Assembly (NCBI GenBank): GCA_003159495.1 | Contig: PLPI01000093.1 | Coordinates: 1,266 to 48,942, forward strand | Source of the DNA: a candidate division FCPU426 bacterium | GTDB lineage: Bacteria > Oederibacteriota > PGYV01 > Palsa-1178 | DNA: 47,677 nt | Reading direction: 5' to 3' | Shown: positions 1-47,677 of the stretch, piece by piece | Numbering within the stretch: position 1 is the stretch's first letter | Layout: each line of letters begins with the position of its first letter | Program-made: the position numbers and the translations under genes | Notes under the pieces: generated by a model | What the model saw: the letters and a program-made list of their open reading frames with translations, nothing else | The model's database searches: none | What the model was told of the DNA's origin: nothing

Positions 1-14
1 CTGTTTTTTAGCAT
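1..14 (-). CDS. Possible 5' end of a gene leaving the left edge
   Basis: An ATG on the minus strand at 14-12 opens a frame (Met-Leu-Lys-Asn) that runs off the window. It is preceded by an AGGG-like ribosome-binding stretch and by a plausible promoter at 41-69. Only four full codons are visible, so no function can be given and the call rests on the promoter and spacing alone. Confidence 0.3.
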
Positions 15-40
15 CCCGTGTCCCTTTTTTTATTTTTTAT

Positions 41-69
41 ATAATATAACAAAATAAATTACAATACAA
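41..69 (-). promoter_or_regulatory. Candidate sigma-70-type promoter reading left
   Basis: On the minus strand TTGTAT (69-64) and TATTAT (46-41) are separated by 17 bases, in an AT-rich stretch. It would start transcription about 20 bases before the ATG at position 14. The -10 has one mismatch to consensus and the -35 is weaker. Confidence 0.4.
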
Positions 70-93
70 GCATTATTTGTATGTCACATGGGG

Positions 94-117
94 AAAAAAC
101 AATTAAGCCTTCAGGCT
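94..117 (-). terminator. Weak terminator after the response regulator
   Basis: On the minus strand a short stem (AGCC, loop TGAA, GGCT; 117-106) is followed by a T-rich run at 99-94. The stem is only 4-5 bp, so this is a weak call. It lies about 40 bases after the stop of the 159-620 gene. Confidence 0.3.
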
Positions 118-158
118 GGCAGCAACAGGCGTTTTTCCGTGGCCCTGCTGTTTATATA

Positions 159-620
159 CTATGTTTTCGGCAGTCTTACTATGGAAAACCAGTATTCTTC
201 TATGGATTTAACAACTTTTATGAACTGGTTGAAATCAACCGGTTTTGTTATGTAGCAGTTCGCGTGCATCTTGTATGTTTTCAGGACATCCGCCTCGGAC
301 TCGGATGTGGTGAGTATCACAACCGGTATTATCTTGAGCTCTTCGTCCTGTTTTATCTCGGAGAGCACCTCGTGGCCGCTTTTTTTCGGCAGGTTAAGGT
401 CAAGCAGGATAAGCCCCGGGGTCTTCTCTCCGGAATATTTCCCTTTTTTTCCAAGAAATTCCATGGCTTCGACCCCGTCTCTGGCAACGTGAAGGATATT
501 TGATACTTTTCCCTCTTTTAAGGCTTCTTTTGTAAGTTCCACATCCTCGCTGCTGTCCTCGACCAGCAGTATGTCCACCGGACCGCTGTTTGCCCCGTAA
601 TTACTGTTTATGCCGGCCAT
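159..620 (-). CDS. Rcp1-like single-domain response regulator
   Basis: A 153-residue stand-alone receiver domain. The acidic pair (VEDS) lies near residues 20-23, the phosphoacceptor Asp is in LILLDLNLP at about residue 73, and the conserved Lys is in TKPVDF at about 126. The insertion-containing shape and the ILLVEDSSEDVELT start are typical of the Rcp1 family, which takes phosphate from phytochrome-like kinases and has no output domain. Its start lies 20 bases inside the 3' end of the upstream kinase gene, so the two are almost certainly translationally coupled, and the kinase is its likely partner. The H-box type of that kinase (SHDLQEPLR) is the one normally paired with Rcp1-type receivers. 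The downstream target is not visible. Confidence 0.9.
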   Translation of the reverse strand: MAGINSNYGANSGPVDILLVEDSSEDVELTKEALKEGKVSNILHVARDGVEAMEFLGKKGKYSGEKTPGLILLDLNLPKKSGHEVLSEIKQDEELKIIPVVILTTSESEADVLKTYKMHANCYITKPVDFNQFIKVVKSIEEYWFSIVRLPKT

Positions 621-3600
621 CCTTTGCCTCCTTTTTTAATGTAAAATAAAATGTAGTGCCTTTGCCAAGTTCCGATTCAACCCATATGGCGCCGCCGTTT
701 TTTTCAACTATTTTTTTTGCTATCGAAAGGCCTATGCCCGTCCCCGGATATTCATCGCGCGAATGGAGCCTCTGGAAAATGACGAATATCTTTTCAAAAT
801 ACTGCGGCTCTATGCCAATGCCGTTGTCCTTTACGCTGAAAACCGTTCTTTTCCCCTTTACAGCCGCGGAGACATGTATTACCGGCGCGGCCGTTCCGCG
901 GAACTTAATGGCGTTCGACACAAGGTTCTGCAGAAGCTGTACCATCTGTGTTTCATCGGCATGGACTTCCGGCAAATCATCCTTTGTCACAACAGCGCCG
1001 CTCTCCAAAATGGCCTTGCCCAGCCCGTATTTTACCGCATCAAATACCGAGTTCATATCAACTTTTACAGTCGCCTTTTTTTCGCCGTAACCTATCCTTG
1101 AGAAGGCGAGCAGGTCGTTTATGAGGTTCCTCATGCGCCCTGCGCCGGAGACCACTGTTTTTATATAACTGTCGGCGTCATTGTCAAGCTTCCCGGAATA
1201 TTTTTTCTCAAGCAGCTGAATATAACCCGTTATCGCCCGGAGCGGTTCCTGGAGGTCGTGCGACGCCACAAAAGCGAACTGTTCGAGTTCCTTATTGGAG
1301 CGTTCAAGCCCCTCCATGGCCGCTTTCAGGTCGTTTTCAGCCTTTTTCTTTTCGGAAATATCGAGGACTATTGCCACGCCGTTGCCGCGTTTTTCATCAA
1401 TTGCCGCCGCGCTTATGAGCACAGGCAGCCTTGCGCCGTCGGAGCAGATATATTCCTTTTCAAAAGGTTTTTTGATCGCTCCGCCGCTTTTTATCTCTTC
1501 CATGGCTTCTACGTCAACACCCGCATATTCGTGCGGGGTTATGACCCGCCAGTTAATCCTGCCGGCTTCAAGTTCCGCCCTGGTAAAACGCGTCATATTC
1601 AGGAATTCGTCGTTGGCATCGGTTATCAGGCCGTCCGCATTCCAGTATATAACCCCAACAATTCCAGATTCATAAAAGCTTCTGAGCTTCCTCTCGCTGT
1701 TAATGAGCGCTTCTTCCGCAAGTTTCCTGGCCGAAATGTCCTCAATGATCGACACCGAATACTGGTATATCCCGTTTTTTCTTACCGCTGAAATATTTAT
1801 ATCCGCCCATACAATGCTTCCGTCCTTTTTAACATACCTCTTTTCGTCGGAATATACCTCTATTTTGCCCTCCTGAAGTTTTTTAACACCGGCGATATTA
1901 TTTTCCACATCCTCTTTGTACGTAACATCTGTAAACTTCATGTTTTCAAGTTCAGCTTCGGTATAGCCTGTCATCTCGCAGAATTTCCTGTTAACTTTCA
2001 TCATCCGGTGGTCCGCGGAAACGAGCACTATGCCGACCCGTGTCTGTTCAAAAGTAAGCCTGAATTTTTCCTCGCTCTCGGCCAGCAGTTCCCGCGCGTT
2101 CTCGGTTCCGGTAATATCTATTACAGTGGTCACAAGGTTCAGCGGCGCGCCGTTCTCATCCCTGAGCATTGTAGTGCTTACGTCGCACCAGACAACGCTG
2201 CCGTTTTTGTGCAGATACCTTTTCTTGCCCCTGAAACCGTTTATTTCGCCGGCGGTAAGCGCCCTGATAGTATCCCTGTTCGCGGGTATATCATCCGGAA
2301 ATGTTATCTCAGTAAAACTTTTTGCCACAAGCTCTTCCCTGGTATATCCCAGCATACCGGCGAATGAATCGTTTACCTTGAGCATCACACCCCCGGCAGA
2401 ATTCAGCGCCTTGCCCGCGATGGATTTCTCGAACATGAGCCTGAACAGTTCCTCGGATTTTACCAGTTCCTTTTCTGTTTTACGCAGGTTTGTTATGTCA
2501 ATGCCGGAACTGACGGCCTTGATTACGGCACCGTCCGGTTCCTTTTCCAGCGTGATGTGCATATAAAACGTTTTTATCCCGCCGTTTTTTGCTTTCAGGC
2601 TGCGCTCAAAATACTCAATATTATCTGATTTTCCTTTCATAAGCTTTTCATAGTTTTCCTGGAGCCCGTTCCTGATTTCCGGATTAATGAATATATCGAA
2701 CCAGTTTTTGCCGGAAATTTCCTTCAAAGGATACCCGAGCAATTCCTCGGTTTTCCTGTTAAAGGTTATTATATTGCCTTTTGTATCGAGCTCAATAATT
2801 ATCGCCTCTGAAATATCCAGGTAATTTCCGGCCCTTCTGGTTTCGGCGGTCAGGCGATCGTTTATCAGTTTAAGCTTTTGATCGTTTGCCTGTATTGCAG
2901 AGGCCATTTCATTGAAATTGTCAGCCACAAGCTGGAACTCATCACCCGTATTGAGTATCACCCTGGCGCCCAGGTCGCCTTTTGCCATGTTTTTGGCCGC
3001 ATCCGCGAGAACGATTAGCGGCCATGCCGCCTCGGCAGCGGCGCGTGAAGCCGCGAAAGCCGTGAGCAATATTATTATAACGGCAATTATGAAAAATATA
3101 ATGTTCATACCCCGCACGGGCCCCATAACTTCGCTGTAATCTTCCTTTGCCACGAGCCCCCAGCCTGCCGCTTTATTAAATGTCCATGCGGCAAGCACCT
3201 TTACTCCGCTGTAATCAAACCTGACGCCGGACCCGGAGCGTCCGTCCGCGGCCAGCTGCATAGGCACCCCTGTTTTTCCCCCTTTTTTCACGTTCGTCCG
3301 GAACGCGCCTTTATCTCCGCGGTTCTGGGTTGAGATAAAAAGTATATCGCTTCCCCGGGATATTCCGGCGAGAAGTTCACCGCTTTTTCCGGTCCCGTTA
3401 TAATTTTCAGTAAGCCTCTCGATGTCGCTGTTCTGTATCATGAAAGAAAATGCACCGAGAATATTTTTGTTTTTTACCACGGGAAAAATCATGAACATCG
3501 CGTATTTTTTCCGCGGGCCGTATTCACCAAACCCGGCGGTTGCCCTGAGTCCGTCCTTAAGTGATGTTTTTAATGCCAGGGCAAACTTTGTGTTTTTTAA

Positions 3601-4029
3601 ATCCGGCGATGTAATTATATTTCCATTGAAATAAGGTTCGCTGTTTATGGATGATACTATATTTCCAGAATTATCAGTGACTATCATGTCGCGGTATCCA
3701 TGGCCTGAAATCAGATATTCAAAATCCTGTTCCAATCCGGGCGGCTTCATCATCGGCCGTTTTTTCAGCAGCCCTTCCATAAACGAGGCCATGCGCGGAT
3801 CCGCGGTTATCATTGACCCGTTTTTCTCAAGGCCCTGGATATAATTTGTAATCCTGTCGTCGCGTTCATAAAGTATTGATTTCAGTTTGTTTATTGACTG
3901 ATTTACCAGCATCCTTGAACTTAATATGGCGCCTGCGGCGGATAAAACGACAAGGGGTATCATGGAAATCACAAGGTAAGTTATAAGATATTTTCTAAAG
4001 ACCCTGTTTGAAAGATTTTGAATTGCCAT
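601..4029 (-). CDS. Membrane multi-PAS sensor histidine kinase
   Basis: An 1142-residue sensor kinase. In order: a transmembrane helix at about 13-36; a periplasmic Cache-like sensor at about 40-300; a second membrane helix at about 308-330; a HAMP region to about 385; four PAS/PAC modules (about 405-515, 525-645, 650-770, 775-890); then a HisKA dimerisation domain with SHDLQEPLR (His near 924) and a HATPase domain with DNGIGI and GTGIGLSIAKKIVE. Each PAS starts with a recognisable motif such as EEKFRLTFEQT and ends in DI(T/S). The H-box belongs to the phytochrome-like class. The extracytoplasmic ligand cannot be predicted. No clear Shine-Dalgarno sequence precedes the ATG, but the signal-anchor-like N-terminus supports this start. 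It overlaps the next gene by 20 bases. Confidence 0.93.
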   Translation of the reverse strand: MAIQNLSNRVFRKYLITYLVISMIPLVVLSAAGAILSSRMLVNQSINKLKSILYERDDRITNYIQGLEKNGSMITADPRMASFMEGLLKKRPMMKPPGLEQDFEYLISGHGYRDMIVTDNSGNIVSSINSEPYFNGNIITSPDLKNTKFALALKTSLKDGLRATAGFGEYGPRKKYAMFMIFPVVKNKNILGAFSFMIQNSDIERLTENYNGTGKSGELLAGISRGSDILFISTQNRGDKGAFRTNVKKGGKTGVPMQLAADGRSGSGVRFDYSGVKVLAAWTFNKAAGWGLVAKEDYSEVMGPVRGMNIIFFIIAVIIILLTAFAASRAAAEAAWPLIVLADAAKNMAKGDLGARVILNTGDEFQLVADNFNEMASAIQANDQKLKLINDRLTAETRRAGNYLDISEAIIIELDTKGNIITFNRKTEELLGYPLKEISGKNWFDIFINPEIRNGLQENYEKLMKGKSDNIEYFERSLKAKNGGIKTFYMHITLEKEPDGAVIKAVSSGIDITNLRKTEKELVKSEELFRLMFEKSIAGKALNSAGGVMLKVNDSFAGMLGYTREELVAKSFTEITFPDDIPANRDTIRALTAGEINGFRGKKRYLHKNGSVVWCDVSTTMLRDENGAPLNLVTTVIDITGTENARELLAESEEKFRLTFEQTRVGIVLVSADHRMMKVNRKFCEMTGYTEAELENMKFTDVTYKEDVENNIAGVKKLQEGKIEVYSDEKRYVKKDGSIVWADINISAVRKNGIYQYSVSIIEDISARKLAEEALINSERKLRSFYESGIVGVIYWNADGLITDANDEFLNMTRFTRAELEAGRINWRVITPHEYAGVDVEAMEEIKSGGAIKKPFEKEYICSDGARLPVLISAAAIDEKRGNGVAIVLDISEKKKAENDLKAAMEGLERSNKELEQFAFVASHDLQEPLRAITGYIQLLEKKYSGKLDNDADSYIKTVVSGAGRMRNLINDLLAFSRIGYGEKKATVKVDMNSVFDAVKYGLGKAILESGAVVTKDDLPEVHADETQMVQLLQNLVSNAIKFRGTAAPVIHVSAAVKGKRTVFSVKDNGIGIEPQYFEKIFVIFQRLHSRDEYPGTGIGLSIAKKIVEKNGGAIWVESELGKGTTFYFTLKKEAKDGRHKQ

Positions 4030-4148
4030 TTAGAGACACGCTCGTTTCATTCCGTATCATCTACGGATGTCATGTCAGTTTTATCGTCAGCTTCATCCCT
4101 ATAATATCTAATGATATATGATAATTATACAGTATGAAAATTTTGAAG

Positions 4149-5006
4149 TCAATTTTTCAATTTAACAAGTTTTTCGCTGATTTCCCACAATTTTTTTGCG
4201 GCAACCTCGTCAAGGGCCTGCGGTGCTGGAGTTGTTATGCGGCAGTCGGAGAGGTATTTTCCCGTCACGCCTTCCAGCTCGGGCGATGATGCGGCGTAAA
4301 TTGATGTCTTCGCCCCTTTTTCAGGCGTTGACATTAAAAAACCGAATACTGAATAAAAAAAGTTTGATAAAACACCGCCGGAATTGGCGAATCTGGTATG
4401 GACAACCCCCGGATGCAGGCTGTTTGAGGTGACTTTGCTTCCCTTTAATCGCCTTGCCAATTCTGACGCAAAAAGGATGTTTGAGAGTTTTGACTGCGCA
4501 TAAGCAGTCATATCGGCATACTTTTTTTCCGACATAAGATCGTCAAAATTGATGCGCCCCATAATATGCGCCATTGATGCAACTGTTACGACGCGGGCCT
4601 TTCCGCTTTTTTTCAGGACTGGCAGAAGTAAATTGGTGAGAAGAAACGGCGCCAGGTGGTTTACACCGAATGTCCATTCAAAACCGTCGGCTGTAAGGGA
4701 TCGTTTTCCGAACACCCCACCGGCGTTATTAATAAGCACGTCTATCTTTTTATATTTTTTTCTTATATCCGCAGCAAGTTTTCTGACATTTTTCAGGGCC
4801 GAAAAATCAGCCAGCATGAGGTCCACTGATTTACTGCCGCTTTTTGAAACCACATAATCCACGCCGTCCTGCCCCCGTTTTTTGTCCCTTGCAACCATAA
4901 CCACCCTGGCACCGAGTTTTGCCAGGCCAAGGCTTGTCTCCAGCCCGATACCGGAACTGGCTCCGGTAACAACAACAGTTTTGCCTTTCATGATATTTTC
5001 ATTCAT
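4149..5006 (-). CDS. Short-chain dehydrogenase/reductase (SDR)
   Basis: A 285-residue classical SDR of the retinol-dehydrogenase/WW-oxidoreductase-like subgroup. The nucleotide-binding motif TGASSGIG is at about residues 14-21, NNAGG at about 92-96, and the catalytic YAQSK (YxxxK) at about 168-172. The Arg/Lys pattern after the glycine motif (VARDKKRG) suggests NADP(H). Family members reduce or oxidise small lipophilic alcohols and ketones, and the substrate cannot be read from sequence. GGAGGG stands 8 bases before the ATG. It is divergent from the lipoprotein gene at 5185 and follows no obvious operon. Confidence 0.9.
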   Translation of the reverse strand: MNENIMKGKTVVVTGASSGIGLETSLGLAKLGARVVMVARDKKRGQDGVDYVVSKSGSKSVDLMLADFSALKNVRKLAADIRKKYKKIDVLINNAGGVFGKRSLTADGFEWTFGVNHLAPFLLTNLLLPVLKKSGKARVVTVASMAHIMGRINFDDLMSEKKYADMTAYAQSKLSNILFASELARRLKGSKVTSNSLHPGVVHTRFANSGGVLSNFFYSVFGFLMSTPEKGAKTSIYAASSPELEGVTGKYLSDCRITTPAPQALDEVAAKKLWEISEKLVKLKN

Positions 5007-5098
5007 AACACCCTCCGGTTTAATTATTTGATATATTATACCATATTGACGCAGTCAAAACGGACAGCGGAACGGAAAAATCTTAACATAACAAAAAC

Positions 5099-5127
5099 TT
5101 GAAATCAGCCATTTCTGTGTGTATACT
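5099..5127 (+). promoter_or_regulatory. Sigma-70-type promoter of the stalk lipoprotein
   Basis: TTGAAA (5099-5104) and TATACT (5122-5127) with a 17-base spacer. It would give a leader of about 50 bases before the ATG at 5185, with AAGGAG just before the start. Confidence 0.65.
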
Positions 5128-5184
5128 TTGTCAGTAATAAGCTGTTAAAAATCTTTCCACAGGGGCAAAAAAGGAGATCAATTT

Positions 5185-6426
5185 ATGAAAAAGTTTTTGT
5201 TTTTGATTGTCATTTCCCTTTTTATGGTTTTTGCATTTATCATCGCCGGTTGTACCAAATCATCGCCGACAACTGCCACAACCGCAACGATGACTCCGGA
5301 CGCGGCACAGCAGACCCAGACCGCCGAAGCTCAGCTACCCACCAGCACGCCCACTATGACCCCAAATATGACCGCCACTGAAGGCGCTGTTGAGACTAAA
5401 ACTGCTGTTGCAATTCAGCCGACCTTAACCCAGACATATATAGCCCGGGTAAATGAAACGGCTACCGCCAACGCAAACGCGTCGGCGACTGCGACTGCCC
5501 AGGCGCAGGAAACATCAATAGCGGTTGCACAGGAAACAGCCACAGCACAGGCGCAGCAAAATGCGACATATGCCGCCCAGCAGACCCAGACAGAGCAGGC
5601 CACAGAAACAGCGGTGGCACAGTTAACCGGGACAGCGGTTGCAAACCAGCCCGCCGCCACCCAGACAGCCGTAGCCCGGGCAAATGCAACGGCAACGGCA
5701 CAGGCAAACGCCACGGCTACGGCAATAGCAAATTCACTGGGCACAGTATCCGGTACGGTTACGCTTCCAGGTACCAAACCCGGAGAAACTTATCAGGTGA
5801 TACTAATCAAGAATATAACCGATGTGGCAAGCGGCTCGTCCAATATACAGGTGAGCGGCATTTTGACCACAAACACAACAATTCCTTTTACAATAACCAA
5901 TGTTCCGGCCGGTTCTTATTTTTTAATAGCGGCCACGATGAGTTCAAACGGCGCCCCGACATTTGGTGATTATGTAGGCGTCTGCGGCACCGTTTATCCG
6001 TCGTTCCCGTCGTCGGCGAATGTGGTTATTACCGGCGGTAACACAACCACAGACAACATTACAGCCGCGGCAGTTTCAAAGGCAATCAGCGGCACTATAA
6101 CACTTCCCTCGCCAGTCGTAACCGCTCCGGTTAATTTCCAGGTAATGATATACACCAGCCAGCAGTCTTTTACGGACGGTTCGCAGATGTTTTCCGACGG
6201 CGGTACGCTGGGCGGCACAGGCGGACAGATAACCAGCCAGAGCGCCACCTACACAATTCCCCTGCTTCTTCCGGGGACATATTACCTGGAAGCATGGGTT
6301 GATATGAACGGCGGTTCAAATATAATGGCCGGAGATTACGTATACAGTACTACAATTACCATAGGTAATCCAATAAGCGATATGGCGGGCGATATTACGC
6401 TTACGGGTTCAAACGTACAGCCGTAA
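5185..6426 (+). CDS. Lipoprotein with Thr/Ala/Gln-rich stalk and two beta-sandwich repeats
   Basis: A 413-residue secreted lipoprotein. The signal peptide ends in a lipobox (IIAGC, Cys23). Residues about 27-188 are an almost pure Thr/Ala/Gln/Asn mixture with recurring TATAQ and ANATATA units, likely an extended and possibly glycosylated stalk. Two related beta-rich domains follow (about 190-295 and 298-413), each opening with the same pattern: VSGTVTLPG and ISGTITLPS. These resemble the carboxypeptidase-regulatory or transthyretin-like fold. AAGGAG precedes the ATG, a good promoter lies at 5099-5127 and a strong terminator at 6443-6472, so the gene is monocistronic. No enzymatic motif is visible. 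A role as a surface spacer or adhesin is inference. Confidence 0.85.
   Translation: MKKFLFLIVISLFMVFAFIIAGCTKSSPTTATTATMTPDAAQQTQTAEAQLPTSTPTMTPNMTATEGAVETKTAVAIQPTLTQTYIARVNETATANANASATATAQAQETSIAVAQETATAQAQQNATYAAQQTQTEQATETAVAQLTGTAVANQPAATQTAVARANATATAQANATATAIANSLGTVSGTVTLPGTKPGETYQVILIKNITDVASGSSNIQVSGILTTNTTIPFTITNVPAGSYFLIAATMSSNGAPTFGDYVGVCGTVYPSFPSSANVVITGGNTTTDNITAAAVSKAISGTITLPSPVVTAPVNFQVMIYTSQQSFTDGSQMFSDGGTLGGTGGQITSQSATYTIPLLLPGTYYLEAWVDMNGGSNIMAGDYVYSTTITIGNPISDMAGDITLTGSNVQP
5265..5745 (+). repeat. Low-complexity Thr/Ala/Gln-coding repeat
   Basis: A degenerate repetitive tract (ACAGC, GCAAC and CAGAC-type units) encoding the stalk of the lipoprotein. The repetition creates long open frames on the opposite strand that are not genes. 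Confidence 0.8.
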
Positions 6427-6442
6427 CAGCGTCTGGCAAAAC

Positions 6443-6472
6443 AAAAAAGGCGGCCGAAAGGCCGCCTTTTTT
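6443..6472 (+). terminator. Strong intrinsic terminator
   Basis: A perfect 13-bp stem with a GAAA tetraloop (6456-6459): an A-run, then GGCGGCC, loop, GGCCGCC, then a T-run. It lies 17 bases after the lipoprotein stop. The A/T flanks make it usable from both strands, so it may also stop transcription coming from the PilZ gene. Confidence 0.92.
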
Positions 6473-6632
6473 GTTTATATATCAAACATAATATTCCCCG
6501 ATTAAAATATTATCCTTTGTACCCTTCACATCATCCTGTTCGCCATGTTTTCATGAAAGCGTTTGCAGGTTTCTGATTTTACAAATAGAGCGCATACGCA
6601 GCGTATTTTCCATGTTGTTCAGCCCTCTTTTA

Positions 6633-7007
6633 TTAGATCAGATCATTTTTATCCGGAACATATTTTCCCAGCTTTTTAATGTCATTCTCTTCAATCACAA
6701 TAATATCCATGCCTGTTTCATACCGGCCGTCCGGGGTTGTTTTTGACCACTGGACCTTGCACAGGGTATGCACCGGTTTTTTTAAATTGGTGCTTTTGCC
6801 CTTCAAATCCAGCTCAAGCTCGATTATATCGCCCGCTTCGTGCTTTTGGTTTGTCAACATTCCCGCCCCGTTGACGGAAATATTGGTTATTTCCGCCGTA
6901 AAAAAATCAGCCTTATTGTCAGGAACATTTCCGTCAAGCACCCTGTATCTTGCCGTTATATCCAGTTCACCGCGCGATTCACCGCGTTTATCAAAGCCGC
7001 CCGACAT
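6633..7007 (-). CDS. PilZ domain protein
   Basis: A single PilZ domain of 124 residues. The RxxxR c-di-GMP-binding motif is RGESR at residues 8-12 and the second motif (D/N)xSxxG is NISVNGAG at about 40-47. Beta strands follow through CKVQWSKT and YETGMDI. PilZ domains bind cyclic-di-GMP and control motility, exopolysaccharide or surface behaviour. I chose the ATG at 7007 because GGAGG stands 5 bases before it. An in-frame ATG at 7031 would add eight residues but has no ribosome-binding site. No diguanylate cyclase is visible in the window, so its partner is unknown. Confidence 0.85.
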   Translation of the reverse strand: MSGGFDKRGESRGELDITARYRVLDGNVPDNKADFFTAEITNISVNGAGMLTNQKHEAGDIIELELDLKGKSTNLKKPVHTLCKVQWSKTTPDGRYETGMDIIVIEENDIKKLGKYVPDKNDLI

Positions 7008-7053
7008 GACAACCTCCATTTTTGAAACCAATTTGAGATATAAAGCCGTACAG

Positions 7054-9480
7054 TTATTTATCCCTTAATATAATAACTTCCCCGGTGCAGGCGGCCCTTC
7101 CGATACCATCCGTCCCGGAGGCAATTAAACGGAACAAATATAAACCGTTTGCAAGGGATTCAAAATTATTTGATTCCATCATAACCGCATTATCACCCGC
7201 GTAATAATTCCCGTCAAGTTCAATCCTTCTTATCAGCCTGAAACCAGTTGTGTAAAGGTTAAACTTAACCGCGCCGCAGTCCCTTGTTACATTAAAACCG
7301 ATGCCCATTTCCCCGTTCCTTGAAGGGTTAAACGGATTCGGGTACGGCCTAACATCCGATAATATAAGCGCCGACGGCTGCGTCGCCACGGTCTGCGTCG
7401 CTGTTGCCGTCGGAAGCCAGGTCACAATGTATGTGTTCGTTGCCTGCGGTGTTTGTGTGCAAGTTCCGGTAGATGCCGGGGTGGCGGTTCCTGTTGATGT
7501 GAAAGTATTTGTTGAAGTAAATACCGGCGTACTGGTTAAAGTTGATGACGCAGAGGCTGTTAAAGTTAATGTTATTGATGGCGTTGGCGTGTATGTATTT
7601 GTCGGCGATGCGCAGCCATCAAGTATCGCCTCTCCAAACCCGCTTGTGTCCTCCCAGTCATCAGGATTTCCGTTCCACATCAGAACCCCGTTACGGGTTG
7701 GGCCGCATGTCTCATTGTGGTCGACCGCCGCATCAAACCCGATGGCCAGCGAAGGCGATGGTATCTTCCCGATGTCGCTCCATAATATTTTAAACTCGGC
7801 AGAATATCCATTTGCGGTCTGGTAGGTAGCGGCGGTTGTGCCGCCAAGATGTCCGTATACCTCGCGCGCCACCGGATCGCCGTATCTTATTGAAAATTCA
7901 AAATCACCTGCGCCGTAAGTTGTTGCGTGGTCGTTGTCGGCGTTTATATAAACTTCAACAGCGTCGTCCTCCGGCCAGTCGGCTGCGGGGTTTGAATTGC
8001 AAAGCACGGGGTCAGTCACGTTTACCCCAACATACAGCGCCGCAGCGTCCCATTTAACCATAAAATTCGCGCTTACCCCTCCTGCCGAGCCTTCCGTAAC
8101 CCTTGTGACACCGGTCCATGTTCCGCCCTGCCAGCCGGCATCATTTAAGTTCCCGTCTATTACAAAAGCCGTTCCCCGGGCGCAGCCTGCGTAAACCACC
8201 CCTGATGTCTGCACAGGCGTAGCGGTAAAAGTCTGAGTGGCTGTCCGGGTCGCCGTCTGCGCAGGCGGTGTTCCGGTTATTGCCGCCGTCGGGGTATTTG
8301 CCGGCGAAGGCGTAATGCATGGCGGCTGTGTCACAGCCGCAAGCCAGGCCATTACATCCGCTCCGTGGCATGATGTAGGGGTATATGTCCAGTCCTTTAT
8401 AAGGCTGGGGCTTGAATATGGATTTAAGTCCCATGCAGTGGCGCTGTACATATAATCCGCGTTGTTTCCCCCGTCAAGCCATGAAATTAAACCGGATTCA
8501 AACGGGTTGCACCCGCTGTCATCCCAGCCGCAGCAGTTGCCTTCGGCGTTCGTACCCGACATCAGGGATCCGAATTCCCCGACAAATACGCAATACCCCG
8601 CGTTCACGGCGGCGGTAATATATTCATCCCAGCTTGGAGCGTCATTATTGCCGGGGTTTCCGTAATATACATGGGCGTCATACGCTATACCATAGCCGGT
8701 CATGGTGTTTCCCGTATTTGTGTCTGTTAAGGCGTTGCCCGGTATTCCTGTCAGGTCATGGCACCATTGCAGGCCTGCAGCAATGACTATATTCTTTGCG
8801 CCTGTATCGCGGATGGCCTGCAGCATGGTCTGGTAGCCCGGGCTGATAAAACTTCCGGTCCAGCCGCCGTCACGCCACACGCTCCAGGGCATATAAGTCG
8901 GCTCATTATAAAGGCCGAACAAAACAGCGGGATTATTTCCGAATGTCGAGGCAAGGCTCTGCCAGAATACTAGGGCATTCATGTCGGCCATTGCCGGGCC
9001 AAGCACCTGCACAGAAGTGGATGTGCCCCAGGCGGCCATGCCTGACCAGTGCAGGTCAAGGATAACATAACAATTAAGGCTGGAAGCGGCGTTTACCATA
9101 TTGGCAACGTAGGCCCTGTAATTATCCTGGTTTGTCAGGTTCTGTGTGGCGGATGAGGATGTTACCCCGTTGCTGTATCCAAACCAAAAATCCTGGTTTA
9201 ATGGTATCCGGACGATATTCGCTTTCCACGTGTTAACCGCCACATTTATTGACTGTGTCATGTCACCGCTCGGGCTGGCCAGGCCGGCTCCGTCAGCTTC
9301 CCATTCCAGCCCGTCCACATTCACGCCTGCAAGCCTGACCGGACAGCCGGTGGAGGCGTTTACAAACTGGTTTCCCGAAACCTCAAGTTGCGCAGGCGCG
9401 GCAAAGATGGATGCCGCCGAAAACAATAAAAAGAACACCGCGTATATTGCTGAAATATTTTGCGCCTTTTTCATCCGCAT
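7054..9480 (-). CDS. Secreted GH5 endoglucanase with CBM9-like module and sorting domain
   Basis: An 808-residue secreted multidomain cellulase. A signal peptide covers residues 1-28. The GH5 barrel spans about 30-385: LYNEPT carries the acid/base Glu (near 190) and GEFGS the nucleophile Glu (near 302), with DAHVYYG between them. A Thr/Pro linker (about 390-427), a CBM9/DOMON-like sugar-binding beta-sandwich (about 428-623, opening with FVIDGNLNDAGW), a second linker (about 627-698) and a C-terminal domain (about 703-808) follow. The C-terminal domain begins PYPNPFNPS, contains FRLIRR and NGLYLFRL, and ends EVIILRDK. GH5 enzymes hydrolyse beta-1,4-glucans or mannans. The start may instead be the ATG two codons in (9474), which has better-spaced AAAGG. 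A promoter lies at 9509-9536. Confidence 0.92.
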   Translation of the reverse strand: MRMKKAQNISAIYAVFFLLFSAASIFAAPAQLEVSGNQFVNASTGCPVRLAGVNVDGLEWEADGAGLASPSGDMTQSINVAVNTWKANIVRIPLNQDFWFGYSNGVTSSSATQNLTNQDNYRAYVANMVNAASSLNCYVILDLHWSGMAAWGTSTSVQVLGPAMADMNALVFWQSLASTFGNNPAVLFGLYNEPTYMPWSVWRDGGWTGSFISPGYQTMLQAIRDTGAKNIVIAAGLQWCHDLTGIPGNALTDTNTGNTMTGYGIAYDAHVYYGNPGNNDAPSWDEYITAAVNAGYCVFVGEFGSLMSGTNAEGNCCGWDDSGCNPFESGLISWLDGGNNADYMYSATAWDLNPYSSPSLIKDWTYTPTSCHGADVMAWLAAVTQPPCITPSPANTPTAAITGTPPAQTATRTATQTFTATPVQTSGVVYAGCARGTAFVIDGNLNDAGWQGGTWTGVTRVTEGSAGGVSANFMVKWDAAALYVGVNVTDPVLCNSNPAADWPEDDAVEVYINADNDHATTYGAGDFEFSIRYGDPVAREVYGHLGGTTAATYQTANGYSAEFKILWSDIGKIPSPSLAIGFDAAVDHNETCGPTRNGVLMWNGNPDDWEDTSGFGEAILDGCASPTNTYTPTPSITLTLTASASSTLTSTPVFTSTNTFTSTGTATPASTGTCTQTPQATNTYIVTWLPTATATQTVATQPSALILSDVRPYPNPFNPSRNGEMGIGFNVTRDCGAVKFNLYTTGFRLIRRIELDGNYYAGDNAVMMESNNFESLANGLYLFRLIASGTDGIGRAACTGEVIILRDK
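7385..7610 (-). repeat. Thr/Pro linker-coding repeat (GH5 enzyme)
   Basis: A degenerate repetitive tract encoding alternating Thr/Ser with Pro, Ala or hydrophobic residues between the CBM9-like module and the C-terminal domain. A shorter similar tract lies at about 8190-8300. Confidence 0.75.
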
Positions 9481-9508
9481 CCCTTTAAATGGAATAGTAT
9501 ATATACAT

Positions 9509-9536
9509 ATTTTATCACTACTATTTTTGTTATCAA
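9509..9536 (-). promoter_or_regulatory. Promoter of the GH5 cellulase gene
   Basis: On the minus strand TTGATA (9536-9531) and TAAAAT (9514-9509) are separated by 16 bases, giving a short leader before the start at 9480. Confidence 0.55.
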
Positions 9537-9704
9537 GAAGAAACCGGCCATTTACCGGATTTACCGGATATTTAATTCAATGGATTGGCCTGCTGAATGC
9601 CGCGGTAATGGTATGTATTTGCGCTGGTATTTCACGGTAATGATAAGGTATGAATGTCAGGTTAAGAAAGTCACCTTCTTTACGTTTTCACATCTAAGTA
9701 TTAC

Positions 9705-9751
9705 GGCACTGCCGGAAAACCCGAAGCTGGTTTTATCCAGGGTATATGACA
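9705..9751. repeat. Half copy of the dispersed palindromic element
   Basis: This 47-base stretch matches one arm of the element at 38531-38720 without gaps at about 37 of 47 positions. The shared words include GCCGGAAAACCC / GGCGGAAAACCC, TTTTATCC and GGGTATATGACA. The other arm and the core are absent here. It starts seven bases after the stop codon of the lipoprotein gene at 9758-10321, so it would form the 3' untranslated region of that transcript. Confidence 0.7.
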
Positions 9752-9757
9752 GTACCA

Positions 9758-10321
9758 TTACAGGGTTGGCGTTGCCTGAACAAACAAGGACCCGGTCGGT
9801 TCGGATATGGTATTGCCGCTACAATCAACCCATACTTTTGTCACCTTTAATACAACCGGAGTTGTTATTTTATCAGCAATCGTAAACCATGACCCGCAAC
9901 CTTCAATGAGCTGTATGTTGGGATTTGGGCAGTACGTTTCTGTGGATACTGCGTTTATGGTCGTTGTCGTACCGTCGGTTACAATGGAATTGAATTTGAA
10001 GGCAATATTGGCGCTGATATACGAATCCACATTCCCGACCAGCGTCTTTGACGTATAATCAATTGCGGGAGGCGCGTTAACCGGCGTAATACGATTGTCA
10101 GCCACATACGCGTCATAATCAGACCGGCTGTTTATCAGGACCAGTCCGTCTTTTTGCTGGGCCGGCACGCATAAGTGCAGGTCTACGGGTGTTAAGTTTA
10201 ATACTGTATTAACCGGGGTATTGACAGGCGTGGGATTTGACGGATTCCCTTTCTGCAGGCATCCGGATACAATTGTTAAAAACAACGCAAAAAAAATTAT
10301 TGAAAATTCTTTTATTTTCAT
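9758..10321 (-). CDS. Putative lipoprotein, unknown function
   Basis: A 187-residue protein with a lipoprotein signal peptide (TIVSGC, Cys21), a short Pro/Thr stretch (NPTPVNTPVNT, about 27-41) and a soluble domain without recognised motifs. Four cysteines of the mature domain (LHLCVP, TYCPN, EGCGS, WVDCSG) could form two disulfides. A run of six G precedes the ATG. It is probably anchored to a membrane leaflet facing the periplasm. I do not recognise the family. The end of its transcript carries a half copy of the palindromic repeat. Confidence 0.75.
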   Translation of the reverse strand: MKIKEFSIIFFALFLTIVSGCLQKGNPSNPTPVNTPVNTVLNLTPVDLHLCVPAQQKDGLVLINSRSDYDAYVADNRITPVNAPPAIDYTSKTLVGNVDSYISANIAFKFNSIVTDGTTTTINAVSTETYCPNPNIQLIEGCGSWFTIADKITTPVVLKVTKVWVDCSGNTISEPTGSLFVQATPTL

Positions 10322-10437
10322 TATTGCCCCCCTAAAACCATATTTTATTTCTTAAAATTCAGACAATACGCAATTCATAAAGTTACGGCCTAAATTTAAG
10401 AAAGATTTCCCGGGCGTCAATGCTATGCCCCGGCAGT

Positions 10438-10911
10438 CTATTTATTTAAATAAAAGACCCCGACATTTAAATAGGCGGCAAAACTTACCCATAATAAATA
10501 CGGCATCATCATTATCGATGCCGGTTTTGATATCTTCCAGAAAAGTATCACACAGGCCAGAATCGAAACCCACATCGCGGTTATTATAAAAATCGGTATT
10601 AAAGTCGTCCGTCCCCCGAAAAATACCACTGACCAAAGGGTATTTAAAATCAGCTGGGCCGCGAAAACAAAAACCGCGGTTTTTACACCCTCAGCCGCAA
10701 AACCCTTTTTTACCACAAGAAAAACCGCAACGGCCATTAACGTGTAAAGCAGGCTCCATACCGGCCCGAATATCCAGTTGGGAGGATTTAGCGGCGGCTT
10801 CACGAGCCCAGCGTACCATGTTGGTATCGACTGAAAAGTGAATATTGTCCCTATGGCCCCCGCCGCGTAACATAAAACAAGACATGACACGAATACAAGA
10901 AAATTTTTCAT
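10438..10911 (-). CDS. tspO: TspO/MBR family membrane protein
   Basis: A 157-residue protein with five predicted membrane helices and the TspO hallmark WYAGLVKPPLNPPNW followed by FGPVWSLLYTLM at about residues 32-60. TspO/MBR proteins bind porphyrins and other tetrapyrroles in the membrane and influence stress and photosynthetic or respiratory regulation in bacteria; their biochemical role is debated. A GGAGGGG ribosome-binding site stands before the ATG. The gene stands alone between a lipoprotein and an outer-membrane protein, with a hairpin upstream, so no pathway can be assigned from context. Confidence 0.92.
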   Translation of the reverse strand: MKNFLVFVSCLVLCYAAGAIGTIFTFQSIPTWYAGLVKPPLNPPNWIFGPVWSLLYTLMAVAVFLVVKKGFAAEGVKTAVFVFAAQLILNTLWSVVFFGGRTTLIPIFIITAMWVSILACVILFWKISKPASIMMMPYLLWVSFAAYLNVGVFYLNK

Positions 10912-10941
10912 TCATTCCCCTCCCGTTTTTTGGAAAAACCC

Positions 10942-10975
10942 GGCTTTTTACCGTCCATCGTCCGGATAAAAAGCC
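10942..10975 (-). terminator. Hairpin between the barrel gene and tspO
   Basis: An inverted repeat with arms GGCTTTTTA..CG and CGG.TAAAAAGCC of about 12 bp, followed on the minus strand by GGGTTTTT. It lies after the stop of the 11005-11838 gene and before tspO. It is a plausible terminator, though its U-run is short. Confidence 0.4.
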
Positions 10976-11004
10976 TCAATCAAGCTCCTGCCCCGCCATC
11001 CAAT

Positions 11005-11838
11005 TTAGAAAGTCACCCCAAAGTCAAACCCGAGGCTTAACGGCCTTTGTTTTATTCCGGGGTAGATGTCCATTAAACTGTACTGAACTTCCGGCCCAAA
11101 GGTCAGCCCCCACTTTCCGAACAGCACATGCATCCGATACTCAAAATGGAGTCCCGCGTCATATCCCGGCATCTTTGACATGTCATAACCCATAAAATAA
11201 GCCTGTCTGGTTAACTTTGGCGCGAAATAAAACCCGGCGCTCAATATCGGCTTCAAAGGGGTTGAATACCCGAACTTGAAACCCAGCGCAAACGGTATAT
11301 TGGCAAACTCCTCGGAATAATCAAGATTTTCGGCAAATTTTATCATCACCCCGGTCTCCAGTACAAAGTAATCATTCAGGTGGTAAAATATATATGCCCC
11401 GCCCCCGTATGAAGCTGTAACGCTCATCTCAGAACCGCTGCCGGGGTAAAGATTCAATCCGCCGTGCATGAGGATGTCGAAAGTCAGCGGGTAAAAATTT
11501 AAATTCCTGAAACCCATGGTCTGCTCGCCAAGGCTGTCTTCCAGTTCTTTAAGCCCGGGTTTTCCATTGATGCCATACGCTGTTTTTATATAATCGAATG
11601 CGGCCTCATAGTTGTTAAGTTTTATATTTGCGCGGCCCGAAGCCTCAAAAGCAGCCGCGTTGCCCGCGTCAATGTAAATTGCTTTTTCATAAGCAACGAT
11701 AGCCCGGTCAAAATATCCCGCCGCAGCCAGTTTGTTCCCGTAAGATACCCATTGCTCGCTTAATCCTGCATTGTCAGCCGCTCCGGCAAAAACCGAAAGG
11801 CACAGCATCGCCCCGGCTATGAAAAGGAGGCGCCTCAT
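11005..11838 (-). CDS. TPR plus outer-membrane beta-barrel protein
   Basis: A 277-residue secreted protein. The signal peptide ends near AGA at about 20. Residues about 30-95 are two TPR-like helical repeats (YGNKLAAAGYFDRAIVAYEKA; ASGRANIKLNNYEAAFDYIKTA). The rest is an alternating, aromatic-rich beta-barrel of about 8 strands ending in FDFGVTF with the C-terminal Phe typical of BAM substrates. A periplasmic TPR attached to a barrel suggests a protein-protein contact on the inner side, which is inference. AGGAGG stands 7 bases upstream, and the start overlaps the previous lipoprotein gene by four bases (ATGA), so the two form a translationally coupled pair. Confidence 0.8.
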   Translation of the reverse strand: MRRLLFIAGAMLCLSVFAGAADNAGLSEQWVSYGNKLAAAGYFDRAIVAYEKAIYIDAGNAAAFEASGRANIKLNNYEAAFDYIKTAYGINGKPGLKELEDSLGEQTMGFRNLNFYPLTFDILMHGGLNLYPGSGSEMSVTASYGGGAYIFYHLNDYFVLETGVMIKFAENLDYSEEFANIPFALGFKFGYSTPLKPILSAGFYFAPKLTRQAYFMGYDMSKMPGYDAGLHFEYRMHVLFGKWGLTFGPEVQYSLMDIYPGIKQRPLSLGFDFGVTF

Positions 11839-12425
11839 AACTTAGCCTCCTGCGCGGATTTTACGTAATCATTGTAAAACCGCCTGATATTGTCGATGTT
11901 ATCCCGGGTGAAATCAAATTCCTTCGTATCCGCGGGGCCGCCTTCAATTACCGGAGAGACAAATATTAGCTTTATTGAATCCGCATTCACAAGCCTGAGA
12001 AGCTGCGGCGGCGTCAACAGGCCGTAGATGAACATCGTCGTGCTGGGCCCGGTGGCGCCTGTCACCGTGCTGCCGCTCATGCTTATGCTGCCGTCGTACT
12101 TGTTGCAGATGTGGTATTTTCTTTGTTTTATATAAAAACCGCCGCTGCCGTTTATAACCACCCGTATGCCGTTTGACCTGTCAATGTCAAAATCGGTTCC
12201 GTTCAGGGAGTAAATTATGTCAACTCCGTAAAAATCATCCTTTCCGTAGCTCCTCTTATTCAGATCAAAGGAGCATCTGTCGCCGCCCTGATACAGCTGG
12301 TTGCCGTACATGGCGGTCATATCAAAAATTCCGTATTTTGATTTATTGATGCTGTAAAAACTGCATCCGGACAGCATGACAACCGCCAGCAATGATATAA
12401 ATAATTTTTTCAAACCCTTACCCAT
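11835..12425 (-). CDS. Putative lipoprotein coupled to the TPR-barrel gene
   Basis: A 196-residue protein with a clear lipobox (MLSGC, Cys21). The mature part has no motif I recognise; it is mixed alpha/beta with three further Cys residues after the lipobox region. It is first in a two-gene operon with the TPR-barrel protein (ATGA overlap) and has its own promoter at 12459-12486. The pairing suggests a periplasmic partner of the barrel, for example an assembly or accessory lipoprotein. This is contextual inference only. Confidence 0.75.
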   Translation of the reverse strand: MGKGLKKLFISLLAVVMLSGCSFYSINKSKYGIFDMTAMYGNQLYQGGDRCSFDLNKRSYGKDDFYGVDIIYSLNGTDFDIDRSNGIRVVINGSGGFYIKQRKYHICNKYDGSISMSGSTVTGATGPSTTMFIYGLLTPPQLLRLVNADSIKLIFVSPVIEGGPADTKEFDFTRDNIDNIRRFYNDYVKSAQEAKL

Positions 12426-12458
12426 ATTTTACCCACCCCGTGGCATCCATTTTTTATC

Positions 12459-12486
12459 ATTATATCATAACATGTTGAAGTCGCAA
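12459..12486 (-). promoter_or_regulatory. Promoter of the lipoprotein/barrel operon
   Basis: On the minus strand TTGCGA (12486-12481) and a perfect TATAAT (12464-12459) are separated by 16 bases, about 35 bases before the start at 12425. Confidence 0.6.
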
Positions 12487-12551
12487 GTCTCAAATCAGGA
12501 ACTAACCCCGTCGTCCGCCCGCATCCAACCCGAAACCGGGAAACAAAAATT

Positions 12552-15410
12552 TTATTTACTTATAACCATCATCGGCCTGTCCGGCGGCCTTGATTCGCTT
12601 CCGGACGCGTCGGAGGCGCTCACGGAATAATAATATATCCCCGTGGCAACGCCGCCCAGTTCACCGGGCCCTGACTTTACCTCAAAATTACCTGTTATTT
12701 CATCCGCCCCCCATCTTATGTCGCGTATAAGGCGGAAAGAAACTGTGTATATCCTCATCCTGACCGAAACCGGCGCGCCGGTACACTCAAGCCTGAGAGT
12801 AAAATCCCCGCTTCCCGTCACAGGGTCGGGATATAATATGGTACTTGTCACCTCAAATGCCCCGGCGGGCGTGTTTACAGGCGTGGCAGTTGCCGTGGCT
12901 GCTCCGGACGGGGTGGCAGTCTGCATAACCTGCGGCGATGCCGTTATTGTTATTGTAAATGTCGGGGTGCAGGTTGATGTCAGCGTATCAGAATATGTGG
13001 CGGTTATTGTGTCCGTGTCAGTGGCCGTCCATAGCGGGTTCACCGTATCGGTCACGGTCGGCGTAAGGGTTATTGTCGCGGTTAACGTTCCGGTCATGGA
13101 CGGCGTGGCTGTCATTGTCGCGGTCGGCGTTCCGGTCACGGACGGCGTGGCGCTGTTTGTTGCCGTAATAACCTGTGTCGTGGTCATTGTCCCCGTCGGC
13201 GTAAATGAAGCCGGCGGTATTGCCGTCTGCGTGCCGGTCGGCGCGGCGCCTGCCGCCTGCTTCCATACCCCGCCGCCAAATGTGGTGACATAAGTGTAAT
13301 TCGTGTCAAAGGTCATATGTTGCGGCGAGGCAAAAGGTATCCCTGTCACGCGCGCCCAGGTTGTTCCTCCGTCGGTTGAGCCGAATAATCCCTGCCCCTC
13401 GGTTGAGTAGTAGACATTATTTGTATTACCCGGGTCTATCATGGCCGCATAGCCGTAAGGCGTATGCCCCACGGGCATGTTCATAAGGGCCCAGCTGGCG
13501 CCCCCGTTTGTTGACTTCCACAGCCCGCCGTCGCTGTATCCGCCGCAATCCTGCGCCGCGATGAATATTATATTCGGGTCCTGCGGGTTCACGTCAAAAT
13601 CAGCCGGGTATTTCAGCGCGTGTCCGCCGAAGTTTAAAGCTATGTTTGTCCAGCCCGCGCCCTGGTTGGCCGATACAAAAAGGCCGCCCGCGTTCGCATA
13701 AGTTTTTTGCGCGCTCAAAAGGCAGTATAATTTCCCCGTTACAAGTTTAAGAGAGTATACGTCATGGTTCGTGCCTATGGCCACCGGCGCGGTTGCCGCC
13801 CAGTTAGTGCCGGCCGCGCTTGTCGATTTATAAACGCCGTTGCCCCACGATGCCGCGAAGTAAACGTTATTGACCGGGTCAAAGACAACGGAAGTTGTGG
13901 GCGAGACAGGCATACCGGTGGAGGCAGGCGCCCATGTGGCTCCGTAGTCCGTTGACTTTGCGATGCCGCCGCTGCCCGCCCTGCCAAGGGGCCAGCTGTG
14001 GTCTATGTCATGGAGCCCTCCCACCGCGGCAATAATCACACCCGGCGTCGGATTAAAGGCTATCTGGTAAAATGTATTCGTCCACGCCTGGGAAACAGTG
14101 CCTTTGCGGGCGGTGTCATACCATGTCTGCCCCGCGTCGGTTGAGCGCGCGAAGCCTATGTCGGTATAGCATATATAATGATAATTTGGATTATTCGGGT
14201 CTATGACGTACTGCCACGAAGTGGTCATTTCAAGGCCGCGCGACGCCCACTTCTGGGCCGCGGCGCGCGGCGCCGTATCGGAATATGTGGAATAGGCCTC
14301 CTGCCATGTGGCGCCCGCGTCATCGCTTAAAAATGTCTCGCCGTAATTTGTGAACATACAGCGGTTCGAGTCGGCCTTATCCACGCACAGCATGGTGTTG
14401 GGCGAGCCCCATGAAAAACTCAGGTCATAGCTTATCCATCCCATTGAGGCGTTGGGCGCCGGGTTTGTGTCAACAAGGGCCTTTGCCCATGTTCCGCCCG
14501 CGTTGGATGTTTTCCAGACACTGCGGTCCGATGTGTTTATGGCATATGCCGTGGATGTGTCGTTGTCCGAACAGGCCACCATGCCGAACCAGTCGCCCGA
14601 GCCGGAGAGCGTCCATGATGACGCGTCGGTGGAAGTATATAAATCACCGTTGCTGCCGTCTATCTCATATAGCCGTCCTGAAGTGGCGTTGCTGGCCCCG
14701 CAAAACCCGGAAGAATTCGTTGAAGGCAGTCCGTTGTTTGCCGCGGCCCACGTGGCCCCGTTATTTACGGACTTAAATATCCCGTTCCATGACCCTGCAT
14801 AGCACGTCCTGCTGCCCGTGGCGCTGCGCTGGTCCACCATGAGCCCCTGGATATAACCGGAGCTTACACCCGGCCCTGTAAAAGTTGTTCCGCCGTCAGT
14901 GCTTGTATAAACCCCCGCCTCTGTTCCGACAAGCATGAAGCTTGCGTTTGCGCGGTCTATACAAATGACCGTTACCCTGTCCGCGCCCCATGCCGGTGAT
15001 GCGTTCAATACCGACCATGTCACCCCGGCGTCAAGGCTTACCATCAGCTGTGAAGGATTGTTATTCAAATCCTGCCGCCTGCCGTAGCCGTAAACCTTAT
15101 CAGGGTTTACCGGGTCATAAGCCATGGCGCACATAAATCCGTTGCCGAAACCGTAATCAACGTCCGTGCAAAGCTGGTAAAAATCCAGCATGTTCCAGGT
15201 GGAGCCCCCGTCAGTGGAGCGGTACCATCCCGACATATCAGAACCGACAAAGCGAAGATTTGGGTTCAAAGGAGATATGGAAGGAGCATACTGGGCGCCG
15301 CCGCCGCCGATGCCGGTGACCGACCATGCGGAAAAACAAGGGGAAGATATAAGAAAGAAAATAAAGGCAAGAAATAATGTAGCCGGCCCGCGTCCTATGA
15401 GTTTAATCAT
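12552..15410 (-). CDS. Secreted BNR/GH74-like beta-propeller with sorting domain
   Basis: A 952-residue secreted protein. The signal peptide spans about 1-27. Residues about 28-720 form a two-propeller-sized array of sortilin/BNR repeats, with many Asp-box units of the SxDxGxTW type: RSTDGGSTW, VSLDAGVTW, KSTDYGATW, KSTNGGASW. This overall plan, starting with a Gly-rich strand and APSISPLNPN, is that of GH74 xyloglucanases and related endoglucanases. I cannot place the catalytic Asp pair with certainty. A Thr/Pro linker (about 725-847) and the C-terminal domain (about 850-952, YPDPVTGSGD, FRLIRD, TGIYYYSV, end MMVISK) follow. A xyloglucan-degrading role fits the neighbouring cellulases. No good ribosome-binding site is visible before the ATG. 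Confidence 0.8.
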   Translation of the reverse strand: MIKLIGRGPATLFLAFIFFLISSPCFSAWSVTGIGGGGAQYAPSISPLNPNLRFVGSDMSGWYRSTDGGSTWNMLDFYQLCTDVDYGFGNGFMCAMAYDPVNPDKVYGYGRRQDLNNNPSQLMVSLDAGVTWSVLNASPAWGADRVTVICIDRANASFMLVGTEAGVYTSTDGGTTFTGPGVSSGYIQGLMVDQRSATGSRTCYAGSWNGIFKSVNNGATWAAANNGLPSTNSSGFCGASNATSGRLYEIDGSNGDLYTSTDASSWTLSGSGDWFGMVACSDNDTSTAYAINTSDRSVWKTSNAGGTWAKALVDTNPAPNASMGWISYDLSFSWGSPNTMLCVDKADSNRCMFTNYGETFLSDDAGATWQEAYSTYSDTAPRAAAQKWASRGLEMTTSWQYVIDPNNPNYHYICYTDIGFARSTDAGQTWYDTARKGTVSQAWTNTFYQIAFNPTPGVIIAAVGGLHDIDHSWPLGRAGSGGIAKSTDYGATWAPASTGMPVSPTTSVVFDPVNNVYFAASWGNGVYKSTSAAGTNWAATAPVAIGTNHDVYSLKLVTGKLYCLLSAQKTYANAGGLFVSANQGAGWTNIALNFGGHALKYPADFDVNPQDPNIIFIAAQDCGGYSDGGLWKSTNGGASWALMNMPVGHTPYGYAAMIDPGNTNNVYYSTEGQGLFGSTDGGTTWARVTGIPFASPQHMTFDTNYTYVTTFGGGVWKQAAGAAPTGTQTAIPPASFTPTGTMTTTQVITATNSATPSVTGTPTATMTATPSMTGTLTATITLTPTVTDTVNPLWTATDTDTITATYSDTLTSTCTPTFTITITASPQVMQTATPSGAATATATPVNTPAGAFEVTSTILYPDPVTGSGDFTLRLECTGAPVSVRMRIYTVSFRLIRDIRWGADEITGNFEVKSGPGELGGVATGIYYYSVSASDASGSESRPPDRPMMVISK
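12870..13235 (-). repeat. Thr/Pro linker-coding repeat (BNR protein)
   Basis: A degenerate repeat tract encoding TPTATMTATPS-like units. The codon-level repetition produces a long Val-rich open frame on the other strand that is not a gene. Confidence 0.75.
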
Positions 15411-15649
15411 AGTGATAGTATATCAGCAAAATATGAAGACTTCAAGCTTCATGGCCCTGAACTGTAAGGGCAAAACCGTGGCAGTGTCATCAATAAGGAT
15501 TGTCAGATATCAGGTAAAGGCCCGACCCTTTTTAAATATTCTTCTTGATTTAAAGGTCATTTGGAGTAAAGTTAAATATGAAAACAGCCGGTTGGTTTTG
15601 ATGTTACTGATACCGGTTGAAAGAATAAAATCAAACTTCGGAGGAAATA

Positions 15650-16381
15650 ATGAAAAATGAAAACAGGCCTGATTATGGAATAGACGGTTCGCCTTTTATG
15701 TTTATCAAATTAATTGTTGCTGAAATAATTCTGTTTGGAACAGGCGGTTATCTGATAACTTTTAACAGCCTTATAATAAAAATTTTAGCCTCTGTTCTTA
15801 TCCTGTCCGGTCTGCTGTTTGCCCTTTTTATTGTAACGTTTGTAATCTATGAGACGGGCGGAAAACTCCGCTACAGGGACAAACTGCTTTCCATGGTTGA
15901 CTGGAAAGGAAATGAAGCCGTGCTTGATGTCGGCACCGGGCGCGGGCTTTTGATGATAGGCGCGGCTAAAAAGCTGGATAAAGGCAAGGCCACAGGCATT
16001 GATATCTGGCGGCAGGAGGACATGATGAACAACTCCTCCAAAAACACCATGAAAAACGGAGAGCTTGAGGGGGTTGTCGGAAAAATCGAGGTTAAAAACG
16101 AGGATGTACAAAAGCTGCCCTTTTCAGCCAAAACCTTTGACGTGGTTCTTTCCAATCTCTGCATTCACAATATTACCTTGAAAGAAGGAAGAGACAGGGC
16201 GTGCCGTGAAATAGCAAGGGTTTTAAGGCCAAACGGCGCCGCAGTAATATCAGATATACTTCATGTGAAAGAATACGCGGAAATTTTTAAAGCAGAAGGG
16301 CTCTCCGTTGAAATTTTTAATGCGAGTGTTTTTGACGGAGCGCCATTCTGGTATAAGATTGTAAAAGCGGTCAGGAAATGA
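15650..16381 (+). CDS. Membrane-attached class I SAM methyltransferase
   Basis: A 243-residue protein. Two N-terminal membrane helices (about 17-38 and 44-66) are followed by a Rossmann-type methyltransferase domain. Motif I is VLDVGTGRG at about residues 84-92, the acidic end of strand 2 is GIDIW, the post-motif region LPFSAKTFDVVLSN is at about 148-162, and ARVLRPNGAAVISD is motif post-III. The layout is close to UbiE/arsenite-methyltransferase-like and small-molecule methyltransferases. The N-terminal membrane pair suggests a lipophilic substrate, which is inference. GGAGG with good spacing precedes the ATG. It is the only plus-strand gene in this neighbourhood and sits at the edge of a disturbed accessory region. 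Confidence 0.88.
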   Translation: MKNENRPDYGIDGSPFMFIKLIVAEIILFGTGGYLITFNSLIIKILASVLILSGLLFALFIVTFVIYETGGKLRYRDKLLSMVDWKGNEAVLDVGTGRGLLMIGAAKKLDKGKATGIDIWRQEDMMNNSSKNTMKNGELEGVVGKIEVKNEDVQKLPFSAKTFDVVLSNLCIHNITLKEGRDRACREIARVLRPNGAAVISDILHVKEYAEIFKAEGLSVEIFNASVFDGAPFWYKIVKAVRK

Positions 16382-16384
16382 GTA

Positions 16385-16530
16385 AATGACCCGCCATCCC
16401 TTAGTCTCCCTAATATCCCGCGAACAACACTTTCGCCTATCGCGCCCTTATTCCGCCAGGATTTAGGATATTTTGAAAATGAAAATATAATAGAAATAAC
16501 AACTATAAAAATAAATAGTAATACCACCAA
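16385..16530 (-). pseudogene. Fragment of a membrane-anchored NERD-type nuclease gene
   Basis: From a TTG at 16530 (GGGG upstream) the frame encodes a hydrophobic helix (VVLLFIFIVVISIIF) followed by NKGAIGESVVRGILGRL. The latter resembles the GxxGExxVxxxLxxL opening of NERD (nuclease-related) domains that follow an N-terminal membrane helix. About 45 residues later the frame runs into the 3' end of the convergent methyltransferase gene, and the remaining nuclease domain is missing. It therefore looks like a truncated remnant. The family call rests on one short motif. Confidence 0.35.
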
Positions 16531-16623
16531 ATAATTAACCCCGGTTCTTAAAATAATTCAGCTAAATAATAGTTAAGCTGCTTGCTGCGCCCCACCCGTG
16601 CCGTCCGTTCAACCATTAAATGC

Positions 16624-17499
16624 TCAACAGGTATCATGTATGCTTCCAGACGCCGTATTAAGCGCATACAATATTCCGCTATATGAAATATAAAAAATAT
16701 TACCATTATAATATGCCCCCGGTGAGCGTATGCTGTTATGAGTGCTTGTTGTCCAAAGCGTACCGCCATTTACGGATGATATGCTGTATATTTTCCCTGC
16801 TTCTGTTCCAAAACACAAATTGCCCGTATTTCCCTGACTTGGAGGAATATAGGTAAGTCCAGACAATATTGCCGCCCCATTACTTGAATTAACCTGCCAT
16901 ATTATTGTTCCATTGTCAGCGTTTAATTTATATACCATGCCGCTATTAGTTGAAACGGCAAGATAATTGCTGTTCGCTTCGTTATAATATAAAGGCGTTG
17001 AATAAATAATTTGGCCTGTTTTAACTTCCCATACTGTCGAACCTGTTATGGCATCATATGCTCCGAGATATCCGTCGTTGGATGCAACAAATATTGCCTT
17101 TCCGTTTGTGGCATTAGCGCAATTTCCAGCAGCCAGTGCGGTTACAATCTTCCCACGAAGAACGTGTGTCCATATAGTTGTTCCATTTTGGGTCGAATCA
17201 AATGCCGTCAGAACGCCGCCGGGCGTGCATGTGTACATATAAACATGGTTATTAATAGCCAAAGAAACAAGGGAAGAATAGCCTACTGAATCGTAAGAAC
17301 CACCTAATGTGGATTGCCATTTAAGGCCTAATGTTGAAATCGAATTTGCGGTTGTTCCACTTCTGTATTCATCACCCCTGAATTGGGACCAGTCAGAGGC
17401 GAATAACATTATCGAATCTAATATAAACATTAATAATATGATAATTAACAGGCTTATCCTTACATATTGCAAGCCTGGCGTTATTTGCCTTTCTTTCAC
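16624..17499 (-). CDS. Short PQQ-type beta-propeller repeat protein
   Basis: A 291-residue protein with an N-terminal hydrophobic segment (about 14-34, signal or anchor) and PQQ/YVTN-like propeller repeats. It shows the opening WSQFRGDEYRSGTT typical of outer-membrane PQQ-like barrels and repeated blade ends such as GVLTAFDS, GYLGAYDA, GMVYKLNADNGTIIWQV, GKIYSISSVNGGTLW and GILYALNTASG. It stops abruptly after about five to six blades with SIHDTC, shorter than the usual 350-400 residues, so the 3' end may be truncated. AGGAG precedes a GTG start. It begins 15 bases after the putative immunity gene and is likely co-transcribed with it and the Rhs tip. Its base composition is AT-rich compared with the cellulase genes. 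Confidence 0.7.
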   Translation of the reverse strand: MKERQITPGLQYVRISLLIIILLMFILDSIMLFASDWSQFRGDEYRSGTTANSISTLGLKWQSTLGGSYDSVGYSSLVSLAINNHVYMYTCTPGGVLTAFDSTQNGTTIWTHVLRGKIVTALAAGNCANATNGKAIFVASNDGYLGAYDAITGSTVWEVKTGQIIYSTPLYYNEANSNYLAVSTNSGMVYKLNADNGTIIWQVNSSNGAAILSGLTYIPPSQGNTGNLCFGTEAGKIYSISSVNGGTLWTTSTHNSIRSPGAYYNGNIFYISYSGILYALNTASGSIHDTC

Positions 17500-17514
17500 C
17501 CTAAACTCCTTTTT

Positions 17515-17964
17515 TTAATTAGTATTATTTTTTTCTCTTTCAAATATTACATTAATATCTTTTAATACCTGTTCTTTTTTATAAACATATTCTTCTTTTT
17601 CATCATAAATCACTTCTATTGTTTTGTTGTCTTTCCAATTAGCTGTAACAGAGCAGTTTCGGGGTGAAGTAAAAAAATAATTACCTCTATCGAAATCTGT
17701 AATGCCAATAATAAACGGAATCCATCCTTTCAAAACACAAACAGCCGTATAAGTCGAACTTGATGCACCACCACAGGAATTAACATAAGCAATAATCTTA
17801 TATTTTCCATCTGGGGACATCTTGTTCTCTAAAATAGAATCACTACAAAAATAACAATTTATTATTATATATAAAAGCAACAACAAAGCTACTGTTCCAA
17901 ATAGTATTAGTTTAATGCTTCCAATACCAGATTTCATTTTTTTGTTTTTAATAACATTGTGCAT
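17515..17964 (-). CDS. Membrane-anchored candidate immunity protein
   Basis: A 149-residue protein with one N-terminal membrane helix (about 19-40) and a small soluble domain containing MSPDGKYKIIAYVNSCGG, the opening of a family seen in DUF5412-like proteins. A second patch, SPRNCSVTANWKDNKTIEV, follows. It overlaps the 3' end of the Rhs toxin-tip gene by 17 bases. That is the classic position of the immunity gene of a polymorphic toxin, and a membrane anchor with an exported domain would suit neutralising an incoming toxin in the periplasm. The immunity role is inferred from position only. An in-frame ATG nine codons later is an alternative start. Confidence 0.65.
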   Translation of the reverse strand: MHNVIKNKKMKSGIGSIKLILFGTVALLLLLYIIINCYFCSDSILENKMSPDGKYKIIAYVNSCGGASSSTYTAVCVLKGWIPFIIGITDFDRGNYFFTSPRNCSVTANWKDNKTIEVIYDEKEEYVYKKEQVLKDINVIFEREKNNTN

Positions 17965-19021
17965 AATAATTTATCCCTTTTTCTATCATTATTTCATCAT
18001 ATATTTTCTCGCCATATGCATTTTTGGGCACATCTTTTAATTTTATTCCTCTAATATTTGTATCGAACCAAGCCACTTTATCTTGAATAAACCCTGCAAC
18101 AGCTTGCAACGTATTTTCTGTAAACCCTACTTTAGTTCCAGTTGCACCATAGTTGAAATTACCAAACTCGTCATACTCTATGTTATGTTTTTTATAATCC
18201 CATACTGAATAGGGTAAAACTTTAACAATCCAAACCATTGCGCCAATAGTTGAATCGTCAGAATTTTTTATATTTTGATCCACAGATACTCCTCCTGGTG
18301 ATATTGGCGCAACACTGTCGTTTCCATCATTGTCTTGACTGTTTGTTTTGTTGTCGTCTTTACAATCGTCATATTCAACTTTTGCCGAGTTGCCAGTTGT
18401 AAAAAAATCTACTACCTTATTTATAACATCAGCAAACCAATTTTCCCCATACACATCCGTTACATTTAACACATTGTTTCCGCAATAATCATACATGTTG
18501 ATGATTGTTTTGTCGTTAACAACCGGATCCATCTCAACAAACCTGCCCGTCTTTCCGTCATACCAGCGTGCAGCAAAATAATATAACCCGGCATCATTGT
18601 CAAACATATTCGACGACATTCCGCATTTGCTTATGCCTTTTGTCATACCCTTGCCAAACGCGTCATACGTTTCCTTTTCCACCGGCATACCGTTATCATC
18701 ACAGACCAACATTACATTTCCAATGCGGTCGGGATAATAATAATAATTTACCAAACAATCCCCTGTTGTGTCTGAATATGTCCTGTTTTCTTTCAATAAT
18801 ACGCCTCCGGGACCGCGTGTATATGCGATTATTACCTTGCCATTTGCCATTTCAGCTACCAGGTCACGGCCGTCGTAATAGAATGTATGAATAATATTAT
18901 CCTTGTTGCTTACCCGTGTTTTAAGCCGCTTCTCAGCGTCATATGAATACATTATATGAGTTCCTGTGCTTGAATTAATCGCGTCCGTTAGCATATCCGT
19001 ATCATCATGGGTTAAATTCAC
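17948..19021 (-). CDS. Rhs C-terminal tip with type 44 toxin domain (5'-truncated)
   Basis: A 357-residue remnant from a GTG start. Residues about 20-170 are RHS/YD repeats and the conserved Rhs core end: YSYDAEKRLKTRV, YYYYPDRIGNVMLV, AGLYYFAARWYDGKTGRFVE. A hypervariable tip follows. Its last part, WDYKKHNIEYDEFGNFNYG and ATGTKVGF ... EIMIEKGINYY, matches what I know of polymorphic toxin type 44. The reading frame is open upstream of the GTG, and codons 19022 to about 19131 still encode YD-repeat sequence (YNYDPIGERTG, TYDGNGNAT). The gene is thus the 3' end of a much longer rhs gene cut by a hairpin element at 19132. No signal peptide or secretion domain remains, so it is likely an orphan tip. 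A candidate immunity gene overlaps its end. Confidence 0.8.
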   Translation of the reverse strand: MNLTHDDTDMLTDAINSSTGTHIMYSYDAEKRLKTRVSNKDNIIHTFYYDGRDLVAEMANGKVIIAYTRGPGGVLLKENRTYSDTTGDCLVNYYYYPDRIGNVMLVCDDNGMPVEKETYDAFGKGMTKGISKCGMSSNMFDNDAGLYYFAARWYDGKTGRFVEMDPVVNDKTIINMYDYCGNNVLNVTDVYGENWFADVINKVVDFFTTGNSAKVEYDDCKDDNKTNSQDNDGNDSVAPISPGGVSVDQNIKNSDDSTIGAMVWIVKVLPYSVWDYKKHNIEYDEFGNFNYGATGTKVGFTENTLQAVAGFIQDKVAWFDTNIRGIKLKDVPKNAYGEKIYDEIMIEKGINYYAQCY

Positions 19022-19131
19022 ACCGCCTACATCCGTTGCGTTTCCATTGCCGTCATACGTCCAGGACGTACCTTCGTCCCCGGTTCTTTCACCTATTGGA
19101 TCATAATTATAAGACAGAAAGTCAGGAGTGT

Positions 19132-19201
19132 CGGACCTTGTAAATTGACTTTTTTAATAATCAAACTTGAACTCACTCAAAAAATCAATTTACAAGGTCC
19201 G
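19132..19201. repeat. Perfect-looking inverted repeat at the Rhs truncation point
   Basis: Arms 19132-19154 and 19179-19201, about 23 bp with one mismatch, begin CGGACCTTGTAAATTGA. The outer flanks are GTGT and CCCCC. Hairpins of the GGTCNGACC type commonly border REP-associated (Y1/IS200-like) transposase elements. The rhs reading frame ends in homology exactly here. No transposase is recognisable inside. Confidence 0.7.
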
Positions 19202-19361
19202 CCCCCACTAACCCCCATGACGTAGGCACCACAAGGGGGGTGGCAATTTGCCCCCATCCTTTTGCAAGTTCCGGATCGCGCCTTCGCATGTCTTTTATGT
19301 ACCCTCCCGGCTGAATATAAAAATCTGGGTCAGATCCTGCTTCATTATCCTATTTCTCCCG

Positions 19362-19538
19362 TCATTTCCCTCTGCCATTCTTTTTCCCTGCTTTTCCCGC
19401 CCCTGTCTTTTTTACCCTCTTAGGAAGCTTCTTCCCCTTGCTCGCCGCGTTCCACTCATCCACATCAACACCCTGGGCCTCCAGCTTTTTCCTGTTAACA
19501 TTAAAATAAGCTTCCTGAGCCTTGCTTACATAAGGCAT
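19362..19538 (-). CDS. Small basic protein, 58 residues
   Basis: A short gene starting MPYVSKAQEAYFNVNRKKLE and containing GVDVDEWNAASKGKKLPKRV, followed by a Lys/Gly-rich tail. GGCGG stands before the ATG. The pattern (MPxxSKAQ at the start, a W-N-x-A-S-K-G-K-K-L-P-x-R-V block) is one I associate with small, phage- or mobile-element-linked proteins of unknown function that occur widely. It lies inside the segment bounded by the hairpin at 19132-19201 and the related arm at 19778-19805. It is too small for any catalytic role to be visible. Confidence 0.6.
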   Translation of the reverse strand: MPYVSKAQEAYFNVNRKKLEAQGVDVDEWNAASKGKKLPKRVKKTGAGKAGKKNGRGK

Positions 19539-19660
19539 ATCCCACCGCCTGTTTTGAGATGATAAGACAGAAACATCTGCCGGCAGAAAGATATACCTGC
19601 AGTTATGGTTATTTTATTGAATTTTATATCAGGAATGACCATGTCTCCGTTTTCAGCCAT
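19526..19660 (-). CDS. Small open frame, 44 residues, uncertain
   Basis: An ATG at 19660 preceded by GAGGCGG opens a 44-residue frame starting MAENGDMVIPDIKFNKITIT. It ends 13 bases inside the 58-residue gene, so the two could be coupled. No homology is recognised. The good ribosome-binding site is the only positive evidence; it may be a fragment of a longer protein. Confidence 0.3.
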   Translation of the reverse strand: MAENGDMVIPDIKFNKITITAGISFCRQMFLSYHLKTGGGICLM

Positions 19661-19777
19661 TGCCGCCTCATATTATGTGTGTTAGTCCCATTGTTTATCG
19701 TAACCGGATTATATAACAAAAACCGGCAATTAACAATGAACAATTACGGCTTTTTGCGTAAATATATTTGTAAAAAT

Positions 19778-19805
19778 CAGGGGTGTCGGACCATGTTAAT
19801 TGACT
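19778..19805. repeat. Second arm related to the 19132-19201 hairpin
   Basis: TCAGGGGTGTCGGACCATG followed by TTAATTGACT repeats the TCAGGAGTGTCGGACCTTG / TAAATTGACT seen at 19122-19150 in the same orientation. The two direct copies bracket a segment of about 630 bases, consistent with the ends of a small mobile element or its remnant. Confidence 0.6.
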
Positions 19806-19820
19806 ATTCCAATCCGTTCC

Positions 19821-20972
19821 CTATCCACCAGTCCTTATTACATTTGTAATAACATTTATCATGATTTCCTTTTCCTTAGGACTGCTTACGGCCGCAAGCA
19901 GCGTCAGCGCGGCAAGGGCCCCGTCGCTTACCCGCTTTTCACCTTTGTTTAAGTAAAGCATTCCGTTCTTTGACATATAGTGCAGAAAAAGTATTGCGGC
20001 CAGCCTTTTGTTGCCATCGGTAAAGGGGTGGTCCTTTACCGCGAAATAAAGCAGGTGGCTGGCTTTTTCTTCCACGGTTGGATACAGGTCCTTGCCGTCA
20101 AATGTCTGGTTTATAGCTCCTATTATGGATTTGAGTTTTGACATCGGACCCGTGCCAAAAAACGCAGATCCTTTTTTGTATTCTTTTTTGGCCCTTTCAA
20201 CAACGCTTAAAGCTTCTTCAAATTTGAGTTCATATGTCGGCGTCAATTTGCCGGTGCTTTTCAGCGCCATATCATCATAATCCTGAAGAATCTCCAGCGA
20301 CCCCGAATAACCCGAAATCAGGTTTATAAGCTCGACTTCCATGCCTATTGAACCCGGCAATTTTACGGCCGCACCAAGGGCGCCGACCACGGACTTTAAT
20401 TTTTTTAAACCCTTCAATTCTCTTTCCATGCGTTTTATATTCACCGCGTAACCGTCTTTAATATATCTTTTCAACACACCGGAAGCCCATATCCTGAACC
20501 TTACCCCTGCCTGTGATTTTACCCTGTAACCGACCGAAATGACCACATCCATATTATAGTAGTCCACATTGTACTTTTTCCCGTCAGAAGCAGTTGTTGC
20601 AAATTTTGCAACAACTGAGCCGCTGTCAAGTTCGCCTTCCCTGAATACATTATCTATATGCCTTGATATTACCGACTTATCCCTGCCAAAAAGGGCTGAC
20701 ATTTGATTTAAATTGAGCCAGACTGTTTCATTATGAAGTTTTACCTCCAGTTCAAAACCGCCATTTTCTTCATTGAAGATTTTCATTTCTCCATAAAGGG
20801 CAGGTTCTTCTTCAGATATAAAATCACCGGCGTCTTTATGGGAAATCATATACGCCTTCCCCATTTTGCCCGCTTTTATTGTGCCATTTTTAACTTTTTT
20901 AAAAACCGCCACCCTGCTGATGCCCATTAGTTTCGCCAGCTCCGGTATGCTGTAATACTCTTTTTTATCCAA
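19821..20972 (-). CDS. HTH-RhuM-Fic/DOC fusion protein
   Basis: A 383-residue three-part protein. Residues about 1-55 form an excisionase-type helix-turn-helix (YYSIPELAKLMGISRVAVFKK). Residues about 70-190 are a RhuM-family domain (VWLNLNQMSALFGRDKSV, RVKSQAGVRFRIWAS). Residues about 200-383 form a Fic/DOC domain with HPFTDGNKR near 316, the HPFxDGNxR AMPylation/phosphotransfer loop. Fic/DOC enzymes transfer AMP or phosphate to target proteins; RhuM has unknown biochemistry. The N-terminal HTH suggests that it regulates its own gene, and a perfect palindrome at 21008-21040 lies just upstream. The start is TTG with GGGAG six bases before it. No separate antitoxin gene is adjacent. Confidence 0.85.
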   Translation of the reverse strand: MDKKEYYSIPELAKLMGISRVAVFKKVKNGTIKAGKMGKAYMISHKDAGDFISEEEPALYGEMKIFNEENGGFELEVKLHNETVWLNLNQMSALFGRDKSVISRHIDNVFREGELDSGSVVAKFATTASDGKKYNVDYYNMDVVISVGYRVKSQAGVRFRIWASGVLKRYIKDGYAVNIKRMERELKGLKKLKSVVGALGAAVKLPGSIGMEVELINLISGYSGSLEILQDYDDMALKSTGKLTPTYELKFEEALSVVERAKKEYKKGSAFFGTGPMSKLKSIIGAINQTFDGKDLYPTVEEKASHLLYFAVKDHPFTDGNKRLAAILFLHYMSKNGMLYLNKGEKRVSDGALAALTLLAAVSSPKEKEIMINVITNVIRTGG

Positions 20973-21007
20973 GCATTTCTCCCGTCGTTAACCAAATATT
21001 ATGTTTA

Positions 21008-21040
21008 CATATGTTAACTAATAATACAAGTTAACATATG
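21008..21040. promoter_or_regulatory. Palindromic operator upstream of the HTH-RhuM-Fic gene
   Basis: Perfect 11-bp arms CATATGTTAAC (21008-21018) and GTTAACATATG (21030-21040) with an 11-base spacer. A further GTTAAC-like half site lies at 20987-20992. It sits 36 bases before the TTG start, overlapping any reasonable promoter, and so is a likely autoregulatory operator for the HTH domain. Confidence 0.6.
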
Positions 21041-21083
21041 CGGTATTAAATTTCAATTACAATCTTTTTAGGATCCGTGCGGT

Positions 21084-21443
21084 TCAATCCTTCCCGTCCA
21101 ATCCGCTGATAAACTTTGACAGCATCATGGCGATGCTGTTAATTTGGGATTTTAATGAATCATTTTTTTCGTTAGATATCAATCCCTTGCGTTTGCACAA
21201 TTCCAAAATAGGGACACACTCGTGCGCGGAACCACGGGCAATATAAAAGAATTGTTTTCTGTCATTTTTATGCCGTCTCCCGTTGCCCTCGGCAATATTC
21301 GCCGGTACGGACAATGCCGCCCTGTTTGCCTAATCCTTAATGTAATAGGTGCCCCTGTCAAAGGATTCGGTTAAGTTCGAGATTTCCTCGGCGAGGTCGA
21401 GCGATTTCTGGTAAACTTCAAGATTTTCGAACATGAAAGACAT
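21084..21443 (-). pseudogene. Four-helix-bundle (23S rRNA IVS-type) protein gene with in-frame amber
   Basis: The frame from ATG 21443 (GGGGGGG ribosome-binding stretch upstream) encodes MSFMFENLEVYQKSLDLAEE and reaches YYIKD. It then meets TAG at 21332-21330 and continues in the same frame with ANRAALSVPANIAEGNGR to the normal end at 21084. The whole 119-codon span matches the length and motifs (LxVYQKSLxLAxEI, RAALSxPxNIAEGxGR) of the S23/four-helix-bundle family encoded in rRNA intervening sequences and elsewhere. Family members usually have Gln at the stop position, so a single CAG-to-TAG change explains it. It is either a pseudogene or a case of amber readthrough. Confidence 0.8.
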
Positions 21444-21531
21444 GATTATCCCCCCCCTTTGATTTTTAGTGTGGTGTTTTTTAGGATAAAGACAAATACC
21501 TTTAAAATCTATTTCCAGAACAAAACAAATA

Positions 21532-21629
21532 CCGATAGCCGAACAGTCGAACAGCTGACCGCAGCCGATTTTCTATTTGTTCGGCTGTTCGATTATCGGC
21601 TGCTCCGATTTTCGGCTCAGCCGAAAATC
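21532..21629. repeat. Cluster of palindromes downstream of tRNA-Gln(TTG)
   Basis: An imperfect 20-bp pair (CCGATAGCCGAACAG.. at 21532 and its complement near 21579-21600) is followed by a perfect hairpin GATTTTCGGCT / AGCCGAAAATC (21607-21629). The latter begins one base after the tRNA CCA on the tRNA's strand. It may act in 3' processing or termination; no U-run follows. Confidence 0.55.
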
Positions 21630-21630
21630 A

Positions 21631-21704
21631 TGGCTGCCCGGGGTGGATTCGAACCACCATAGGAAGCTCCAAAGGCTCCAGTCTTACCATTGGACGACCG
21701 GGCA
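21631..21704 (-). tRNA. tRNA-Gln (anticodon TTG)
   Basis: A 74-base cloverleaf with acceptor pair TGCCCGG/CCGGGCA, a D-arm with AATGGTAA, an anticodon stem GGAGC/GCTTC around loop CTTTGGA (anticodon TTG), a T-arm GGTGG-TTCGAAT-CCACC, discriminator G and an encoded CCA. It reads CAA codons. Confidence 0.96.
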
Positions 21705-21732
21705 ACAGAAAAGGCCATATTATGACGGGGAT

Positions 21733-21760
21733 ATTATAACAAAAGAGGGATAAAAATCAA
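21733..21760 (-). promoter_or_regulatory. Promoter of tRNA-Gln(TTG)
   Basis: On the minus strand TTGATT (21760-21755) and a perfect TATAAT (21738-21733) with a 16-base spacer lie about 28 bases before the tRNA. Confidence 0.65.
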
Positions 21761-21788
21761 ACAATCTTATATAACCAAATTTTCGTTT

Positions 21789-24700
21789 TTATCTCAGTAT
21801 TATTACCTTGTTTATCACTCCGGATTTTTCGGCTCCTTTAATATCCCTGCTTACCACCTCGTAAAAATATATGCCGTTGGAGAATGCTTTGAACAGGTCG
21901 GCCTGGATGGAACCTTTGTTCATTCCCGCACCGGATGGATAGAGGCTTTCTTCCATAATCAGCCTTAATGCCCTTGTATAAAATCTCACCTTTACCGTAT
22001 CCGACGGGTCCAATACTTTATAAATAATATTCAAATCCCCCTTTGACGGGTTGTACGGGTTTGGATAAACAATTTCCTGCGTTGCAACTGCCTGCGGTGT
22101 ATTGGTCGGCGTCGCAGCAACAGTCAATGTCAAAGTAATTGTGGCGGTAAAAGAGGGCGTAATTGTTTTTGTCGGCGGCGGAGTCGCTGAGGCCGTATTT
22201 GCCGGGGTTATGGTTATTGTCATTGTGGACGTCTGTGTATTTGCCGGAGTATTCGTTCCTGTTTGTGTGTATGTCTGCGCCGCCGTGGCTGTGTTTGTAA
22301 ATGGCGTTGTTTCCGTCAGGGTTGGCGTTACAGTGTATGACGGTGTGTTTTGCTGCGTCCATGTCGATGTTGCCGTGGTTGTCACGGTCAACGTCGGCGA
22401 ATCACCTTCGGTCGGCGTGTCTGTTATTGAATATGTCAGCGTCGCGGTAAAGGTAAAAGTATCCGGCAGCGTGGAAGTTTCCGTCAGCGTAGGTGTGTAC
22501 GTGGCTGTAAAAGTGCCCGTTGATGTCAGAGTCGCGGAATATGTGGGCGTCGGCGTTATTGTAAATGTCGGCGTTAATGTCAGCGTCTCGCTGAAAGTCG
22601 GCGTGGCGCTTTCGGTCCAGCTCGGGGTTGCCGTCTGCGTATCTGTCATCGTGCCATAGCCGGTCGTCCATGTGGGTGAAATTGTCAGCGTGGATGACGC
22701 AGTCGGGGTTGATGTGTATGTTGAAGAGGCTGTGGATGTGCGGGTTGCCGTAAATGTCTGTGTCATTGAAGGCGTATCAGTGGCTGTTTTTGTGAATGTC
22801 GGTATTGTTGTCGAAGAAAATGTCCATGTCAGCGTCGCCGTAGCAGTACCTGTCGGCGTATAAGTCTTTGTCGCGCTGGCGGTAAATGTCTGCGTCGCGG
22901 TAAATGTTCCGGTTGCCGTCTGCGTCCCGGTGGGCGTAAAGGTCACGGTCGCTGTAAAAGTGGGCGTTGCGCTCCCTGTTGCCGAACCAGTCGGGGTTGC
23001 GGTGCGGGTTATTGTAGATGATGGCGTACCTGTAAATGTCGGCGTACGGGTCTGCGTGGAGGTTGCTGAATTTGCCGGCGTCACAGTCACGGAAGGCGTC
23101 ACAGTCGGCGTCGCCGTCAGTGTCGGGCTCGATGTTGACGTGCGAGTCGCCGTGTATGTCATAGTGGCGCTTGGTGTCGCTGTAAAGGTCTGCGTATTTG
23201 TCCTCGTAAATGTCGGGGTGTTGGTCCTGGTCATGGTAAATGTAAAGCTTGAAACGGGCGTGTTTGTCGGCGTTGTCGGCCCGCCGCACGCGGATACTCC
23301 CGTCACGGGATTTATCCCGGTTAAGGCATCCTGAGTCGTCGCGCTTGTATATTCGCAGACAAGGTTTGCCCCCTCAAATAGGTTGAAATAAGGGTCCTCG
23401 TGATATGTGGTATTTGTCCCCAGCTGTGAAAAATCATCGCAGCTGTCGTCAAATGGAGTTGCCCATGAATTCCTGTAAATTTCAGCGCCCGAACTCAGGT
23501 CAAGATAACCGCCGTTTGCCGGTATTACAGTTACCCCCGAAAATGTCAGGTCCACGTATTTATTAACTTTTCTTGTAGATGAATATATATAAGTTGTTGC
23601 CGCCGTCGCGGTTACCAGCGTACACGAAACGCTTCCCTGGCTGACCCCGGCAGAATTATATACGGCCCCGCCCCAGCACCCGTTTATACCGAAGGTGTCT
23701 GATGTGTTTGCGCAGTAAAAATATGCCCTTACCGTCAGGCTGTTCAAAGCAACGTCAACCGTGTCGTTGTTGATAATCTTCACCTTATACTTGAAGGAAT
23801 TTGCAACGCACGGGTCGTTTCCGCTGTTGTCGTTTGCCACCTGAAGGTTCAGTTTATTCGTAGCCGGGGCTGTCGGAGTTACCGTAAAAGTCGGTGTAAC
23901 GGTCGCGGTGAACGTCTTTGTCCATAACGGATTTGCAGTCAGTGTCAGCGTAATGGTCGGCGTCGCGGTGGCCGTGTACATGTTCCTGAAATTGGGAAAA
24001 TTTCCGGTTATCATTAACAGCGACATCAACTGATGGCAACCGCCGTAATACTGTGATGTGATATCCATGGTGGATAAATAGGAATAAAAACTGTTTATGA
24101 CCGTCTGGTATGTTGAAGAAACCATGAGCGAGCAGGCCGCCGGCCCTATAAAAGCGCCGTTATGGTTTGAGCTGGAAATCGAGCCGTTTGAGGTGTTGTA
24201 TCCGTCTCCGACTCCGCCCGCGCCTTCCGGGCCGAATAATGAGGCCAGGAGGCCTATCTCGGTCTGTGAATTCGTGTCGCCGTTCCAGATATAATCGGCC
24301 GCGTATCTCCATGGTATCCTGCAGGAATTGTAGCCGTATGATGTGCTTCCAAGGGTTTCCCCGACCAGGCCGTCAACCCCCTTGTTGGCGTTGATATCCG
24401 CGGCGCATTTCGCGATAACATTGTTCCAGAAGGTTGTGTCGCTTGTAGCATCGCCGTAAACCCTGTACCAGGCCGGCGTGTAGTATGAAGGGTAATATGT
24501 GCCGTCCCAGTTGTCCCCGGGTTTGACATGATAGTCCGAAGACCCTATTTCATACTGCTTGATTTTGGCCACTTCGGCCTGTCCGAGCGCGAGGTAATTA
24601 TATGTTCCGCCGCTCCCCCACTGTTTGTCAGCCATGATAAGGGCAAAGGCGATATCCTCATCCCCGTCCGTGGCGGAATACGTGCCGGAAATATTTCCCG

Positions 24701-25079
24701 AAGAATCCTCGTGCCAGTTCATGAGCCCGTAGGAATCATTATAATGTGTTTTGTAAACCCATAACCCGTTAAAAGTGGCCTGATCGTCAAAATAAACAGT
24801 GATTATCATACCATAGCCTATGCCTTCGGATACGGTATCATTGCCGTCGGTGTTTCTTAATACCCTTAACCCGCCCGACGGGCATCCGCCTGACGTTATA
24901 TAAGAACTTTTCCAGCTTGAATACAGGTTTGAAAGCGTGGCCGAACTGCCGTTGGTGGCTTTTATTCCATGGGGATATGTGAAATTTTGCGGGAACGGAA
25001 AATTACCCGCATAAGAATACGCAGTGACAGCTGTAATTACGCCGAATATAAAAACAAGCCTTTTTAGAGTAAAGCGCAT
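21789..25079 (-). CDS. Secreted GH8 endoglucanase with CBM3-like module, giant Thr/Pro linker and sorting domain
   Basis: A 1096-residue secreted cellulase. The signal peptide spans about 1-24. The GH8 (alpha/alpha)6 domain spans about 25-365: the acid Glu is in VSEGIGYGM (near 82) and the signature ATDGDEDIAFALIMADKQWG lies near 135-155. A short linker (about 367-408) leads to a CBM3-like cellulose-binding module (about 410-590) with YKVKIINNDT, VRAYFYC and NSWATPFDDSCDDFSQL. A linker of about 390 residues (about 600-995), almost entirely Thr, Pro, Ser and Ala, follows. The C-terminal domain (about 997-1096) starts VYPNPYNPSKGD, contains LRLIME and NGIYFYEV, and ends VINKVIILR. GH8 enzymes cleave beta-1,4-glucan, xylan or chitosan by inversion. 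CBM3 points to crystalline cellulose. Confidence 0.93.
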   Translation of the reverse strand: MRFTLKRLVFIFGVITAVTAYSYAGNFPFPQNFTYPHGIKATNGSSATLSNLYSSWKSSYITSGGCPSGGLRVLRNTDGNDTVSEGIGYGMIITVYFDDQATFNGLWVYKTHYNDSYGLMNWHEDSSGNISGTYSATDGDEDIAFALIMADKQWGSGGTYNYLALGQAEVAKIKQYEIGSSDYHVKPGDNWDGTYYPSYYTPAWYRVYGDATSDTTFWNNVIAKCAADINANKGVDGLVGETLGSTSYGYNSCRIPWRYAADYIWNGDTNSQTEIGLLASLFGPEGAGGVGDGYNTSNGSISSSNHNGAFIGPAACSLMVSSTYQTVINSFYSYLSTMDITSQYYGGCHQLMSLLMITGNFPNFRNMYTATATPTITLTLTANPLWTKTFTATVTPTFTVTPTAPATNKLNLQVANDNSGNDPCVANSFKYKVKIINNDTVDVALNSLTVRAYFYCANTSDTFGINGCWGGAVYNSAGVSQGSVSCTLVTATAATTYIYSSTRKVNKYVDLTFSGVTVIPANGGYLDLSSGAEIYRNSWATPFDDSCDDFSQLGTNTTYHEDPYFNLFEGANLVCEYTSATTQDALTGINPVTGVSACGGPTTPTNTPVSSFTFTMTRTNTPTFTRTNTQTFTATPSATMTYTATRTSTSSPTLTATPTVTPSVTVTPANSATSTQTRTPTFTGTPSSTITRTATPTGSATGSATPTFTATVTFTPTGTQTATGTFTATQTFTASATKTYTPTGTATATLTWTFSSTTIPTFTKTATDTPSMTQTFTATRTSTASSTYTSTPTASSTLTISPTWTTGYGTMTDTQTATPSWTESATPTFSETLTLTPTFTITPTPTYSATLTSTGTFTATYTPTLTETSTLPDTFTFTATLTYSITDTPTEGDSPTLTVTTTATSTWTQQNTPSYTVTPTLTETTPFTNTATAAQTYTQTGTNTPANTQTSTMTITITPANTASATPPPTKTITPSFTATITLTLTVAATPTNTPQAVATQEIVYPNPYNPSKGDLNIIYKVLDPSDTVKVRFYTRALRLIMEESLYPSGAGMNKGSIQADLFKAFSNGIYFYEVVSRDIKGAEKSGVINKVIILR
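22095..23265 (-). repeat. Long Thr/Pro linker-coding tandem tract (GH8 enzyme)
   Basis: About 1.17 kb of degenerate short-period repeats encode TPTFTxTxT-like units, by far the longest linker in the window. It is prone to misassembly and strand-slippage, and yields long Val/Gly-rich false frames on the opposite strand. Confidence 0.85.
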
Positions 25080-25181
25080 TTACATATAACCTCACTTTAT
25101 CTCCCTCAAGCATAATATATCATAAAAATATGCTCTTTTCTATAATAAAAACCTTTTCACAAAATGAAATGTGGTTTTAAT

Positions 25182-25976
25182 TTACCACCCGTATTCAATG
25201 ACTTCCTCATGAGGCCTTCTCCACCAGCCATCGAAACGGTAGGTAAGATTTACGCCAAGCATCATTCCGGAAAAATCTGCGGCAATATTGTTTCCGCTGA
25301 CTCCAACCAGCGGGCCGCCTGCCTCCCCGACAAAAGCGCCGTTAGAATCATATACCGAGGAAACGGAAGTCAGTTCAGAAATGTTCGCGAACCTGTATCC
25401 CAGATTCAATCCCAGCGAGAAGTTCTTCGTAAACCATAAATCAGCATTCACAACTCCTTCGCCGCAAAATCCCCAGCCTTCAAACAACGCCTCGTAACTT
25501 CTGTCAAAATTCGTTGTATCCACAGTGTGCTGGTAATAATCAATATACCCGTCCGCGAGCCCGCCGTATACACCGGCCGTAAGGGTAAATGGATTGCCTT
25601 TGCCGTGAAATGTATATGATAAACCGAGCATTAAAGGCACCATATAAGGTGTCACCTGGTAATCCTGGTAATAATATCCGTTAGTCGTATAATTATATGT
25701 CATTTCTCCTGAATCCATTCCTATAAATTCCATCCTGAAATGCACTCCGAGCCCCTCCGGCGCAATATACATCGCGTCAATGCCGGTAAACCACGCGTTT
25801 CCAAGCTGTATGTTTGTGATGCCATCTCCTGAATCTTTTGTTATAAGGTCCGAATTTACCTTTGACATGTTAACCGAGGTGTAGCCGCCTATAAGTTCGG
25901 TATAATAGCCGTAACCAAAAATATTTGAAGCAGAAAGAATCGCGAAAAGAACAATGGCGCCGAAGATTTTCTTCAT
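25182..25976 (-). CDS. Predicted outer-membrane beta-barrel protein
   Basis: A 264-residue protein with a signal peptide (about 1-21) followed by alternating aromatic beta strands (ELIGGYTSVNMS, YQVTPYMVPLMLGLSYTF, FSLGLNLGYRFANI, FSGMMLGVNLTYRFDGWW). It ends HEEVIEYGW with an aromatic C-terminal residue. The pattern fits an 8-stranded outer-membrane barrel of the OmpA/OmpX-like size. AAGGAG precedes the ATG. No soluble domain or specificity motif is seen. It lies next to the GH8 gene but is separately started, and a structured leader candidate lies at 26059-26110. Confidence 0.75.
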   Translation of the reverse strand: MKKIFGAIVLFAILSASNIFGYGYYTELIGGYTSVNMSKVNSDLITKDSGDGITNIQLGNAWFTGIDAMYIAPEGLGVHFRMEFIGMDSGEMTYNYTTNGYYYQDYQVTPYMVPLMLGLSYTFHGKGNPFTLTAGVYGGLADGYIDYYQHTVDTTNFDRSYEALFEGWGFCGEGVVNADLWFTKNFSLGLNLGYRFANISELTSVSSVYDSNGAFVGEAGGPLVGVSGNNIAADFSGMMLGVNLTYRFDGWWRRPHEEVIEYGW

Positions 25977-26058
25977 TGCACACTCCTTATATTTTATTTT
26001 TAAAAAATCATCTTGAATATTTGACGGTTGTATCTGATAAAAGGTTTACATAAATTAC

Positions 26059-26110
26059 CACCCTTTTCGGAGTCACTCCTCAAGCGAGCCTGTTCCCCGT
26101 ATTAAGGGTG
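26059..26110. other. Structured intergenic element
   Basis: Outer arms CACCCTT (26059-26065) and AAGGGTG (26104-26110) enclose a second hairpin GGAGTCACTCC (26069-26079) and a GC-rich loop. It lies between the 40-residue gene and the barrel gene and would be in the barrel gene's leader if transcription reads through. It matches no riboswitch class I recognise. Confidence 0.3.
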
Positions 26111-26119
26111 TCTTGTTTA

Positions 26120-26242
26120 TTACTTCGCCTTGCCTGCCGATTTTGCCGCAACAATTTTTTTTCCGGCTTTTTCTTTCCTTTTCTTTGCCTGGCGCGCCTC
26201 AGCCTGCGACCTTAAAACCCTTTTCGGTACCGAACTGCTCAT
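26120..26242 (-). CDS. Small Lys/Ala-rich basic protein, 40 residues
   Basis: An ATG at 26242 with an ideal AAGGAGG seven bases before it opens a 40-residue frame starting MSSSVPKRVLRSQAEARQAK and rich in Lys, Arg and Ala. It is predicted to be one charged helix with a histone-H1-like tail. The excellent ribosome-binding site makes it likely to be translated. The family is not recognised. The composition resembles the basic tails on neighbouring signalling proteins, so nucleic-acid binding is a reasonable but unproven guess. Confidence 0.6.
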   Translation of the reverse strand: MSSSVPKRVLRSQAEARQAKKRKEKAGKKIVAAKSAGKAK

Positions 26243-26386
26243 AATTAACCTCCTTTTTGGACAAACCTGCGGAGGGAATAATATCGCCCTCATTGATACC
26301 CGCAGTCTTTTAAAACTGTTTATACATATTACACTATTTTAAATTATTATGCAGGATTTTATTATGCGCTGATAATATTTAATGCT

Positions 26387-29300
26387 TTACCGCGAGTCGG
26401 GCAGGCTTACCGTGAATATTGTCCCCCGGCCGGCCTCGCTCACGGCGTTTAAGGCCCCGTTGTGGTAGTCTATTATCTGCCTGCAAACGGTGAGCCCCAG
26501 ACCGGTCCCTTTCGCCTTTGTGGTAAAAAACGGGTCGAATATCCTGGGCAGGCTCTCGGGCCTTATGTGCTCGCCGTTGTTTTCAAAGGCTATTTCCACG
26601 GCACCCTCCCTTTTCACGGCGGAGATTTTTATCCTGCCCCCATCCTTCGGCGCGGCGTCAAGGGCGTTATTTAAAATATTGTAAAAAACCTCTTTTATCT
26701 GTATCGGGTCGGCGGGTATCGAAACTCCCTCAAGGCTGCCGTAACTTTTTTCAACAGCGGCGTTTTTCCCGTTCTTGTCCGCAATGGCGCCCACGGATTC
26801 GTCGAGGATATCATAAATTGCGGTGTTTTCATAGTGAGGCGGTTTTAACCGCGAATAATAAAGCAGGTTGTTTATTATCTGCACGCCTTCGGAGAGCTTT
26901 TTCTGTATATTCTCCAGGCTCGCGGTCATATATTGATCCGTTGTCTTTCTTTTCATGTTATAAACCACCACGCCTATCGCGGCCATCGGGTTCCTGAGCT
27001 CGTGGGCAACTATTGCGGCCAGCGACCCTATGTCCGAAAGGCGCTTTGACTTTTCAAGCTCCAGTTTTGTTTCAACAAGGGCCTCTGTCTTTTCCCGGAC
27101 GAGCCTGTAAAAGGTCTCATTGTCGCGTTTCAGTATATCTTCGGCCTGTTTTCTCTCGGTTATATCCTCATTTGTTGACATCATGACTTTTCTGCCGTTC
27201 ACCTCAATGGTGTCGGTATTTACCAGCACGGCGCGCTTCACGCCGGAGCGGGTAACAATATCCATTTCAATGAGCCTGGCCATGCCGTTTTCCGCGAATT
27301 CATCAAGTACATGCGCCCACTTTTCTATGCGGGAAGGCAGGCCGAGCTCCGGCAGCGTTTTGCCTACGACCTCTTTTTTATCCGTAAATCCGGTTATATC
27401 AAGCCATGCCCTGTTTACGTCGATGAGCCTGCCGTCGTGGATTTCCGCAAGGGATATTCCCACGGGCGCGGAATTGAATATCGTCATAAATTTCTGTTCG
27501 CTTTCAATCCGCGCGTCTTCGGCAAGTTTCCTTCCTGTAACTTCCCTGCTGATAATGGTTGCCCCTTCCGCCGAAGGAAATAACCTTACATCAAAATACC
27601 GCGTCATTCCGTCAATTACCGTTTTATTTTCGTAACGCATGGATTTTCCTGTTTTCAGGCACACCATCTGGTATTCTGTGGTTTTTCTTGTATCTTCGTT
27701 GTCGCCAAAGATTTCGATCCTTGTTTTTCCCAGGGCTTCTTCCGCGCTTATTCCCGATATATTTTCCGCGGTTTTGTTCCAGTAGGTAAACCTGAGGTTC
27801 CTGTCAATCGCCGTAAATGTGTCAAGGATGCTCTCGGTAAGAAGCTTGAGCCTGTTTTCGTTTATCTTCAGAAGTTCCTCTGTCCGCCTGCTCTCTGTGA
27901 TGTCCACGAATGACACGACCGCCCCGAACAGCCTGCCGTCAACAGAACGTATAGGAGCCGCGCTTGCCGACACCCACAGCTTATTTTCCGAAAAAACCGT
28001 TCCCATAACAACATTTTGAACCATCTCTCCGCGCAGGGCACGGACTGTGGGAATATTATCCGGTTTAAGCGGAGTCCCGTCCCCGTTCTCCCACTTGATT
28101 GTTTCAAGCCTTTGCTTTATTGTCAGCTCCTTAAACGCCTGCTCAGGAAGGAGCCTTTTCGCCACATTATTCATCATTATGGCCTTTCCCGATATGTCGT
28201 AGGCGATAAGGCCTGTGGCCATCGATAAAATTATAGAATCCAGTTTTGCCGCCCTGTCCTGGACCTCTAAAAGCAGCCGTTTATTTTCCTCTTCGACGCG
28301 CCTGCTGGCGGTAATATCCTCAATGAGCGACATTACGGATTCCATCTTGCCGTTTTTGTCCAGCAGTACCGAGTTGTACCATGTGCATACTATGACGTCC
28401 CTTGATTTTGTGACATTCCGGTTCGTTGATGTTACCGTTAACTCACTGCCGCTGGAGAGCCTTTCCATGGTCTTTTCCACAATCTGGATGTCGTCCTTGA
28501 ATATCAGGTTCAAAAGATCTATCCTTATCCCTATGGTCTCCTCTTTTTTCCACCCGAAAATACGCTCCGCCTCGGTGGACCAGTGGGTTACAATGTAATT
28601 CGCGTCCCATTCGACCACAGCAAGGGGGGAATTTATATAATGGTATTTAAGCCTCTGTTCGCTCTGCCTGAGCTCTTTTTCCGCCAGTTTCGTCTGTGTT
28701 ATGTCGCGCCATGCCACCACATACCCGTTGAATTTTCCGTTTTTATCTATAACGGGTCCGGCTTCCGCGGTTATTATCCTTTCGGGCAATCCATTCGGCC
28801 TTAAAAGATATTCGCCGCCGTGTATAGTTTCTCCATTTTTCAGTATCCTGGCTATGGGCAGTTCCAGGGGTTTGACGCGTTCCCCGTCCATTGTATACAG
28901 GGGCATTTTGTTTAACCAGGCGTCAAGGGTAAACTCCGTTTTATCAGAGCCGATCCATTCTTTAAGGCATCTGCTGATACGCACATGCTCGCCGTCCCCC
29001 TTTGAAAGAACAATCCCTTCCGGGATGTTTTCAAGGAGCATATTAAGAAGATTTTCGCCGTCCTCGGCTTCACGGGCCCTGGCTTCGGCAATATCCCAGG
29101 CTTTCAGAAGGTCGTCGTGGCTGCGTTTAAGTTCTGTAATGTCGTGATTTATTATTATGTATCCGCTGAGGTCATTTCCGGACGCGCGCTGCGGCATTAT
29201 CGTAGAGTCGAAGACCAGCATCCCGCCGTTTTTATCCATATGCTCAATTCTGAATTTTACCGGCGCCTTTTCCATCCTGACCTGCGTTAATATTTCAAAT

Positions 29301-29620
29301 ATTTCCGGCCCTATCTTTTCACCGGTAACGTCTATTGCGGACTTTCCGATGACTTCTTTGGCCCTCCAGCCGTATATCCTTTCCGCGGCCGGGTTCCACG
29401 AAGTTATAATAAGGCGGTCGTCCATTGTATACGCGGCATCCGAAATATTATAAAGCAAATCCTGCTGAAGTTTTATTGTAAGGCAGGCGGAACTTTCCGG
29501 GATTGATTTGGAATGCCGGCCTGCGGGCTGCCGCGCTGTTTTTATTTTTGATGCCGCCCTTTTAGTTTCTTTTACCACGGGTTTATCACCCGGCGCGTCC
29601 GGTTTTTTTCCGGCTTTCAC
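26387..29620 (-). CDS. Cytoplasmic six-PAS sensor histidine kinase
   Basis: A 1077-residue kinase without membrane helices. After a basic N-terminus (about 1-45, Lys/Pro/Ala-rich) come six PAS modules (about 50-165, 190-310, 320-440, 455-570, 585-695, 705-825). A HisKA domain with SLAAIVAHELRNPMAAIGVV (His near 874) and a HATPase domain with NNALDAAP and GTGLGLTVCRQIIDYHNG follow. The H-box is of the NtrB-like class, and several PAS motifs (TIFNSAPVGISLAE, ENIPEGIVLS) are typical of soluble redox or ligand sensors. The GTG start overlaps the stop of a 12-codon leader frame (29655-29617). It lies downstream of, and is oriented with, a CheY-like receiver, SpoVG and a receiver-AraC regulator, its likely partners. 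Confidence 0.92.
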   Translation of the reverse strand: MKAGKKPDAPGDKPVVKETKRAASKIKTARQPAGRHSKSIPESSACLTIKLQQDLLYNISDAAYTMDDRLIITSWNPAAERIYGWRAKEVIGKSAIDVTGEKIGPEIFEILTQVRMEKAPVKFRIEHMDKNGGMLVFDSTIMPQRASGNDLSGYIIINHDITELKRSHDDLLKAWDIAEARAREAEDGENLLNMLLENIPEGIVLSKGDGEHVRISRCLKEWIGSDKTEFTLDAWLNKMPLYTMDGERVKPLELPIARILKNGETIHGGEYLLRPNGLPERIITAEAGPVIDKNGKFNGYVVAWRDITQTKLAEKELRQSEQRLKYHYINSPLAVVEWDANYIVTHWSTEAERIFGWKKEETIGIRIDLLNLIFKDDIQIVEKTMERLSSGSELTVTSTNRNVTKSRDVIVCTWYNSVLLDKNGKMESVMSLIEDITASRRVEEENKRLLLEVQDRAAKLDSIILSMATGLIAYDISGKAIMMNNVAKRLLPEQAFKELTIKQRLETIKWENGDGTPLKPDNIPTVRALRGEMVQNVVMGTVFSENKLWVSASAAPIRSVDGRLFGAVVSFVDITESRRTEELLKINENRLKLLTESILDTFTAIDRNLRFTYWNKTAENISGISAEEALGKTRIEIFGDNEDTRKTTEYQMVCLKTGKSMRYENKTVIDGMTRYFDVRLFPSAEGATIISREVTGRKLAEDARIESEQKFMTIFNSAPVGISLAEIHDGRLIDVNRAWLDITGFTDKKEVVGKTLPELGLPSRIEKWAHVLDEFAENGMARLIEMDIVTRSGVKRAVLVNTDTIEVNGRKVMMSTNEDITERKQAEDILKRDNETFYRLVREKTEALVETKLELEKSKRLSDIGSLAAIVAHELRNPMAAIGVVVYNMKRKTTDQYMTASLENIQKKLSEGVQIINNLLYYSRLKPPHYENTAIYDILDESVGAIADKNGKNAAVEKSYGSLEGVSIPADPIQIKEVFYNILNNALDAAPKDGGRIKISAVKREGAVEIAFENNGEHIRPESLPRIFDPFFTTKAKGTGLGLTVCRQIIDYHNGALNAVSEAGRGTIFTVSLPDSR

Positions 29621-29655
29621 CTTTTTACCCGCCTTTTAGCAAAAAACTTTTTCAT
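29617..29655 (-). CDS. 12-codon leader ORF overlapping the kinase start
   Basis: ATG at 29655 with GGGGCGG upstream reads MKKFFAKRRVKR and stops at a TGA that shares GTGA with the GTG start of the kinase gene. The kinase's own ribosome-binding site is poor, so translation may depend on this leader through termination-reinitiation. Confidence 0.35.
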   Translation of the reverse strand: MKKFFAKRRVKR

Positions 29656-29745
29656 GTCCGCCCCTTGTTATTATCTTATTTAACGGCATTATAACCCCGG
29701 CAGTCCGCCGTTTCAAGCTGTTTATAAATCTCTATTGGCCCGCCT

Positions 29746-30120
29746 TTATGCCTGTTCCAGGCAGGATTTGATGTTGAGCATCAGTTCCTCCATGTCAAAA
29801 GGCTTTGTCATCACATTTGACGCCAGCCCGAGAATGCGGTAGTGCTCGTCGGAGAGCGAATTGCCAAGAAGATTGCCGGTCAGCACCACGGTCTTTATCG
29901 CCATCTTTTCATCTTCCAGTTTTTTCAGCACTTCAAATCCGTTGATTCTCGGCATTTTCAGATCCAAAAGCAGCAGGTCAAACCGCCTAGCCTTTAACAG
30001 TTCAAGCGCGTCTTCGCCGTTTTCCGCGGTGACGGTTTCATAGCCTTCGTCTTTAAGGGCTTCCGAGAGGCCGCCGCATATCACCGAATCATCATCCGCG
30101 ATTAAAATCCATTTTTTCAT
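29746..30120 (-). CDS. CheY-like response regulator
   Basis: A 124-residue single receiver domain. The acidic pocket is ADDDS at residues 8-12, the phosphoacceptor is Asp53 in LLLLDLKMP, Thr is in VVLTGN and Lys in MTKPFDM. I chose the ATG at 30120, which has GGAG eight bases upstream and gives the normal domain length. GTG 30177 or ATG 30174 would extend it and overlap the spoVG stop, but they lack a ribosome-binding site. No output domain is present, so it acts by protein contact or passes phosphate on. It lies between spoVG and the six-PAS kinase gene, which is the probable phosphodonor. Confidence 0.88.
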   Translation of the reverse strand: MKKWILIADDDSVICGGLSEALKDEGYETVTAENGEDALELLKARRFDLLLLDLKMPRINGFEVLKKLEDEKMAIKTVVLTGNLLGNSLSDEHYRILGLASNVMTKPFDMEELMLNIKSCLEQA

Positions 30121-30173
30121 CCTGTTTTCTCCGCTGTAAATTATGGCTCCGCCTGTGGAATCCGCTGCTGACA

Positions 30174-30470
30174 TCACGCGCCCTGCGCTGAAATCTCATC
30201 CGGCCATGAAGTTTTGTTGAACTGATCCAGCACCTTTTTTGAAATTATATCCCTCATCCCGGTGTTGATAGGATGGGCGATGTCCTTGAATGTCCCGTCG
30301 GCGAGCTTTCTTCCGGGCATCACGACAAAAAGCCCGTTGCCGCCTTTAATTACCTTCAAACCCTTTACCACGAACATGTCGTCAAAGGTGATTGACGCGT
30401 AAGCCTTCAGCTTACGGTCATTTTCCTCGTCCGCACCCCTTGGAAAAACCCTTACTTCAGTGATCTCCAT
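30174..30470 (-). CDS. spoVG: SpoVG family RNA/DNA-binding regulator
   Basis: A 98-residue SpoVG. The family signature is complete: MEITEVRVFPRG, KLKAYASITFDD, FVVKGLKVIKG, GLFVVMPGRKLADGTFKDIAHPI. SpoVG proteins are small dimers binding RNA and DNA that influence division, capsule or virulence genes in Firmicutes, spirochaetes and others. AGGAGG lies six bases before the ATG. The gene sits inside a phosphorelay cluster between a receiver-AraC regulator and a CheY-like protein, suggesting a shared regulon. The upstream region has a possible promoter (CTGTCA, 18 bases, TATAAA near 30556-30585) followed by a long leader. Confidence 0.95.
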   Translation of the reverse strand: MEITEVRVFPRGADEENDRKLKAYASITFDDMFVVKGLKVIKGGNGLFVVMPGRKLADGTFKDIAHPINTGMRDIISKKVLDQFNKTSWPDEISAQGA

Positions 30471-30614
30471 AACTCGCCTCCTGATGAATTTTTTCGGCGC
30501 CTTTTAATAAGAGCCGTCCGGCATATCCGGAATTTTTTTCGTCAGGATATTTATACTAAAAACGGGGTTTTATTGACAGGGCATTAATTTGTTTTATACC
30601 GACTTTTTTTGACA

Positions 30615-31409
30615 TCAAACCCGGGCGCGGGCCCCCGGGCGTGTTTTGGCCTTATGAGTACGCCGTTTTGCGCCATTCTTTTGCGCGCGTTTCTTTGGCT
30701 TTACGGAGGCCATGTTGCGGAACATCGCCGGCGTGAATCCGGTCTGCTTTTTAAACGCCCTGATGAACGTTTCGGAATTGGCATAAGCCAGCCTGTCCGA
30801 TATCTGGTTCACGTTGAATCCCTGCTTGAGGAATTCCCTGGCCTTTTTTATCTTGATTGACGTCTTAAAAACGGAAAATCCCGTCCCCGTATGCTCCTCG
30901 AACGCCCTGCTCAGGTAATTAGAGTTTAAACCCGCGTGGGAGGCCGCCTGCGCCAGGCTGACTTTCTTGTCAAAATTACGCTCTATGAATATTTTCACCC
31001 TCTCGATCTTTTCCTTTATATTATCAGTGCCGGTTATGCCTGCCGAGTCCTTCTCGCCGAGAAGCTTTGCTATTATTTCCCTTATCCCGTCAACATCGAC
31101 TGGTTTTTCAATGTATTCATCCGCCCTGTTCTTCAGCGAGGTTATGGCAACATCCTTGGAACTGCTCCCGGTCAGCATTATTATTTTCAGCGAAGGGTTG
31201 ATGGCCTTCATTTCCGCCAGCGCGTCGGTGCCCTTTAATCCGGGCATAAGTACGTCTAGCAGGACAAGATCCACGGTATTGGGTTTTTTGAGTATTTCAA
31301 CGGCGGTTTCGCCGTCCCCGGCCTCGGTAGTCTCGTATTCGTCAAGGCATTCGCACAATCCGTGCCTGAATACGGAATCATCGTCGACAACAAGCAGGTG
31401 GTAAGACAT
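30615..31409 (-). CDS. Receiver-AraC-type response regulator with basic tail
   Basis: A 264-residue protein. The receiver domain spans about 1-120 (VVDDDS, phosphoacceptor Asp52 in LVLLDVLMPG, Thr in MLTGSS, Lys in EKPVD). The AraC/XylS DNA-binding domain spans about 140-235 (SLAQAASHAGLNSNYLSRAF and NVNQISDRLAYANSETFIRA, FKKQTGFTP). Residues about 236-264 are a Lys/Arg/Ala-rich tail. This YesN-like plan acts as a phosphorylation-controlled transcription factor, often for sugar metabolism. GGAGG stands five bases before the ATG at 31409; an in-frame ATG at 31472 lacks one. It is first in the minus-strand cluster leading to spoVG, the CheY-like protein and the six-PAS kinase. Confidence 0.9.
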   Translation of the reverse strand: MSYHLLVVDDDSVFRHGLCECLDEYETTEAGDGETAVEILKKPNTVDLVLLDVLMPGLKGTDALAEMKAINPSLKIIMLTGSSSKDVAITSLKNRADEYIEKPVDVDGIREIIAKLLGEKDSAGITGTDNIKEKIERVKIFIERNFDKKVSLAQAASHAGLNSNYLSRAFEEHTGTGFSVFKTSIKIKKAREFLKQGFNVNQISDRLAYANSETFIRAFKKQTGFTPAMFRNMASVKPKKRAQKNGAKRRTHKAKTRPGARARV

Positions 31410-31500
31410 ATTTCCCTCCGTTTTTTGCCATGAAAATGTTTTTAAACCCGGCCAAAAAATATTATCAGGCAAGAGGGAAAATAAATCAAGCCCGTTTTTA

Positions 31501-31920
31501 TTAGACCGTCTTTATCCACTCGAGTATGCGCGACTTTATCTCCGATTTTATAACAGCTATATTTTCCAGTTTTTCCTCATCGGTCCCGGAGAGTCTGGAC
31601 GGGTCGGGAAAAAACCAGTGGAGCCTCTGCGTGACGCCGGTAAAAACCGGACAGCGTTCCGCCGCCTCCCTGTCGCATACCGTAATCACGTAATCAAAGC
31701 TCCTGCCGCTTTTGTACATGTCAAAAACCGATTTTGTTTTATTGCCGGATATGTCGATGCCCTCCTGCCCCAGGCTTTTTACCACGAGCGGGTTCAATAC
31801 GCCCGCTTCAATACCCGCGCTCTCCGCCTTAAACCTGTCCGGCGCGAGCGTATTCAGGTAAGCCTCGGCAATCTGGCTCCTTGCGCTGTTATGGATGCAG
31901 ATGAAAAGTACGCTGATCAT
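31501..31920 (-). CDS. arsC: Arsenate reductase, thioredoxin-coupled (LMW-phosphatase type)
   Basis: A 139-residue reductase of the S. aureus pI258 type. The phosphatase-like P-loop is CIHNSARS with Cys8, and the redox relay cysteines are Cys82 and Cys90 in [10 protein letters not shown]. These three positions correspond to the Cys10-Cys82-Cys89 set of the family. The DPS motif (FFPDPSR) carries the catalytic Asp. It reduces arsenate to arsenite using thioredoxin, for export by the ACR3 pump encoded just upstream. Its start overlaps the acr3 stop by four bases (ATGA), so it is the last gene of an arsR-acr3-arsC operon. Confidence 0.95.
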
Positions 31921-32969
31921 AAACCCTCCTGTTTGAAAAGTATTTTTAATTTAAGGGCAGCGTTCACTAAAAGTATGAGCACCGGCACTTCCACAAGCGG
32001 GCCTATGACTGTGGCGAAAGCCTGGCTGGAGCCGATGCCGAATATGGCGATGGCAACTGCAATGGCAAGCTCGAAATCGTTGCTGGCGGCGGTAAAGGAA
32101 ACCGCCACGGTCTGCTTATAATCGGCGCCCGCGGCCTTTGCGATAAAAAATGTTGTGAACCACATGAACGCAAAATATATAACCAGCGGCGCCGCCACTA
32201 TGAGAACATCCGCCGGCTTTTTTATTATATACGCCCCCTTCAGGGAAAACATTACCACTATCATAAAAAGCAGGGCGATAAGCGTCAGCGGGCTGATTTT
32301 CGGGATAAAGACCGTTTCATACCACTGCGCCCCTTTGAGCTTTTGCAGTATGTTCCTGGTCAACATGCCGGCAAAAAAGGGTATTCCGAGATAGACAAGA
32401 ACCGTCTTTGCCGATTCCCACATTGATATGGATATGTTTATTCCTTTTGCAAGGCCGAAAAAATTCAGCAGGAACGTTATAAAGAACCATATGTAAACCG
32501 CGTAAAAGAGCATCTGCGATACGGCGTTAAATGCCACGAGCCCGACGCCGAGCTCCCTGTCGCCTCCGGCCAGGTCGTTCCAGACTATGACCATGGCGAT
32601 ACAGCGGGCAAGCCCGACGAGTATTACCCCGATCATATACCCGGGATAATTGCGCAGGAACAAAACAGCCAGGCCAAACATTACAACCGGACCGACGACC
32701 CAGTTCTGGATAAGGGCAAGGATGAGCAGTTTTTTGTTATGGAATACCTTGTTCATTTTCTCGTATTTTACCTTTGCCAGCGGCGGGTACATCATAAGGA
32801 TGAGCCCCACTGCTATGGGAACCGATGTGGCGCCCACATTAAACCTGCCGATAAAGCCGGAGGCCTGCGGCCAGAAATAGCCGATGGCAATGCCGGCCCC
32901 TATCGCCATGAATATCCACAGGGTAAGGAACCTGTCTGTAAACGAGAGTTTTTTTATTGTGGTTTCCAT
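31917..32969 (-). CDS. acr3: ACR3-family arsenite efflux transporter
   Basis: A 350-residue inner-membrane carrier with ten predicted helices. ACR3 landmarks are [27 protein letters not shown], the functionally required Cys in [16 protein letters not shown] (about residue 121), and [15 protein letters not shown] with [13 protein letters not shown] near the end. It extrudes arsenite using the proton motive force. I chose the ATG at 32969, three bases past the end of arsR; AAAAGGGG stands just before it. A longer frame from 33014 would overlap arsR and add a non-homologous N-terminus. It is the middle gene of the arsenic operon. Confidence 0.95.
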
Positions 32970-32971
32970 TT

Positions 32972-33340
32972 TTATCCCCTTTTGCGGACGGATTCGCATT
33001 GTTTTTTTGGACAAATACTTTTCTTCACGGCCTCTTTCGCCCTCTTTAATACACCGCCTAGCTTTTTATCGGAGGTAGACATCGCTGCCACAAAACCTGC
33101 AACGGGGGCGTTATATCCGGTTTTCACCGCCGAATAGTGCATCCACAACCCATCCCTGCGATCCTTCACAAGCCCGGAATTTTTCAGCACACCCAGGCTC
33201 CTGGAGGCGTGCGTCTGCGTTATATCAAGCGCCGCGGTAATGTCGCACACGCACAGCTCCTTCTGCCCGCAGAGCAGGCTGAACACAGCCAGCCTTACCG
33301 GGTCCCCCAGAGCCTTTAATAATTTTACGGTATCAGCCAA
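32972..33340 (-). CDS. arsR: ArsR-family arsenite-responsive repressor
   Basis: A 122-residue winged-helix repressor. The metal-binding motif ELCVCDI (Cys30 and Cys32) lies at the start of the alpha-3 region, the recognition helix is [17 protein letters not shown], and a C-terminal CPKKQC pair (Cys110, Cys115) may add a third ligand as in some type II sites. Arsenite binding would release it from the operator at 33360-33383. The start is TTG, with GGAGG seven bases before it. It is the first gene of arsR-acr3-arsC, so the operon is self-repressed. Confidence 0.95.
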
Positions 33341-33359
33341 AAAAGCACCTCCAAAGTAT

Positions 33360-33383
33360 ATTTATATATTCAAATATACAAAT
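33360..33383. promoter_or_regulatory. ArsR operator palindrome
   Basis: A 24-base near-perfect palindrome (20 of 24 positions symmetric) with outer arms ATTTATATATT and its complement. It overlaps the -10 element of the arsR promoter and ends 20 bases before the arsR start. Size and AT-rich form fit ArsR-family operators. Confidence 0.7.
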
Positions 33384-33401
33384 ATAATAACCGTTTGTCA
33401 A
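33373..33401 (-). promoter_or_regulatory. Promoter of the arsR-acr3-arsC operon
   Basis: On the minus strand a perfect TTGACA (33401-33396), a 17-base spacer and TATATT (33378-33373). The -10 lies inside the ArsR operator palindrome. Confidence 0.8.
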
Positions 33402-33458
33402 CCGGTATTTTTAAGGTGTAATGAAAATTATCCTGTGGCTACAGCAAACCGCGCCGGC

Positions 33459-33980
33459 TTATATTTTTGCAAGGGTCCCGGAAAAATCATTTTTCACCCC
33501 TGCAATGTCCAGCATAACGGATATGCCGCCGCGGTGATGGGCCTGATGGTTGAAGATCGTAAGCAAAAGCTTCCATGCGGCCGCCTCAACGGGCTCGCCC
33601 CTGTAATTGTTGTATTTGATTATAAAATCGAGGGTTTCCCCGTCAAGCTCGTCGACAAACGCGGATATGACCGGGTCTAGCTGTTTCCTGTAATCAAGAA
33701 ATTTTTCCAGGCCGCTTTCCGCCTCTTTTTTAATCCGGGCAGTATCATCCGAAAGCAGGAGCGTGGATCCAAGCGCAATGCTCTCCGGAAAAGCCGTTTT
33801 AAACCTTTTGACCATGTTAATGTCGCTTATGAGTATATGCACGGCGGCGTCAAGTATTGTCGGAAAATAAGCTCCGGTTTTAGCGGATAATTTTTCCGCC
33901 GGCATTTCGCGCAATATCCCGGCAAGTTCGAGGTTCACATTCGAGTTATAACAGGCAAGAGCGTGCAGTATGGTGTTCAT
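33459..33980 (-). CDS. DinB-like metal-binding four-helix protein
   Basis: A 173-residue DinB/YfiT-fold protein with the His triad expected for metal binding: one His in DAAVHILISDIN (about 48) and two in FNHQAHHRGG (about 143-148). Members include thiol transferases (bacillithiol or mycothiol) and damage-induced proteins of unknown function. GGGAGG stands before the ATG. It faces away from the ars promoter region and shares no operon, though its closeness to the arsenic genes may reflect a thiol or metal stress role. That link is inference. Confidence 0.85.
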   Translation of the reverse strand: MNTILHALACYNSNVNLELAGILREMPAEKLSAKTGAYFPTILDAAVHILISDINMVKRFKTAFPESIALGSTLLLSDDTARIKKEAESGLEKFLDYRKQLDPVISAFVDELDGETLDFIIKYNNYRGEPVEAAAWKLLLTIFNHQAHHRGGISVMLDIAGVKNDFSGTLAKI

Positions 33981-34053
33981 GGTGCCTCCCGTGTAAATTT
34001 AAGTGCTTTTAATGATTATACAGGCAGGAACCCCTTGAGTCAATTGTTGTAAA

Positions 34054-34273
34054 GTTGGTGCTGTCGAAAAAACCCGCCAATGTTGCCAGATCCCGTGTAT
34101 GTGGCATTTTTATCGGCCTTGCGCCGCTTATCTGATGGCCTCGAAAGAGGCCGTCTTTATTATACCGGGCGACATGCTTCGATAAACTCAGCATCCTGAG
34201 CCTGCCGAAGGAATCCGAGAAAAATGCCATATACACGGGATAAACCGTGCAACAGGTTTTTCGACAGCAACAA
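34054..34273. repeat. Dispersed palindromic element, copy A
   Basis: A 220-base non-coding element with imperfect terminal inverted repeats of about 55 bp. The left arm opens GCTGTCGAAAAAACC and the right arm is its complement ending CGACAGCAACAAAG; both contain CCCGTGTAT and GGCATTTTT. The core (34113-34173) is nearly the same as in copy B, including GGCCTTGCGCCGC and TCTTTATTATACCGGGCGAC. A perfect 6-bp hairpin with a GAAA loop (34137-34152) lies in the core. It fills most of the 314-base gap between the DinB and zinc-ribbon genes. It has no transposase, so it is a MITE-like or structured-RNA element. Confidence 0.8.
34177..34210. repeat. Small palindrome nested in copy A
   Basis: CTTCGATAAACTCAG and CTGAGCCTGCCGAAG (about 15-base arms, loop about 4) are present in copy A but absent at the matching point of copy B. 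The sequence resembles the widespread CTTCGACNNNCTCAG / CTGAGCCTGTCGAAG palindromes found in many unrelated genomes. Confidence 0.7.
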
Positions 34274-34294
34274 AGTTATATATTTAAAGAGTGG

Positions 34295-34492
34295 TTACGC
34301 CGTAAATCCGTAACGGCTGCGGGGCTTTTTTATGAGGATGTGGCTTTCGCCGCATTGTTTGCAGGTAAATATTACCGTGAATTCGCAATGTTTCTTTTCC
34401 CACCGCGTGCTTCCGCAGTTGCATTTAAGCAGGTTGAAAAAATCCCCCTCCTGCCTTATCCGCCTGAAAATCCGCGCCAGAATTTGCTTCAT
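34295..34492 (-). CDS. Tiny zinc-ribbon protein, 65 residues
   Basis: A short protein with a basic helix (MKQILARIFRRIRQEG) and a zinc-ribbon-like set of cysteines: CNC at 24-26, Cys36, and CKQC at 44-47, followed by a His (residue 51) and a basic tail. The 5' signals are excellent: AGGAGG six bases before the ATG and a perfect consensus promoter at 34550-34578. Small zinc ribbons often bind nucleic acid or act as adaptor subunits. I do not recognise the family. It lies downstream of the RHH-like gene and a strong hairpin. Confidence 0.7.
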   Translation of the reverse strand: MKQILARIFRRIRQEGDFFNLLKCNCGSTRWEKKHCEFTVIFTCKQCGESHILIKKPRSRYGFTA

Positions 34493-34549
34493 AACACTCC
34501 TCCTGATGCCGCCCCACTCCCCAAAGATACTATCTTACACGCTATACAG

Positions 34550-34578
34550 ATTATACTTAACGTTTCTCGTTTTGTCAA
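34550..34578 (-). promoter_or_regulatory. Perfect consensus promoter of the zinc-ribbon gene
   Basis: On the minus strand TTGACA (34578-34573), exactly 17 bases, then TATAAT (34555-34550). A leader of about 45 bases follows. The spacer contains ACGAGAAACG, related to the TCGTTCT words found in the flanking hairpin and in the RHH-gene leader. Confidence 0.9.
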
Positions 34579-34629
34579 GTTTACCACGAAAACTAATAGT
34601 GTAAAGTGTTGTGTGTAAATTTTATTTAG

Positions 34630-34703
34630 AGGCCGGGGGGCTGATATAAGGGGTTAGGGATCGTTCTATAGGGGTACAGAACGAAATTGAAACCCCCCGG
34701 CCT
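34630..34703 (-). terminator. Two-level hairpin after the RHH-like gene
   Basis: The outer arms AGGCCGGGGGG and CCCCCCGGCCT (11 bp) enclose an inner hairpin TCGTTCTGTA-CCCC-TATAGAACGA (34684-34661). On the minus-strand RNA the inner stem pairs fully over 10 bp with one G-U. It begins eight bases after the stop at 34711. It could be a terminator or a stable 3' RNA structure. The following U-run is weak (CTCTAAATAAAATTT). Confidence 0.55.
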
Positions 34704-34710
34704 GGTCGTG

Positions 34711-34965
34711 TTAGTTTATACCCTTTTTCCGGAACATCTCAAGATATGTCATCATTTCACGCGAGATGTTGTTTAATCTTTCGGCGGCGTTTAAAAAAAC
34801 ATTAACCGTTTCGCGCTCGTTTTCCTCTTTCATCAACCGCCGGAAAAAGGCCGATGTATTTTCGCCGCGTTGTTTAGACATCTTTTCCGCGAGATTCTTT
34901 CCTTCCATATCAACACGGATAAGAATTTTCTTTATTTTTCTGTGTGCCCGTGTCTTTTCACGCAA
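34711..34965 (-). CDS. Small RHH-like DNA-binding protein
   Basis: An 84-residue protein. A basic N-terminus (MREKTRAHRKIKK) leads into ILIRVDMEGKNLAEKMSKQRG, a strand-then-helix pattern like ribbon-helix-helix proteins and MobC-type accessory factors. The C-terminal helix (VNVFLNAAERLNNISREMM) is likely for oligomerisation. The start is TTG with GGAGG seven bases before it. Its promoter (35098-35127) is strong and divergent from tRNA-Gln(CTG). No toxin partner of a classical RHH antitoxin is adjacent, unless the zinc-ribbon gene downstream plays that part. Family assignment is tentative. Confidence 0.65.
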   Translation of the reverse strand: MREKTRAHRKIKKILIRVDMEGKNLAEKMSKQRGENTSAFFRRLMKEENERETVNVFLNAAERLNNISREMMTYLEMFRKKGIN

Positions 34966-35097
34966 TGTTTTGCCTCCGTAAATAAATTGGTAAAACTAAA
35001 AATAAAATCCAAATTTTTGTGCAACCGGCACACAGCAGAACTTCGCGTCTATTTTACATTTTAATCTTAATTCGTTCTCGTCTCAACCCTTTATAAT

Positions 35098-35127
35098 ATT
35101 ATACTACTTGCGCCTTTCAGTAGTCAA
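35098..35127 (-). promoter_or_regulatory. Promoter of the RHH-like gene
   Basis: On the minus strand TTGACT (35127-35122), 18 bases, then a perfect TATAAT (35103-35098). The leader is about 125 bases and contains TTCGTTCTCG (35071-35080, plus strand), a possible operator half site. Confidence 0.7.
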
Positions 35128-35160
35128 CAGAATTTAACGGGGATTGCATCATTATTGCTA

Positions 35161-35189
35161 TTGACTATAAAATGATAAATTGTTATTAT
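35161..35189 (+). promoter_or_regulatory. Promoter of tRNA-Gln(CTG)
   Basis: TTGACT (35161-35166), 17 bases, TATTAT (35184-35189). Transcription would begin about 10 bases before the tRNA. Confidence 0.7.
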
Positions 35190-35205
35190 TATAACGTTTT
35201 CAAGC

Positions 35206-35281
35206 TGCCGGGTCGTCTAATTGGTAGGACATCAGACTCTGACTCTGACGGTTGTAGGTTCGAGTCCTACCCCGGCAGCCA
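35206..35281 (+). tRNA. tRNA-Gln (anticodon CTG)
   Basis: A 76-base cloverleaf with acceptor TGCCGGG/CCCGGCA, a D-arm with AATTGGTA, an anticodon stem TCAGA/TCTGA around loop CTCTGAC (anticodon CTG), a T-arm GTAGG-TTCGAGT-CCTAC, discriminator G and an encoded CCA. It reads CAG codons and is the second Gln tRNA in the window. A T-run follows. Confidence 0.97.
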
Positions 35282-35328
35282 AATTTTTTCCTATCTCCTT
35301 AACCCTTAATTCTTTCCCTTATACAAGT

Positions 35329-38300
35329 CTATCGTATTATAACAAACTTCCCCATCTTGTTGTCTCCGGCCGCGTCTGTCAGCGCGTAAACATACAATCC
35401 CGATGAGAGCGTCTTTGCGTGCACAAGCCCCCTGATTTTCATGAAGAGCAGGCCGTCCGGAGTCGCTTCCGAATCCGAATATACCAGCCCTCCTGTCAGT
35501 GAATATACCTCAAGCCTTGTCGCCGAGGTCAGGCCGTAAAAATATACCCCGTCATTTTTTGCCGTCCTTGCGTCGTAATAAGAGGGGTAAACATACGCCT
35601 TATTCAGGTTGTTCTGCTTTCCTATGCCCTGCATTGGCGTAAAGGTCGGCGTTATAGTGGGCGTCAATGTTATGGTCAGCGTATTTGTGACCGTATACGT
35701 CATGGAAACCGTTGTTGTTATCGTCGGCGTTATCGTATTTGTAATGGTCCTCGTGGGTGTAACCGTCTTTGTCCCGGTGGGCGTGTTTGTGGGCGTCCCG
35801 GCCGGCTGGTAAACGGCAATGTCGTCTACATTTATTGAAAAACTCTGCCCCTGCCCCGTAAAATCCCACTGTATCGCTGTCACCGCGGAAAGGTCGAATG
35901 GTTTGGCCGAGGCGAAACCCGGCTGGGTCATTGCCGAGAACGGAATGTAATACTGCGTCCAGGCCGCGGGCGCGGTGAATGTGTACTGGTAATAGCCGCT
36001 GTCGGTTATGTTCGACGTCTGCACCTTGATGTCATAGCTCTTGCCGTCGCCTTTCACATACAGATAAAGGCCGGTGTAGTTGTATAAATTTGTAGACGGA
36101 AACCCGGTGCCCCATCCTATATAAACATAATTGCTCCCGGAATTGGTCCCCAGCGTGCCCGTGACCGCGTAGCTTCCTATGGGCGACAGCGGGCTTCCTC
36201 CGGCAACCTTTGAAGCCGAGGTTATAGCCGAACCCGTTCCGTATGAATCAGAGTATGAATACCACGTCCCTCCCCACAGGTTCGCGTTGGATGGTTCGTT
36301 CTCACAGTTGTCGATGATATTGAACTGCTGTGGTATCGGAGTGGGCGTAATTGTCGGCGTCTGGGTTATCGTCCCGGTCGGCGATATGGTCGGTGTGATG
36401 GTAGGCGATGATCCGACCGGCACAAAATTCATAACCGATATCGAATATGCCGGGAACGTGAAAGAAAATGACGACGCCGCAAAATTTATGTTTGAAGCCT
36501 GCGGCGCAAGGTCGGGGTCGGCGTATGAAGAGGGCGTTGAATCGAACCACTGGTAATTGTTTATATAATACGGCGCGGACGCGGACGCGGCGAATGTGTA
36601 GAGGTCCGCCGACGGGTCCGGTGTGTATCCCGCGATATTTATCACCGCCTGATACGCGTTGGCGCTGTCCTTATTTACCACCATCACCGAGAGCTTTCCG
36701 TCCGACCTTTTATTTGCGTAAACAGGCAGGAGCGCCTGGTTCGATGATGCCGACACAAGCGTGTTGCCGTTGTCGTCGGCCACTCCAAAGAGGTTGTTGA
36801 ATATGTACATGCCCCAGTAAGTGGCCCTCTGCTGGTACTGATACGCCCCGGTCTGCTGCCCTATTTCCAGGAATCCCTGGTCGTAATTGCCCGTGGAGGC
36901 GTTGTTGTTCATGACATCCCAAAGCGAAGCGTCGGCCCTTGTGCCGAAGGCTTTCGCGTATTCCCCTATCCAGTTGACCATCCAGAGCGTCATGGGAAAC
37001 TGCATCGCAAGCAGGGTGGCACCACCCGAGTTATGCTCCGACATGTAGACTTCCTTTGCCGTCGTGGAACCGTAATATTTTGTCTGCAGGTTGTCTATGA
37101 AAGACTTGTAATTGGATTCTCCGAACCAGTTGTTCGGCGTGTCAAGGGTCGTTGCCGCATCGGTATTTGACCAGTTCGCGTAAATATGAAAATCTATAAC
37201 GTCCAAATCGGGAAGTTTTCCCGCAGCCTGTACGTTTTGAAGAAAGGTGTCTATATAGGACTGTCCGTCGTAGAGTTCGGAGTTAATCTGAATGGATGAA
37301 ATTACCGGGCCGCATATTTTTATCGTCGGGTCGACAGCCTTCATTGCGTCGGCGAATTTTACGAACCTTGCCGCGTAATACTGCGCGTCCACGGGCCCGC
37401 CGGTCTCCCATGTGCCGTCCATTTCATTGCCCACCTGCCAGTATTTGATGCCGTACTTCTGAACAATATTGGCGTAATAAACCCACGCCGCGGCCTCTTC
37501 AGGCGTGCCTGTCCCGAAATTAACCGTACAGGCCGGGATAGCCTTGCCGCCCATTGAATTTATCAGCGTCATGTATGTTTCAAAGCCAAATGCCGGAGTC
37601 CATCCGTAGTTGCTGTTTTCAAGGTCGGTCGGCGACGCTATTATTGTGGTCTGCCCCATATCATTTTCATTTACGGTTACCCGCGTTGACCCGTTATATA
37701 GCATTATTTCATTCATTTTATAACCAACGCCGGAACTGGCGTGCATAAGAATCCTGAATACCTGTGCCGTTGTCGATGGAATTGCCCGGATATCCGTGCC
37801 TCCCGCTCCGTTTGTCACCGTTAAAATAGTGGTCCAGCTGCTTGTATTTGCCATGTGCGGCGCCCAGCCGTAATTGCCGTAATTGTTCCAGTACTGTATC
37901 TCGTAATTGACGGAGTAAGTATTGCCCCAGTAAATATTAACCTGGTTTACGGCCTTCGCCGACGGGAGCATCACAATAACATAAGCGTTCGTTGTGGCGC
38001 CGGCCGCGGTGATGGTATCGGATACCCACTGATTGGCGCTTGACGTGTCGCCGTCAGCCAGGACGCTTGGATTCCCATAGCTTGAGGTTGTTCCCCTGCG
38101 AAGCAGGTTGGCCTGGAACCCGGGAGCGTAAACAGTCTGGCTCGGATGCCAGATATTATTCGCGTCATATGAACCGTTGCCGTTCCAGTGATAATTGTCG
38201 GAATTCGATCCGCCCGGAAAACGGAGAAGATAGCTTCCCGCTGCGTTTATTTTGGCGGTATTTGCCGTATATGCGGCGGGAGCAATCCAGTAGCCCAGGT

Positions 38301-38433
38301 TGTTGCCCAGAAGCATCCTGTAATGATAAGGATTAACCACAGTGGAATAGTCTACATTAATGGCAGCAGGCGTGGAAAACGCCGCAATGGAAAATAAAAA
38401 ATAAACCAATATTAAGGCTGATTTTTTAATCAT
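35329..38433 (-). CDS. Secreted GH51-like glycosidase with inserted discoidin domain, CBM11-like module and sorting domain
   Basis: A 1034-residue secreted enzyme. The signal peptide spans about 1-23. The clan GH-A catalytic domain resembles GH51 arabinofuranosidases and related endoglucanases: LLRFPGG near 70, the acid/base Glu in VGNEMDG (near 340), DFHIYA, and the nucleophile Glu in YMSEHNSGG (near 465). It is interrupted at about 118-250 by an F5/8-type C (CBM32-like) module (VLADGDTSSANQWVS ... QVFRILMHASSG). A linker (about 671-702), a CBM11/CIA30-like beta-glucan-binding sandwich (about 706-872), a second linker (about 873-930) and a C-terminal domain (about 935-1034, ending MGKFVIIR with SSGLYVYALTD) follow. 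AAGGAG stands before the ATG. The substrate is probably arabinoxylan, xyloglucan or beta-glucan. Confidence 0.85.
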   Translation of the reverse strand: MIKKSALILVYFLFSIAAFSTPAAINVDYSTVVNPYHYRMLLGNNLGYWIAPAAYTANTAKINAAGSYLLRFPGGSNSDNYHWNGNGSYDANNIWHPSQTVYAPGFQANLLRRGTTSSYGNPSVLADGDTSSANQWVSDTITAAGATTNAYVIVMLPSAKAVNQVNIYWGNTYSVNYEIQYWNNYGNYGWAPHMANTSSWTTILTVTNGAGGTDIRAIPSTTAQVFRILMHASSGVGYKMNEIMLYNGSTRVTVNENDMGQTTIIASPTDLENSNYGWTPAFGFETYMTLINSMGGKAIPACTVNFGTGTPEEAAAWVYYANIVQKYGIKYWQVGNEMDGTWETGGPVDAQYYAARFVKFADAMKAVDPTIKICGPVISSIQINSELYDGQSYIDTFLQNVQAAGKLPDLDVIDFHIYANWSNTDAATTLDTPNNWFGESNYKSFIDNLQTKYYGSTTAKEVYMSEHNSGGATLLAMQFPMTLWMVNWIGEYAKAFGTRADASLWDVMNNNASTGNYDQGFLEIGQQTGAYQYQQRATYWGMYIFNNLFGVADDNGNTLVSASSNQALLPVYANKRSDGKLSVMVVNKDSANAYQAVINIAGYTPDPSADLYTFAASASAPYYINNYQWFDSTPSSYADPDLAPQASNINFAASSFSFTFPAYSISVMNFVPVGSSPTITPTISPTGTITQTPTITPTPIPQQFNIIDNCENEPSNANLWGGTWYSYSDSYGTGSAITSASKVAGGSPLSPIGSYAVTGTLGTNSGSNYVYIGWGTGFPSTNLYNYTGLYLYVKGDGKSYDIKVQTSNITDSGYYQYTFTAPAAWTQYYIPFSAMTQPGFASAKPFDLSAVTAIQWDFTGQGQSFSINVDDIAVYQPAGTPTNTPTGTKTVTPTRTITNTITPTITTTVSMTYTVTNTLTITLTPTITPTFTPMQGIGKQNNLNKAYVYPSYYDARTAKNDGVYFYGLTSATRLEVYSLTGGLVYSDSEATPDGLLFMKIRGLVHAKTLSSGLYVYALTDAAGDNKMGKFVIIR
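35640..35815 (-). repeat. Thr/Pro linker-coding repeat (GH51-like enzyme)
   Basis: A degenerate tract encoding TPTxTxTxT units before the C-terminal domain. A shorter one lies at about 36330-36420, between the catalytic domain and the CBM11-like module. Confidence 0.75.
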
Positions 38434-38530
38434 GCTTTAAACTCCTTTAATTAAGATAAAACGACCGTTTATTATATCACATACCCGGCAAACAGCGGTA
38501 TCAATATGAATTATAACGGATAAAAAAGAT

Positions 38531-38720
38531 ACCGGTGGTGCTGGCGGAAAATCCCGCCAATGTAACCCGATCCCGGGTATATGACATTTTTATTGGCCTT
38601 GCGCCGCTCATATGATGGACTCGCAAGAGGCCATCTTTATTATACCGGGCGACAAATCCAATAAAAATGTCATATACCCGGGATAAAACTTGTAATGGGT
38701 TTTCCGCCAGCACCACCGGT
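38531..38720. repeat. Dispersed palindromic element, copy B
   Basis: A 190-base non-coding element with terminal inverted repeats of about 62 bp running ACCGGTGGTGCTGGCGGAAA ... and its complement. The arms are nearly identical apart from an internal block near 38550-38570. The core shared with copy A (GGCCTTGCGCCGCT, TCTTTATTATACCGGGCGAC) contains a hairpin with a GCAA loop (38616-38633). It fills most of the 313-base gap between the GH51-like gene and the deiminase gene, whose transcript would run into it. Confidence 0.85.
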
Positions 38721-38746
38721 TGCGTTGTTTTTTATGCGCCGCCTGA

Positions 38747-40246
38747 TTAAAACTGCAGGTCGCAGTGAATGCCGCCCGCGCCCCACGGGTATTCGGCAAC
38801 GGTCGTCACTTCGTATCCTGCCTTTTCAAATATGGCTTTTTGTTTTTCATAGAGGCTGTTTTTGGCGGACGCGGAATAATCCATTGCGGCCCAGAGATTA
38901 TCCACGCACTGCATTAAATAATCATAGGCGCCCGTGCTGTATGACTGTTCCCACTGCTTTTCCGCGTCATTAAGCGCCCCGAAGGAGTCGTTCATTTTTG
39001 CCTGCGGCGCCGTATCGGCGTTATCATCCGCCAGGAACGGATATTTTCCCAGCAATACGCAAGACTTTCCGGTTTGCGGGTCCCTGTATTTTACCAGGTT
39101 TGCCGGCGACCTGACGGGATGGTCCGCAAATGGAACACGCAGGACATTATAACCCATCCGCCCGAGCTCCCCCGCTATTGCGTCATACTCAACCTGCCAC
39201 CCTTTTATGACTGAAGGCGCGAAAACCTCCCCGGACACAAGGTCCCTTTTTTTCCACGGATTGTCATATGTGGGCACAAAGGCGTCAACTTTTTTTCCGG
39301 CGGACATGATCACCACCGACATATCAAGGTGGAATATTTCATCTGCGGCCAGTTCGGGCGAAAGGAGCATTTCTTCCGGGACAACGGCGGTTTTAATCCC
39401 GAATAAAGCGTCGGAATAGGCCTGCTTGACATCATCAATCATATCCTGGGAAAACGCGATGCCTTTTAAGGGATAACCCTTGGTCCTGAAAAAGTAATGA
39501 TTTACCCTGTTCCTGCCCGTCAGGAACATGGCGCTTTTATTGTCGGGAGTAAGTACCACTTCCATGTCCCCGCCCTCGGAGCTCAGGGAATTTCCGAGTT
39601 TTAATATCGTAAAATATTCAGGATATGCTTTTGCCATGGCTTTTACTATGCCGAAGGAATCGTTGTAGTTGTCCGGGTCCGCGGCGATTATTATTTTTCC
39701 GTCCTTATCCACTCCAATGGGCTCGCTTGTGTCCTGCGCCCACACGAGGTCCGACGGCGCCTTAAAAAAATTAATGCGTTTTTTTATCCTCTCTTCGCTC
39801 CAGCCGCACCGGGATTTTAAATACCCCCTCATGAGCTCTTCCTCGCGGCCGCTTGCCCCCTTCACCTTTCCGTTTTCGGGCACGGCAATGAAGACGCGCG
39901 TATATTCGGGTATCATTTTCAGGATGTTTCCGTGGGATAACTCAAAGTTAAGCCGATAAAATTGTTCGTCAAGCGCCCTATATTCAGCTTCAGAGGCGGC
40001 TTTTTTTGCATCCTTTATCGGCGGCAGAAAATAATATTCCCCGTTGTCGGGCCATATGCCGAGGACTATAAATGAAAGGTTTCGCAGGGATTCCGGCACC
40101 ACGGTTTCGCCGCTATTTCCACGCGGCATGCCGGGCGGGACAGGGCTTAGTGATTCACGTGAAAATAAATCAGGGGCAATAAATACAAAAGCCGTCAAAA
40201 TCAAAATTACACGCAGCCGGTTTACGGTCATTTTAAACACTCTCAT
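38747..40246 (-). CDS. Secreted agmatine/peptidylarginine-deiminase-like protein
   Basis: A 499-residue member of the guanidino-group-modifying superfamily. The N-terminal hydrophobic segment (about 10-26) is a likely signal peptide. The catalytic pattern is present in order: WAQD near 167-170 (Asp binds the guanidine), SSEGGDMEV near 227, FHLDMSVV with His and Asp (near 303-308), and GGIHC with the nucleophilic Cys near 495 in the last ten residues. This is the plan of bacterial agmatine deiminases and the Porphyromonas peptidylarginine deiminase. WAQD in place of WxRD and GGD in place of GGN are departures, so the substrate is uncertain. It stands alone and the ribosome-binding site is weak. 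Confidence 0.8.
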   Translation of the reverse strand: MRVFKMTVNRLRVILILTAFVFIAPDLFSRESLSPVPPGMPRGNSGETVVPESLRNLSFIVLGIWPDNGEYYFLPPIKDAKKAASEAEYRALDEQFYRLNFELSHGNILKMIPEYTRVFIAVPENGKVKGASGREEELMRGYLKSRCGWSEERIKKRINFFKAPSDLVWAQDTSEPIGVDKDGKIIIAADPDNYNDSFGIVKAMAKAYPEYFTILKLGNSLSSEGGDMEVVLTPDNKSAMFLTGRNRVNHYFFRTKGYPLKGIAFSQDMIDDVKQAYSDALFGIKTAVVPEEMLLSPELAADEIFHLDMSVVIMSAGKKVDAFVPTYDNPWKKRDLVSGEVFAPSVIKGWQVEYDAIAGELGRMGYNVLRVPFADHPVRSPANLVKYRDPQTGKSCVLLGKYPFLADDNADTAPQAKMNDSFGALNDAEKQWEQSYSTGAYDYLMQCVDNLWAAMDYSASAKNSLYEKQKAIFEKAGYEVTTVAEYPWGAGGIHCDLQF

Positions 40247-40357
40247 TCCTGAATGTAAAAAATCATATTCACTATAACGAGCCGCTAATATTCAGGCTTG
40301 AATATGACAACACAAACGGGCAAAAGTTTCTTGTTTTTAGAAACAGGGAAGGCAGAA

Positions 40358-43300
40358 TTATCCAATCTCCACCCTTACGTTATGGTCAACCCTGTCGTCG
40401 TGAAGCTCTATGTGCTTTTCCGGCATAACCGCGCCGTCTATTGCCACAGACAATACCCCATCCCCGGCTCCGGATCTTTCGATTGTTATATGGTAAAAGG
40501 TTTCCCTGTACCTGTAATGCAGTTTGAATGACGGCCAGTCGTCCGGCAGGCACGGGTCAAAATAAAGGCGCCCCGCGGATATCCTTAACCCGAGCATATA
40601 TTTCACGACCAGCTGGTACATCCAGGAAGCCGATCCGGTGTACCACGTCCAGCCTCCGCGCCCCGCGTTGTTCTTTTCCGAGTAAACATCGGCGGCCAGA
40701 ACATACGGCTCTACCTTGTAAACGGCGCTTTTTGCGTTCGTCGCGCCGTGGCCCACTGGATTGATAAGCCCGAGCAGTTCCCACGCCCGCTTTTTATCCT
40801 TTAACATGGCAAAAGCCATCACCGTCCATACCGCCGCGTGCGTATACTGCCCGCCGTTCTCCCTTACTCCGGGCAGGTATCCCCTAATATAACCCGGGTT
40901 GGGTCCGGTTTTATCAAATGGCGGTTCGAATATTTTTATCAGGGCGTTTTTCCTGTCGACAAGGCGCGCATCCACATTCTCCATCGCGGCTTTTGCCCTT
41001 GCCGGGTCGGTGAGCCCCGATATTACAGCCCATGACTGCGGCAGGGAGTCTATGACGCACTCGACGCTCTGCGCCGAACCCATTTTTTCGCCGCTGTCAA
41101 AATATGCGCGCAGATACCACCCGCCGTCCCACGCGCCTTCATCGATGTTGGCCGCCAGTTTTTCCGCTTCCCCTGTGAATTTTTCCGATGCCGCGTTATC
41201 CCCGCGCGCAGAAGCGATGCCGGCCATTGATTTAAGCGTCATCGCCAGGAAAAACGCGAGCCATACGCTTTCCCCTTTGCCTTCGGGACCCACAAGGTTC
41301 ATGCCGTCGTTCCAGTCGCCGCTCCCGATAAGCGGCAGTCCGTGCGCCCCAAAATTCAATCCGTGCTCGACGGCGGCGGCGCAGTGCTCATAGAGCGTCC
41401 CGGACGACGCCGAGACCGACGGTTCGCCGTAATACGATTCCTCGCCCGTTTTTACACGGGGACCCTCGAGATAATTCACTTTTTCATCCATGATGCCGGT
41501 GTCGCCCGTTTCGTCCACATAAGCGCACGCCGCGAACGGCAGCCATAAATAATCATCGGAACATCTGCTGCGTATGCCGCGGCCCGACGGCGGATGCCAC
41601 CAGTGCTGGACATCGCCCTCCACAAACTGGCGCGACGCAAAAAACAAAAGTTTTTCCCTTATCATGGGCGGGTCCGAATGCGTCAGCGACATGACGTCCT
41701 GCAGCTGGTCCCTGAAACCGTACGCGCCCCCGGACTGGTAATAACCGCTGCGCCCGAGCAGGCGGCACGATATGGTCTGGTACTGGAGCCATCCGTTCAC
41801 AAGAAAATTTAACGACTGGTCCGGCGTTTCAACGTATATCACACCCAGCGTCCTTTTCCAGTATTCCCAGACGTTTTCAAGCTCATGGCGGACGGATTCA
41901 ACCCCGTTAAAACGGCGCAATATGCCGCGCGCGTCATCTGCCCCGGAGCCGGAACCGAATGTGAACACAACCTCTTTTTCCTCGCCGTCGCCGATATCCA
42001 GAAAGATTTGCACGGCCGCGCACGGGTCAAAACCCGCGCCGGTCTTTCCGGAGAGCCTGTCCCTTGACATGGCCGTGGGCGATGCCATGGTGCCGTTCCT
42101 GCCTATAAATTCAGCCCGGTCGCCGCTGACATAACGCGCCGGTTCGCTTACATCCAGGAAAACCACCCTTCCCGGAAAATCCTTGTTGTAATGGTTATAA
42201 GCAAGCAGGGCCCCGCTTTTCGGGTCTATTTCCGTGACTATATGCATCTGGTATTTGTCCCTGTGTGTGCCCATTACAAGTTCATTATAATTTGAAACGG
42301 AGACTTTCCTGGCGCGGCCGGAGATGTTCCTTAATTTAAGGATTGAGAACTTTACCGGATGTTCCAGCGGCACAAAAACGGTCAGCTCCGAAACGAGCCC
42401 CTGTTCAACATGTTCAAAAACACTGTAACCGAAGCCGTGCCTTGACACATAGCGTGTTTCGCCCTCCGCCGGAAGCGGTGAAGGCGACCAGAATTTTCCC
42501 GTCTCCTCGTCGCGTATATACATGGCCTCGCCGCTCGCGTCCGTCACCGGGTCGTTTTTCCACGGCGTCAGGCGGAACTCATGGGCGTTCTCGCTCCACG
42601 TATATGACCCGCCCGACTCGGTAATAACTGCTCCGAAATTTTTATTGGCGAGCACGTTCGACCACGGCGCCGGAGTGCGCATACCGCCGTCTGTTGTGAT
42701 GACATATTCACGCCCGTCGCCGGTAAACCCGCCGAAACCGTTAAAATAAGCCAGGTCCGCGCGCCTCGGAGTCTCTTCGCCGGGTTTTTCCTGCGCGGGC
42801 CTCCTGCTAGCGGCCAGCCTGGGCCGCAGGATGCCCTGGTGCGAAATACGCTCAAGCTGTTCGGAGAGTGTGCCGCCCCTGTCTGTGATTATGATGCGCG
42901 CCACGGTCTGCATTAGTATCTTATCCTCTTCCGACATCTGGTCCGAGCGCCGTAAAAATATCCCGCCGCTGGTATTCGGCGCGCTGCCGGAAACATTTTC
43001 TGCTATCAGCCTGTTTATTTTTTCACTCATGGCGTCCCTGTAAACAGAGAAATCTTCGTTCCATATTACAAGATCCGCCGCCAGGCCGTTCATGCGCCAG
43101 TACGAATGCGCGTGGACCATGCTGGTTATAAGTTCCAGATTTTCCCTGTCCTCAATCCTCACGAGCACGATTGGCAGGTCGCCCGATATGCCGTAACCCC
43201 ACAAATCGGACTGGCCCCTGAAATTGCGCCTCAGGATGCTTGCGTTTGCCCTCCATGCCGGATTTGAAAATATGACCGCGCTGGCGAGCCTGCCGTATAG

Positions 43301-46300
43301 CTGTGCGTCCGCTTCGGTCGCGTTTATCTGCTGGAGCGCCACCTGCCCGTGTATCCAGGCGAGGTTAAAGACCCTGTCCGCAAGATTGCGGTCGCGGTAC
43401 TTTTCCATTAATTTAAGGGCTTCGCCCCTGTCGGCGCATATGCCGGTTACATAATCAACCACGGCGGTCTCGTCGGGGTCAAGCTCCACCGTACAGCGTA
43501 TCGACACCGACGGGTCAAGCACATCGCCTTCGCTGCCGGAGAGCGGGCCGTGCTTTTGCATCGCGTCCGGATTTGCGGCCGTATTATACCTGCCCAGGAA
43601 CCTGGAACGGTCCGTTTCGTATGAAGCCGGGATTTTTGTCGTGCCGTGCACCGCCATCAGATGCATCATGACTGGAAATTTTTCGCTTTCCGACCTCGGC
43701 CGTCTCGAGCATAGCACGGCCTGGTACTGCCTGATTATTTCCGTCTGGACAAAAAGGTTGCTGAAAGATGTATGGGACAAATCCGCGGCCTGGTAATTCA
43801 GAACGGCCCCGGCAAAGCTTGTAACCTCGATGGAGCGCCTTTCCCGCGACCTGTTTGTTATGCTCACCCTGCGCAGTTCTATGTCATCTTCCGGGGAAAC
43901 GGCTATCTCGGTATGCGTGTCGATAAGATTGTCCCTGCGCTTGAATTCCGCGCGCGAGCGCGAAAAAACAGCCTCGTAATGTTTCGGCCTTTTCAGGGCT
44001 GGCTGGAACGCGGAGGACCAAAATTCGCCCGAGCGCGTGTCACGCAGGTAAATAAACGTACCCTCGTTGTCAAGCTGAGCGTCCTCGCGCCACCTTGTGA
44101 CCGCAATATTTTTCCAGCGGCTGTATCCGCCGCCGGAGCTGGTTACCATGACGCTGTAGTTCCCGTTTGAGAGCAGGTGTGTCTCGGGCATCGGAGTGTC
44201 CGGATTTGTGTATACGCGCAGAAGCGCCTCCCTCTCTTCGGCGTTCCTGAACGGCCCGGTAACTTCCGTGTCGTATAGATACGGCACATCGTCGGCCACC
44301 CTTTCCTGCAGAAGCATTTCAGTGGCCTTAAATCCCGGGTCGGAAAGAAAACGCCTCTGCATCGGCCTGTCAAGCAGGGCATATGCGTATGATAAAAGGG
44401 TCATTCCCTGGTGGTGAGCCATATATGATTTGATCACGGCCCGCGTCTGGTCGGGTGCGAGCCTTGACGGAGTATAATCCACCGCCTCATAAAAACCGAA
44501 CTCTCCCGAAAGCCCCATTGAATGCATATGCTGGAGGTTCCCGCACGCTTTTCCCGGATCAACCATGAGCGCAAGCGCTCCGGCGTAAGGCGCAATCACA
44601 AGATCCTCCGCAAGACCGCGCTTAAATCCCGTATCCGGAACCCCGAACGACCTGTACTGATACGACATGGACTGGTCAAGTTTATTGTATCCCGATTCTG
44701 ATATACCCCACGGCACGTTATTGCGCGACGCGTATTCCATCTGGCGGGTCAAAACCGATTTATATGTCCTGTCAAGAAGCGTGCCGTCGTAATTCGGCAT
44801 TACAAGCAGGGGCATCAGGTATTCAAACATCGAACCGCCCCATGAAACCAGCACCGGGTCGCCGCCGTGCTTTGATATTAGCCTGCCGAGCATGAACCAG
44901 CTTTCCTGGGGCATCCTGCCCTGCGCTATCGCCACAAAGGTGCTGAGCCTGGACTCGGATGCCAGCAGATCGTAATACGACGGGTCGGCCCTGTGCGCGC
45001 CGGTATTATACCCTATGGAAAGAAAATGGGTTTCCCTGTTGAAAATAAAATCATATTCCACATCCGACATTTCGCCGCATAAAAGCGCGGCGTAATCAAC
45101 CGCGTTCATCCTTTCGCTCGCGCGTGTGGATGCTTCCCTTACGGCTTTTTTCAGGGCTTCAAACCAATCCCTGTATCTGCCGTTCTCATCTTCGGCCGGC
45201 GAAATATTGCCAATTATCAGGTCGATTACGGGAACGAACTTTTGTTCGAGCCTGGCGGCGCCGCTTAGGGTTGGAATCGAGTCAAGTTTTCCAAATTCCT
45301 CCCTGAGCCCGGAGAGCCTTTCCTTTTGTTCCGCGCCCCCGTGTTCCCACATGCCCGGAATGTCCGGCGGCAAAAGTATCCACGGCGCAATAAATGACAT
45401 GTCCTCGAGGTGGTCATAGCATTGTTTCTCGAATGCATGCGCCCACTTTTTTGTTTTGACAAACCCGCTATGCCCCTGCGCGGGAATCATTTTTGAAATG
45501 TCCGTGGAAAGCTGGCGCAAAAGCGTATGGCTTTCCGAAAGGCAGTCCGGGGCAGCCGCGAGCTTTTCCCTGAAACGGCTTATCCATTCCGCGGGTTTGC
45601 GCGCGTCAGGCCCGGGATTTTCCGCGTTACCATGCTGTTCCGACATCAAGCTCTCATCAAGAATTTCCAGAGTGTCGGAAAGGCCGTCGAATATCCTTGA
45701 TGACACTATCTTTGTCTCCTTAAGTTCAAACAACCCCGAGCGCAGAACCAGAAGGTGCCCGCACAGGTTGCCGCTGTCAACCGACGAAACATACTGCGGC
45801 TCAAGGGGCTTTAATGTTTTTGTATCGTACCAGTTGAAAAAATGGCCCTTGTACCTGGCCATGGTGTTCATTACATTTATGGATTTCTGCGAACGGTTCA
45901 GCAGCAAACCCGCCGATATATATCCGAAATCAAATGCCGCAAGGCTGGAAAGCAGGGATAGCCCCATATTAGTCGGGGATGTCCTGTGTGCCGCCCCCGA
46001 GGCCGGGTCCTCCTGAAAATTGTCCGGCGGAAGCCAGTTGTCATGCGCCGTCACAAAAGTCTCAAAAAAATTCCAAGTCCTGCGCGCCTGTCTTCTGAGA
46101 AAAGCCGCCTCCTGTCCCGAGAGCACCGTCCTTTTTGACACGGACAGAAGGCTGATAAAATAGGCCGCAACCGGCGAGAAGATCCACATAGCCATCAATA
46201 AGAGCGAGAACGGGTCATACGCGGCCCTGCCGGCGGCTATGACAGCAGCGACAATAAGCGGCCCGATATACATACGCTGGTAAAACTGTACGGGATTCTT

Positions 46301-47677
46301 TTTGGCCCGCAGTTCTGATTCCCATGATGTGGTCCACTGCAGCAGCCTGTGCCGCGTGATATGCTTTCGCCAGAAGGTGGTAGCGGCCGCCCCCGTGGAA
46401 AAATAGGCCTCATATATTATAAATGACAATGATATAAAAAACTGCGCCGCGTTTTTGACAAGCGCGTAAAAAACAGAGGTTAAGTGCGCCATACCTCCAA
46501 CGCCAGCCGGTTTTCTGAGCATGGAGGCCATGGTAATAAAAGGAATCGGCAAACCCGCCAGGATTATTACAGCCGCGGTCCAGGCCGCGGTATTTTTTAA
46601 AACCAGCCATCCGGAAACAATCAGGAACACCACGGAGACCGGGACCAGCGACCGCCTTAAATTATCCAGTATTTTCCACCTGGAAAGTATTGAAACCGGA
46701 TTCGCATTTTTTTTGTTCCCCGGCCCCGGGACCTTCGGGAACATCCATGCCGACACCTGCCAGTCGCCTCGTATCCAGCGGCGCCTGCGGCTGACTTCCT
46801 TTAAATACGCCGACGGAAATTTTTCATACAACTGCACATCGGTCACGAGCCCGGAGCGGGCGTAACACCCCTCGAGCATATCATGGCTTAAAATCAGGTT
46901 TTCGGGCATGCGCCCCTTCAGACAGAGCTCAAAAGCGTCAACCGAATAAAGCCCCTTGCCTATGTACGACCCCTCATTAAAAAGGTCCTGATAAACGTCC
47001 GATACCGCCCGGGTATAAGGGTCAATGCCCGTTTCCCCTCCAAAAAGCTTCACAAACGCGGATGGTGTTTCGCCCGGATATCCCGCCTCGACGCGCGGCT
47101 GGAGAATTCCGTATCCGGATACCACGCGTTTTTTCTTTTCATCGAAGACCGGCCTGTTAAGCGGGTGGGAAATTACCGCCGCAAGCTCGCGCGCCGCGTT
47201 GCGCGGCATCACGGTGTCGGCGTCCAGCGTTATTACATTTTTCACGTCCTGCAGGCGCGAGATATCGCCCGTGATGCGGACGAACGCCTCTTTACCGGAC
47301 CCGCGCAGCAGCGCGTTCAGGTCCGCTATCTTGCCCCTTTTTCTTTCATATCCCATCCACGACATTTCGCCTGTGTTCCATTTACGGGCGCGGTGAAGAA
47401 GAAAAAAAATATCCCCGTTCCCGGCGCCGTATTTGCCGTTAAGCCTGGTTATCCCGGCGGAGGCCTGTTCAAGCAGGACCCCGTCGCCTGCCATTGTTTC
47501 CTCCGGTGCGTCTGTAAAATCCGTAATCATGGCGAAATCAATGTTCCCGTCCCTGTTGGCCAAAAAGCATACTTCTATATTTTCAAGCATCGCGGATACG
47601 CCGGTTTTGCCGGACAACAGTGACGGAAATACCACAAGGGTATGCGCGGAGCGCGGTATGCCCGCTGTAAAATCCAT
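40358..47677 (-). CDS. ndvB: Cyclic beta-1,2-glucan synthase (NdvB/ChvB type), 5' end missing
   Basis: 2439 residues of a giant membrane enzyme whose N-terminus lies beyond the right edge; the Met at 47677 aligns with an internal position of the family (DFTAGIPRSAHTLVV). In order: a GT84 glucosyltransferase (about 1-330, LDADTV near 154, RRRRWIRGDWQ near 302); several membrane helices (about 340-520); a glucoamylase-like domain (about 800-1150, WGISESGYNKLDQ); and two GH94 substrate-handling beta domains (about 1170-1450 and 1640-1900). The GH94 phosphorylase barrel with FRDQLQDVM (near 1988) and GSGDWNDGMN (near 2122) follows, then a C-terminal beta domain. It makes and cyclises periplasmic beta-1,2-glucan, used in osmoadaptation and host interaction. 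The full protein is normally about 2,800 residues. Confidence 0.93.
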   Translation of the reverse strand: MDFTAGIPRSAHTLVVFPSLLSGKTGVSAMLENIEVCFLANRDGNIDFAMITDFTDAPEETMAGDGVLLEQASAGITRLNGKYGAGNGDIFFLLHRARKWNTGEMSWMGYERKRGKIADLNALLRGSGKEAFVRITGDISRLQDVKNVITLDADTVMPRNAARELAAVISHPLNRPVFDEKKKRVVSGYGILQPRVEAGYPGETPSAFVKLFGGETGIDPYTRAVSDVYQDLFNEGSYIGKGLYSVDAFELCLKGRMPENLILSHDMLEGCYARSGLVTDVQLYEKFPSAYLKEVSRRRRWIRGDWQVSAWMFPKVPGPGNKKNANPVSILSRWKILDNLRRSLVPVSVVFLIVSGWLVLKNTAAWTAAVIILAGLPIPFITMASMLRKPAGVGGMAHLTSVFYALVKNAAQFFISLSFIIYEAYFSTGAAATTFWRKHITRHRLLQWTTSWESELRAKKNPVQFYQRMYIGPLIVAAVIAAGRAAYDPFSLLLMAMWIFSPVAAYFISLLSVSKRTVLSGQEAAFLRRQARRTWNFFETFVTAHDNWLPPDNFQEDPASGAAHRTSPTNMGLSLLSSLAAFDFGYISAGLLLNRSQKSINVMNTMARYKGHFFNWYDTKTLKPLEPQYVSSVDSGNLCGHLLVLRSGLFELKETKIVSSRIFDGLSDTLEILDESLMSEQHGNAENPGPDARKPAEWISRFREKLAAAPDCLSESHTLLRQLSTDISKMIPAQGHSGFVKTKKWAHAFEKQCYDHLEDMSFIAPWILLPPDIPGMWEHGGAEQKERLSGLREEFGKLDSIPTLSGAARLEQKFVPVIDLIIGNISPAEDENGRYRDWFEALKKAVREASTRASERMNAVDYAALLCGEMSDVEYDFIFNRETHFLSIGYNTGAHRADPSYYDLLASESRLSTFVAIAQGRMPQESWFMLGRLISKHGGDPVLVSWGGSMFEYLMPLLVMPNYDGTLLDRTYKSVLTRQMEYASRNNVPWGISESGYNKLDQSMSYQYRSFGVPDTGFKRGLAEDLVIAPYAGALALMVDPGKACGNLQHMHSMGLSGEFGFYEAVDYTPSRLAPDQTRAVIKSYMAHHQGMTLLSYAYALLDRPMQRRFLSDPGFKATEMLLQERVADDVPYLYDTEVTGPFRNAEEREALLRVYTNPDTPMPETHLLSNGNYSVMVTSSGGGYSRWKNIAVTRWREDAQLDNEGTFIYLRDTRSGEFWSSAFQPALKRPKHYEAVFSRSRAEFKRRDNLIDTHTEIAVSPEDDIELRRVSITNRSRERRSIEVTSFAGAVLNYQAADLSHTSFSNLFVQTEIIRQYQAVLCSRRPRSESEKFPVMMHLMAVHGTTKIPASYETDRSRFLGRYNTAANPDAMQKHGPLSGSEGDVLDPSVSIRCTVELDPDETAVVDYVTGICADRGEALKLMEKYRDRNLADRVFNLAWIHGQVALQQINATEADAQLYGRLASAVIFSNPAWRANASILRRNFRGQSDLWGYGISGDLPIVLVRIEDRENLELITSMVHAHSYWRMNGLAADLVIWNEDFSVYRDAMSEKINRLIAENVSGSAPNTSGGIFLRRSDQMSEEDKILMQTVARIIITDRGGTLSEQLERISHQGILRPRLAASRRPAQEKPGEETPRRADLAYFNGFGGFTGDGREYVITTDGGMRTPAPWSNVLANKNFGAVITESGGSYTWSENAHEFRLTPWKNDPVTDASGEAMYIRDEETGKFWSPSPLPAEGETRYVSRHGFGYSVFEHVEQGLVSELTVFVPLEHPVKFSILKLRNISGRARKVSVSNYNELVMGTHRDKYQMHIVTEIDPKSGALLAYNHYNKDFPGRVVFLDVSEPARYVSGDRAEFIGRNGTMASPTAMSRDRLSGKTGAGFDPCAAVQIFLDIGDGEEKEVVFTFGSGSGADDARGILRRFNGVESVRHELENVWEYWKRTLGVIYVETPDQSLNFLVNGWLQYQTISCRLLGRSGYYQSGGAYGFRDQLQDVMSLTHSDPPMIREKLLFFASRQFVEGDVQHWWHPPSGRGIRSRCSDDYLWLPFAACAYVDETGDTGIMDEKVNYLEGPRVKTGEESYYGEPSVSASSGTLYEHCAAAVEHGLNFGAHGLPLIGSGDWNDGMNLVGPEGKGESVWLAFFLAMTLKSMAGIASARGDNAASEKFTGEAEKLAANIDEGAWDGGWYLRAYFDSGEKMGSAQSVECVIDSLPQSWAVISGLTDPARAKAAMENVDARLVDRKNALIKIFEPPFDKTGPNPGYIRGYLPGVRENGGQYTHAAVWTVMAFAMLKDKKRAWELLGLINPVGHGATNAKSAVYKVEPYVLAADVYSEKNNAGRGGWTWYTGSASWMYQLVVKYMLGLRISAGRLYFDPCLPDDWPSFKLHYRYRETFYHITIERSGAGDGVLSVAIDGAVMPEKHIELHDDRVDHNVRVEIG

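Follow-up and report, generated by a model that had tools for sequence, protein, structure and literature searches.

What does an rhs fragment preserve when its toxin domain has lost the rest of the gene, and does the small gene that overlaps the end of the toxin belong with it? We examined this in a window of 47,677 nucleotides (the whole stretch of DNA that was analyzed) from a candidate division FCPU426 bacterium. The window contains an orphan Rhs tip ORF at 17948-19021 (minus strand), which starts at a GTG codon and encodes the C-terminal 357 amino acids of an Rhs protein. Upstream of the GTG, the frame continues without a stop to about 19153 (open frame of 401) and offers no further start codon. 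The Rhs repeat-associated core at residues 119-192 (18446-18667, minus strand; TIGR03696, 55.5 bits, cut-off 32.5) is followed by an Ntox44 domain at the C-terminus, which is the Rhs order of a core ahead of a variable tip. The N-terminal delivery part and the full YD-repeat shell are absent, and therefore the ORF is an orphan tip and not a complete Rhs effector.

The tip frame runs only a few codons into a REP-like hairpin of 70 nt at 19132-19201 (arms 19132-19154 and 19179-19201). ORFs of at least 30 amino acids in 19181-19900 contained no Rhs sequence beyond the hairpin, and the frame is cut there as the original prediction had proposed. Folded as DNA, the hairpin had a free energy of -19.3 kcal/mol (z -8.4), and 0 of 200 shuffled sequences were equally stable. 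It represents a repeat family with 17 matches, which lie at several places in the genome; a half copy (83% over 41 nt) is located at 19773-19813, on the far side of the Rhs-free region. On another contig (C114, locus L012), two Y1_Tnp genes (57.6 and 57.0 bits) adjoin half copies of the hairpin repeat. Because half copies stand beside Y1_Tnp genes, the hairpin resembles REP elements and the genes resemble their RAYT transposases, a class to which we presume both belong. Palindromic repeats at several places together with RAYT-type (Y1_Tnp) genes are likewise found in REP/RAYT systems, and the RAYTs would mobilize the repeat. Two further ORFs were observed in this region, both on the minus strand: a 58-residue ORF at 19362-19538, starting with MPYVSKAQEAYFNVN and without a Pfam match, and an ORF at 19821-20972 that adjoins the half copy and combines HTH, RhuM-type, and Fic domains.

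Only two Rhs-core matches exceeded the cut-off in this genome, on contigs C85 (the window) and C34, and both are truncated tips. The two fragments start at the same repeat end and in the same frame, with D-T-P-D-F and D-T-T-D-F, respectively. The element may either capture rhs tips or merely break rhs genes, two cases being too few to tell. The tip on C34 (locus L003, 748-1902, minus strand) has a phospholipase A2-like end with CYKNHDMC, for which PF00068 gave 21.7 bits and did not reach its cut-off of 32.1. A full-length rhs parent was not found in the assembly, which is 97.8% complete in 145 contigs; long repetitive rhs genes can drop out of such drafts. The orphan rhs tips of Salmonella Typhimurium likewise lack the conserved delivery part, but there a full-length rhs gene adjoins the orphan (PMC7043789, accessible part). 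The tip had also been proposed to serve as a donor cassette for full rhs genes. This role lost its footing as the leading reading, since the only two Rhs-core matches over the cut-off are themselves truncated tips.

The toxin type was examined with the PF15607 profile. Residues 251-355 of the tip (17957-18271, minus strand) matched Ntox44 with 41.8 bits (cut-off 24, E 1.5e-10), confirming the type 44 toxin that had been proposed from the sequence; the motifs cited for it, EYDEFGNFNYGATG and EKGINYY, are both present in the tip ORF. The domain resembles Ntox44 as described by Zhang et al. (2012) in its C-terminal position on an Rhs frame, its all-helical prediction, and its DxK and GNxxxG motifs (D21, K23, G33, N34, and G38 of the domain). 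Among 76 Ntox44 homologues, these five residues are conserved in 60, 74, 76, 75, and 76 sequences, respectively. The AlphaFold2 model of the toxin (103 residues, mean pLDDT 81.2) consists of four helices, in agreement with the 'All-alpha' fold given in the accessible text of Zhang et al. (2012). The window toxin differs from that description in lying on an orphan tip and in its DxxxD motif, which reads ExxxD; the first position is Asp in 69 of the 76 homologues and a gap in the other 7. The profile score keeps it within the family, whereas a motif-strict definition would exclude it. The model had no Foldseek match at E 0.001 or better and a best VIA-align Z of 5.0 (rmsd 3.7, 85 aligned), and the Ntox44 toxin of Pantoea had no sequence match in the PDB.

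The candidate immunity gene at 17515-17964 (minus strand) encodes 149 amino acids, with an N-terminal membrane helix and then a DUF5412-like beta domain, and its start overlaps the toxin end by 17 bases (17948-17964, minus strand). The overlap by an anchored small protein had been predicted and agrees with the ORF coordinates. AlphaFold2 supports the anchor, with a helix at residues 6-37 followed by seven strands (mean pLDDT 82.9); the single anchor is a model-based call, because a second hydrophobic stretch lies near residue 72. Ahead of the ATG, inside the toxin coding sequence, is a ribosome-binding-site-like AAGGGAT (17974-17980, minus strand; read from the sequence, unscored). The protein contains Cys40 and Cys64, and this 24-residue spacing recurs in 5 of the 7 training partners described below, an arrangement that would fit a disulfide formed in the periplasm, beyond the cytoplasm. 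The DUF5412 profile (PF17428) matched residues 17-79 with 22.5 bits (E 1.1e-4), missing the curated cut-off of 25. The match begins in the N-terminal membrane segment and extends across the SPDGK...CG region, and we consider the protein related to DUF5412 but do not file it as a member. Single-sequence searches of its own genome, viral contigs, plasmids, and phages found no close relative other than itself. The immunity model had no Foldseek match at E 0.001 or better, and its best VIA-align hit, part of an S9 peptidase (Z 6.1, rmsd 3.6, 89 aligned), had a Z within the common range of the tool; fold comparison of the toxin and immunity models thus gave no convincing solved-fold match and no mechanism, although either protein may still have a known fold. 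A PQQ beta-propeller ORF with a short-looking C-terminus (16624-17499, minus strand) begins 15 bases beyond the stop codon of the immunity gene and may be cotranscribed with that gene.

With a probability of roughly 70%, we read the locus as a stranded Ntox44 toxin-immunity pair, in which the immunity protein carries a periplasmic beta domain and acts outside the cytoplasm. The delivery part of the rhs gene would have been lost at the REP-like hairpin, while the Ntox44 domain and its cognate immunity gene were kept. The single N-terminal helix would hold the immunity protein in the inner membrane with the beta domain in the periplasm, where it would bind Ntox44, be it incoming toxin that has yet to reach its target or the product of the orphan tip itself. 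Because the pair has no delivery part of its own, protection or persistence as a remnant is the most plausible explanation for its presence, and we infer that protection is now the main reason it is kept.

The alternative that survives best is decay, in which the pair would be a fossil left passively when REP/RAYT activity broke an rhs gene, with a toxin that is inactive or not translated at all. We give it somewhat under even odds. The missing delivery part speaks for it, as does an internal GTG as the only start, without a convincing ribosome-binding site. At the first DxxxD position the window has Glu, in contrast to the Asp of all 69 aligned homologues that are not gapped at this position, and this ExxxD may leave the window toxin with little or no activity. 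Sigma-70-like promoter matches were no more frequent than in shuffled sequences (11 vs a shuffle mean of 9.6), and the promoter and terminator scan was uninformative. Nevertheless, the whole remaining frame is open through both the Rhs core and the toxin, the immunity gene is complete and preceded by an AAGGGAT site of its own, and the change from Asp to Glu is conservative.

The reading as a toxin-immunity pair was pursued in other genomes, with the toxin taken as the starting point because the immunity candidate has no close relatives and only a DUF5412 match below the cut-off. A plasmid search with the window toxin gave 13 records; in one Pantoea and one Enterobacter record, a second gene overlaps that of the toxin by 23 bases, and its product has an N-terminal hydrophobic segment. 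The window toxin alone confirmed no relative in the genome contigs, where an alignment of four Ntox44 domains (A1) was needed. This yielded 80 loci, the best 80 of 131 relatives, many of them from close Pseudomonas. A co-directional ORF of at least 100 amino acids was present at the toxin end in 76 of the 80 loci, and 4 had no ORF in the partner position. The partner ORF starts 23 bases inside the toxin gene in 60 of the 76 cases, and 67 of the 76 pairs have the same relative frame as the window pair, although both counts were obtained with a partner-finding script that favors starts near the expected overlap. On clustering at 85% identity, 65 of 77 partner proteins (window included) remained.

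The topology of the partners was compared with that of 942 other ORFs of 100-220 amino acids from the same loci. One N-terminal hydrophobic segment and none later was found in 72 of the 76 partners vs 72 of the 942 controls (p 3e-64). The charge before the anchor exceeded the charge after it in 61 of 76 partners, consistent with an N-in orientation, and 12 of 76 had lipobox-like ends under a loose pattern. The partners of loci L034, L066, and L095 were set aside as unlike. Behind the other Ntox44 of the window's phylum (genome G018, locus L014) lies a lipoprotein-like gene that the partner profile described below did not match. In Paenibacillus larvae phages (L019, 2106-2693; L020, 2818-3405), Ntox44 is followed by a gene on the opposite strand; one of the two Ntox44 proteins is annotated with a signal peptide. 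An Azospirillum locus (L036) has two tandem DUF5412-like partners behind one Ntox44 (4324-4764 and 4900-5325), as in immunity arrays.

Since the same kind of anchored partner stands behind Ntox44 in many distant bacteria, it is probably the antidote of the toxin, which it would bind and neutralize. If the antidote is anchored with its domain outside the cytoplasm, this is where it would encounter the toxin, and neutralization would thus be extracytoplasmic. Such immunity fits poorly with the label of Ntox44 as a cytoplasmic RNase, a label that rests on prediction in papers including Zhang et al. (2012), as far as their accessible text goes. If the label were correct, the anchored partner could instead block entry at the membrane or hold the toxin there, with no inhibition in the periplasm. 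This seems unlikely to us. Papers do call Ntox44 a predicted RNase or nuclease in the parts available, and Zhang et al. (2012) suggest blocking of this kind for CdiI and Imm17; those, however, are described in the accessible text as two-helix membrane proteins, whereas the Ntox44 partners carry a sizeable domain after the anchor and some have the lipobox-like ends noted above.

We next turn from position to homology, on which the assignment of the window gene as an extracytoplasmic antidote also draws. A profile HMM was built from seven partners (from Marinobacterium, Treponema, Azospirillum twice, Phenylobacterium, Thiobacillus, and an Elusimicrobia genome), which were selected partly for their likeness to the window gene. 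These and the window gene have a common SPDG...CGATT-like pattern, mostly with a cysteine ahead of it. The HMM, from which the window was excluded, matched the window gene with 36.4 bits (E 8e-10 among 3273 pooled ORFs), and the next-best window ORF scored 4.6 bits. When the membrane part was removed, the window gene still scored 34.2 bits (E 3.2e-9), indicating that the membrane helix alone does not make the match. Of the ORFs of the 80 loci that were not used for training, 21 matched with an E of 1 or better; 19 of them directly follow Ntox44 (p 2e-30), and one of the two exceptions is the additional tandem partner of L036. With the membrane part removed, 11 such ORFs reached this threshold, 9 of them in the partner position (p 8e-14). 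The remaining partners, mostly from Pseudomonas and enterobacteria, resembled the profile weakly, with an hhalign probability of 96.6% that includes the membrane part. The immunity position first assigned to the window gene is borne out: it is a small gene directly 3' of the toxin, and its relatives are likewise placed directly behind Ntox44 in several phyla.

The specificity of the family was examined in three sets of genomes. Among the 20 genomes and 2 phage records from which chosen loci came, all 10 profile matches adjoin Ntox44, most of them being training members. In 45 genomes of the window's phylum, 4 matches were found in 3 genomes, and Ntox44 adjoins only that of the window (3 of 4 without). 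In 385 genomes of another class, there were 12 matches in 11 genomes, of which only a training member (G050) adjoins Ntox44 (11 of 12 without). The stand-alone members adjoin argS-, murD-, ffh-, and proC-like genes (names read from translations), with no Ntox44 near. Two points had been named as decisive for the prediction: the type 44 match, which was found, and the company of the small gene, whose fold-family relatives proved to lie mostly away from Ntox44. The family is not tied mainly to toxin loci, and the domain is therefore not specific for immunity, though the genes that follow Ntox44 nearly always share its topology. We therefore regard the fold as a general anchored domain with one branch that accompanies Ntox44. 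A further alternative casts the 149-residue protein as a housekeeping member of a general DUF5412-like envelope family, placed behind the toxin by chance. We consider this very unlikely: such neighbors and the DUF5412 score below the cut-off favor it, but homologues recur directly behind Ntox44 in several phyla, with or without the membrane part in the comparison, and most pairs share one relative frame.

The partner was also predicted to be a new immunity family. At the database level this is reasonable, as Table 2 of Zhang et al. (2012), in its accessible form, lists no immunity protein for Ntox44 ('Bacterial toxin 44', PF15607), and only 3 of 30 partner-type proteins matched Pfam DUF5412 at E 0.01 or better. 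The available text of PMC9635880 places Ntox44 among characterized nuclease domains and cites Ma et al. 2017a for it, and that of PMC6099711 describes E. coli Rhs-CT3-8 with the immunity proteins Rhs-CTI3-8. From this citation and this list, tests of an Ntox44 pair from E. coli may have been published before. Three Ntox44-partner regions used as queries gave no match in E. coli genomes. The literature searched, whose coverage left an E. coli Rhs-tip study outside, contained no name for the anchored Ntox44 partner, and no paper in it named DUF5412.

As a single locus, this is an ordinary kind of stranded toxin-immunity pair. What is new here, and new to us, is the anchored partner of Ntox44 across phyla. 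A broader reading, which we hold only tentatively and consider doubtful as a whole, is that Ntox44 is an envelope toxin and not a cytoplasmic RNase, that one ancient anchored DUF5412-like family neutralizes it across phyla, and that the many lone DUF5412-like genes of bacterial genomes are partly a reservoir of orphan immunity directed at this single type of toxin. The conserved anchored partner provides a candidate immunity family for the widespread Ntox44, for which the reference survey, in its accessible part, lists none. From it we would expect the toxin to encounter its antidote outside the cytoplasm, and it suggests a possible role for part of the uncharacterized DUF5412-like genes.
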